From Rhea pennata (taxonomy: Eukaryota; Chordata; Aves; Rheiformes; Rheidae), in NCBI RefSeq assembly GCF_028389875.1, contig NC_084672.1, positions 2,765,501 through 2,829,500 of the forward strand: a stretch of 64,000 nt of DNA, written 5' to 3'. The notes under the pieces were generated by a model that was not told where the DNA came from, did no database searches, and saw only the letters and a program-made list of their open reading frames with translations. This document shows positions 1 to 64,000 of the stretch, one piece after another. How positions within the stretch are numbered: position 1 is the first letter of the stretch; each line of letters opens with the position of its first letter. The position numbers were made by a program, and so were the translations under genes.

Positions 1-1783
1 GCTCCTCCAAAGTTATCAGAGGGAATGGGGGAAAACAAAAACCACATACACACTTTTTCTAAGTATTGAGAAAACCCAAAGACTATTTATTACCACTGAA
101 AACACGGGCATATAACAGGTGGAGGGGATACTGAGCAACCCTTCATTTCCTTGCATGAGTTTCTTACGATCACATGGGCAGGAGGGATAACAGACTATGC
201 AGAGTACTCTCACACCCTAAACAAAGATGTGCAGAAGGCAAGAAGAGACTTCTCAGTTCATGCTTTTGGGGGCAGGCACTCCAGCACAGAAGAAGGCCCA
301 TGCTGGAACAGATGCATCCGTCATTTTGGAGCATACTTGCTCGCTTTGAACTTGCGGACAGAAAAGTAATTGCTGCTTTCAGTTTGCTAGCGTATAATGT
401 CACAATAAAAACTGGAAAAAAACTAAGAAGAATGCTCCAAATCTTTTTAAAAATGATAAAGTGTAAGAATTTAAATTCACTTCAGTGACAGGCTAATCAC
501 ATACAACCTTGAAGTCCGCATTCAAGCTGCGCTCAACAATTTCTCTTCTCATCTCAGGAAGAAAAAAGTACTTTTTTGGTAGTGGAAATAAAAACCTGAT
601 GAAGTCTTTAACAGCAATTTGTCACAGTTGTTCAAAGCTATTACTATCAGTTTTGCAAGCTGAACAATTAGTATGAGTGAAAGCATAAAGCAGTACATTC
701 AGTTTCAGATCCACTGTCATGAGGATACAGGCTTGGGGGCTGTTTGCTAGAACGGTGACAGTAATGCTTTCCCCAAGCCTACACAACTGTCAATTTAAAG
801 AAGAAAGTAGGCAGTTCACAACATCATTTCCATGAACAACCTCAATCAGGGAACTGAACTGAAGTATTAAGAACATCAATACATTCTGCAGTTTTGAAAG
901 ACAGACTATTCTGCATGACTGCGCTAAAGCTGGGCAATAAGACAATTTTGTTTAACTTTTCCTTTAACAAAGAACAGTTCACAGAATAACATGGAAGACA
1001 AAGTAATTACAGTAGTCTCATGGCTTACAGCACAGGCATCTATTTCCAGGCTAACTGCCCAGCACAGCCTAATGAAACTCGCTGTTAAAACAACACAAAG
1101 AAATCTAAACCCACCCCATGTCCAAAGGATTCTTATTTGGAAAAAAAATGCTATTTTTGATTTACACTTCTGTTCTTGCAATAAGGTAGAAGTCTTTCAT
1201 ATAATCACTCTTAAAGGTAAGGCCATGCCCAAGATACCTGCTCATTTCTAGTATGAGCTTTAACATCTGATCACATCATCCCACTTTCAGGATGCAACAG
1301 GCATGGTAGGACATATTTTGCTGTTTAATATCATCAGAAGAGAATTCTCAGAACAAGAGGCAGACAATTTTGACTAAAATCTATTCCTTAATAAAAGAAT
1401 GCATGTAAAAAGAATGTATCAGAAAAGTATTGTTCTGCCTGAAAAGGTATGTCCTACCAGACTAAACTAATGAAAAAAAAAAATCTGTATTCTCTTTTTT
1501 TCAAAAGCCAAAAGACATATTTAAAATAAGAAAGGAAAACATGCCATATGACCAAGTTGTTTGGTGTTTCTGCTGCGGAGATTCCAACCACTGGCACAAC
1601 TTAACTCCAAAAATTCCTCATAGGCTGACCTGTTAAATTGGGAATCCTTGCCTTAAGCCTTCTTCCTCTTTTCCTTTAGCCTAACCAATACCCCAATAAA
1701 CACTTCAATCTTTCCGATTATTTTTTCCTAAATTAGAAGTGTGCCAAATAGCATGTCTGAACTGAAGAAACAGCAGCACTCAC

Positions 1784-1901
1784 CAAAGGAAGCGAAGCCA
1801 CAGACCTGAGCGGTGGTGCAAAGAGAGATTCGCGTTCTGGGTACCTCTTCCTACCAGATCTTTTTGCAACTGTTCCAGCCACCTCTTGGACTTGCAGCCG
1901 C
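1784..1901 (-). other. Candidate cryptic or alternative exon in MAP2K1 intron 1
   Basis: On the minus strand a 118-base segment is framed by a good acceptor (a tract with CTG repeats ending CCACCCAG) and a strong donor (CTTTG followed by GTGAGT at 1783-1778). It is GC- and CpG-richer than the surrounding intron and is open in at least two frames. Its length (118 = 3n+1) means that inclusion between MAP2K1 exons 1 and 2 would shift the frame. If used, it is therefore an alternative first exon, a poison exon, or part of a non-coding RNA. No protein family is recognised. Confidence 0.25.
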
Positions 1902-3788
1902 CTGGGTGGCAGCAGCAGCCGTCAGCAGGCTCAGGCACCCCTTCTGCTTTTTAGTGCTTTGCAGTTGTTTTTAGTGCTATGGCCAAGCTATACAACTGGT
2001 TTTGCTCAATTAAAAGGCCTCTGTGGGACTTGCTGTAGTGTGGGATTCAAGTTTGCTACAAACAAGTTTTGCGACCTCAAATGATGAAAAACAAGATCAC
2101 ACACTGGAAATCCAAGTTCTGAACTTCCTTTTCAAAAACGTATGCACCTCTCACCGATTTCTCTCCCAGCCACCACTACCTCCACACAATCTGCCCAAAG
2201 AATCACAAAGCAGTTAACACTTGCTTACGAACAGAAAAAGAAACTTATTTATCAAGTATTTCAAGCTTAACGCAGAAGATAAAAAGAACTTACAAAATTC
2301 TGATCATCAACCTAGCTATGTGTGCTTAGAAAAGTCCTACTTTTCCACCGTTTTTAGTCTCCGAACTCAGAGTTAAAATTCAATTTAAAAAAAGCACAAT
2401 AAACACAATAGCAATGGTAGTAATATCTTCAACTCCCCTATGCGGCAGATACACAACCTTAACAAATACAAAAAACCCACACACAGCATCTGTTTACAAG
2501 ATCTGTGACAACGTCAAGATGAGAATTCAGAAAACTTCTATGCAACAAAGCTAAACAAGGTGGACAGAAGCAGAAACTGCCAAAATCTGCAATTAACACA
2601 ACAGGGATAGGGAAACTGTCATAATATCCAGAGAGAAAATGGAAGATTTCTGCCTGTAGTGCAAATATAGGGAATGCAAAAATACAGAACACTTGCTAAT
2701 ACAGTCATTTAGTAAAGAAAGAGATATATATAAAGCCAAAGTCATAAAGATACAGACTATTCCTATAATTACAGAAATATTTATATACACATTCCCCGAC
2801 TAGATAGAATAGCTCTATAAATAGGAATGCAATGTTGCCAAAAATGCATTTTGTGATTGTTCAGTTTGCTGCATTATATCTGCTGACTCATCTTCCCACT
2901 ACACTGAAAAAAGTTCAGAAAAACTACTTCAGAAGTCTTTCAGAAGAACAACGCTGAGTTCTAAAAAACACTGAAAGAAGGAAGAACTGCCAGGAAGCTG
3001 CAAAGATTTGCTCTAAAAACCCATGAACAGATTTAAAAATGACACTTGTTTATTAGAAGAATCACATAAAGGTGGTACTGCTGTAACATTCCTGCTTCTA
3101 GCTCTCAGACTGCAATCTAAAATAATCTGCTTTGACTCACAGTTGTTTGACACATGTCGCCCAGTCACGGACACAGCCGAATGCCTCCTCCTGCCAGAGC
3201 ACCTGTGAGTCAAAGGAACCCAGGCCAAAACCCACATATTTGGCCATCAAGACATGGAAGTTGGGCTGGAATTTGCTCTTCTTGTTTAGACATGACTCGG
3301 GATAACAATGACTTCTCATTTTAAGAGACAAGAGATGTTTGCAAAGAGACACTGAGCAATGAATTAGTCTTTCCTTCAAAACAGTTGTTTAACTTCTGCA
3401 GGCAATAACTGCAGAAAGGCTTGCACACATGTTCCAAAATACATGCAAGATTTTGTCCCAAGTTAACACTAATGAACATACTGTGAATTCGAAATCATTC
3501 GATTGCTAATTTCTAGCCACACATCAGTAGAGAGTCTTTAGAAAAAAATTCTCCCACTGCTTTCTTTCAAATAAAGAAAGTCCTCTGAAAGAAAGAGGCC
3601 TTTCCCCAAAATTCAGCAAGCTAGAACCTGTTATTGCCAATCTGTTAATCTTACAAAAGCCAGCAACCCCCAGGGCTGTAACAGTAGAGCAAATGTACCT
3701 TCAAGAAAATGTAAAAAGGGTAACATGGAGTAGGGCAGAAGGGAAGTTTTTTTACTGAAAAATGTAGAACTTAATATTTTAAAGGGAA

Positions 3789-3808
3789 CATCTAGGTAAA
3801 CCTAGATG
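3789..3808. repeat. Inverted repeat, 9-bp arms
   Basis: CATCTAGGT, AA, then ACCTAGATG in MAP2K1 intron 1. Confidence 0.95.
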
Positions 3809-5695
3809 AGGACAAAATTCCTCTTTCATTTAAGAAGGTTTATCCTGTGTACACTGACACATTTAATCAATATGCCCTCAAATATCTAGCTGATGTACTT
3901 CCAGACCTGTGCTATCAAAATCCCCATCTTTAAAACAAAAAAAGTCAGTGCTCAAGCAGAGACCCTTTGCCCAGATTACTCAAAGGCTAATAATATGTCC
4001 TATCATAATAAGAGTAGCAGCATTGCAATTATGGTGAACAAATAACTGGCATATATATTGGGTTTATGTAGCCTCTTTCAATCTTAATCTCTTTTAAAAT
4101 ATTTTTTTTTAAAAAAAAGAAAACCCCAAAGCAACAATCTTCTTTAGATATGAGACCTTACATTGTCACCTGGTAGTCAATTTGCTCCCCTTGAGACACG
4201 GATCTGAAATTATTCAATTAAAAGATGTGCTACTCCAAAATTGTAATTACTGACTTTCAGCATATCTCAACAGTATCTCTCAGGCCCTGGGCACACAGTC
4301 TCTTTAATCTCGCAAAAAGCAGGGCTGTTTCCAAAAGAGATGGTGCTGCCTCATCCTGCTCCCAGTTATTCATTCCCAAGTAGCCCCATTCAGAGACAGA
4401 TGCATTTAAAAATTAACTTAAAATTGTGCAAGTTTTTGGCTGGACTGTTTCCCCGATTAAGTTTACCAGATGGCTACATCAGTGCTGGTGTAAGCACAAG
4501 AGAAGATACTGCATAGCCCCTCCGAGAGCTAATCTGTACTTCTTTGGTGGTTTAGTCTGCAGTCAGGTCAGCACGCTAATATGACTCACTGCAGAAGTGG
4601 GTACAAAAAAAGGGAAGCACAGGAGCACATGGCCAACGCAAGCAGAGGCCAGGAGTTCTCCAGGGGGAGCAGGACCTTGCACGTGTTTAATTGTGAAATC
4701 ACATCTTCAGAATTCTATCTGCAGAATTGGTGTTGTTAATGATAGAAAATTAAAGACAGCTAGATACATATTAACAGCCTTCACTTTGCATTGCAATGAG
4801 ATAAAATGTAAGCAACAAGACTCTAACTCTCCTAAATTGATTTGAACAAGAACATCATCATAAAAATTAAAAGATAATTTTCATTATTCTTATCATGCTT
4901 AAATATAAGCTTAAATGCATAATGAGACTTGTTATTTATTAGTACCTCAGTATTTAGTGTCTTAAAGTCTGTCTAACATTCATACTGAGCAGACAGCTTT
5001 TAGTTTACAATTGAGAACAAACAGCATAGGTCAATTTGCTACTTGCATTAATTTCTGTGTTAGTTGTGTACACTTACTTATTTTCTTTTAGCACATGCAT
5101 CCAGATACAATATAAAAAGTTAAAGTTATAATAAAATAATAGAAAGTAAGAGTCTGCATAACAGATCATTTGTGTTCTATTAGAAATATTATTTTAATAA
5201 CAATAAAAAAGCTAAAATCAATGAAAGAACATCAGATCTGTGCAGATTTAAGAATGCTATGAAGTGAGAATCTTTTAATCTAAAATTGAAGGATTTAGTG
5301 AATAATAAAGGCTCACAGTTTTCTTGGAATTATCTGGCATTTATGATGCCTAGCCTAAAATACATTCCCTCATAGCATGTGTATTTGTAAGTCTGGTTAA
5401 TCTTTCATTAGCAGGAGAAGGAGAAAGTGGGGAGGGGGAAGTTCTGATTTTTTTTTTTTTCCTTAAAAGAGAAGTATTCACAGATTTGCAGTACTTCCAC
5501 GTACACATTCTTTGCAACTACTATCCGGTCAGCTCTGTCATAAAACTCCAGAATCTAATCTTCCAGAACACTACATATACAGAGTTCCTTTGAAGTCAAA
5601 GGAGTTCCATGCAGGGGCTGCCTATAATCAGAGATTTTTGTTATATAAACCAAAAAAATACACCCCCCTCATCCCCCCAAAAAACCCAAACAAAC

Positions 5696-5723
5696 AAAAA
5701 AAAAAAAAAAAAAAAAAAAAAAA
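5696..5723 (+). repeat. A28 homopolymer
   Basis: A run of 28 adenines preceded by C- and A-rich low-complexity sequence in MAP2K1 intron 1. It could be the tail of an old retroposed copy, but no recognisable body precedes it. Confidence 0.8.
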
Positions 5724-8700
5724 CAAGAGAAGTGACCCCATAAATATTAATGGAAATAACTTGGTGAAAGCCTTTCTCCTACTTTGTCTCAACTGACATC
5801 TGAAAAGACTGACCAAAAAATTACTCTGTGGAGGACAATTCTTCTTGGAACAAAGTCTGCCAGGAAACAGCCCATTGATTCTGCTGCTGTCCTCAGGCCA
5901 CTCCATTTTGCAATGCAAACCTAAAGACTACTAAAAAACAAGTGATAGGAGAGAATCTGCCTTTCTACTCATACAAAGCCCAAAGTTTAAGTTTCCTTGA
6001 GGAAGATGCTGAAAAAAGGAAAATTGAGAGATGCATAGCAAATAAGCAACTATTTCTTTTGCAAATTGTACTGCAAACTGAATTTACAACCAGTTCTGTA
6101 TAATTTCCCAAATTCTTCTTTGACTATCAAATACAGGTAATTCTGCTCAGCAGTCATGCCAGCTATCCAGTTCCTTCCTCAATAACAGTTAAACAGAACA
6201 AACAGCAGGAAATATCAAGAAAAGCTGATGTATGTTAAGGATTGTAGTATTAATTTATGGTTGGATTTTGTTAATTTCTAATCAATTGTTCTTTGATTTG
6301 AATGGTCTTAAGGACTAGATGTACTATGGTTAAGAAAAGGGGGTGGTGGGGAAATTCATCATGGATGTAAGCACCATCAATGACAGCACTATCCCCAATA
6401 AGCTGTTTTGCTCACAGTTGTCTTTGCACTTTCTTCCAGACCATTTCCTTTGAAGGAACATAGTTCAGAAGGAGGTAAAAGTTTATAGAGAGTATCTTCT
6501 CAAATCCTTCTCAAAGATCTGCTTCTTTATAATATATATTAAAGGAAGATAATTTTATTTTCTACTCACATCTTATATATTTTACTCCATGTTTGACTTT
6601 TCTTTTACATTTTTATCTAATAAACACCAAATTGGAAAAGCGTTCTTTCAGACCATTATTAGTCTTGCTCACCATGAATCTTTCCTATTGTGCTCACCCT
6701 AACTTGTATTATACCATGCTACGTCATGTCTTAAGTTTGCCTGGTGTTATGTTCCTAGAACAGAGATCATCTCTTAGACTTGATCTGGGAGATACTAGGT
6801 ATAATTTGACAGTTGGTAATAAAACACTTATACAATTTGTACAGTTTGGAGTTCTTTAGATTGAAATCTTAAGTTATCTTTCTATCCCAAACACTTCTTC
6901 AATGTTTATATAATGTTAAAGAAAGTCAGTGATAAAGTTTCATAGCAGTTATGCTAATAAGCAGAATTTATAATTCAGTATAATAATACTGAAATACAAC
7001 CAACAAACAGGCAACACAAATAGAAGGGACACGTCTGTAAGCTTTAAGCAGTGATAAACATTAAAACACACTTAAAATAGAGCACTAATCTCTTAGTTTA
7101 TGTTTTCATTGGAAACAAAAATTACATAAGATATATACACCTCAAAATAAAATCCTAGTTGAGATAAAACAGTAGAGGCTCTATTTCAGCATGGTTTGTA
7201 GGTAACACCTCATCTGCAGTTTACTAGACTTACAACAAGCTAAAAATGAGTTGTGCCTTGTCTTCATTGGCATTTTATATCAAAATGGCTAGCCCATTAT
7301 AAAGTATAAGCCTTCTTTCTACTTACTTTCTTGGGTAAAGACAAAACTAAGAAATAACATAAAATAACTTTCTTTTCAGGTGAACAAGTAATTTACTATA
7401 ATACAGAAAGTAGTATTATCTTCAGATTTACTCTTGCTTCTTTGAAGAGCTGCTACTTAGTGCACTCAGTCTAGCTTGTATTTAGAAAAAAAATTACTAG
7501 CTGAGTAACAACTGTCAGATATTCAACACTACAGATGACAGACATAGAATTTTGAGGAAGTTCAGAGTTTGTTCATGTTTCTTTTATCCAGGAAGACAAT
7601 GAACTACCCCGGTATGTCCAATCAGAAGAGAAGAAACACTGCTTCCACTCAATCTTATTTCTGCTGTTTTCTGTGTGCTTTCTTGGCAGAATCATCGCAT
7701 AGGTACACCTATGCAGCTCCAGCAGTACTGGAAAGAAATTAAACCTCCACCTGGCTAATTTTATCTTTGTTTAATCTTGACGAACTAAAGCAACAAGGAG
7801 CTAACAAACAGCAGCACACATTCAAGTCTGCCTGTGCAACTAATTCTCAGGAGGAAATGTCAAAAACAGATGAAGTTCACAGCAAAGAATGATCTTGTAT
7901 TAAATTGCTTCTAATGTCCAACATAGTAGCAAGAGACTTCAAGGGCCCCAAAGAGACTCAAAACAGCCTGCATGAATGGTTAAAATAATCACTACAAATA
8001 ACAAGCTACAAATAACAGACTGCTATCAGAGAAAAACATTCAGAAATTTTGATCAAAATATTCACTATATGCATATTTGTATCGCAAGTACCCTAATTCA
8101 CCTTTGCTCTGCCCTACCAGGGTGGTAGAAAGAATAATGTAAGGGAGGATCAGGCCTCCAACATATACTTTTAAAAACTGTACACCTCATATAGTACGCT
8201 TTTTCTGACTCTAGTCAAAATGTTCCCAATATCAAATATCACGGAAGACAGAATAAGACAAGAATAGAAAGCAAGACATCCTGGATAATCTGGTTCCTTC
8301 TTTAATTTCCTTCCTTTCTCCTTCCTCTCTGCCTGGAAGTCACAGGCAATGTATCATATGTCCCCATTCACAGAAGTATCAAGCTTCATTACTTAAAACT
8401 AGCAATGGTACTTGCTTCCCAAAAAATCCCTTCAAAATACTTTACGGAACCTTCCAATCCCAATAGCTAGAAAGTTTCTGCTTTCCAGCACAAAATCACT
8501 GACAGCCCTTTGATTTCATGTCAACATTGCCTTTGTACCCAAACAATTCTTTTCATTCTATAATGTTCAGGTCCCTTAATTCACTTACAAGCATCAGTCA
8601 TATCACCTCTCACACAATCTTCATTTTTACTTAGCTAAATAATTTGAGCTCTTTTCATTCCTTCTCTTGAAAGGTTTTCTTTCCCAGAAAAAAAATACAG

Positions 8701-9559
8701 GAAAGTAGTCAAGATAATTTGCAAAGTGACAGGTTTGTATACGGTGAAAGCAAACAAGTAACTGGAGACCCACATAGCCAAAATTCCATCAAACTAGGAA
8801 CTAAGCTTTAAATAATAATAATGCTGTAGTCTACAGATGCCTAGTACATTTCAAGCACTTGAAAATGTATACACATATAAAAATAGACATATGCCTCTAA
8901 CACTGATTTCAAGTACTGACCAACAGGAAGCCCAGAGTAGGAGAGCAAAGGAAAAAAATGAGGAGAGAAGCAAGCTTATAGATGAAGGCAGGCAGCCACT
9001 GTTTTCAATTTCATTCCGAGACCATTTCCAAATTCTCACTCAACTATTCTTTGTGATTTATAATAAGGATTTAATATTTGCGGGATGAAAAGTTATTTTC
9101 ATAATTAATTCTGGTTATTTATGGGGAAACAAGCTGCTGGATTTGCTTTTTCATTAAGCTATATTAAAAAAAAGTACCTAAGCCTGTCAAAAACCAGGTA
9201 TGAAGCCTAATATTTGATAAAGAGCAAAAGTCTAGAAGATACATGTCATATAAATTAACATGCAAAGAAGAAAATGAAGATAGTTATCTGGTATAAATAA
9301 GATTTAGTAATCCTATGAGACTCCATAAGTTTCAAAAAAATAAGCAAGTATCAAACATGTATAAGATTTAAAATTAGTGACATTTCTTGAATAGAGAAAT
9401 ACTGAAGAAATACTATACTTAACATATTGGATAGTTAGTGATTAATTTTAGGTACCAGAATAAGCAAGGGATAGGTATAATAGATTTATTCTATACCATT
9501 AAGCTAATAATATGCACTAGGGATCTGTGAAAACTAAATCAAGGAATTTGCAACTACCA

Positions 9560-9672
9560 TGAAGAAAGTCAACTGGAACATGCTATATAGGCAAATACAA
9601 AAGTAACATTTTTTGCACTGAAGAAAGTCAACTGGAAAGTGCTATATAAGCAAATATAAAAGTAACATTTTT
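9560..9672. repeat. 59-bp tandem duplication
   Basis: Two adjacent copies, 9560-9618 and 9619-about 9672, begin TGAAGAAAGTCAACTGGAA and continue through GCTATATA and AGTAACATTTTTT. They differ at a handful of positions. The sequence lies within MAP2K1 intron 1 and no function is apparent. Confidence 0.85.
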
Positions 9673-10689
9673 TTCCCTATCATCTAGAAGAAAGGCCACA
9701 TAATATTTAGATCAGAATCCTTAGATACAATCAACAACCCCTGCCTAAAGATAATTTTTTAAAGAGTTCACCTTCCATTTAATCATCAAAATAGTTAGCT
9801 AGAAATGTCACAGCTGGAGCTGCTAGATACTAAATATTTTCAGAGATATTATGTTGAAGTGGTTAAATGAGAATTGAGCTTATCTGAAAAATCTGACAGC
9901 AACGATTAGCATGGATCACTAAAGTCTGAGACTTACGTATCTCAGCACAGCTCTGTTCACGACAGTGATACACAAGCATCTCAGAGCTCAGCTGATGTAT
10001 CAAAGAAGGAAGATGAGAGACCTGACCATGCTGGACAGGAATCTCCTAGTACACATTTGTTTTTCCAGCCTCAGTTCATAGTGCTAGTCCACCACCTCAA
10101 TCTACAAATTAAGTACGAAACACAGACCTGTTAACCTCTAGCAAGCTTTTTTTAATACTTCATTACCCTACTGTGCTGACAGTCTGACTTGTAAAATTCA
10201 ACCCGCTTTGCTCACCCAGATCAACGTACCCAACATGAAGCTCAATAAGAAGCTTACTTCATGCATAATGTATAACAATTTAGTATTCAGGGTTCCCACC
10301 CCCAGTATACCAATGATTAGCTCAGATCTATCTTCCTAACATTCATTAAGCACAACGTTTTTATTATATGCTCAAAAGCTTCGACAAACATATTATTTGA
10401 ATTACCTAGCATTACAGGTTAGTTCCTGAAAAACTAAGTTTACTAACATTAGTGTTATTTTGGTTTAAAGCAGAAGACTTTTTATACAAGAAGACCTTTT
10501 ACACAACTTAAGTGATAGTCAGTGTAACTTCTCCCCCCCAAACACACATATTTACTAAATGCACGCTCGGAAGGCTAAAATTTGCCATTTCCTAAATAAC
10601 ATAATCTAAAAATCTCCATTTAATGGATACCATTAATTTGGACATCACACTCTTATTTTACATATGTTTTCCTATACCCAATTCCCCAC

Positions 10690-11430
<741 letters not shown>

Positions 11431-14400
11431 CTCCTCTAAATTCACATTTTATTTTTACTTCGGACGCTTGCGGCAATGGGCTCTGCACCTGGGCGCGCTC
11501 GGCGCCCGCGTGTTCCCCGGTTATTACATTCCCGGACTTTTTATGGAAGTCTTCTTTCGGGAATGCTCACAGCGATTAATTAAAGTCAGCTGTTCCCCAC
11601 CGGCGACATCATTTGCTCTGTAGGCAAAGCCACATGGCCAAAGCAGTGTTTTGTGGAGCAGTTCGTTTAGCTCCCTCGCGTGCACCCGTATTTGGAAACG
11701 GCCGCATTTATAATTAAAACGTAAACCTCGGTGGGGGTAATAATTTTTCCCATGGTAAACGGCTGAAGTAAAAATGAAAACTGAGGATTATAGCTGGAAT
11801 ATACTTGATTATAAATAGTAAAATGAGTCTGAAAATGAAATGCAAAAACTTTGTTACAACACTGCTTTCACTACTAAGAATTAACAGATTCAGGTATCAT
11901 TTGAATGATGAGCTGATCAATCCCTGCTTGAAGGGAGCATCAACCATGTTAGGCAATTACAACATCTTAAGCTCAAATGTATTTTACATATTCGTTGATG
12001 ATGGCTTTAAGCATATTCCTATGAAGTTTTAACTTCTCTCACTATTTGATCTGAGATTCTCTGGTGCTTTGTAATTACATTGTTTTAGTGAAACTAAAGA
12101 TACAACCAAGAACATGCTATTTTTAAGTAGCTCCCTATCATGTATTTGTATAGAAAAATAAAAACGTAGGGTTAAGAAAGTACAATTCTATAAAAAAAAA
12201 TAAAAACCCCTCAATGCTGTATACTGGGATTCTATTTTATGAACCCACTGCTTCCTTTGATAATTTTAAGGTTAAACATAGAATCTTGAACTCATAAAAA
12301 GCAGGGCAGTGACCCCCCTCCATGTAAAGAACAGTACATGTTATATTTGAGTTATTCCAAGAAAAAACACGCAAACAAAACTGTACAGGTAAAATTGCAG
12401 AGAACTAAAGCCACCCTTCTGCTGAAAAAGAGCCTTAATATGGGTATTTAAGGGAGTTAACGCTGCCTTACTTTAATGTTGACTTGGTTTAATTTTCCTG
12501 AGAGTTTCCACACGGAATGACTTAGTTCTTGGATTCCAGGTGGGAAGTAAGCTAATTTTTTATTACCAAATACATCCCCTCCTATATGTCCTAGAGGTCA
12601 GGACACCTAAATTAGGAGAAACAACCAGACAACAACTCTTTCCCCATCCCAAAGGTTCCAGATGAAGAATAAGTTAAGGATGAGTTTAAGAGACTTTATA
12701 CCTCATACATCTTTTGCTCTTCCATGTCAATGAGCACTAGAGACTGTATTTTGTAACTGTCCTGTGATACTAATCCAGCATGAGTACAATTAAAAAAAAA
12801 ATAGTTTTTATCTGAATCTATTCTACAACACAGTTAACGCTCAGCTGTAAGAACTTTAATGCTGGAACAATGTTTCTGATAGGAACACATGCAAGGATGC
12901 CTGGGGTTATTACAGTAACTTGTAAAGTATAAGTATCAAGTCTCCCTATGCAAAAAAACTTTTTTTTTTTGTCTTTTTTTTTTTTTTTTTTTGACTGCAG
13001 AAGACATTGAGTTGCAGGTGAGGTTGTTTTTCTCTGTACCCAGCTGTGGGTGGAGAAAAACATGGACTCCTTTATCTGACACTGAACTACTTTGCAGAAA
13101 ACATGCAAATATCAAACAGATATTGAATGCACAATTATGAAAATTCCTTGTATAACTGTAGCACTATATTGCTGTTGTTCACACGAGTTATTCAACTCTA
13201 GTTACCCTAATACATTGTAAGTATGGCCTCTTTCTCTGAGCAGATTATTGCAGGAAAGATTTTATTTTCTTTTAAAGGTTTCAATTGAACAAAGAAGAAT
13301 TTTCGCCATAGGTTTTGAATCATTTTTTTTTCTTTTAGCATTGTTTGTTTTTCCTCTGTCAGAATAGACTATATACTGAAAGCCTACATAAACAGGAATG
13401 ACAGAACATGTCTACAGAAAACAGAGGTTTCAGTATGCAGATTTTTTGAAATACAGCAAGAAAGAAATGTGGATCACATAATTCACTTCAGCTGATAGTA
13501 AAACTGCAGAATAAATTCCATAACAGATCTTATTAAGTACTCCGGATGAAGAACTGCTCTGAATTCTATGTTTCAATTTTCTGTGATTTGCAAACATCAA
13601 ATAAAAATAATTATATTTTTAGTCAAAGTAGACATTAATGCTCTTATAGAAAATGAAATTTATCTTGAAAAAACTACCCTATATATTATGCAGAATGCGC
13701 TATTATTCCTAACATCTCACCCATTTCTAAAGTAAAAAAAAAGATTGAATTATTTAATTTTCATAGCGCTACCCTTCCTACACACATTCCCCCCTCCATT
13801 AAATGACAAGTAACATTAAGAGATAGCTCCCTCCTGTGGTGTACGTTATACCTGCATTGCAAGCAACACTGCAGTCTGAATTCATTCACCTGCTCTGGAG
13901 TCCTTTTAACCTACAGCAAGAAAACAAAGGTATTTTGAATTGACTTAATATAGAAATATAATCATATGTGTATGGATTGATGTCAGCTCAGGAACCATTT
14001 CAATGTAATTGCTGCTACCATCACCTAGTTTGTCAGGCACTATCCTTAGGGAAACCAAGTCTTAGAAAAAAGAGTTGGATGATCTCCGGGCACTGTTCAA
14101 TGTGTTGTGAGATACCTTGGAGTTTTTTGTTTGTTTGTAAAAATGGAGGTCATAATGATCTATACAGACATACTATTATTTCCTAAATGATCTATCTTCT
14201 TTTGTGTGATTATACAGTATATTTGACACGTTTCAAGAATGTTATAGGTTGGTTGGAATTAATAGATTTAACTTCAGGATATTTGCAACTGAAAATTAAG
14301 CATGTTTCCTCACCCAAAAGAAAGCAAATGTAAAGCTTTGCAGAATTTCGTTTGCACAAATATGACTGAATATGGCTCACATAGGAAAAAAAAAAAGAAA

Positions 14401-17400
14401 AACAAATATAAGTGAGGCAGCATAATCCCTAAGAAAGACTTGCAAGCAGGGAGACTTTCTGATTTATTGATTCAGTTACTACTTGGGGAAAAAAAAAATG
14501 TAATATGTCCCTGTAAATAGAACTGCATCAAAGAAGCCTGTCTCCATTAGCACTTTTTTCCCTCATGGGACTAATCAAAAAAAACCTAAATGTTAAAGAA
14601 GTTTCTCGACTCTAGGTTTCCCAAAGAAGAGTCTCGGTCACAGAGTATCACAGACTATTTTCTATTCATGCTACAATGGCAAATGGCTCAAGCTGGGTGC
14701 CTCTGGAGAGGGACCCTGAACAAAGAAATTCTTGGGCAATTATACTCTTACAGTCTCGATTCCCCCTCTTCACGCAATAGTTCGGAACCAATAGTAACAT
14801 TAAGGTCTGGGGTCCTATCTTATCTTATCTTCCAGCTTGAACTGGCTCTGGGGACCGCTTTTACTTAACTAGGCTTAACTCACACTTGCGGCCTAAAGCT
14901 TTGGCAAATTTAGCTACTAATGCTAAGCAAATTATGCCAAGCGCTTAACTCTAGAGAGCATCAGTCCAATATTCTTTAATAAAAATTTTGGCTAGTTTCT
15001 TGTATGAGAAGGAAAAGAATTCTTAAGATTTGGAGACTCAATAATCCGTATAATAAAGGGAGATAACTTTCAGGACACTGCTATTGAGTCTGTGAAGTAG
15101 ATATACAGTATATAGAAATACAGGACCTATAAAATAGCTAAAACTTCTATTAAGTTTCCCCCATCTATTAGTCAGCACTCAGGAATAAAACACTTATTTC
15201 AAGATGAATTATTCCTTTTCTCACAAACTTATTAGATTTATTAGAAGGGGGCTGACAGTTAGATGAACAGACAAGCAGAGATCACAGTCTTGTATATGTT
15301 GTTTTCCTCAAGAAACAGGGATTGAAAAGCCCACTGTGGACCAGAACAAGAACTTCAATATATATCCATATAATAAAAAGTTAAAAATATATTAATATTT
15401 AAGATGACTGTGTAATATAAAATTTAGATTAGATTAACAAGGTATAAATCACAGATAACTGTGACCTTTGCTAAACCTGAGTTGTGATCTCCCCTTGACA
15501 CAGCTACACTGGCACCAATATAGCCTGTTTTGTGTAGGGTTAATGGCATGGGGAGTGGTTTTATTATATAAAAAGGTTTACCAATATAATACTAAATGGG
15601 TTTTGCAAAATAAGTTGCATTCCTGTAGCAGTAAACCCCTCCAAATGTAGAAGTAGCCACTCTTCCATTTTAGAGATTTTTTCCTGCCCTATGTTCAAGT
15701 GTAGGGTAAAAAAGGAAATGAGACAAAGTACTAATTTTCTGCAGTTTTTCTCATAAAATAACATTATTAAATACAGAAACATATAAGTAATACATTTGTT
15801 TCATCTAAACTAGAAACAAGGAGTATTTTCTAGAATACAGGCAAGTTATGGCTTTTTTTCCCCTGACTTATTATTTTATCAGCATGTGGCTGGTTATTCA
15901 TTTCCTGAGAAAAAACAATAATCAATGCCTCCTGGCATATGTTTTTCATTTAATTAGGAACATAGGACTGGAAAGAACCACCCAGGTCATCAAGTCCAGT
16001 CTTTAATTAAACACTCTTCAAAAAATATTGATTAATCAAAGTTGCATAAATATAGTAGGTTTTGTAAGACTGTACTCCTCTGCAGAGACTGTAAGTAATG
16101 TACTTTTATCTTTGTTTTTTTTTCTTTCTGATCATAAAAACAGCAGTGAACTGAAACATTGCCATAGCAAATCTGTTTATTGAAAAAAATATGCCTTTCA
16201 AGTGCTTTATCCCTGTCCATTCTCTCTCAGTCCAGGCTAGGACAAAACACGTCACCAACAGGCCAGGCCTCTGCTTGCTCGTGCAGACTGGCTGACCTGC
16301 GTATGTGGAGATTGCCCTGCTGGCTACTGCAAAACACAGCCGAGAAGGGCTAGCATCTCTCTGCAAGAACCCTGCTGCCTTATTTTTTTCTCCCTACCAG
16401 TCAATTTTCAGAAAGTATGCAGGAATCTACAGGAATTTGAGAACTCAGAATCTCTGATAAATTCAGTTGACGTAAGTACTTAAAATTCAAATAGAAAAAA
16501 AAAGTAAAAATTAAGGAAAGCAGTTCTGAATTGGTTAGATACTCAGGCAACACCCAAAGCCTATGATTCCCTTGTTTATGAAGATTATCTTATAATATAA
16601 AGAGTGATTATTTTCACTGTAAAGTGCTTCCTGTGGTATTAGACATTTGATTTTCCGTCATTTTATAGGACAGAAACAAGTCTTTAGTGTTTTGAGTTAG
16701 AAACCAGTAATATAATTTATAACTATTACTGTATCTTTGTGTGCATTTTTCATACTTCCAAAGCGTCAGTAACTTGAAGAAATTGGCCATATCTAAAAAG
16801 TTGATCCCTAACAAAACCATTAATATGCTTACCCTCTTATGTGTATTTTAGACTATAAAAGATGTCTCTATATTTGCAAGTACAAATGTTAAATATTAAA
16901 TATTGTTAAAATCATTTTGACTAGCGTAACAGTTTATTTTTTAACTAGGAGGTATCTGCAAGTGATTTTCTTTGTCATATTAGGAGGAAGAAATTAAAAT
17001 ATCAGAAATATTATGTATAACAAACTCATCGAGAAATAAGGAAAAAATCATTTCCCTTGATGTATTAACTGACATTCACTCATTTTGCTTAAACCGTCTA
17101 CAGCTTAAGTCAGATGCACTGACATGGACTGACCTGTAAAATATGCAAATTTTTCAGATGCACTAGATCAGCACATCACCTGCCAACAACTGGGTCACCA
17201 AGGGCACCAGAGGCCGCAGTGTGGAGCCTCTCCCGTCCGTTCTGCAGACTGCAGTACAAATCCTAACCCAGCATTTTATGTACACAGCCGCCAAATCTCA
17301 TCGGGCTTAGGGTATCTCTTAAAGCCTGGACAACTGCAAGGTGTTTAAATAATTACCAGAAGGCTCTACTGCACATTTGCAGAGAAAAGCCTTGGGACCG

Positions 17401-17500
17401 CTACCTGTCCTGAACGCGCTTCCTCACAGAGGCAGAAAGAGCTCCTTTCGCCTTGGGTTAAATCCCATTCCAGGGCTGATTGATCATTCTTTCCCGAGCC
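11431..17500. other. MAP2K1-TIPIN divergent intergenic region
   Basis: About 6 kb of AT-rich sequence between two divergent CpG-island promoters. Short T/A homopolymer stretches (for example 12961-12992) and one CR1-like fragment (15955-16020) are visible. No open frame resembles a known protein, and no structural RNA gene was recognised. Confidence 0.6.
15955..16020 (-). repeat. CR1-type LINE 3'-end fragment
   Basis: The plus strand reads like the reverse complement of a CR1 3' terminus: an ATAGGACTGGAAAGAACC stretch, then AGGTCATCAAGTCCAGTC. These are typical of old CR1 copies in birds, crocodilians and turtles. Only the terminal part is preserved. Confidence 0.6.
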
Positions 17501-17636
17501 CGCCTAACAACTTTAGATCCTTCAGATGCCACTGACACCACCAGGGATTTTAAGCGTGGCGAAGCACCCGTGCGTCCCCGCCCCGGGGAGAGCTGAGGGA
17601 AACGGCGCTCTCACGCCTGCCCCGACCCCCCTCAGG

Positions 17637-17650
17637 TTTTGGCGCCAAAA
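17637..17650. promoter_or_regulatory. Palindromic E2F-binding site
   Basis: TTTTGGCGCCAAAA is a perfect 14-bp palindrome containing two overlapping, opposed E2F consensus half-sites (TTTSGCGC). It sits at the upstream edge of the TIPIN CpG island, where a cell-cycle element would be expected. Confidence 0.7.
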
Positions 17651-17711
17651 GCGCCGCGGCGGGGCCGCGCAGGCGCATTGGCGCGGAGCGGCCGCTCGCT
17701 CCAGCCGAGAG

Positions 17712-17720
17712 CTCGCGAGA
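17712..17720. promoter_or_regulatory. CTCGCGAGA promoter motif
   Basis: This matches nine of ten bases of the TCTCGCGAGA element found near transcription starts of many vertebrate CpG-island genes. It lies 62 bases downstream of the E2F palindrome and probably marks the core promoter of TIPIN. Confidence 0.5.
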
Positions 17721-18756
17721 TGTGAGGCTCTCGCGGTGTTTCCCCCCTCCACTCCGCGCCGCTCCGCTCCGGCGCGGCTCCGCAGCGGGGCGCGAAGCGG
17801 CCGCGGCGGGAGGCGCCGTGCGCAGCGCTGCTCGCCCGGGCCCCTCGCGCCGGCCTCCCTCTCGCCCTGAGGAGGGGGGCGCGGAGCCCTCTCGCCGCCC
17901 TCCCCGCCGCTGGAGGGGAGCCGAGCGGGCAGGACCCTTCCCCCCCCCCCCCCCTCTTTGCCCCGCCGGCGCTGCGCCCCGAGCCGCTCCTGAGGGGAGC
18001 GGCGCCCCGGCGGCGCCCGGCCCTCGCAACCCGCGAGCGCCCTCCCCGCCCTCCGCCGGTCTGCGCCTCCCGGGCCGCTCCGCCGGCCGCAGGAAGGGAG
18101 CTCGCCGCCTCCTCAGAGGCCGGTGCCGGCGGAGCTGCCTGCGCTCCCCGGTGGCTAAAGCCGCTCGGGAGACAACTTTTCCCTTGGAGAGGGAGCAGTT
18201 CGGAGCCGCGTGTCTGTGGCGAGGCTGGGTCATCGTAAGCCCTGGCGGGCCGGTGTGCCAGAGCCTCTGAAATTACCTGTGCTAACGCGGCTGGGAAAGG
18301 GGAATCCTCCTGCAGACTGCATTTCTGAGTGGGTAAGCTGTAAACCTGAGGAGTTATCGCCCCCTCCCCGGTAATCTTTGATTTTCAGGAACTGTAAGGG
18401 AAAACAGCTGTTTTAATAAGTGCTTTATTTAGAAATCTTGTTTTTTTTCTAATACCTGTGACCCATTCCTGCCCCTCCCAAATAACTTCGATGAGTTGAG
18501 ACATGACAAAACCCTTTCATCTGACATCGTGAGACTGGGTTGTGTCATCCTTTTACGTGGTATATGCTACCTAATCTTTTGGATGTTGGTTTTGTTTGTT
18601 TGTTTGTTTGTTTTCTTGGTTGGCAAGTATTTTGGGGGACAAGCTGAGACCTGTAGGAATTTTGTAGGTAACTGATGCTTAGCTGCTGCTTCTCACTGCT
18701 TATTTTAAAACATTTTTGATATCTCCTACAGGAGGAAAAAAAGTTAATCTGTGGCA

Positions 18757-18886
18757 ATGATAGATCCTTTAGAGAACAATTTGTTTGATCTTCCTGATTA
18801 TGAGAATACAGAAGATGAAATTTTTCCACCTCTTCCACCTCCTACCTCTCCAGGAAAAGATGCTGACTGGGCTCTAGCTAATGGAG
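18757..18886 (+). CDS. TIPIN: TIPIN coding exon 1 (residues 1-43)
   Basis: The exon opens at 18731 after the acceptor TCTCCTACAG, leaving 26 bases of 5' UTR before the ATG. It encodes the acidic/proline-rich N terminus ([16 protein letters not shown]). The donor is GTAAAT at 18887. The frame stays open into the intron as far as 19218, so intron retention would give a 154-residue product without the Swi3 domain. Confidence 0.93.
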
Positions 18887-21800
18887 GTAAATACTTGCAA
18901 CTTCCGAAGAACCAGTTTTCCATTATAGACTATGAGAACAGTCTTACTATTGGTGTTGTGCTTCACTATCCTGACATTCTTATAGAAAATTTTATATGTA
19001 TATATATATATATATATATTTGTATAAAAGTAGCTCTTTATATAGCCTTATTTAAAAATAGCCTCATATATAAGAAAGCACTTAATAAATTAAAATTATA
19101 CACAATTCTGCACATTCAGACTTCTGGGAAAAGTTTGGTTTTTGTATTTTCCATCAAAATAGCTGCAGCACAAATGAATCTTTTAAAAATTCAAGCTCTT
19201 CTGCCAAAAAATCAGTAAAGATAATTATATAGGCTGGCATATATATGCATTATATAGCATTATATAGTTACCATTTATGACTTAACCTTGAGTGGAGAAA
19301 AGGGTGCTAAATATAGTAGTCTAGGGAGATGTTGCTTGTTTCTGTAGACTACATGATTTAGGAAAAGTCCAAGGTATTTCAGGAGAAGTGAAATTTAAAC
19401 TAAAACTGCTCATATTTTAAATGATCTTGCAGCCATCCAGTATGCTGAACTGGCTAATAGAAGACATGAAGATTTCTTGTAGGCATTAGTTATAGGCAAA
19501 TATGAGTAGACATAATGTTAAGTATGTATTTTTCTTCATCCTTGCTATGTTTGCTAGAAAGTATGGATTGGAATAGATTTCATTCCTTGATATATGAAAA
19601 GGAGAGTTCCAACTTCCTGATGTTCAAAGGAACAAATGTAAAAGAGGAAATCAGTTTGTCAGCTAAGAACTAGTTCTTAGCTGAGATAGGCAGTTGTAGC
19701 TTATCTGTTAAAGTCAAAAATATACATACAGCCTTCATCAAAACACACAAAACTTGGTTCTTAGAAGGCATGCAAAAGACTGATTGTGTTCATATATCAT
19801 CCCTTTCTCTACTTTTGAAGGTGATAGTGAAGTTTCAGACCTCTTAAGATTTATCCTGGAAATTTTGGGAAACAACCTGTTAAAAACCTCGAATGATAAC
19901 TCTTAAAACTGGCAGCAGCTACTCTCAATATGCTTCTAATTAGAAATATGCAAGTGATAAAGCTAGGTTCTTTGAAAAGGAAGTGACCTTCTTTGTTAGA
20001 AAAGTTGATTATTAGTGTATTTTAGAGACGCATTTATTTCCAAACTATCTCATGGGAAAAAGATGAAATATACAAGCACTTGTTGGAAGTAATCACAATT
20101 GAATGCTTGTGACCACTGCCTTTGATTTAGGGTAGAAATTTAAAAGTTTATGTTGTGTAATGCTAGTTGATGTATTATATTTGCATTATATACCTCTAAT
20201 ATGTTATTTCTTTTATTAGAACCAGATGGTAACCAGCAGTCACAAACAAAGGATTCTTCCGTGACTATACGGAAATCTGTTAGAAGACCAATACCTAAAC
20301 TAGATGCCCAAAGGTGTGGTGGGGTTTTTTTGTTGTTGTTTGGTTATGGGTTTTCGTGTGAGTGTGTGTGTGTGTGAGAGAGAGAGAGTACTTTTGTCTG
20401 TATTTTATGTATTTGGTATATGGCTGTTGGAATGATTAAGGTGCTTATCCACTCAGATGTTCTCTATGTGGTCGTATTCAAGCCAAAGACCAAGTTTTTT
20501 GGAGATGGAAGTTCCTGTTGTAGCATACTGCGTTTCAACCTTTTTATTCCTCGCTTACTTATGTAATGCTATCATTAGTAAAACTTTCTTAAGGTTTCTT
20601 GGGACTTGGTAGCTGAATAATAACTTGTTTGTAGATGTGGGGTTTTTTTATACGTAGGACTCTTCCAACTGTATCATCTTTATTTTGGCTCAACATATTA
20701 CTGTGGATTTCTTCTATTTAATGGAAGTGTATTTCGAAAAAAAAAAAAAACCTCAGTGTAATAGTCTAAAGTACTTTTTATAAAGTACATTTATATGTGA
20801 CTTCTGTACAAACTGGATAAACCCTGTTTGTAAAAGTTAAGGATTTTAGTATTTCCCTTGCTCTTTCCACTAAAACCAGGCTAAGTTCTATATAAAAAAA
20901 ATAGAATCTGAGCTTCTGTTTTCTTTTGTGTTATAATATTCCGATGAAATTATTTGCTAATATCACAGGTGGATGTCTTGGGCATGTACCTATTGTTTTC
21001 ACATGGCCAGTATAGATATATGAACTACCTGTCCATTTGATTCTGTGTTATCGAAAAGTTGCTTGGACAGGGACTGTTTGTATGGTGACTTTCCAAAAAG
21101 TCTCACTCTTTATTGCAGTCTTTATCTTATTGTATGGGGTTTTTGTGTTTTTGTTTTTTGACTTCCTAACCCATACGTCTTTCAAGCAGAACTTTACAGA
21201 AATCTTTAGACTGGAGGAATGATTTTGATTCAAGGAAGTAGATATAGGTTTTGAGTAACTTGGACTTTTTCATACTAACAGATTAGTTTCTGAAAGAGGA
21301 CTTCCTGCCTTAAGACACATATTTGACAACACAAAATTCAAGGGTAAGGGGCATGAGGTAAGAAATACTGAATTATTATTTTGTTTCCTGGAGGATTAGC
21401 TTAGATTGAGATTGCTGTCCCTCTTGTATGAGGAGGATTGATATTAAGTTCTGGTTAGACAACCATGTGCAGTCTTCTAACATCAGTGGAATGTACCCTG
21501 CTGAGTTTTGTAGTTCTGAGTAAAAAATACGTGATTGTTTCACAGAATCAGTATTTCAATCTCAAAGTACTTTCTTGTGTTTCAGAACTATGGACAAGTC
21601 ACAGATGTGATATTCTAGAAAAATGCTTTTGAAATTGGAAGAGGCTTATAAGACTGCTTACTAAGTCTTAAGAAGTGCCTTACATTATCATTTCATGATC
21701 ATATTTTCTGTTCTGGCTGTTGTGACACCTGTATCCCAAAGCTTCTAATACTAAAATGTGAAGCAAAGAGAAAGCAGAGGTTTCTCTAGAAACTGTCTCA

Positions 21801-24800
21801 TTGTCTTTGATACATTAAAAAATAATTTATTTTTTTAAATAAATATCATTAAATAGACTATTGAACATTTGAAAAGAAACCTGTGTGTCTTTAGTTTACA
21901 AGAGAAGTTTTGGTGTAAATTCTCTGTACAAATGGAGTCATAAAGAAACAGAAAAAACGCTGATCTGAGCGGAAGTATTCATGACACAAAGTTATTTACA
22001 TGTATATTTTTTCTGTACATTCTGAACATCAAAATGTGTGTTAAATGTGCCACCACGGATTTTCCAGTCTTGGTTTGGGTGTATGTGGTTTAAGGGGCAA
22101 ATTCTCAGAAGCCTATCAGATGTTTTACAATGAATGTAAATGCTTTTCCTGACGTTTGATCACTGTTCTTCTCATAACTTGAAGCTGCACACTCAAACTT
22201 GTTTGTGGGAGGATAGATTACTGAAACATCTATACTATATAGACTTTCATGAAACTTTCAAATGACAAACTGAGTATTTTCAGAAACATTAATGGCATGT
22301 TTCCCTCTGCAGTCTACTGACTTAATCAACTTTTAACAGCTGGATGTCTTGTTTTCCCTTCTAGGCAGAAGACCTGAAGACACTTATACGACATATGGAA
22401 CATTGGGCCCATAGATTATTTCCAAAATTGCAATTTGATGATTTTATTGACAGAGTAGAGTCTTTGGGAAACAAAAAGGAAGTTCAGGTACATGCTGCTC
22501 ATGTCCATTTCTCTTCAGGCAATACTGTAAGAGGTGGGCTTATGAGAGTAGTTATGCAACAACTGAAATTATGCTTACTATTTAAGATTATAATTTGATT
22601 TAAATTTCTTTCATTTAAAGAAGCTGTCTAGTATTTGGAAGTATTTATGATCACATTTAGGTGTAATATTTATTTGAAACCATACCTCAAGAAAATCTGC
22701 TCTGACTTACAAAAGACACTTTTACCAAAGCAATTTACTTAAGAGTACAGCTTCCTCTGGCTAGGTGATAGACCAAGTATTAGGAAAACAACCCACAGCT
22801 TTAAAAGCTGTGGAAAAGACAGACATGCAGGGAAAGGGAATGTTATTTCAGAGAAATAAAGGATAAAGAAATCAGTAGTAGAATTAAAAACTATCAACAT
22901 AACGCAAGGGATTTTGTCACAGAAATATTGAAGTATTTCTTTTCATTTTAAGACCTGTCTAAAGCGAATTAGACTTGATCTTCCTATTTTGCATGAAGAC
23001 TTCAAAAATAATGAAGGTATGCTCTTTATGCTGTTTTTTTCAGCGGCTGAATACTTAAAATGTCTCTCTTTCTCCTTCCTCTCCCACTGACTAGAAGTTA
23101 ATGGTCAGGATTCATTCTTCTGTTGTAGAAGAAATTAAGACTGGTCCTCCATTCTAAAACTAGGCTTTTGTGGAAATCTTACAATTACAAAACTGAACTG
23201 ATACTCAAACTAAAATGCTCCATATATATTTATAACTGAGTGGCATATAGAAAGGAAACGGAAGATGGATATAAAAATCAGCATCGTTAGCAATGGTCTT
23301 CCAAAAAAAAAACAAAACTGCAATTCCCAAGTGGATGTATTCTTTGTTTTTGTTTTACCCTTCTATAAGTAGGCAGTCTGCAGAGCTCTTGGATCTTACT
23401 AATGAAGATATTGAAGATCATTACATTGCTTATACTGCCAACTCTTACAATGCAGTCAGGATGTAGTCCTGTCCTTTATAGGAAAAGTACTTGTAATGCT
23501 TGTAGGCACCGCTATGTGTATGTGTCACTCTTGGTGTGTAGCTGCTGCTATTTCTTGCAATTTCAAAATCCAGCCACTTGATAGATAATAAATCAGTGCT
23601 TGGAAAATACATTGCAGTGAAAGAGTTCTCAGTGGTAAAATCTTGCCCTGCCAATGGGGGAAGGCTTTAGGAAGTTAGTGAAATGTGGCTGTCTTTGCTA
23701 TTGGCTGCATTTGCTAGATGTTTAATGCAACCTTAAGCAGTCACAAATAGTGAAATAAATGGTTCCTGCCGACAGGATCTGTAGAGTTATCAGATTTTTC
23801 TGTGCGATGGTTCCATACATTTGTATTTAAATACAGTGCTGATAATGTTCTTGAGCTATGGTAGCTAGTGTACTGCTTCAGCTGGTTAGTTTTCAGTCAA
23901 AGAATTTGAGTAGACATCTAACAGTTTTGAAATAAAGATTAAACCTAGAAATACAAGCTGTAGTACGTTTTTTAAAAAAACCCTTTGTTTTAGCTACCTT
24001 CTTTGTTTACAGGTTTAAAGTGCAGCAATAGCATACTTGGCCTTAGGCAATCTTGGAAACAGTGTTTTGCTTCCCTGTTGGTGGGTGAAATTTGTCTAAT
24101 GGAATTGGACTATCTCCATTTTGCATGTGTTAATTTTGACAACTGAGTAAATATTCCATAATAGTAGCAGACTGAATTCAAAATTGACCATGTCATGTCT
24201 ATGTTTGAACCTGTCTGTTGATTCCCAGAACTAGTCCCTCCACTTTCCAAAGGACACTGTGGTATTAGTATGGGTAGGAAGAAAAGTATCTGGCCTTTCA
24301 GTAAGGATGGTATATCTGAATTTACTGGGTTTTGACCTTCAGGCATAGTTTAGGATTGCTAATTTAACATACAAAGACTTCTGTATATTCAGATGCTACT
24401 TACTGTTCTGTATTTGGGTTCTTTGATAAGCACTTGCTTTATATCACAGTGAATATCTGCTATATGCACCCAGATGGAAAACTGCCAGGTAACTGAAAAC
24501 TAAATCACAGAATGTTGTATTAATACAACTTTAAAATATAGCATATAGTCAGAAGTGCCTTTAAAATGTCATCTTGCCACGTACTTAGCAATATATCTCA
24601 CTGGGTTCAAAGTGTTGATTTCTGCCCTTCTTCACCCCCACCCTTTGCAATTCATTTTCAATCAGATGGTGGAGGGGAAAGCAATGGACTAGATATAGGC
24701 ACTGAAGACATGCATCCCTGCTCTGGGAATCTAAGAGAAGAACTGGATTCTCCCTCTGGTACAACTCTCACGGAGGAGCAACAACAGCGAATCAAAAGGA

Positions 24801-26009
24801 ACAGGCAACTAGCCTTGGAACGCAGACAAGCAAAGATGCAGTGTAACAGCCAGTCACAACAAAGTGGTAAACAACTTTGTAATTTAAATGTTTATATAAC
24901 ATTGGTAGTCTGAAAACTTTGAAGGCTTTCCTTCTTATTAAAGAGAAAAGCTTACCAATCTGTATAAAAATGTTTGTTTCTGAACAGGTGTTGCATGAGA
25001 GAACTTTCTAAAGTAAGGCACTATCACATTCGAATTTAAATTCTGCTTTGCTAATCTGCCAGTATGCTGTAGTTGGAGTTGTCAGTTACTCCCTGTTTTG
25101 GTCAGTCATCTTTTCCTGATGAAGATAGAAATTTTTACCATTTTAGTGTGAAAAGACCGTCTTTCATTTTTCCAAAAACTGCTGCAGTAACTGAAGAGTT
25201 AGTTGAAATAAACCAGCAAGGTTTTAAAGACAGATGTATGTATTCTTGCCAGTAAAAGATGCAGGCTCAGACTCTCTTAGGATACTGAGTTGTAGAAAAG
25301 AAGCTAGGCAAATTACTGCTACAAGTGTAGTGATAGTATGTATTTCTCTTGCCTCCACTGTTAGAATTTTCACACCTCCCATTTTAACTGTTCTTAACCT
25401 GTCCTATGACAGAAATGAAACATTTTACTTTGTCTGAAATAGCAGGGATAAACTTATCGTATTGTTGTCCCTGAAACTACTGCTGTATAGTTTGAAAACA
25501 TCTACACTTCCTAAGAATAGGATATTTACAGTTTACACAGTTGAGCTTCTTGGCCAGTTTAAAGGAAACTGTGCTTATTCTTTTAGTAAGTAGAAAAATG
25601 TGTATCTCTTGAATTTAAACTGTCTCTGTAGTTAGACTCCTCCAAAGCTAAGTCAGAACTACTGTTCTCTCTAGTTGTCCTGCTACCTTGTGAAAGCTTT
25701 CTTGCTGCTAAAATGAAACTTAACTTTCTTGTCATTTCTGAAGTTGGCTCTTGAAGGCTGTAATTCTGTGGAAGGAAACTGCAGCTGATAAACAGAAAGC
25801 AGTAATATTTTTCTCAAAGACTTTTTTTTTCTCTTCTTTTAAAAGTAGAGCTTTCTGCTAGTTACCCAGAAGAGGAGGTGTTTAATACTGCAGCTGCTCA
25901 GAATCTGGCTGACCTTACGGAAGACACTCAAGTTACTGCAACCAAGTTTGCTGTTGCAGATGCTGAGGACAGAGATACAGAATTGGAATATGCCAGAGAA
26001 AAGCAATAG
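18757..26009 (+). CDS. TIPIN: TIPIN, Timeless-interacting protein (whole coding span, 7 coding exons)
   Basis: TIPIN binds Timeless in the nuclear fork-protection complex, which stabilises stalled replication forks and supports ATR-CHK1 signalling through RPA. Joined coding exons are 18757-18886, 20220-20313, 21282-21357, 22365-22487, 22953-23016, 24666-24866 and 25846-26009. They total 852 bases, giving 283 residues plus stop; human TIPIN is about 301. All junctions are GT-AG and phases agree. Residues 1-43 form the acidic, proline-rich N terminus with DLPDYEN and FPPLPPP. About 68-150 is the Swi3/Csm3 Timeless-binding domain, from IPKLDAQR through [17 protein letters not shown] to [10 protein letters not shown]. 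About 196-221 is the RPA2-binding helix, [19 protein letters not shown]. The C terminus is acidic and poorly conserved. The ATG at 18757 matches the human start; an in-frame GTG two codons upstream is not needed. TIPIN runs towards DIS3L and away from MAP2K1. Confidence 0.96.
18999..19019. repeat. TA microsatellite
   Basis: About ten TA dinucleotides in TIPIN intron 2, about 110 bases after the donor of coding exon 1. Confidence 0.9.
19659..19684. repeat. Perfect 26-bp palindrome
   Basis: The 13-base arm TCAGCTAAGAACT is followed at once by its exact reverse complement, with no loop. It lies in TIPIN intron 2. It may be a remnant of a transposon terminus or a simple inverted duplication. Confidence 0.95.
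20220..20313 (+). CDS. TIPIN: TIPIN coding exon 2 (residues 44-75)
   Basis: The acceptor is TTTTATTAG and the donor GTGTGG. The exon encodes a Ser/Thr/Gln-rich linker and the start of the Swi3 domain ([11 protein letters not shown]). The last Arg codon is split over the next intron. Confidence 0.93.
20356..20388. repeat. TG/AG compound microsatellite
   Basis: Alternating TG runs pass into AG repeats in TIPIN intron 3 (between coding exons 2 and 3), 43 bases after the donor. Confidence 0.9.
21282..21357 (+). CDS. TIPIN: TIPIN coding exon 3 (residues 76-100)
   Basis: Encodes [19 protein letters not shown] and then KGKGHE of the Timeless-binding Swi3 domain. The acceptor is ACTAACAG and the donor GTAAGA. 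Confidence 0.95.
22365..22487 (+). CDS. TIPIN: TIPIN coding exon 4 (residues 101-141)
   Basis: The most conserved part of [24 protein letters not shown] and the following [13 protein letters not shown], core helices of the Swi3 domain. The exon is 41 whole codons after the acceptor CCCTTCTAG. The donor is GTACAT. Confidence 0.97.
22793..22813. repeat. 21-base palindrome
   Basis: CCACAGCTTT, a central A, then AAAGCTGTGG: perfect 10-bp arms in the 465-base TIPIN intron between coding exons 4 and 5. Confidence 0.95.
22953..23016 (+). CDS. TIPIN: TIPIN coding exon 5 (residues 142-162)
   Basis: Encodes [17 protein letters not shown] and a short Asn/Glu tail, ending the Swi3 domain. The acceptor is TTCATTTTAAG and the donor GTATGC. 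Confidence 0.95.
24666..24866 (+). CDS. TIPIN: TIPIN coding exon 6 (residues 163-229), RPA-binding helix
   Basis: An acidic Gly/Ser-rich linker, then [19 protein letters not shown] (about 197-215). This is the RPA2-binding motif shared in form with SMARCAL1, UNG2 and XPA. The acceptor is TTTCAATCAG and the donor GTAAAC. Confidence 0.95.
25846..26009 (+). CDS. TIPIN: TIPIN last coding exon (residues 230-283 and stop TAG)
   Basis: An acidic C-terminal tail ([27 protein letters not shown]). Two acceptors three bases apart (AAGTAG at 25843-25848) are both in frame, so the product may contain or lack one Val at the junction. The stop is at 26007-26009. Confidence 0.9.
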
Positions 26010-27138
26010 CCTTTCCATGTACTTTGAATGACTTTAAGACAAAGATCCCAACATTGTAAGTTCTATCATTATATGCAGATGTCACCAGCTCTTTCCACTC
26101 TGACTCTGGAAGCTGCATGGAAGTTGATGTCTGCACAGGTGGACAGAACTTCATTTTCTTGTGTGAAAACGAGCAACTCCATCCATTGGGAAACAGAAGA
26201 GAAATAGATTTGAGACAGTTGATCTTCTTCGGTAGTGACATTCTTTAGGAAATGTTACTGTTACCTTTTCTGACCTTTTCTGATTTTTTTTTTAATTATT
26301 GATATAAAAGTGAATTAGCTGGGGTGTTGGTAGATCAGGTTTATATTCAAGGTTTTAAAATAGAGGATGGTACTATGTATGAACCAGATGTCCTGCATTT
26401 TGTAATTCACTTATCAAATACCTGTATCTTGTTCTTATAAAATGGAAGCTATTAAATTTCAGAACTCAAACCTGAAAATCTTGTATAAGGCTGTTAAGCT
26501 ATAACTACTACAAATTCAAAATCCATGATGTAAATTGCACCTTTTCACAGATGAGTACATTTCTTTCTGAGAACATGCCTTGGCTTTGATGGAACTACTT
26601 ATCTTTATCTCTCCAGATGGTCTTGCTCGCTCTCTCTTGAAGTGAACATACTAAAATTTTCCTTTTTGTAGAAGGAAGCAATAAACTAGTCTGAAGTATC
26701 ACCATCATGTTAGAGCCCCAAGACTCTCCTCTGCAGTAGCATATGGCAGACAGTTGTTTGTAACAAACTGAATGAAGATGTTCACTCCTAAGTTACAGCA
26801 GATGAAATAATCTGACATTAACAAGAAAATATTTAGGTTAAGAACTTAGTTTAGGGAGGACACCTAGAGGTAATTGCTTAAATCAACTTTTTTGAATGAT
26901 GTTTAAAATGATTCACCACAGTCTTTAGGGTAGAAGAGCTTTATCATGTATAAAACATTTTAAAAAGTTATACAGGTTCATTATCAAATAAAAATAGTCT
27001 TATTTAAAAATAGACATTTAGTTTATCTTACTAAATTGATTCTTGAAGATTTAAATATATGGCTTTTTTAAAAAATTAAAATCTTACAAAGTGAGTATGA
27101 ACAAGAATACCAAGAAGCAGATATTGCTAAGTTACAGT
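26010..27138. other. Convergent 3' UTR region of TIPIN (+) and DIS3L (-)
   Basis: Only 1129 bases separate the two stop codons. On the plus strand, poly(A) signals for TIPIN are ATTAAA at 26451-26456, AATAAA at 26680-26685 and AATAAA at 26987-26992. On the minus strand I find no AATAAA. Candidates for DIS3L are variants such as GATAAA (near 27023 and 26939) or the distant ATTAAA at 26296-26291. Overlap of the two 3' UTRs is likely. Confidence 0.65.
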
Positions 27139-27447
27139 TCAAGTTCTGATGTCAGCTGAAACATCTAATAGAGCCAAATCCCTGATCTCTTCCAGCAGCT
27201 GGTATAAGCTTGCTCCTTTTGTCTGGCAATACTCCTGATACTCTTCCTCAATTACCTCCACTCTTGCTTTTTCTTGAGCACGCTCAGCTTCTTCTGTGGA
27301 CTGACTGACTTCTTTTACTAATTCAGATTTTGCCACATCAGAATTCTGGGAAACCTCTGTGGCTAAAGTCTGGTATGGTGCATTCCTGATTATTTCAAGC
27401 TTGATTGTGTCAGCATGGCAGCGGGAAGTATGCACAAGTATTTTTAC
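27139..27447 (-). CDS. DIS3L: DIS3L exon 17 (residues 950-1051 and stop TGA)
   Basis: Encodes [19 protein letters not shown], a Ser/Glu-rich coiled stretch, and the conserved C terminus [19 protein letters not shown] with [12 protein letters not shown]. It is separated from exon 16 by an intron of only 75 bases. Confidence 0.96.
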
Positions 27448-30400
27448 CTTAAAAGTAATGTACAAATTATTTTATTTCTCATCATGCTATTTACTTTTAC
27501 TTTCTTCAAGTTAAATACTCACAGTAATGTGATCAAAGAGGCTTAATGTAACAGATTCTCCAGTAGTTGTAGTGGAAATAATTTTGTTCTGAAAGTGATG
27601 AAGTGAACCAGGCTTCCACTCACAGCTGCCATCACATTGAGAAGAGATGACTAAACCTTCTTTGTTTTTCATGTATGCTGCAGCTTTAATTCCGTATCTA
27701 CAAGAAAGCAGAGGGAGACTGTTCTAAGAGTTTTCACCCTTACCAGTTCTCTTACTGATTTTGAAACTAAAACAAAGCTAGTTAGGCTTGTCTACAAGTA
27801 ACAGCGTCAAGGGGCATACTTTGTTTTCCTATAGCCCTGCTTAAGAGACTCTGATAATGCATTCTAAGATGGGCAGGGGGTAATTATACTATGTGAAATA
27901 GTCACAGCATGAAGATAGGGACTGAAATGTTTGGAAAGCAGTGAAGCAAAAGCAAAATATAGTCAGTGATCCATTATCTATGTATTGGATGGTGCCTCGA
28001 ATACTCAGATAATGGAAAAATACCAGCATTACAGGTTATTTCAGAGAGCACAGGAAGGAAACAGTTCTCTCTGAGAAGTTACTGTAAGTCCAGCAGAGTG
28101 CTTGCACTGAGTTCATCGAAAGGAAGCCTTACTTGACTAGGGAGGTTCTGGACCTTCATCTGCGTGTCCAAGCCACCTGCAGTGCTAGAGCTGACAGGCC
28201 TATACAGAGCCAGTTTATATCCAGGCTCAGTCTGTTCACAGGACTGGCAGTATTCATGGAAGTCCCTGGTATTCATACAATGTTTGCCTTACCTAATATA
28301 CCTAGAGAATATTGTTTTTGATGTCTTTTGCTTTTTAAGGAAAATCCTTATACCTATTTTTTTTTTTTTCACTTCTTAGCTAGCAGGACAGACAGCATTG
28401 CTGCTGAGAATGCACAAACAGGAAAATCATAGAACTAATCCAAAATATAACTGTCCAGATTCATTAAGGGAAAGGAAAGGTAGTTGTCCTTCCCTGCAGC
28501 TTCAGAGAAAGTCTTATGTGAGAAGTCATGCTCCTCAGTGCTATAGCTACTCAATCTTCCTTACACCATTCACTCATCAATTTATAACATAAGCAGAATA
28601 TGTGTAGTATATATATAAAAGAAATAGATTTCAAAACTTGGAAATTAAAATGTTACCTTCATGCTAAGAACTGCTTTCTGCTTGGGTAAATTGGAGGTAG
28701 CTGAGATACAGGCCCTTAACAAAAGCTTAACTGCCTTAAACAGCACTATGTAAATGTTTCTTGTATGCTTTCCTGCACTCTATAAGGTTGAAGAAGCATC
28801 CCTTTCAAAAGATGTTCCCAATCCACATGTACTGCTGCCTGTACTAAAGTAAAAGAGGGCTAAGAATGCTTGGCTTTATGATGTGGTTAAAGATTAATTT
28901 TAAACTTGCGTTTTCTTTAGGTAACTAATCATTTTCTATGATAAAAAACAATCCTTGGTAATAAACATTCCAATCATTATTCTGCTCTAACAGTTACTAG
29001 GGCAAGAAGTTGCTAGAGCATTTTAAAAACACCTCCTCTAATGGCAGAAGATCAGACAACCTTTCACTGTTAGGAAATAAATACATACTGGACAGTATAG
29101 TCTTTCAGTGCCCTTGTGGGAACTCTTTCAGAGTCAATTCATAGAAAAGCACTGCCTGTGATTTATGACAAAAATTTTAAATGCAGTCATCAACCAATAC
29201 CAAGCCATGCTATAAGTGCTTCCTTTCTCAAGGACCAGAAGTGTCTTCACAGCGTTCTCTTTAACAAGTATGTCTTATTTTTAAACTCACTCCAAGCTCT
29301 AATCAACTTACCGTGGTACAAAAACAAGCACACCATTTGTTCGAATTGAGTAAATAACACCATCTGCTATGCAGCGCTCATCTGTTTCAGGGGTTTTATC
29401 TTTGAAGTACATGCACTGGAAGAGTTCAGTGGACTGTTTCTGAGCGTGCTGGGCTGCCTGCAAGTACCCCCCCCCAAAAGAAAGAAGATAACTGAAAATT
29501 CTAAAAAGCTTGTTTGCCTTAGATCTTTATCGTTTCTTTCTTCCATGACTTATGTGCCCTCTAAAAAAATTACATCCAAAAGGAAATCCTACTTGTAGTA
29601 CAGGATAAGTATGAAGTTACTGTTACTATCAGAAGAGAACAGATACGTAAATAAAAAAGAAATTCACTGCATTCTTCGGTTATTTTCTGATAAATTGCAC
29701 AGTTTTCTCATGCAGCTGGATACAACATTGGCATGCTCAACTTCCCGATTTTCGTATTTTGCCTATGAAGCAAAATGGATGTTTCCCAATTTTCTTTGAA
29801 CTCCTTTCGTTGTTAATTTAACGTTTTAACATTAAAATAAAAATGAAGTGATACTATGTTATCGTGGTACCCAAAAGCTGCAGTCAGGACTGGTATTCTT
29901 TTGCACTGGACAACATACAAGCATATAAAGACCATCTTACCCTGTTTCTGTTATTAATGTGTCTGCACAGCTCCTCAAGATCCTTATTGCTGAATACATT
30001 ATCCTTAACATCTCCTTTACTTTCCTTCAGAGTGGCGGCCATCAACAGTCTGTGGACAACAATATCGGCATATCTTCTAATTGGAGAAGTAAAATGAGTG
30101 TACTTATCTAAGGCAAGTCCTACAAATAAAGAATGAAGCAGTGATAGGGAAAAACAGTCACAAATCCATGAGCAATTCAGAAATAATAATATGAATAGCA
30201 TAAAAAATAGCAAGTGACAGGATACCATAATGATGAAACTCTCCTTCAGGACAAGAACCAGTTGAGAAGTACAATGCATTAGACATTGCATGAGTGGCCA
30301 TAGATCGCAGAAGTTTATTTACAATTGGATCCTGGGGATCATCTGCTTTATCCAGAGACTCGGCCAATGCTTTGTTAGACCTGTCAAAAAAAAATTGTTA

Positions 30401-33400
30401 ATTCTGAAGACAATTATGCTACCCCGATCATAATAACATGCAGTTAAAAATAACATATGGAAGCACATTAAAAATTATTAACCATTAATATAAAAACATT
30501 AATGACAAGCAGGATGATACTACCAATACAGTTTAGTAATACCTGTATTCTAAAACAATGTTTGGACAAAAAGCCAGTTTTCACCTATAGGTTTGTTTCT
30601 TGTGACTGGGAGGAGCAAGAAGGATTTGAGCAAAATCCACTTCGCAGCACAAAGCAAATGGTGAGCTGAGCTACAAACTCTTCTGTAGAGAAGACCACAT
30701 GTGGTGGAAAGGAAAAGGTGACATTTGAATGTCACACTATTGATGCCCTTCACTCTTTGTAGTCCACAAATGATGCCTCTCAGTGTGATGAGGCTTACAG
30801 CCATGCCATAGTATCCTGACATACAAACAAATTCTAAATGATTTTGCATCCTTTAAAATGCTTATATTCCACTGAATTTCCTTGATTCAAATAAGGACTC
30901 TCAAGAGTACAGCTATGGGAAATAAGGTGCAAACAAGCCTATTACACAGCTTAACCATTACAGAGTGACCAAACAAATTGTATTTGGTATGTCCAAAATT
31001 ATTCGGGTATTGTTTCAGTCCAACCAACAGAAATGCTGGGCGCATTTCTGTTTAGAACATCATCTCCTGCTTACTGAAAGGTTATGATAAAAATGTTAAG
31101 AATTGCTATGCAGTGTCTATTAACATTGATAGGCAGAATTGTAATAGTTTGTAACAATTATACCCAAATAGTTAATTGCTTAAGTTTAATTAAAGCACTT
31201 CAGGTAAGCAGTAAAAGATACCATGTGTCTATCGAGAATCCTTTGGCACTGGCACATTCCCGAAGTTCAGAAAAAAACTCCTGTCGTGGTGGAGGGTGTT
31301 GACGCAACAAAGCTTGATGAGGAAAATTTTCTGAAATCTTTTTTGCTACCCAATGGTTGGCCAGAATCATACATTCTGCTACAATCTCATGTACCTCCAG
31401 TGGCTGCTTGGGGATAAGATCATGAATATTTTTTTTATCATCCAGTTGCACTCTGATTTCTATCCCTTCCAGCTCCAGAGCGCCACAGCTGTCCCGCTTA
31501 GCCCTAACATGTCGCGCTATATCAGTCAGTTTTGATATTGCCCAGACCAGTTCAGTCAACTTCTTTTGTCTAGTTCTTTCATCCAAATCTTTCAGTTCCA
31601 GGATATCACCAACAACACTTGTGTCACCATCTAATAATCCTTGTGCTGTTTCATAGATTAGCTTGTATGCAGACCGAATGATGGTTTTGTTGTAGGAGAC
31701 GCTCAGGATTTCATACGATTCTTTATCTAGTTCCCACATGACACTTACAGCATACCTTAAAGATAAAATCAGAATTCTATGAACAGTTTCAATTGCCTTA
31801 AACTAGCATTTCAAGCCCATTGAACTGTTGCACATTTTTGGATTTCTGTTTCTATTTTTTTCTTCATGAAGCAAACTAGTGCTCAGCAATGCCACTGATT
31901 GATGCACTTGCCTTTCAGTACCACATATTCAATAAATGAGAACAAATTATGTCAGCAGTATTATCAATCTACTTGCTGATGCAAGGTACCCCTAAAATAA
32001 AAGGTTACATCTGTTTTAAAGCATAGTTTCACTGCTATAGTTATATTTTTATTCATTTTTATTTTGTTATCTCAGCCAAATGTGTCCATTTTTAATGTAT
32101 GTGTACCCTGTACATCCTCACATCAACCAGTCAACCAACCCTTTAAATTGCAAAATGGGGTAACAACATGTTTGAAGAATGGGCAACAGTAGCAAATTTG
32201 ATCTTTCACATGGATACTCTTAAGGGGTTAGTAACAATGCAAAAAATACACATAGTTGCTAGAGATACTGGTAATGGTAATTCGATTACTTGTAAAAATC
32301 TCTTTCCTCATGAATGCTACAAAACCTTACCTATCAACTCCACTCAGAAGAGAGCATATGTCAGCACTCAAGATGGAGGGCAGCATGTCATAACGACGGT
32401 CTGCTAAATAATAAGTTGTTGCCCTGAGGAATAAAGCACATATGCAGTTCTTCTAACAAGCACTCATGGGTACATCTCTCTCAAGCAATTTGCAGTATAT
32501 ACATAGCTTCAGCAAAACATGACACATGGCATGACTTTAGAAGGTTATTCTTACGCAACACACACTTGCAGTACTTAAGTCAAATTATTTAAATAACTAT
32601 TTGTATAGAACAGGCTTAATTCTGCATTTCTCTGTATTTTCAGCTTCCATAAGAGCAGAGTTAAGGGTGTACAAAGCATGCTCACCGAAGAAAGAGTTAC
32701 TTAATGGCTATACCAAACATCTCTGCTGGCTATGAAGTTTACATTTCTTTGCATCTACAAAAAGTAAGACATTTAATAAAGTGATTCAGCAGTTTAAATT
32801 CAAATCAATTGAAACAATAAAAAATGACTGAATATCTGACATATTAAAACAAAAAATAGAGCCTGCCCTCTGAAATACCCTTGGAATTAAATTAATGTAA
32901 GATTCCATTTTGAAGGTGTTCTATGTTATGTGGAAAGATTCATCCCCTTTGGAATGCCAATAAGTGATCTGTAAATACTTTAAGTCATAAATGATGAAGA
33001 ATATAAAGCAAATGGTGATTAAGGAAAGAGGAACTTAAATCATGACTTTGTGGGAAGGAGCAATTTCAGAGTAAAAAGTTAAGCAGTACGTCACAAAGTT
33101 TCTTCTACAGCACACCTATTTTACCCAAATACAAGCAGAATACTACTAGGTAAATATTTTTATAAGCTACTTCCATGGTCAGGAATTCTTTGAAAAGAAA
33201 TAATAGAAATAATAGACTTCTCAATGTTTCCGTAGAGCAGCATTACAAAATTCCAAACTCTATACATTTTACAGTTTTTAGAAAACAAGTTACCTTGCTC
33301 TGGCCTCAACATCAGTATAAGAGTTTACTGCCACAAAATGGGTTACATCTGCAATGTGGACACCTAACTCTAGATTCCCGTTAGGCAGAGTTCTAATGGA

Positions 33401-36400
33401 TAGTGCATCATCCACGTCCTCACAGCCTTTCGGGTCAATGCTGAATATCAAGTGTGTATCTCTCAGGTCAAGACGTTTTTGTTCCTCCGCTGGACTCACT
33501 TTCCATGGATTCTTTGAAGAACTCGCAGGCATTTCGCTCATCTGTACAAAAACATTACCAAAGATCGTAAGGTTATATCTTTTTTAGAAATGAAAAGTCT
33601 ACAAGTTGGATATAATTAGCTTTTCCTTTTCTAATCTGTCAATAGCTTTGTCACTGTACTTTTTCATTTTGGACAACTTCTTTCCATTCTCCAAGTCATT
33701 TGCTTTACAGAAAATATAAAACAATTTAAAAGAAAGCTACACGTATTATGAACAACTGATATTACTGTAGAGATACTACAGCTCTGGCAAACATCAACAG
33801 TGTATTGGGTTTTTACATTCATTTTTTCTGTGAGAGTCAGTCCCTACCTGATCGAAGACAAACGGATTTATGATCATTTCAATAAGTCTACGTTTTTAGG
33901 ATCATTACCATGAAGACAGATTAAAGACAACGTTATCTCAAAACTCTTAGAATTAAGAGTTTGCAATTTTCTCCCCAAAGTGAACAGGTTATATTAAAAT
34001 CACTCTTGACTTGAAAATTCATAGTTTCTATAGAACCACTACTGACATGCAAAACTAATATTATGAAAAATATTCTATACATAGTTTCCAGCTTTCAAAA
34101 ATCTGTGAGCAACTAACTCCCTCAGCTGTAATAAAGTCCCTCTTTTTGAGGCCCATCACCCTGAATATCAACAGAAAAGAATATGCCTAATCAAGAAGAC
34201 TGACCTGGATTTCTGAAAAGGGGGCAACAGAAATGCCGTTCTCCACAAGAATAGCTGCAATTTCCCCTTCAAGATCTCCAATTCTTCCTAAAACTCTCAC
34301 AAAGTGTCCATTTGGATACACAGATGTTGATTCCCAAGAATCAATACGCACGACAACTCTATACTCCTGCAGCAAGAAAATTCTTCTGTTAGAACTGCAA
34401 TTTGCTCCTGATAAATAATCAACATAAATACTCACTAAGGGGCATTAACAGTGCAATCCAAAGACACTGGCAAAGCTAAAATTTTTATAAGAAGGAAAAA
34501 TAAACTGACGATGAGAAACACACAAATAGATGCTGAGAATTACATTTCTTTCCTCATCGAAGACCCATTTGGGCTCATTATATAGACAATCTATATCTTG
34601 AAGCACAAAAAAATAAAAGCAAAACCAAGATGTACACACATTTTCTTATTCTTTTAAGAGAGAAGACACAACTGGAATTTACTTCAAGGCTGTGAAGAAG
34701 TATTCAATACCACAAAGTAAAAGCAACAGAGAATGAATAAGTTTTTTTTTTCTTTCTACAGCAATGGGAGGTTAATTACCATAATTCATTATCCATTTGT
34801 TGGAAAGCTCTCCTTAGTACTTTCATCAAAGTTATATAGTCACAGATCCAATAAAATCATTAGAGGTAATGCAATTTATAAGCCTCATATGACCCCTGAC
34901 GTATCAGAAAAAAAACAAAGACAAGTATATAAATGCTGGAGTACTTGGATAGTCACCTAAATTCAGAAGTCAAATAACCTTTAATACCTGAAGGTGATAC
35001 AATTCTAACAGGGGTTGAACAAATTCTTTCAAGGTAGGACTCTGACTGCTCTGGCAGACTTGACTTTATCAATAGGTTTACCCCTCTTTTTGCTGTATAA
35101 AACTTCATTAGAGTATATGAAACATGTACAACTATAAAGGAACACCATATAGAGAAACATTCGTGTCAAACTACCTGCAGTGATTCAGCTTGCTGGGTGC
35201 TGATCCGGATTTTGGGAATTCGGTAATCCCATGGCGTAACAAGGATTTTCTGAGCATTTTTGCCCTGGGACTGGCTCTCTTCTTTGAAGGGAAAAGTGAC
35301 CACGTAATCCCTCCAGTTCTTTTGAATGATTCCAATGACTTTGCCTTTTAATAAGGAACATTGTTGGCTATACATTAAATAAATAAATAGGAACAGGAAA
35401 GCAAATATGCGCAAAGTATAGTGGATTCATTATTTTGTAATACGAACTAATGTGTACAAATCTACATTACAATTGCTAACAAGATACAGTATGCAGACCA
35501 TATCAGTCACAGGTCTACTGCATTAGACTAGGGGTCTAATGCAATGCAGATAGCACTTACATGACTACTGCACTATTCAAGAATCACAAATGTTTCTACT
35601 CAAAATCACCAAGTTCGTTATAAACTACCATTGGCAAAGCCAGATTATAATGAGCTTTTTATTTATACAGTGCCCTTCATTCTAAAGGAGACTAACCTTT
35701 TTTATACATTTAAATTGATACAGTACATAACTACAGGGAGATTCACATAGTCTTCTACTGAAATGTAGCCAATGCAAACAAAAAATACAGAAACTTTTTA
35801 ATAGCAAAGACCAAAATTATGCAGCATTTTACTGCAGGGACTATATAATGAAGAATACAACACAGGACCAAGGAAGTGAGGTATTCTTAAAAAAAAAAAA
35901 ATCTTATCATACTTTACCTGTGGGCATAGGGTCACCAGTGGTGTCTGCAGGTGTTTTATCCTCAGTCTCATTTTCACAAAGGGCAACAGTCCTTCCTTTC
36001 CACTCATGCAAGGGTAGCAACTCAACAGCTACCACATCACCATGGATTGCACGATTTCGAGCTCTGGCTCCATAAATAAGTATGTCATTTTGAAGTTCTA
36101 AATATAAAATAAAAAGAAACGGAATTATAAACAGCTGAAAATTCAAATCCCTCCAACCTTGGACCATTTTGCTGAAATAACAATGTGTAGAAGATGACAT
36201 TTTTTCATATGATTTCTTCCAAAAAGGACTATTGGCAAGTAACCAATATTGCAAGAAAATTAAAATCTATTCCTCCTTCCACACCCATATTCTCTTGGAT
36301 AAAAGGTTTCATAGGCTATGAGTTCATTTTTCTCAGGCAGCAGCTTTAAAAGAACACAACATATAATTAAATTGCAGAAAACACTGCCACATGATTCTGG

Positions 36401-36422
36401 ACAGGCTAAAAGATTAAACAAC

Positions 36423-36453
<31 letters not shown>

Positions 36454-39400
36454 AGTTTGGTTGCAGAATCTGAACTCCATCCTGCTACACAGGAACATCT
36501 GAAATTTCTGATCACTGAAAGGCAGGAAAATACAGTTGTGAAAGGATAATGCACTGTTCCTGCAAAGCCATTTATTACTAACTCACACCAGAATGAGGTT
36601 ACTTATGCTCTGATCTGATCCCAAAGACAATTTGCATATTATGTTCACAGTGACCAGCTCCCTACTCCAGCCAACATCTACGCAAATACATATTTCAACA
36701 ACACAAGTAGACACCTGAGGTTACAGTAGAGCACAAAGGTAAAAATTTGCATCAGTGTTCAACTTTAGGAGAGGTCTAGAGAAACTTGTAAGTAGGACAG
36801 ATAAATCTAAAATATTATGGCCAAAGGTATTAAGAAAGAGGAAGGTGGAAACATGGTTACTGTTTTCTCAGGATGCCCTCGGGATAATCTTCAACATCCT
36901 TTCTGGTCCCTGAATAAAACTACAGTATTACAGTATCTCAGCTTTCATCATCTTAATAGCTGAACAGCTTATACAGCAACAGGGCCTCAGGTAAGCACAG
37001 AGAGTTTATTAATTTACTTTTTCCTCAGTAGGTTGGCATGGAAGATGGAATTCTCTCATTAAGTACATCATCTCATTGTCTTTTCACCTGTTTCTTTGCT
37101 GCCAATTCCTTGAAGTCGAACAAAAGCTTCCAACTGTGCTCGATGCTTATTGACATTTAAGATACCCTAAAAAAAAAAGTAATAAACCAACATAAAGTGA
37201 GATAGATGCACCTCAAAATTGCCTATTTTAAAGTACAAATTTTGGAATTTTAAACATATTTTAATAAGTTAGTAGGTTGTATTCATACATAGATTATTTT
37301 GAACTTTGATGATATGCTTGATATTACATCTAGTTTCTCAATTTACAGCTATATCACATATCAATCTGAAGAAAAATCCACAGCAAACTGAAGATCATCA
37401 ATAATAGACTCCTACAGACTATCACCTGAGCAACTTGTAATTCAAGATATTCTTTTCCTGAATGGGAATAAATATCTTTGCTGATTATTCCTTAGCTAAC
37501 TTCAATAGCCAACTTCTTTTCATTCTCTCTCTTCCAAATTCTTAGTCTAGCTTTTTTTATTTCTTTCCCAAAATATCTTTTTCCCCCCTCTTCCCACTAT
37601 ACTGATATTTCTTCATAACTGGTTCTCCTAACCAGTTCAATTCAGGAAACTAAAAGGGCATACCACAAGAGTGCACTGTTCGGTATATGCTCTCTAAATA
37701 CCGAGTTACCTGTATGTATCTTCCAGATTTGACCCCAGCCTCCAGTATTTCTATGGGTAAGTGCTCAGGATACTCTTTTCCGTTATTTTCTTGACTTTCA
37801 CTCTCCCGTTCACGACGAGCTTGAATTATTGAGTCAAAGAGCTCGTGGGCAGCCTTTAAGTCAGGCCAAAAGTTATCCAAGTAACTCTGTATGCACATAC
37901 ATAAACAGGCAGTGGGTTTGAGAAGTCTCTGTTCTTTTAATAGTGCTTCATTTGGAAAGCTATCATGTGCTACACTCAAATAGCTTTTCTGAGTGGTAAT
38001 CAAGCGTCTGTTCTAAACACCACACATTTGTTCCAGATTCCACCCAATACTTTGGCTGAATACAAGAAAAAGAACATTACTGTTAATATACTACCTTAGA
38101 CTAGAGATTCGCAAACTTTTATCACCCATATGCCACATACAAGCCCCCATTATTATTTTCACAGTTTTTATACAATTCTGTTCACTACATTTGGACCACT
38201 TTCCATTGTCTAACAAAAATTCAAAAAAAAAAACCAACCCCAAAACAAAAAACCCCAACTAGCACTATTTTTTTAATATATAACTTTAAGGTAAATCTTT
38301 TTGGTTTTGGTTTCTCTTAAATGTGTTCATGGTCTGGTAACATCCTTTCACAGCAAGAAGTAAACCTCCCATCCATGCTCTGCTGAATACAAGCAGTATC
38401 AGAAAGCAACAACCAAATGAAGAATGAACTATCTTCTTGCACATTCGAGTATTCTAAATAGTCAAGGCTAAAGTACACTGGGCAGAAAAATACTATGGAT
38501 ATTTAGGCTACTGCTGTTAATGGACCTGAACTACATATTTAGGCAGCTGACTGAGGTAACTCATTATTGTTCAACAGCACTAAATTCTTTAAAAACACGG
38601 AAAATAATGAAAAGGGATCCTAAGAAAGATGACCTCTATCCTTGGAGCTGTTGTTTTCCTCCTCAGTTCTGTTTTACCCACTGCCACTGCTTTTGATGAC
38701 ATTCCCAGCATTGACATCTTTGCTTTCTCTGATAAATGAAGTTGAAAGTTAGCACTGCAGTATTTTTACGCATAAGCTGCAGAATGATTTGCACTACACA
38801 TTAGGTTTAAGGTACTTGCTTTGCCATTTTGATGCAGCATAAAGGCAACCTTCTTCTATTTTTCTGATACGTTACCTTGAAGGAAATCACAAACACTCCT
38901 TCTGTTTCATTTCCATACTGCCTGACAGCATCTTCATCTTCTGTTACCATAACAACTGGCATCTGACCCAAGCAGTGATTATAATACCAGACTGTTGCAT
39001 TGTAAATACTCCTAGAAAAGCAAAGTTTGAACAAGATTTCTGGCATATCCCATTTGCTACTGGGCAGGCATTTCCAGGTTTTGTACAAAAGTGATTATGT
39101 TTTATCATGTATACATTTGAGATATATATATATATACCAAGGTGCAAAAATCTTATATTTTCAAGAAATTTTATGTGCCTTACATTAACACTGAGAGAAT
39201 AGGGGAAAATAAAGTGTTTCCTCACCAATAACTCCACGTGTTTCCCAGCTGCAACATAACATAGCATTCCTCTGAGTGAAAGTTTGTGAAAAGCAAGCTG
39301 GAACTGCCAGGAGTCTAGTCCTGTGCTGCTTGTAGGCTATCACACATTACCTCTCATACTTTAACTGAAATGTGTTTTACCTATTTGTTGTGTTAAAGCA

Positions 39401-42400
39401 TTCTTTAAAATGCCTAACTTTAAATTGATCCAATGTATTTGTATCATTATTGTATTTAATTAATTACATTCTTGTCTATTTTTCTAAAAAAAGAATTTTC
39501 TTAATCACAAAAGGACAATCTAGACTTTCAATTATTGTGAACTAATCTAGACCTAAGTAGAGCAAGACTACAACTCTTACATATCCAGTGCCTACTAACA
39601 TTTCTAGACACAATGTCACAATGCTGTCTTGTGCAAAACTAGACTGGTTAAAACAAACCTGGTCTGCCATTTCTCCATGGATTCCCCTTTCTCTCTTGGC
39701 AGATAGGAATGTTGATGGAATTCATTAGCAAACACAATACAGTCATGACGGGCATCCTTTACGAGGTTTCGCAATTTGTTGTACTGTCTGGAATATGAAA
39801 AAGACAAATACAGCCTTGTGATTTCTTTTGATAATGCTACATTAACTCCAGTTGAAAATACAACCGAAAAACTCAAGGAAAACTAAAAAATTCTAACAGT
39901 GTGAGACCAAATCCTGTCATTCATAAACAAATGCATTTATTCTTAAATTCCACCATTGATGATAAAATCTAAAAAGTCATATGTAAGTAGGCTTTTTTTA
40001 ACTTCTATGATGAATGCTTCAGGTTTTTAACCGTATTTGTGATATGATACACATGAACCTTTTTCCAGTGAGACCATTTATAGCACAAAAAGACATAAAT
40101 GTTCAGGAACCTATTCTATCACTTCTGAGACAAAAGCTATTTCTTAAAAGGTGTTTGTGCCTTAAAAATATAAGACCTTGATCCTAAAAAATTGCACTTT
40201 TATATGGTATAGCAATACACAGGTTAACATCCAGTAAGGCATGTAATAATATTCTTATTTGCTTCTCAAAGACATTTGCTCATTCTTTAGTACAGTAGAA
40301 ACAAACACATAATCTGATTTTGACATATGAAATTAACATTGTTGCTGCAAAGTCTCCTTAATTCCTGTCACAAGCTATCTTATTAGTTCATAATAATATG
40401 CGTTCAATATCGTTCCTATCATGTGAAAATAGAATGGGCACTGTATTCCAAGGCATCATAGCTGTTTCCCATTCAAAAAAAAATATATCAAAACACCTGA
40501 AAGACTTAAAAGCAAATTAAGCATGCTATGCTTAAATACACATTTTACAAAAACAGTATCTTTATTTCAATCTAAAATAACAATAAGTTATTATAGAGTA
40601 AGTACCTGCGGCCTTTTTGATGTTGCACAGCTTGACATGCTGTTTGCATGAAAATAATACCCTTCAGCTCTGGAAACTCAAGAATCTCAAGGTAATCTTG
40701 AACCACCTTCCAGTCAGGGACAACATAATGAGTCACATCATCTGACAACAACTTGCCATCTAAAAATATAATTCAAAGATTAAAGATTTAAACTTTCAAT
40801 TGCAATACTGTTTTAAAAAAAAAAATACTTGCAAATGCAAGGAAATCTTAGTTGTATATCTTCAAAGGTATATCTATCTGTTTTACTGAGGAACAGAATT
40901 TTAATAACTACTCTGCTACAATTCTATTGTATAATTCCTACAATTTGTGACTGAGCCCTTTTGTTGCCACTGATCCAAAAATTTTGTGTAAATTCTACCT
41001 AAATGAGTGAAAAATCTGGTTTCATGACAAAAGAAAATCACTTGAAAAGTGCAAGTAATGATCCAATTTTCTCTACTTCCACATAAAAGGAGAGACTATA
41101 CATCTGCCACTGAAAATCTTTCTGTGAAATTATTTAAAGGACTACAAATATTTCCATTAGGGAGCTTCCACCGACTTCATCATTTAATGCTATTTACTTA
41201 CAGCATGCTCTCTTCTGTATCTAAAAGGTTACACATAAGGATATGCATGGAAAAAAGCAATGCTATCGTAAAGAGCAGTAGTTCTCAAATCTAATTACTA
41301 TCATCATAGCCAATTCTGTCTAAAAAGATTCCATATCTTAATCATAGTCCATCAAAACATCACAACAAACCCATCACAGAAGAAATTTAAAACACACCCT
41401 AGAATTAACTAATCGCTTTTGATTTTTCAGAGATTACTCAATAATTTTTTTTCTTGGGCTCTCCACTGCATTTTCTCTCTATGCCTATTTGTGATATTAC
41501 AAATACTGAACTGCTGGACTTGAAACAGTGCTGGCAGATTGTGTTCAAACTCTACAGATCCTGACAAGTCAAGTTATTTTCACATATTTCTTAGAAGCTG
41601 ACACAAGGCAGTCTGTCTATTAACACTGATCCCTAGAAGCGTGAATCAAGTGGGCTCAATTCTGCTTGGTGACATGAGGCTACATGTCACACTGAAGGTG
41701 TACAAGGGACAACTGCAGAACGCATGTAACAAATTTAATTGTTATTAATAATTCAGAAGAGTATTAAGAGTGAAATGTCACTTGATTTATGTAATCCGCT
41801 CACATTAAGCTATCCTTGCCTAACGTACACATCTAGATCAGAATAACTTTAAGTAGGCACAGCACGCCATTAAAAATATCTAGGGATGTGATTTATGCAG
41901 ACAGGCTCCCACAGTGCATGAAATAACATTTGCTCAGCTCAGTATGTAGAGTCAGAAGTAAAAACAAATGTTCACCATACTTCTGAGTTATGGAGAATAA
42001 TCACAAAGGGAAATATTCTGACACTGATTATAGCACAATTCACCTTTAAATCCAAAAGTTAAGCATAGATAGAGAGGCAAGAATTTGGCCCAGTATGTGT
42101 CTGTAACTTATCCTTAGGGAACTCATAATGAAAAGCATTAATACCTAACACATCTCAGCAGCTCCCAGACCCTTTACAGAGCAGTAACCACAACCCTGCC
42201 CTGCCATCCTAGATAGCAGTAATACACTACGCTGCCTGCTGCCCTCCATCACAACAGGCATCTAAACAGAAAACAGAGGTGGCAATATCTATGCCAACTA
42301 CAGTTCAGAAGAATAACTGTTAAAATTCTTAGTCTTTTCTCTTAGGCCAGCAGAGAGCTTAGCTTATTTAAACGCCTTATATGTTGTGCTAGTTGTCATT

Positions 42401-43268
42401 TATTTTCTTGCACTAAAGAAACTGTGTTATTTAACAACCCCCCCCAAAGAGAAATATCAGCAATCACATGATGACCTATGATGTACATAACAGCAGTGCA
42501 CTATGTAAAAACAACATGAAATCGAGAGGTCGCAGAAGCTGGCGGACTTTGTATGTCTGAAACGGCCAGGTATTGCACAGACATTAGTTACTGAATTACT
42601 AATTACTGAATCAGAATAACCACTGATGCAGAATTACAAATGTTTCAAAGATAACTGCTTGGCAGCACGGTAAGAATCCTCAACAAATATGTAGAGGATT
42701 TAATTCAGACTACAAACCACCGCCTTGCAAGAATTAACGCATTTTTGAAAGAGATTGCAAAAAGGAAGTGAAAAAAAAAAACATAAACTTGCGCGATCCT
42801 TTAGCCTTTTATCACCGCCCGTAAAATAACTGTTTACAGCAAAACCCTGTAGCATTAGCTGCTGTGGTATTTTCTCCTAGCATCTCCTTTTTCATCCGAA
42901 TTTTACTCTGAAGGTGCATTTTCGCCCGGTCGTGCATCTGGCGCCGTTATACTTCCCGCCGCTTCCCCTCAGGCCGCCCCCGGCGGCGGCGGCGCCATCG
43001 CCTCTCGGTCTGCACGCCGAGCCGCCGCCCAGCCCCGCCGCCGCCTCCCAGCCCCGCCGCCGCCTCCCGCCGCCCCCCGGCCCGGGCCGGCGCCCCAGGT
43101 CCCGCCGCGACGGCCGCTGCCGCCCGCAGCGCCCTCACCGCGCGGGCAGGCGGCGCGGCACAGCGCGCTGCGGCATGGCACGTCGGGGCGCACGTAGTGC
43201 TCCCGCACGACGCGCACCGAGCGGCCCTGCTGGCCCCGCAGCTGCAGCACCTTCTCCGTGCGCTGCAT
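27139..43268 (-). CDS. DIS3L: DIS3L, DIS3-like 3'-5' exoribonuclease of the cytoplasmic exosome (whole coding span, 17 exons)
   Basis: DIS3L is the RNase II-family catalytic subunit of the cytoplasmic RNA exosome and degrades RNA 3' to 5'. Seventeen exons join to 3156 bases (1051 residues plus stop; human 1054), all GT-AG with consistent phases. The order is: N-terminal three-Cys CR3-type motif (C32, C37, C41); degenerate PIN domain (about 55-185); two cold-shock domains (about 240-440); RNB catalytic domain (about 460-830) with the four metal-binding aspartates in [10 protein letters not shown] (D475, D481, D483, D484) and the RNase II Arg in SPIRRY (R797); and a C-terminal S1 domain (about 860-960) with an acidic tail. 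The PIN domain lacks the DIS3 endonuclease active site (PDWKVV where DIS3 has PDTNV), which identifies DIS3L rather than DIS3 or DIS3L2. The ATG at 43268 has G at -3 and lies in a CpG island. Confidence 0.97.
27523..27697 (-). CDS. DIS3L: DIS3L exon 16 (residues 891-949), S1 domain
   Basis: Encodes [20 protein letters not shown], then [15 protein letters not shown] and [10 protein letters not shown] of the S1 domain. The acceptor is CTTTCTTGTAG and the donor GTGAGT. Confidence 0.94.
29312..29457 (-). CDS. DIS3L: DIS3L exon 15 (residues 843-890), linker and S1 start
   Basis: Encodes [20 protein letters not shown] and [18 protein letters not shown], entering the C-terminal S1 RNA-binding domain. 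The donor is GTAAGT. Confidence 0.95.
29941..30119 (-). CDS. DIS3L: DIS3L exon 14 (residues 783-842), RNB end
   Basis: Encodes [20 protein letters not shown] with the RNA-positioning Arg (R797), then [12 protein letters not shown] and [14 protein letters not shown] 106-base intron separates it from exon 13. The final Arg842 replaces a Gln in human. Confidence 0.96.
30226..30380 (-). CDS. DIS3L: DIS3L exon 13 (residues 731-782), RNB
   Basis: Encodes [20 protein letters not shown] and [19 protein letters not shown] of the RNB domain. The acceptor is T-rich, ending TTTTTGACAG, and the donor is GTATCC. Confidence 0.95.
31222..31755 (-). CDS. DIS3L: DIS3L exon 12 (residues 553-730), RNB
   Basis: The longest exon (534 bases), starting [16 protein letters not shown]. 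It includes [36 protein letters not shown] and [16 protein letters not shown] of the RNB fold. It ends TCGATAGACACATG before GTATCT. The codon across the junction becomes Trp731 where human DIS3L has Arg. Confidence 0.97.
32331..32423 (-). CDS. DIS3L: DIS3L exon 11 (residues 522-552), RNB
   Basis: A short exon encoding [20 protein letters not shown] and CSLLSGVD of the RNB domain. The acceptor is TATTCCTCAG and the donor a consensus GTAAGG. Confidence 0.95.
33294..33541 (-). CDS. DIS3L: DIS3L exon 10 (residues 440-521), RNB catalytic centre
   Basis: Contains [18 protein letters not shown] with all four catalytic-centre aspartates (475, 481, 483, 484) of RNase II-family exonucleases, followed by [15 protein letters not shown]. 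The enzyme should therefore be exonucleolytically active. The donor is GTAACT. Confidence 0.97.
34205..34366 (-). CDS. DIS3L: DIS3L exon 9 (residues 386-439)
   Basis: Fifty-four whole codons of the second cold-shock domain: [20 protein letters not shown] and [20 protein letters not shown]. The acceptor is TTGCTGCAG and the donor GTCAGT. Confidence 0.96.
35175..35344 (-). CDS. DIS3L: DIS3L exon 8 (residues 329-385)
   Basis: Encodes [19 protein letters not shown] and [20 protein letters not shown], spanning the junction of the two cold-shock domains. The acceptor is TTATTAAAAG and the donor GTAGTT. Confidence 0.95.
35519..35543. repeat. Inverted repeat, 10-bp perfect stem and 5-base loop
   Basis: TGCATTAGAC (35519-35528) and GTCTAATGCA (35534-35543) flank TAGGG. 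It lies in DIS3L intron 7 (between exons 7 and 8). Confidence 0.95.
35918..36097 (-). CDS. DIS3L: DIS3L exon 7 (residues 269-328)
   Basis: Encodes [20 protein letters not shown] and [13 protein letters not shown], the first cold-shock domain. The donor GTAAAG splits the Gly codon of PTGKV. Confidence 0.95.
36423..36454. repeat. T24-A8 homopolymer block
   Basis: Twenty-four T followed directly by eight A in DIS3L intron 6. It is self-complementary over eight bases. Confidence 0.9.
37088..37166 (-). CDS. DIS3L: DIS3L exon 6 (residues 243-268)
   Basis: A short exon encoding [20 protein letters not shown] of the first cold-shock (OB) domain. The acceptor is a T-rich tract ending TTTTTTTTAG and the donor GTGAAA. 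It is too small to show up as an open frame by itself. Confidence 0.93.
37710..37886 (-). CDS. DIS3L: DIS3L exon 5 (residues 184-242)
   Basis: Fifty-nine whole codons: [19 protein letters not shown], a charged Arg/Glu/Ser linker, and [20 protein letters not shown] leading into the first cold-shock domain. Confidence 0.95.
38876..39011 (-). CDS. DIS3L: DIS3L exon 4 (residues 138-183), PIN domain end
   Basis: Encodes [20 protein letters not shown] and [13 protein letters not shown], the C-terminal strands of the PIN fold. The acceptor is TTTTCTAG and the donor GTAACG. Confidence 0.95.
39659..39787 (-). CDS. DIS3L: DIS3L exon 3 (residues 95-137), PIN domain
   Basis: Encodes [20 protein letters not shown] and [20 protein letters not shown]. 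The acceptor is ATATTCCAG. The donor GTTTGT is weak but used with the correct phase (two bases of the Arg codon). Confidence 0.95.
40606..40759 (-). CDS. DIS3L: DIS3L exon 2 (residues 44-94), PIN domain start
   Basis: Encodes [20 protein letters not shown] and the helix [13 protein letters not shown] of the PIN fold. The first Asp of the PIN centre remains but the following TN of active PIN domains is WK. The acceptor is TATTTTTAG and the donor GTACTT. Confidence 0.96.
43139..43268 (-). CDS. DIS3L: DIS3L exon 1 (residues 1-43)
   Basis: Encodes [12 protein letters not shown] and [13 protein letters not shown], then Cys37 and Cys41 of the CR3-type motif that in DIS3 contacts the exosome core. 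It is GC-rich and inside the promoter island. The donor is GTGAGG at 43138. One base of codon 44 is on this exon. Confidence 0.92.
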
Positions 43269-43400
43269 GGCCGCGGAGGCCGCTAGGCCCGGCCCGGCGC
43301 GCCGCGGCCGCTGCGCATGGCGCTGGGGGTGGTGCGACCGCGCGAGGCAGGGCCTCCTTCGAGGGGCGGGGAGCGAGAGCGAGCGGGGCGGCGCGGAGGG

Positions 43401-43756
43401 GGAGGCGGGAACGAGCGCGAGCGGCGCCGAAGGGGGAGGCGGGAGCGGCGCGAGCGGCTCTGAGGGGGAGGCGGGAGCGAGCGCGAGCGGCGCTGAAGGG
43501 AGAGGCGGGAGCGAGCGCGAGCGGCGCTGAAGGGAGAGGCGGGAACGAGCGCGAGCGGCTCTGAGGGGGAGGCGGGAACGAGCGCGAGCGGCGCCGAAGG
43601 AAGAGGCGGGAGCGGCACGAGCGGCTCTGAGGGGGGGGCGGGAGCGAGCGCGAGCGGCGCTGAAGGGAGAGGCGGGAACGAGCGCGAGCGGCGCTGAAGG
43701 GAGAGGCGGGAGCGGCGCGAGCGGCTCTGAGGGGGAGGTGGGAACGAGCTGAGGGG
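43401..43756. repeat. Minisatellite, 32-34-bp units with five-unit higher-order structure
   Basis: Ten units of 34, 32, 34, 34, 33 and 34, 32, 34, 34, 32 bases fill 43401-43733, followed by a degenerate eleventh. Each begins with GAGGCGGGA or a close variant and ends CTGAAGGG, CCGAAGGG or CTCTGAGGG. The length pattern and unit variants repeat after five units, so the array is two copies of an about 167-bp block. A degenerate G-rich lead-in is at about 43360-43400. Confidence 0.95.
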
Positions 43757-44372
43757 AGCGGGGCTGCAGCTGAGGACGGCTCTGAGGGGCTGGAGCGAGT
43801 TGGGGAAGCGGGGCCGGGGCCTGAGGGGATGCGGGAGCCTCGAGGTGGAGCTGGGAGCAGCGCTGAGGTGCAGCCCGGCGGGGACCGAGCTTCCTTAGAG
43901 CCCCAGGTTGTGCGACCGGGCGAGCAGAGGGGGTTAGGTTTCTTCTCAGTGAGGTAAAACTGAGAGGGTTTGGGTCTGTGTAGGAAAGGCCGAAAAAAAA
44001 AAAGCTGGGATATCTCTTTGAAGGTGAATGGGAAGAATCTGCCCTCTGTTAGGGTGGAGTGTGTGGCCTCAGGGTGGTGGAAATGAAGATACATGGTGAA
44101 TTTTCCTGTTCCTCTGTCCAGGAAAAATAAGAAGAAGCTATATTGCTGTACCTAAACTGTAGTCCAGCATAAATGTGTTTGTGAACCATCATGGTCTTCC
44201 ATAGCCTCTTCCACATGCAGCCCCGGGACCGCTTCTCGGATTGTATGGTTTTGTGTGGTCACCTCCCAGCACCCGGGGTGCTGAGATGGGGAACATGGCT
44301 AGGGTGAGTGAGGAGTGCACAAAAGCCCCGAGTCAAGTAATACTGCTATAGAGACCAATACTGTTTTTTTAT

Positions 44373-44480
44373 GTTTTACAAAGGGGAAGACTGAGGCCCT
44401 GCATAAAGTGCTTGTCCATGATCAAACAGAAAAGCAGTGGCAGGGTCATGAATGCAACTCACTGTTTCTGAGTCTGTCAG
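44373..44480 (-). repeat. MIR-like tRNA-derived SINE (reverse orientation)
   Basis: The plus strand reads as the reverse complement of a MIR core: TTTTACAAAGGGGAAGACTG, then AGTGCTTGTCCATGATC, AAGCAGTGGCAGGG and TGAGTCTGTC. This follows the order of the MIR/CORE-SINE consensus. Confidence 0.65.
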
Positions 44481-44837
44481 CACTCTGTATATGAGGCTGC
44501 AATGATGTAAGTATGACCTATTGGGGATGATTATTCTGAATATAAAAAAAAAAAAAAAAACAGCAATACTTTCTCAGAATTGCATACATCGTAACCTCAC
44601 TTGAACATAAATACATGATGTAAGCTGTCTAGTATTTGTCTTATGAGAAGAAAGATTGGGAAAGAACCAAGGCAGTGTTTCACTTTATGTTCCTGTTTGT
44701 TCTATTGCTTATTTTTCACATGTTTTATAAAACGTGTATCTTCAATGACTAATACTTGTAGGTAGCCAATTGGTGCCAGGAAATGGAAATGCCATCTGTG
44801 AGAAACTGATTTTTCAGAAGCCAAGTCCTCAAACATA

Positions 44838-44855
44838 GGAGGAGGAGGAGGAGGT
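44838..44855. repeat. GGA trinucleotide repeat
   Basis: Six GGA/GAG units in the intergenic region, with no context suggesting a coding role. Confidence 0.85.
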
Positions 44856-47800
44856 GGTATAACTTGGTGAGAGACGACCAAAGCATAGACTTGTTTTTGT
44901 TAGTCAGGATGATTTTAGACTTATTATGTAAGCAGGATGTGAGGGGGGAGACCGAAATGATGGAGCTCTTGTACAGTAAGAACACAGATGAAATCCACAC
45001 TGACAGAAAAGGAATGAAAAAGAAAATGTTTGGGAGAGAAGTCACTGAATTCAGTTTGAAATGCTGTAGCTGCTGATGGCTGTGGCATAGTGAAGACTTC
45101 ACTGAGATGTGTGGCTACTTAGTGTCATTCAGTGACTACAATAAAATGAAGGTTAATTAAATGAAAGTGATGGAGAGCACTATTCTGATTTGTTCAGCTT
45201 CACAGAAATGCAAGACCTTTGGGCTAAGTTCATGCAATGGTGATGCTATTGAGTAGCTGCATCCTTATTTCTAAAATGGATAATTTAGAAAAGTCTTATT
45301 CTTTCCCCACCCTTCCAAGAGCTTTCTCTTAGAAGCAGAAGTCAGTTTAGAGTTGAGTCAGTAAAGCCAAAAAGAACTGTTTACACTTCATCTAACAATT
45401 GAGTTTGGCCTAATGAGTTCTGAGGCAGATTTTCTTTCATCTGCCAATTGACTTTGTACATGGCAAGAAGTTTCTACAGGGTGAGGGTGCAGGGAGAGCC
45501 AAAACTTTCAGAATAACAAGATAATCCTTAATTGATTTTTTTAACAATTAATTGTAAAAAAAGCCCTGCTAAAATGTTTTAAAATACGGTATTAGAAGAT
45601 CTCATTAGATGCTGAAGGATGAAGGTGGAGTGCAGCACAGTTGCAAAGCAGTGAGGCAAATTTCTTCCTGAAATTTTCTAAGTGTCTGAGAAACAAAATG
45701 CAATAGAACAGATGAAAATAAAATAGTACAAGTATTTCTTTCTTTTCATAGAGTATTCTTACCTCAGAGATGCTTCTTTGGATAACACTAGTAAGTTCTA
45801 CAAAGTCTTTTGTCTTAAATGAGACAGAGAAGTCTCACTAAAGTTCAGTTATATGTTTGTTCTTGCCTATGTTGGGAAGCGTGCATCTCTCAGGAAGCCT
45901 CCTTTCTTATAAACAAAAGTCATGAGGTGCAGTGCAGAATTTCAACAAAGTACCGTTTGATAGAAGTTGCTCAATATTTTGGCAAAGAAAGCTTTCAGGT
46001 CATTTGGAAATACCAGCTTCCGGCTCAGGTTTCTCATGACTTGAAGCCTGACTCATCTGACAAATGGCTGGAAACAACCTAAGAAACTGATGTAGACGCA
46101 AAATACAGTTTACTATGTCGGTTGTTGTCAGGCATATATATGTAGAAGTGGAACATGTGCAAGATAAAGTAAAAAGCAGGTATTCAGAAATAGACGTAAT
46201 AAATTGTTGACCATTTAAGGTAGCACCATACCTCCTTACCAATTCAATTACCAATTCTTGCAAAGGGACTTCTTCCTGAGTTTTGTATGACTAAAATTGT
46301 GTTTAAGACTGTCAGTAAGCACAGAAAAGTGTATAGCAAGTTATATTCTGGTTTGCTACTGTGCCTATAGACAAGTCTGCAGCAGACCGCTCCAAGATGG
46401 AATCACATATAAGGCCCTATTACAGGCTTTCTGATAAAAAAAGATTAAGAAAGTAACACAAACAGGAGACGGTATTAAAGTCTGGTATCCGCATAGTCAA
46501 GTTATCGATAGAAATCTTGTATTTTCCTTTGAAAGAGGCCATATTTTTCCCAGGAATTCTATCACTGGGATGGAGGATGCAAGATTTGATTGTCTTACAG
46601 GATATCTTTAAAGTTGATTCTTCCATTCTTAAAGGAATTTTGAAGCAACCAGCAGTTCATCATCTGCTTCTAACTCATACAAAACTGAGTAAATGCTGGT
46701 TTTTCTCTTGGAGATTTCTTCTCCTGTGTTGCTGGTTCAGTAAAACCCAAATACTGTAAAAATAGTGCACATATCTAGAATGGTCTCAGGATTAATACAC
46801 AGCTCCTTGCACCAATCTATCATTAAAAGTGTAATGTACAGTTCTTACCCAGTTATGCTCTAGATGCCAGTATTTATTGTCTTTTAAAGATTTAATCTCC
46901 TTCATACTATGCAGCAAAGGAGTGCTGATAAAAGAAACTGCCTATTTTCTGAACAAAAGACAATGTAGAATTGAGATCATTATCCATGACTCCATTTCAC
47001 ATTGCTGCATTTTTGAAGTAAAAATTTTTTTTGCCTTCATTTGTCAGAGAATCTCTCAAACATTAAATTTCCTTGCATTTGTTAGCAGGAATGACAAAAT
47101 ATGCAGTAGTATCATAGCTGAAGATCAAGGAATTTTATTACATGAGGTCAGAATGGGTGTACTTGTCAATGAAGCTCAGCTTAACTGATGTAGACCATGG
47201 TCTTATATTATCCTGCTTATCAGCAAGGTACCTATTTGGAAATCTCTTTCTACTTAAAGGAGCTCTGCCAAGGTTTATGTTTGTTGCAGGGAAAAAACGC
47301 ACTTTGTTTCTACTCTGGATTTGCTTGCCTCTCAATATAAGTTTGGAAAAGGACTCTCATCGAATTTCTTTTCCTTGGGTACTTTTACAGTGTCATCTAA
47401 TGATCTCTTACTGTTTCGTTGATGACTTCAACAAGTTGAACTCCCTTCATTTTTTTTTTTTTTATTCTGCAACTCTTTAATCTTTCTGTGGCATATTTCT
47501 GAAAAGAATCCACTTTCTTAAAATTCTCATTGTATTGCGTGTATTAGCACTGGAAACTGCACTATGGCCTGAAACAGATGCTATGTAAAGTCTCCTTACT
47601 TCTTGTTCTCCTGTGTATGCATCTCAGAATTAAACTAATTCTTTGATGTCAGCATTGTGCCAATGGCTCACGTTGTTATTTATCTATCATTATCCTCAGA
47701 TATTTTTAAGAGTCAGTGCTCCTTAGACAGGTTTTCATTCTATGTATGCATCACTTACATTCTTTATTGCTCAATGTATAAACTTTGTCTTTGCTTATCT

Positions 47801-49270
47801 CAGAAATACATTATTTGCTTGGACCCAGTTTATGTAGTGATCTAGGTCAGTGGTCTGTCCTCTGTCTTGTGTGCCAAGCCAGTCATAAAAAATATGCCAA
47901 AGAAATCACAGTTGCCCTAGCAAATCTGAATATAACATTTTATTATAAGACCTATTAGTTAAATTTGCCTCAGCTAATTCAATATATGCCATGGAGATTT
48001 ACAGCTTTCAGAAAAGCACTGAATATGCTGACAAATAGCTAGATTTCAAAAAGCTTGAAATTCCTAGCAGAATTCTATTAGAGTGACATTACTGCTCTTT
48101 CCCCCAAAACCCATAGTCTCATCAAAAAAGATATCCAGTTAGTTTAACAATATCTATTTTCTGTAATCCTGTGTCAATTGATATTAATTATATCACCCTC
48201 TTTTAGTTATTTTTGTCAAATCCTATATTAATTAGACTTTTTGTTATTTTACCTGGGATTGCTCTTTGAGTGACAGGTCTATAATTACCTGGATTATCCT
48301 ATTTATCCCTTAAAATTATTTTGCATAACATTATAAAGATCATGTTAATATTCTTTTGGTAAAAAGAAAAGAATTTAGCTTTTGTGCATTGTTATGCTTC
48401 AAATTTTCTTCCTGCATTTTGGTTAGTCACAAACCATCTTTTTATTTTTCAGTTTGCAAGACCGGTTATCACCACTGGGAGACACTATTTAATTGGTTTT
48501 AGGTTGAAATGCTGGCTCCTGCTTCCATTATAATGTCTCATAGGCTAAAATTCAATTCTTTTCAGCTTCTATGAATAAACTGCTCTAAGTTGCTTGTAAC
48601 ATAACTAGAGCAATTTCTTCTGAAAAATAAAGAAGAAACTAAGTAGAAACAGTAGAAACTGTTCTGCAATGCAATAAAAAACCCACCTACAGATCTCTTG
48701 AAGCATGGCAGGAGTATGAAACTACATGATCTTTACAATTACTGGAAGCATAAAGGCAATTTATTTATCACAATTCCATATTTTTACTAGACTATGTATT
48801 TAGTTTTGTTCCCACCATCCCTTTCCTTCTTGGATGCAGTTCAAAAATTTGTTACATCACTGAATTACAAAGTAGTATACTATTTTTTTCACTCATTTTG
48901 TATCTTTACATAGTTCATTTCAGAGTTTTTAATCTATTTACTGACAACAGATGCATATCAGGAATGTCAAATGTTATTTAAAGAAAAAGAGTCTTTATAC
49001 TAACATCAATAGAATGTTAAGTTTTAGCCTAGTAAGCAATTTTACATTATGCGTAGATAATAAAAATGTGGTGGATTTCAGATACTATTTTTCATGGTAT
49101 ATAAATTTGTTATGTTAGAAATTATGAAAATAATTTAGACAGCCCAATGGTAAAGTCCACAAGACCAGTCTTTGTCATCAAAATCTGTTTGATTTGATTG
49201 GAACCTTTGCACTGAAGTGATGCTTTTTGACACTCCAGCCTTTGTAGTAACTCCTATATAGTTCAAGGGA

Positions 49271-49355
49271 TAATCACAGTTAGAGATGGAAGGACCTAAC
49301 AGGTCACCTTTTCCACCCACTACCAAATTAGGATTGCTCCCTATAGTATTCCTAG
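49271..49355 (-). repeat. Old CR1-like LINE 3' fragment
   Basis: AATCACAGTTAGAGATGGAA, then GACCTAACAGGTCACC and AGGATTGCTCCCTATAGTA match the order of an older sauropsid CR1 3' end in reverse orientation. Confidence 0.6.
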
Positions 49356-51087
49356 CTCAGGTTTGGGGTCACTACTGTGGAATATAATGCTCTAAGGGTT
49401 ATTTATTTATATACCGTAGTATAGTAAATAGAATTGCAAAGGTGACTTTTTTTTTGCCCTTCCTTTCAAAATCACTCATAGAAATTTCTGAGTGAAACTA
49501 ATTAATTTCCTCTTAGGCTCCTATCAAGAGAAATTAAATGAGGTAGTAGTCGACCTGTGTGGAACTCTGCTGTTGTGATATGCTGTACAAATGACATGCA
49601 AAAGATTTTCCTTGAGAGCTCAGAGGTGTGTATTGGAATTAAAGGAAAATATATCATACTGTATTTTTGATTGGCAGCTGTGCCTCTTAGGTGCTTCATA
49701 TTTTACTTACTAAAAGGATATGAATAAAGGTTTTATAACCATAGCAATATTCTATCCACTGGCAAAATGTATTTTTTGATAGGGCTGGGTAAATAGTTTA
49801 ATTTATATATCTATATATGTACCTATATATATAGACACATGCACACACATACGTATGTCTAAATATTTATATCTATAAGAAAAAATGCAAAATTTCAACA
49901 TGCATTCTTTTTTTATAATATTTTGAAGAACTAATTCTTGGCTTGCAAATAATTCAGGAGCTGTTTAGATATGTATGTAATATTACTTTTTGTATTTCTT
50001 AACTGTAAGAGCATGAAAATGACCAACAGTGCATATTTTGAATTTAGTTTAAAATTCATAAACTGACATATGTACTGCTAACAATCAATTGTGCAATTTG
50101 AGATTTTCATTTGGCAAATATTCAAGCTTAAAATGTGTTTTTCATGATTATTCCTCTTATTAAAGCTCATTTACTATTCATGAGAAGTTAGCACAAAGGG
50201 GATGTGAACAGTCAAAAGAAACCCATTTAAAAATTCAAATGAATATCCAAGGGAAATGGACTGCAGTGTTTGCCAACTCTACTGTGTATACTGTACTGTT
50301 CAGTGTCTTACTAATAGGTGCCTTGTCATTGTCCTTAAGGCTTTCATCACAAATGTTAGATAGTTCTGTTATGATTTCATATTACAGTCATTATGCAAAA
50401 TTTGTTCTTGATATTGCCAATATGGTTCTGTTTGAGGGATGCTAGGTGAGAGTTTATTCACTATGTGACTGCTTCTTTTAAAAATCAGTTTAAAAGTGCT
50501 ATTTAGTGCGATGCTAACTAACTGCCAATTTTAAATGTGGTGGAAAGGAATCAAAATGAAGCATCTCAGATCATCATCCTCTGCAAAAAGTAGAGAGAGA
50601 ACTTATAGTAGTCTTGCTTATCCTAGCTTCAGGAACTCATATTTTCCCTCTGAAACTGCCTTTGTAGAAAAAATTCTCACCTGGGGCTAGGAAAAGTTTG
50701 GATCATCAAAAAAGCAGTAAATGCTGTTTCTTTTCTGTATACATTGGGGTGCTGTGGACTAAGTTGCACCTTTTTGCTTGCTTGAATGGGAGCAGGCTGT
50801 ATGTTTAAGGTTCCTTCTTCCACTATTTTCATTCGCAAGGTCTAAGTGAAGTAAAAGGAAGATGACTAATTAGCAACTGTCCTCTGCTTACCACACAGTT
50901 GATATGACTGTTGAAGTATTTCCTTTTAATACATCACAAAAATGTACGAAGTCTCCTCTGATTTATTTAAATCATTGATAGCAATGTAATGGGGTAACAA
51001 TGATGGCTAAGCTGTTGAATTCTGCAGCTTCTAATGTACCAGTTCAGCCTGTGTTGTCTTCACTATGTCTCTGGATCTCCCTGAGCT

Positions 51088-51455
51088 GAATCACAGAGCA
51101 GTTGAGGATGGGAGGCACCTCAGGAAGTCTCTAGTGCAATCGCTTGGCTCGAAGTAGGGGCAGCTAAGGCAGGTTGCTCAGGACTGTGTCCAGTTGAATT
51201 TTGAATATCTCCAAGCATGGAGACTCCACAACCTCCCTGGACAACCTATTCCAGTGTCTGACTGTCCTAACAGTAAAAAAAGCTTTTTGTAGGTTTAAGT
51301 GGAATTTTCTGTATTTCACTTGATGCCTTTTGCCTTGTCACTGGGCACCACTGAGAAGAGTCTGGTTCTATCTTCTTTACTGCCTCCCATCAACTATTTA
51401 TAAATATTGATAAAATCCTTTTTGAACCTTCTCCTCTCAAGGCTAAACAGTTCTG
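51088..51455 (-). repeat. CR1 LINE 3' fragment, avian type
   Basis: The reverse complement of a CR1 3' end and its upstream ORF2 tail. Diagnostic plus-strand stretches are GCAGGTTGCTCAGGACTGTG, GAGACTCCACAACCTCCCTG, CACTGGGCACCACTGAGAAG and CTCAAGGCTAAACAG. It is truncated at its 5' end and decayed. Confidence 0.9.
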
Positions 51456-51859
51456 GATATTGTCATATTTTATATTCTTATACTTTAACCTATTTCATAG
51501 AACATTGTGGGAGGAAGGACATTACAAGAAGTTGAGAAAAGAGTAAGTTCTTTTTTTTTCTTAGATGGCAGTTAGGAATTTAATTTTCATTACAGACCTC
51601 TATAAATGTAGAAGGAAAATTATTTTGAAGCTTATTGGAAAACTGTGTTATAATTAAGTGGTGCAGCATTTATGTTATTCATTATTATGCCAAGTTGGAG
51701 AGTTAAAGTTATGTGAGCAGCTGCATGGTTTCTAGAGGTAGTAACTGAAAAAGAATTTGCTGCATCATTCCACTTGATTTTTTTTCACATGCATATACTC
51801 ATGCAAACTGAGGTCAAATGCAAGAGTTTTTCAACAAGATCTTGCTTCTTAGCCAAATT

Positions 51860-51972
51860 TATAACTGAACTATGGCAAAAAAGGTCAAATGATTTGCCTG
51901 GGAATCACATGCTGACTGAGTGGCTCAGGCAGGATTTGAGCCAAAGATCCTTTCTCTTGGTTCATCACCCTT
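51860..51972 (-). repeat. MIR-like SINE (reverse orientation)
   Basis: AACTATGGCAAAAAAGGTCA, ATTTGCCTGGGAATCACATG and CAGGCAGGATTTGAGCC correspond to the reverse complement of the MIR core and its tRNA-like B-box region. Confidence 0.55.
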
Positions 51973-54547
51973 GGCTGTAAATAGCAGACTTATTTCTGCT
52001 TTATGAAGACCTTAGGCAGGCAGCGTAATGTTCTATAAGTTTCTGAAAGAAACTGAACTGCCATTACAATGAGAAAGTAATCTAATGGGCTAAGAAAAAA
52101 ATTAAGGAAAAACAACATATAAAAAATGTTGACAAAGAGGAAGAAATCAAAACCTACGTATGGCTTTATCTCTAGCACAACTCCTTCTGGCTGGGCTTTT
52201 CAGGATGTGGCACCTGTTCTATTGTGTTATAAATCAGAAACCTAGGCCTAGAAGGTTGCTTGGAGCTGGGTAGACAGTTTGGAAGGAAATAAATGCTGCT
52301 ACTAGTCTCCACCTATAGCTGTGAAGTGGAAGAATCATTGTGAGCAAAAATCCAAACCAGAAAGGAAAAAAAAAGAAAAAAAAAAAAAAAAAAGAAAAGA
52401 ATCCTTTCAATCAAGCCTTGGACAGGTAGTTTAATTATCTGTTAGATAAGCTAGACCATGATACAAGGTTTCCCTGGGAAATCTAGTAATGGGCTAAGAA
52501 GTCAGGTAGCTTCTGGCTGTCCCCCCTAACCTCCAAGGGGAAAATACGCTGGGGGATATTATAAGATACTTCACTTAAACTTAGTCACCTTTTCTAGGTG
52601 TCATAATGAAGGAGCTAGGCTGCCCTGCTTCTTTCCAGTAGATAAGGAGAAAGAAACTCCTCATTTTTGTGTGCTTGGTTAGATCTCAGCTTAGATTTAG
52701 GTGACGTGAATACACTTTCAATACGACATTGCCCACTCTGTAATGATTTGCCTCCTCTCCCAGAGTGCAGTCCAGGCCTGTAGCACTGACAGTGTAGAGC
52801 TACTGCCATGTACATTGCATGTCCTCTGTTTACAGGTTATGGGAAGAAATATGGCTGCTACCTGGTCAATAAATAGGTCAACAATATTCAGAAAACGTAC
52901 TTAGATCTAGAAATGGAGCTACTTAATGTAGCAACTGATAGGATGTGGAAATTTCTGAGGCTGTGAAGGACATGAGAATACTCATCAAATACCAAGCTGC
53001 TGATATAACTTAGTGAGAGACTGCCTGATTTTTTTTTCTAGTTTTCATATATTATAATGTTTATTTTAGGTATTTTTTTCTCTCTTTCTCTAGTCCTGAT
53101 TCCATATTCCAGTATGTAGAGTGTGCTACTGAGGAAATGCAAAGCACCAGTGTGAGGGGGTGTCCCATATATTGGACTAGCAAGCACAACTGCAGGTAAG
53201 AGAAGGTTTCTCAGCTGGTACAAACTGAAGACAAAAGAGCAGACACAGTTCTGTGACAGAAGATTTCCAGTTCTGTGTTTAGAGTCATGTGACATGACTA
53301 TTCTTTCAGGTATGACAGCCTCTGCATTTTGATGCGTATAAGAAGATAGAGGGACAATGCTGGGTTATTTTGACCTAGGATTTTTGGTAAAAATTGAGTT
53401 CGGTGTATTATTTTAGAGCTTTTGTCATGACCTCTCTTTTTTTCTTGTATGTCCCATCCCTGCAGTTTCTTTTTTGGATTTTAATATCTCCCATTTTTGT
53501 CTGTTCCTTATCTTCTCTCAATCCATTTCTGCTTCTGTTAGCTTCTGTCCCCTTGACTCTCCGACTAATGTCTCCCCATGTGACAGATTAAAAAAAAAAA
53601 AAAAAGAGGCTAGGCTCTGAAAAAAACTAGAAAATATTTTGCAATGGTTGCAGCAAACTGACCACTAAAATGACTTCTACCGCATTTCAGATGCTGGGCT
53701 TGACAGTTTATTTATGAAACTATTTACACTCACAAAAGTCCATAACAGCATTTCCATTATTTTCATATATGATTTTTCTTTTTTGTCTATATTTTATCAA
53801 GTTAGCTTCTTATATTCAGGCCTGATTTCAGACAGTAGGAATACGAAGTGGAAAAATCCTTTCTAAAAGAGACTGTAGTTTTATATCTATTAAAGCATCT
53901 TTCTGTATCACAACATATTTTTATCTCAGTCCACCTTTCAGCTTCCCCTCTTTGATCCAATGGTATGACATGCAAGGGAAACTTAAGTAAAAGTTTCACT
54001 TGAGGAGTATGCATGCTCATAATTGAGGGACCTTATTAAAACTAACTTCCTCATTATTTACCAAAGTTCTCTTGCTGCTCTGGATAATGCTTCTGGAGCA
54101 TGCCATATAAAAGCAAAGGCATATAGAACTGTTGCTTCATATTGAAAACAGAGGGAATGAAAACATAGAGGGAATAGTTATTTTGCTAAATTAGTAACAG
54201 TGTACATTACAAGAAGCTAGGATTAAAAACAGTGATAGACTTTATTTTCTTGTTTTTCTAAGTCCAACGCTGTGCAAGCATTCCCGTACTTGATATTCCA
54301 TTTTGCTTGTTTTCTGAATTTCTATTTCATTAAAAAGAAAAAGCAAACAAAAACTGAGGGTTTCTAATGAAAATGGCAAATAATATTAAATAGTCTTGAA
54401 AACAACCTTGTATTAAACAAATTCTAGCATAGTCTGCATAAAGAGATTGTGAATCTCATTCACTAGAAATCTGCAAGAATAGGTTAAATGTCTCTTAGGG
54501 AGCAGTCTAGGTATAACCTGATCCTTGATGAAGTAATTAAATCAAAT

Positions 54548-54640
54548 CAGTGATTCCCAAAGCTTTTAGACTAACAGAACACTATGAACTCTCAAGATTT
54601 CTCTACAGACCACCAGACCCCTTAAGATCAGTAGTTGCTG
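54548..54640 (+). repeat. Possible hAT (Charlie-like) DNA transposon fragment
   Basis: It begins CAGTGATTCCCAAAGCTTTT, close to the CAGTGGTTCCCAAACTTTT terminal sequence of Charlie-type hAT elements, followed by CTCTACAGACCACCAGACCC. Only one end is seen. Confidence 0.35.
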
Positions 54641-56635
54641 AAAACATAATAAAGACAATGTTTGCTGTGATTGCATATATTGCATTTTGGAAATAACTAG
54701 ACATAATGATTTCATTGGTACTTCCAGCCTTATACTTCTGTGATTCTGTACTTTTGCCATAATTCCAGGGCAATGCTAGGATAAGTTTGTGACAATATAT
54801 GATAATAACAGCTGTCTGAACTACAGGCTTACTACGATCTCATTTGCTTGGCTTAGAGAGACTGTTTGCCCAGGAAGGTCAGCAGGTTGGTTGATTCCTG
54901 TTGAGATAACTGGCAGGGTAACAACCACTGCCTGCCAAGCAGATACATTTGTTTAATCTTTGTTGGTTGTGAATAAGAACTTCCAACAGACAAAAGGAGG
55001 CCTTTTTTTAAGAACAAATTAAGGACTGGATGAAGATGACTTCTCCCTTAAAAACCCCAAGTATCAATTACAGATCCTGCAGATACGTATATATAATATA
55101 CATCCCAAAAGAGTTGTGATATCCAATAAATGTTCCAATCTCTTTCTTTACATGAGAATACAATAGTAGAAGAGGGTAACAGCTGATCTCAGTATACTGT
55201 AAGAAAGTTTACTAGAACTAGGTAAGTGGGACATCCATATTTCTATTATAGGCTGATGGCAATTGCAAATTCAAGTTTGAATGGACTATAGGAGAGATGA
55301 GCAGCTTCCTGAATTGATTTGAGATGTGTGAGACAGAATTGCCAGTGGACAATAATTTTTCACTCCTATAAAAGAGCATATGCAAGGCCCAAGGGAGTTA
55401 GTGCAAAGATTCTTGTTAATATTCGTGGGCTTTTGATCAAATCCTAAAGACAGAGTCGAGACTTAGATGTTTTGACTTTGAAACAAAGGCTCTGCTGCAA
55501 TTGCATAATTTCTTTTATTCTCATTTAAACTGATGTGTGTTATTCATCATGCTGATCAGAACATGCTTTGCATCATTGTACTATTTCTGGTGTGATGATT
55601 TTGATAAACTTAGTAACCTTTTTCAGCTTGTGAAATTACATCCTTTCTTATGTCCTTCATTTAGCTTGTAAAAGTGCTTTTTAAAGTTTAATAGACAAAA
55701 TTGTTCTTTTTTGGTTATTTTGGTCAATTAGAGATTATTTGGAGGATGATGGTATTTTAAAAAATAGTAATTCCTTTAGTACTACTCCATCTATGTCTCT
55801 CTCAGAGATTTCTGTATTCTCCATTTCTATGTATTGTGTCTGTTTTGTTGCTATCTCTCTGTAATAGAGGGCTATCTGTTTGGTATCCTTAGGATTTGCA
55901 GGTTTTAATTAGAATGGATTTATGTTGATTAGAGTTGATGGGATTGAAATGCCATGTAGTTATTAATTTCCTAGTTTTAATTTTGCTACTTAGTCACACG
56001 TTACCAAAAATATCTTAGAAATATATTTTCCCCCTTATAAAGTGGCAAAACACAGAAATAAATGCATTGCAGCATGCTGCTGTTTTAAGAATAAACTTTT
56101 GGCAGATACTGACTTTTTAAATTCTACCAATGCATACTGAGCTGGGTGAAAATGAAAAGAAAGATTTGCAGCCAAATAAAACAAAACTTGTGTGAATATC
56201 CGTGAGAACTTGATTGTTTTCTTTTTGCATTAGGAATGTAAGCATAACTCTCTGAAATTCCAAAATTTTAAATACTGTCCATTATAGTTTTCATACCTGT
56301 AGCGAGTGTAGTACATAGACCTAGGTTCTGTACAAAAATTAATATTAACCAACACAAAGAATGCCATTTCTGTTTTTGCAGGTAGGAAAGTGAGAAATAA
56401 CCTATGGTTGACTTCATTACAATCAATATAGAGATGTTTTTTACTGTAACAGGATAAAGTTATATGAAAAAAGGAATAACTCTTTAGGATGATCATCTCT
56501 TCAATGAATAAATGAATAAAAGCAGTAAAAAAAGATCTCAGGTTAGATAAAAATTGAGATTCTCTTTCTCCTAAGAGCCTGGGCTAAGCTCATTCAAGAT
56601 TAAGATAGTAGACTTCCACAGTACTGAGATGTAGA

Positions 56636-56705
56636 AGTCCAGTGGGCAGAGTTTTGGACTAAGAGTCAACACTCTCAGGTTTTATTCCCTGCTTTGTCAT
56701 TGTAA
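56636..56705 (+). repeat. MIR-like / tRNA-derived SINE 5' part
   Basis: AGTGGGCAGAGTTTTGGACT, then AAGAGTCAACACTC and CAGGTTTTATTCCC look like a decayed tRNA-derived head with a B box, as in MIR-type SINEs. It is weaker than the other two copies. Confidence 0.4.
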
Positions 56706-57771
56706 ATGTAGACAGTCCATTTTCTTCTATTTTGGGTCTCATTCTTGTTTACTTGCTTATTTTTCTGAGGTTGTGTATTATTCTGAGTGTAAGGAAATCA
56801 AAATGAATTCCTGGTCTTGATTAAGAACTCTGCCTGCTACCTTAATTCAAAGAAATTGGAATGGCTAAAAATAAATATGGACATAGAAAAGGAGTACAGT
56901 TAAACAAATATTTATATTCAGTGTTCACATTCAACTTGTTCTGAAAACTTCGCTGTAAAAATCCAAGTAGAAATTTATCATAAATATGAATTCACAGCTT
57001 CTTTTATCTTGTCTCTTCTCACTGGATACAAGACCAGTGGACTCAAAATTCCCTTTGAAAGAAACATAGCAGGCAGTCTGCATTCCACAATGTGTGCAAT
57101 TAATGCCCACTGCCATAATAGTGCATTTCATACATATATAAGTTCTGTCTTTAATATTATGGCCATCTGGAGACAGTTGTCTGAAGGAAACTGGCTGAGC
57201 TCTGTGATAAATTTGCCCTAGCATATTTAAAAGTACATGTAAATGAGGTGTAAATGAAGATATCTTATGGACTTGTTTCAGCATGCCAATCACATAATTT
57301 CTATCTGATTCAATCCTTATTTTAACTTTATCTGGTTTATTCTTGCTAGTACTTGGAATTGTGGTGAACTTTCTCTAAAAGCATGTTCTCTGAGGGAGAG
57401 CAGTCTCCTGGATTTCTTGGTGAAGGAGCAGAACTTTGGGAGACCTCATTGTTTTTGTGTTAGCAGATGAACTGAATCATCATTCTTCTTCAGTTGCTGA
57501 TTCTGTGCCCCTGTTTTACTCTGTGCTTGTTGGGGGCTGTTCCAGCCTTTGGATTTCAGTAAAGGAGAAATTCTAGTTGCTTAATATTACATCTCCTCAC
57601 AGACTTCTTGCAGTATTACTGCGTTACATCAGTGCCAGCAGGTTCCTAGTTCAGTCCAACACAGTTTAATGGAATGTGTAGTCTAAGACTTTTGATCCTT
57701 TAAATAATGATCATCCAAATGAGTGGATAGGCTCAGGAGACTGATAATAGGCTGTACAGCTCTTAACACAG

Positions 57772-58035
57772 TTACAAATATAGCTGAGAATGTTTACTAA
57801 CCTTTTGACATTTAGTTGGCGGTATAAAGTTGGGAATTAGTTGGATTCCTCCCGTACTCTTATTTCTGTCTCCATCAGGACTAAATGGTGTGCCTGCAGA
57901 CACATAGGAGCCTGACAGGTAGATTGTCCTCCAACCCTCAAAAGCTGAGGGTGAGTTGTAGTTACAAACAATCAGTTTCTTGCTGCTGTTGCTGTACATG
58001 CTTTCTTGATTCAAAAAATCTTTAAGGCTATCCAC
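57772..58035 (-). pseudogene. Possible decayed CAP/CRISP-family exon
   Basis: An 87-codon open frame contains KKLIVCNYNSPSAFEGW and YLSGSYVSAG. The pattern VCNY-x-P-x(5-8)-Y-x-x-G-x-x-CSAC ends the CAP domain of CRISP/GLIPR1-like secreted proteins. Here the AGN after Pro and both Cys of CSAC are changed, so a functional copy is unlikely. A donor-like AAAAG/GTTAGT follows the frame at about 57802. No other exon of such a gene was found nearby. This is inferred from a short motif only. Confidence 0.2.
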
Positions 58036-61000
58036 ACAGGAATGTTGACTAGAGGATGATAGTTGCTGTTGACCTATATGACTTTGCTGTTAATTATGCA
58101 TTATATATGCTGTTTTTCATAATCTTTTTCATTGTGAGGCTCTTTAATACTCATACGTAACTCTCATTAATGTTAATAAGAACTTAGGTGTTCTAGAATG
58201 ATTGTCAATCTATTTTGATAGCCTTCTCTGATACTTACCAATATCATATGCTTCAAATAAAAAGGCGGAACGTCGTTCTTCTATAGCCAACATGTACTTG
58301 GAGATCCCATATTTATCACATAGAATTACATGCTGAAACCATTTTTCTAGGCTCCCTATAGCATGCCATTTATCCTATGAAGCTTGAGGACTGTAATTTA
58401 CCCTAGCTATTTTAACTTCTCAGGTTATTCTGATTCATTCAAATAGTTAATCTTTTTATCCAACAAAGCTGTTTGTCACAGCAATTCTACAGCAAGTTCC
58501 ACTAGTGAGATTTGTAAAAGACAGATCTTTACCCAGTAACTTTTATCATAGAAGGACTAGTAGCTGCAAACAACAGACTTACATTTTGCTATTTTTATTA
58601 GTAGATCGAATTTCTCCCTGAAGTAATCAGTTATAATTCCATTGAATTAATGCTATTTCTTCTATTTGCATCATTACATAATTACATTCTTCAGCTCTAC
58701 CAAACTTTTTTCTTATTATTTTTAAATTCCCATCATAACTAAACAAAATGTAATTTTATAATCTGTTCCAAAGCAGATGCCTTGACTAAAAACAGTAACA
58801 GTGGCTAAGAGTGATGGTTGTATGCACATGACTAAGAGCAGAATTTGACTTGATATTCAATGAGATTTACACAATGTTTACACAAAATCCCTAATCACTA
58901 GCCTGTTTTTTGCAGTGCTTTGTATTTATTCTCAGTACTTTTCATATTGTATATTGGGACCAGATTCAAAGTCCATCTATGTTAATGGAAAAACAATTTA
59001 TATGATTGAATCAGGCTCTATATGCTTAGTGTCTGTTTGAACTAGGTGAATAGCTCTGGAACTACTGTGCGTACTTTTGTTAGTGTTACATAGGATTCCT
59101 GTTTTCTTCATCTTCATCACCTGTTTGTTAACAGTCCTGGGACAATAGGTTGAATTTACATTTGTATTTGGGAGAATGGGTCCATAAGGTGAACTAAGGC
59201 AAATTAATATTGTTCCTGAAATGAACCCAAGGTATGAAGGGTATCTGGGCTTTTTCACTCTTTGGATACAGTACTGTACTTCTCCAAACTTTGTAGCTTA
59301 GTCAAGGTTTCTGATGCAGAATGAAGTGAACTGTAATTCCTAAGAATGCAAGAATTACCTGTCCAAACCAGAATAAATTCTTGTGATCATTACTCAGATA
59401 AATCAGGAAAATCAAATAAAAAGTATGCAGATGTTGTTCCAGTTAAGGCTATATTTTCTACAGTGCCTACAACTAATATATTTGTATTTGATTTGGATGT
59501 TTTGTTTTAGTAGAAGGAATTAGGCATAAAAGAGCCAACACTATTATTCAGTATTATTAATGATGTTCTCTACTCTTAGATTCTAAAAAGCTAGAAAACT
59601 AATAAATTTTACATATTGGAAAAAAATCACAGATAAATCAAACAAATAAATAAATTCTTTAAAGTATTTAATATGTGTTAAGAGGACAGAATGATAAATT
59701 CAATATTGAAAACCAATATCAAATTTACAATTATGTACCATTTATCATCACTAATTGCATAGACAGCATATTATTGCAGGGAACAGAATTATTCATAAAC
59801 TAAAGCCTTGAATGGTTCTATAAAAAACAAGTTAAAATTCACATTATAGCTGAAAATCTTTGTTTTTCTTTTCTCGCATAATTTTCAATAATAGTTTGTT
59901 CTTTCAGAAACAAATTATGCATGTTTAATTTCTTGAACTTTAGTATTAAATGTGCAGTAATTGTAGGGAGGTGAAACTGATGCTTTTGCAAACCATAATA
60001 GCATGATTCAATATGTTTTTATTTTCTCAGGCCCAATTCCCCCCTATAAGAATGAAGATACCTTCTGGAAAATGAAAAAAAAATGGATAGGAGCTAGTCT
60101 TGAATTGGACAGGTAGAAATAAGCAAATAAAAGCAGTAAAAAAGTGTTTTTGAAAGGTGATTTGACTTTGAAAAGAAAGCATGTGCAAATGGCAACTTCT
60201 TACTCAGCAGCTCTACTCCCAGAGTGAAATTCTGCCTCCCCCAAAAGTCAATGGCAAAACTCGTAGTGACTTCTGTGTTTTCAAACTTCCATTGCCTGTT
60301 TGTACTGAAAGATATACCTGCCTACTTTTGTGAAAGAGCTACACTCTTTAAACTCTTGTCACCCCAGCTGAGCTGTGGAAGAGGGAACTGAATTCTTTTC
60401 TGGCTCATGCTTTATCAGCAGAATTATTAAGTAGTTTTCTGTTGCAGAGTCACTTTCTTAATGCACTCTGGCTTTATTTTCAGATTCTTTCATTGGATTC
60501 ACATTGCTGCATGGGAATAACTAAAGATATCATTTTGCCCCGTTATGGTTGTGCACCAATAATTTAGTTTATTTTGTACTTGAATTTTGATAACTTATTC
60601 TGATTTATCAAAAAATCTAGCTAAACTTGAAGATTCAAGTTGAGTTTACAGCTTTGTAATTTTAGGTTAGACTCATCAGGTCAACAATAATAATAAAAAA
60701 GAATATTTCCTTATATCTTTATTTGTAAACTGTGCATATTTAATACAGAACCACTGAAGCAGAATCACTGTGATGCCGTATGAAGCTGTTTATTTTTTAC
60801 TAAATACCTTTTTAGAGGAGGTTTCCATTTAAATAGGGACTAATAATAGGTGAGTACTGTACTAGTCACCCTCAGATGTGAAACAAACCCATAGTCAAAT
60901 TCACCCACATGTTTACTAAGGTTTACTAACATTCAAGTAGACAGACCCGTATTGTAGAGTATACTAGAACTGTACTTTTGATTCCAAATGAAATTACTGA

Positions 61001-61535
61001 GCTGGATGGGATTTTACCTGAGAAAGAAGAGGAGGATTGCACCCTTTGTCTCAAACATCAAACCTCTAGACATTCATGGAACAGTGTGATGTCTTATTTT
61101 TTGATGTCCAAGGCAGTCAGTTTCACAGGGCACTTCTTTGGAAAGTTTTAAAGAGAACTCTGAAAGTCAAAAAATGTGTCAAAAAAAGTTTTTTCCAGCA
61201 GCAAGCTAGCCTAATTTATGCTATGTAGACTGGTTCTGTCTTCATGCGTTTCAGACAGCATTTTTCTTTTAAAAAGAAAGATCAGGGAGGCCAAATTTTT
61301 TCGCAGTTGGAAACAGGTGACAGTGCAGAGCCATAAATAATGCCCTGACTATATAGCAACTGGTGTTCTTAATATCTTATACAAACAGCAAAAACTAATT
61401 ACCTTTATTCAATAAATTAACTTCAAATTTAGTCAATATTCAATTTTATTAAATAATGAAAATAATTTAATAAATAAATGTGATTGCTAATTTATTATTG
61501 ATGTTCATTTTTAGGATATTTGTAAAAATAATTAA

Positions 61536-61709
61536 AACCAGGTAGAAAAAGATGAGAAGGAGTTCACCTCAGGAACTAGAACTGCTGCAGATCCTGGTCA
61601 GGTTGCCTTAACCGCAGCTGATGAAGAAAAACAGCCTTCTGGAGCTAGTGAGAAAGCAGGGGGCTGGGTCTGCAAAAAGAAAGTGAGGAAGCCGCCAGTA
61701 CATGTGTAA
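61536..61709 (+). other. Coding-like open stretch of unknown nature
   Basis: In the middle of AT-rich sequence a GC-richer island carries 57 sense codons between two stops, without an ATG. Composition is Glu/Lys/Gly/Ala-rich with a basic KKKVRKPP near its end. No family is recognised. It may be chance, an exon remnant, or part of a regulatory island extending to about 61.9 kb. Confidence 0.15.
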
Positions 61710-63089
61710 TCTCCCTTGCCCCGTTCTGTTAGTTTAGGTGGCTGATGCTAGATCTTGGGAAGGCTGCAAACTGGGACGAACCAGCAAGGGGAAGATTAGG
61801 AACTGGGAAGCATGAAAGTGGTGGGAATGGAAAGGTTTCTCAGGAGGCCAGGAGACTGCAGTGAGTCTCTCGTGTAAACAGTGTACCAGTTCTCGCCAGA
61901 ACTACCTTTATCCATTTTGAGCCTTTGCCATCACCTGCAGTCATGTACTAGCACGTTACCAAGAAACACACAGTGCACGACAAAGGCTTTTGGCAGTATC
62001 ATATATGCATAAAACGTTATATAATGTGGGGATTGGTTGTTACAAAAAGTTTAATTTGTAATTTTGTTATGTCATCAAAGAGGGACTTGAGCTTATGTTT
62101 CTTGTATACTGAGACAATCAAAAATCAGAATTGATCCCTACGTTACTGCTCTGATCTCAAAATAATGAGTAATGTAACACTTAGTGCATTTAATCTTGAG
62201 AACGCTTTACAAGCGTGAGATTGCTGGCTAAGAGCTAATTTAGTGCAGCTGTTTGAATCACCTTTCAAAAGCATTTTGGTCTAGTAATTTTTATCATACA
62301 TTTGTAACTTCTTGTACTTCTTCGGGGGAAATTAGAGCCCTGGGGTGTGATTTGTTCCTTGCCCGATGCCTTTTCGGCCATCCAGTGGCACTGAGCAACC
62401 TTAAAAAGCCCCAGTAGTGCAGCCGATTTGACAATACAAGGGCAGATGTTCTGGACGGTAGGGGATGCTAGAGAAGAGGTAATTTTTTCCATCGCGCTTT
62501 TCTCTGCCTATTAGCATCCCTTCAGACTTGCCTCGTTTCAGCTCTAGCCAGCCTCTCTCCATCCAGGGGCCGCTTTCAGTTAGACAGGCAGAAAGCTGTG
62601 TGTTTCCCTGCTCCTACAACTGTGTGCATATGTACAAACCAAGGCACCTTGACACGGGTCCAGAAGTTTGCATGCTCTCCCGCTAAGCACATTTTGCGGA
62701 GCTGATGCCCTGGAGAGCTCGATCTTTCAGCTGCAGGAGGCATGGAGCCTTGCTTTTCCCCGTCTCATAGCCTCCCCTGAGCCGCCAAGTGTTTCTGCCT
62801 CGGATACAGAGTTTGCTTCCTCATTCCCGCAGGCACTGTTCAGGCTGCAACCTTGGGATGCCGAGGTGTCGGTCTGATTCTGTGTCTCTTGATTCTGTTT
62901 AAGGTATTTTAATTGAATCAGATGGACTAGGCAAGAGCAAAACCAAGAGACACGCACGCACAAAACCCAAGGCGTCGGCACAAGATCCGCTCCCCCAGGC
63001 AACAAATGGTTAAAGCAATAACCAGGATGCCAAAACGGCCATCACCAAATGAGCTAGCTGAAAATCAGCCACAGCTCTGCAGGAAACGG

Positions 63090-63760
63090 TAAAGTTTCTG
63101 CTCTCCGGAGCCGGCCATGTGGCACCGCGTGTAAATGCGGAGCCCGGGGGGTGTGGAGCGGGACGGGGCGCCGGGCCGGGCTGCCCTGATACGCCCAGCC
63201 CTGCGCCCCGGAGCGGCGGCGCCTAGCCGCCGCCGTGACTTTATACCGCGCTGGGGACTAACGACTCCGAGCCCCCACCCCCAGCTCTTCCCTCCTCCTT
63301 TTTGTCTTCCTCCTCCTCCTCCCTCCCTCTGGTCCTGTGGGGAGGCGGGTTTAAGGTGGGTCGTGAGGCCGCGGCAACTTTCCCAACAGAGCCAAAGAGG
63401 CGCCCGGAGTCCCCGCAGCAGCATCGCCTCCCCGTCCTGGGCAGCGGCAGCAGCGCGGTGCCCTCGTGCGAGCGGCCCCGGCTCGGCCGCCGCAGCCCGG
63501 GCTGCCGCTCGCCGCCGCCTGCAGCACCGCGCTGCCGCCGCTGCTGCAGCCCCGCGGAGCCGGCCCCGACGGCGGGGCTCCAGCCCGGGGCCCGCCGAGG
63601 TAGGTGCGAGTCGGGACAGGGGCTGGCGTGGGGGACGCGGGCCGGAGTCCCAGTATCTCTGCAGCTACGCCCCACCCCCGTTTGTCCCCCAGCCTGCTGC
63701 TGCGGGGCAAGGTGCTTCCCCGGCGGCGGCGAAGTCCCATTCCCTGCTCCTCCTGGACTT
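63090..63760 (+). promoter_or_regulatory. MEGF11: CpG-island promoter, probably MEGF11
   Basis: A strong CpG island at the right edge. By synteny (MEGF11 is the divergent neighbour of DIS3L in human) this should be the MEGF11 promoter on the plus strand. A TATA-like TTTATACC occurs at about 63240. No coding start of MEGF11 is visible, so the identification is positional. Confidence 0.6.
63350..63599 (+). other. MEGF11: Probable non-coding first exon of MEGF11
   Basis: The CpG-rich segment ends CCCGCCGAG followed by the donor GTAGGT at 63600. Both ends of the transcribed part are uncertain; the 5' end given is approximate. The long GC-rich open frames across this interval on both strands have no recognisable protein similarity. 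MEGF11 is an EGF-repeat transmembrane cell-surface protein, and its coding exons would lie beyond 64000. Confidence 0.45.
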
Positions 63761-64000
63761 GCCCAGGCATCCAGGACGAGTTGGAGAAGGGGGAACTCTT
63801 CCCCAGCCACCCCTTTCTGTCCCTTATCCCCCAGCTTCTCTAGGTTCTCGTTGGTGATTTTGGACGTGCTGATCTAGGAGAGATGTATGTGTGTGTGGGT
63901 GGAGGTCTTACGGCTTTATCAGGACTCTTCCCTACAAGCGCTGCCCTCAGAAGTCAGTCCCTCACCACACGGTTTACTGGGGTAAACTGGTTGGCACGAA

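Follow-up and report, generated by a model that had tools for sequence, protein, structure and literature searches.

Human hypervariable loci are known from maps of their variant units, and promoter VNTRs that are linked to expression include 5-HTTLPR and the MAOA uVNTR. Further expression-linked VNTRs are those of the AS3MT 5′ UTR and the CSTB 12-mer, as given in a survey of human repeats (PMC8024321). For chicken and other birds, promoter short tandem repeats have been described, the trinucleotide ones often overlapping CpG islands (PMC4203960; PMC4725869); the word “minisatellite” is absent from the main text of the first of these reports.

Here, we describe a GC-rich tandem array in a 64,000-nt stretch of the Rhea pennata genome (contig NC_084672.1, positions 2,765,501 to 2,829,500), referred to below as the window. 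The array is probably an ordinary CpG-island minisatellite located on the divergent side of the DIS3L promoter, with a five-unit duplication produced by exchange or slippage. A literature search for DIS3L with minisatellite or promoter tandem repeat returned no paper on this array among the matches listed.

RESULTS

A minisatellite upstream of DIS3L

The original prediction assigned the gene next to the array to DIS3L, and protein comparisons bear this out; the gene lies on the minus strand. Three of the five translated stretches scanned matched the Pfam RNB domain. In the PDB, the stretch at 31203–31802 matched DIS3-like exonuclease 1 (5.7e-95, with DIS3L2 at 4.8e-20), and exon 1 (43137–43268) matched the N terminus of the same protein (2.7e-10). 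The coding part of exon 1 occupies 43139–43268 of the minus strand, from the ATG at 43266–43268 to a putative splice donor (GTGAGG); the distance of 133 bases predicted between this ATG and the array is correct. Exon 1 and the array share a CpG island at 42830–44014. The same island holds a 19-bp repeat of 2.5 copies just past exon 1 (43021–43068, TRF). Elsewhere in the window, SCARNA14 lies on the plus strand at 23685–23821 (full-length Rfam match, 128.4 bits) and is the sole Rfam match at the gathering threshold within the window.

The array consists of ~10.7 plus-strand units of 33 to 34 bp at about 43391–43749 and has 77% GC, a CpG observed/expected ratio of 1.40, and a GC skew of +0.45. 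It was correctly located by the original prediction (43401–43733) but is slightly longer. Its units are arranged head to tail and are longer than ten bases, as befits a minisatellite. GGCGGG anchors are found at 43404, 43438, 43470, 43504, 43538, 43571, 43605, 43637, 43671, and 43705, with an eleventh, GGTGGG, at 43737; the ten measured anchor spacings are identical to the predicted length series 34-32-34-34-33 / 34-32-34-34-32. A profile of the ten units recovered the truncated unit at 43725–43749 (E 0.0043), while weaker look-alike units farther out were in no excess over shuffled sequence (their scores were reached by 99 and 50 of 500 shuffles). The units are ~86 to 89% identical to one another.

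Evidence for a duplicated five-unit block

Tandem-repeat analysis, which had been proposed as a check, ranked a period of 167 first (TRF score 663; 551 at period 100 and 547 at period 66). The next best tandem array of the window scored 200 and lies elsewhere; second in the TRF ranking of the window is an AT-rich 59-bp unit present in 1.9 copies at 9560–9673.

We numbered the units 0 to 10, with ten units in the alignment and the truncated eleventh added for the comparison of lags; the original prediction counted from 1 to 10. Three unit starts recur in the 0–10 numbering: CGCCGAAGG in units 1 and 6, CTCTGAGG in units 2, 5, 7, and 10, and CGCTGAAGG in units 3, 4, 8, and 9. In the 1–10 numbering, units 1 and 6 do have CCGAAGG in common, and units 2 and 7 do have the short GCGGC(G/A)CGAG form, as proposed. 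However, unit 10 of that numbering (anchor 43705) is also short, although it was not listed, and the five-unit periodicity is therefore imperfect at the pair 5/10.

Comparison of the array with itself at a lag of 167 delimits a first five-unit block at 43396–43562 (167 bp) and a second at 43563–43728 (166 bp), both on the plus strand. The best ungapped self-match of the array was obtained at this lag, with 43396–43544 and 43563–43711 differing at 5 of 149 positions, each time by a G/A difference. This match was equaled or bettered by none of 400 free permutations of the units and by 5 of 400 when the end units were kept fixed. Mean identity of the 11 units was 0.922 at lag 5 compared to 0.860 overall, with permutation P values of 0.0005 for units 0–10, 0.007 for units 0–9, and 0.019 for units 1–9 (0.0006, 0.009, and 0.025 when the best of lags 1 to 5 was allowed). 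Together, the permutation and lag-5 results mean that unit order alone supports the five-unit duplication well, though not overwhelmingly. The block copies are more alike than units are generally, which makes the array a higher-order repeat, though one of two blocks only. The predicted block duplication thus stands on the TRF period of 167, the block match, the lag-5 identity, and a hybrid unit at the junction.

This junction unit (unit 5 in the 0–10 numbering, 43559–43591, plus strand) starts like unit 10 (CTCTGAG), while its remainder is identical to unit 0; the outer flanks at both ends of the array differ from it. As read from the sequence, such a hybrid between the last and the first unit is the apparent mark of unequal exchange. 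The candidate exchange site is a 21-bp segment, GAGGGGGAGG(C/T)GGGAACGAGC, whose left copy lies on the plus strand at 43396–43416 and which occurs again at 43563–43583 and 43729–43749, that is, at the array ends and at the junction, with one C/T difference. We suggest that a shorter array, of about five to six units, paired out of register via the 21-bp stretch common to its first and last units. The block would then have been duplicated by unequal exchange or, between the same two endpoints, by slippage during replication, with a few conversion-like changes to follow. Two of the five block differences (43435 and 43511) convert one unit to a variant present in other units, and units 4 and 9 (0–10 numbering) differ by a whole variant form, which suggests that small conversions probably also acted. 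At the zebra finch mutation rate of 2.0e-9 per year (PMC12047795), which may not be the rate of this species, the 5 differences in 149 positions give the duplication a naive age of ~8 million years (Poisson range, 3 to 20), a rough guide only since conversion makes such an age unreliable. A coding repeat was considered and ruled out: 167 is not a multiple of 3, and there is no upstream in-frame start.

Candidate regulatory sites and quadruplex motifs

The ten regularly spaced GC boxes of the original prediction did not hold up. Only one of the ten cores contains the strict GGGCGG, the other nine being AGGCGGG, and the single GGGCGG in 43387–43758 falls below the shuffled mean of 3.63. The Sp1 consensus is KRGGCGKRRY, and it had no match in the same interval. 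The array is thus not a GC-box (Sp1) cluster of repeated GGGCGG cores. Two other words are in excess: GGCGGGA occurs 10 times (0.98 in 300 shuffles), at 136 to 437 bases from the ATG, and the E2F-like GGCGGGAA occurs 4 times (0.20 in 300 shuffles). Neither these two words nor GGGCGG occur on the other strand of the array. The excess is explained by the fact that every tandem copy repeats its words and is no sign of binding. The site preferred by E2F2-DP1 is reported as TTGGCGGGAA (PMC4686757), whereas the array lacks the TT flank of this site and has GA, once GG, in its place; TTTSSCGC does not occur in the array. The predicted even pitch of ~33 bp proved correct as regular spacing but not as helical phasing, since each unit makes ~3.17 turns at 10.5 bp per turn; an arrangement of sites on one helical face was ruled out on the same count.

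The predicted plus-strand G-quadruplex potential survived only in part. No motif of four G3+ runs with loops of 1 to 7 nt (G3+N1-7) is present within 43391–43749, and the sole plus-strand motif of this type in 43269–44000 lies outside the array, at 43802–43828. A looser G3+N1-12 motif (43731–43763) overlaps the right end of the array, other G3+ motifs in the array need loops of up to 25 nt, and two-quartet motifs are present in the units. Since G4Hunter scores reach 1.84, with 29 windows at or above 1.5, the array may have some quadruplex propensity.

These results bear on the reading in which the array is a functional promoter VNTR whose copy number varies between individuals and tunes DIS3L through the number of Sp/KLF- or E2F-like sites. 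The ten GGCGGGA cores speak for it, as does the observation that human VNTRs within 100 bp of a start site are twice as likely to be expression-linked; however, most human VNTRs tested in the same survey had no expression link (163 eVNTRs among 10,264 genotyped) (PMC8024321). The units are also only ~86 to 89% alike, and less pure repeats are reported to mutate less often (PMC3899988), and the naive block age, unreliable as it is, would mean a slow array. We therefore regard a functional VNTR as unlikely. In an ordinary promoter minisatellite, a regulatory role of the array on DIS3L is possible, but any effect would be modest and would act via several weak putative GGCGGGA(A) sites (E2F-like or degenerate Sp/KLF-like) or, alternatively, via changed spacing; exact copy number would not be needed.

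Similar arrays in the same genome

We compared 333 bases of the array to the whole genome (1.27 Gb, 180 contigs; all counts are lower bounds). At least eight matches were found: the array itself at 100% identity and seven others, at 68 to 74%, on five other contigs. The match at 1.40 Mb of contig C8 precedes, by ~240 bases, the likely ATG of what we take to be an ANKRD13C-like gene; for this gene, Pfam gave no match and the PDB a single weak and seemingly unrelated one, to fem-1 homolog C (E 0.35). The C8 array (locus L007, 1501–1760, ATG at 1999) contains similar words and, as at DIS3L, is C-rich on the strand of the gene. The match at 15.83 Mb of contig C1 begins where a pendrin-like gene (E 3.9e-4) has its likely exon 1 donor; the array (locus L005, 1499–1871) lies just after this donor, in a stretch that is also open as Arg/Glu-rich coding sequence. 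On the small contig C56 (33 kb), three matches fall inside one array of 28 copies of a 37-bp GC-rich unit (locus L003, 1487–2476), which has the 17-mer GGCGGGAGCGGCGCGAG in common with the DIS3L array. The small contig C87 yielded one match, to an array (locus L006, 1533–1740) with five ATTGG words beside GC-rich sequence. These words are inverted CCAAT boxes, which gives the C87 array the look of a promoter module amplified in tandem. The C4 match (L008) was rejected as a tandem array, with no TRF score of 100 or more.

The C8, C1, C56, and C87 arrays resemble the DIS3L array in GC-rich words such as GGCGGGAGCGGCG, and those on C8 and C1 also in their position at the 5′ end of a gene, but the best TRF periods differ (79, 24, 37, and 46 bp, respectively). 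Simple shuffles reached the observed score in 0 of 300 cases for these four loci and in 1 of 300 for C4. Ordinary islands served as a second control: 36 pieces taken from 14 of them (11 hand-picked from 58 in a 200-kb block and 3 from the window) scored at most 42 compared to 76–208 for the five loci. The longest shared words (13 to 17 nt) exceeded the longest of 100 shuffles for C87 only. When the unit profile was run over 28 loci, with the window’s own copy left out, nothing outside the DIS3L array fell below E 0.19, and a comparison of the unit pattern with viral contigs gave no match. Retandemized shuffled units (six units, four genome-best loci) reached the observed score in 0, 0, 1, 2, 9, and 84 of 1000 trials, which does not establish common descent because the loci are the best places of the whole genome. 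Convergence by composition would be enough to account for the similarity.

The G-rich strand points away from the gene start at all three places with a recognizable gene (upstream of DIS3L, upstream of the ANKRD13C-like gene, and in intron 1 of the pendrin-like gene), of six places in all, with the caveats that skew is near zero on the gene’s side at C8 and that G-rich sequence also precedes the ATG at C1. It is conceivable, though doubtful, that GC-rich arrays with the G-rich strand outward recur as a class at the 5′ ends of genes, built by outward transcription and PRDM9-independent recombination in CpG islands. The displaced G-rich strand, R-loops, and recombination would then build and reshuffle the arrays, and promoter repeats would arise as by-products of recombination in birds and mark its sites.

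An assembly artefact, that is, a block doubled from two haplotypes or misplaced reads, appears improbable. All evidence comes from a single assembly, and GC-rich repeats assemble poorly. However, the block copies differ at 5 of 149 positions and by a change of unit form (unit 4 versus unit 9), which exceeds usual heterozygosity; the hybrid junction fits a real exchange; and the search of the whole assembly found one identical place, the window itself (a lower bound).

GC skew and the position of the array in the promoter

GC skew is −0.22 at 42950–43268, +0.22 at 43269–43390, +0.45 in the array, and +0.37 and +0.53 beyond it. As skew is positive on both sides of the array, the array does not itself make the change of sign. 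In 50-bp steps, this change falls between 43251–43300 (−0.05) and 43301–43350 (+0.22), and the one exception to the two-sided pattern is 43151–43200 inside exon 1 (+0.13). In the other three islands of the window, the inversion is less clear (judged by eye in 100-bp steps). Skew inverted on two sides has been reported for bidirectional promoters (PMC3882496), and a promoter of this type would have its center at 43270–43340, with start sites predicted accordingly from the sign change. The change of sign near 43300 suggests that the array is probably on the divergent (upstream) side of the DIS3L promoter, inside any divergent transcript. That the array is instead transcribed with the DIS3L 5′ UTR and exerts its effect through RNA is very improbable. 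In favor of this reading, RNA from the minus strand would be rich in C, and the reading frame of DIS3L meets no stop up to 44048. Against it, open frames are expected at such GC, the open stretch has no ATG, GTG, or TTG in frame ahead of the DIS3L start codon, and the skew would place initiation between the ATG and the array.

DISCUSSION

The array looks like an ordinary promoter minisatellite, another example of a known sort. Among 62 CpG-island-like segments (4 in the window and 58 in a single 200-kb block from elsewhere on its contig, adjoining or overlapping segments being counted apart), it alone has a TRF score of 500 or more; the 200-kb block contains 987 N and does not represent a random sample of the genome. 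Two further repeats in island segments of that block scored lower, an array at 403 and a GAG triplet run at 122. The zebra finch genome has 46,205 CpG islands (PMC12047795). Since bird genomes carry islands by the tens of thousands, arrays of this type should be numerous.

GC-rich arrays would form at gene 5′ ends because the islands there are open, transcribed outward, and, in birds, favored for meiotic recombination. To our knowledge, birds lack PRDM9. Zebra finch data place 23.7% of crossovers within 100 bp of a CpG island, compared to 17.5% expected, and start sites are reported to add no further enrichment (PMC12047795).

Should its copy number vary, the array would lend itself directly to testing whether an RNA-decay gene is tuned by a GC-rich minisatellite in its promoter. 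If copy number is constant, the array offers a small but clear case of unequal exchange within a CpG island, one whose exchange site can be narrowed to 21 bp and which comes from a lineage whose recombination probably favors CpG islands.

Compared to the repeats described in chicken and other birds, the DIS3L array likewise lies in an avian promoter, but those are short tandem repeats (PMC4203960; PMC4725869). With expression-linked promoter and 5′ VNTRs, it shares tandem units at a promoter or 5′ end; the genes and units differ, and the DIS3L array is known here from its sequence alone. Unlike human hypervariable loci, it is short, moderately impure, and known from one assembly, but it resembles them in having units longer than 10 bases, variant unit types, and a block duplication.
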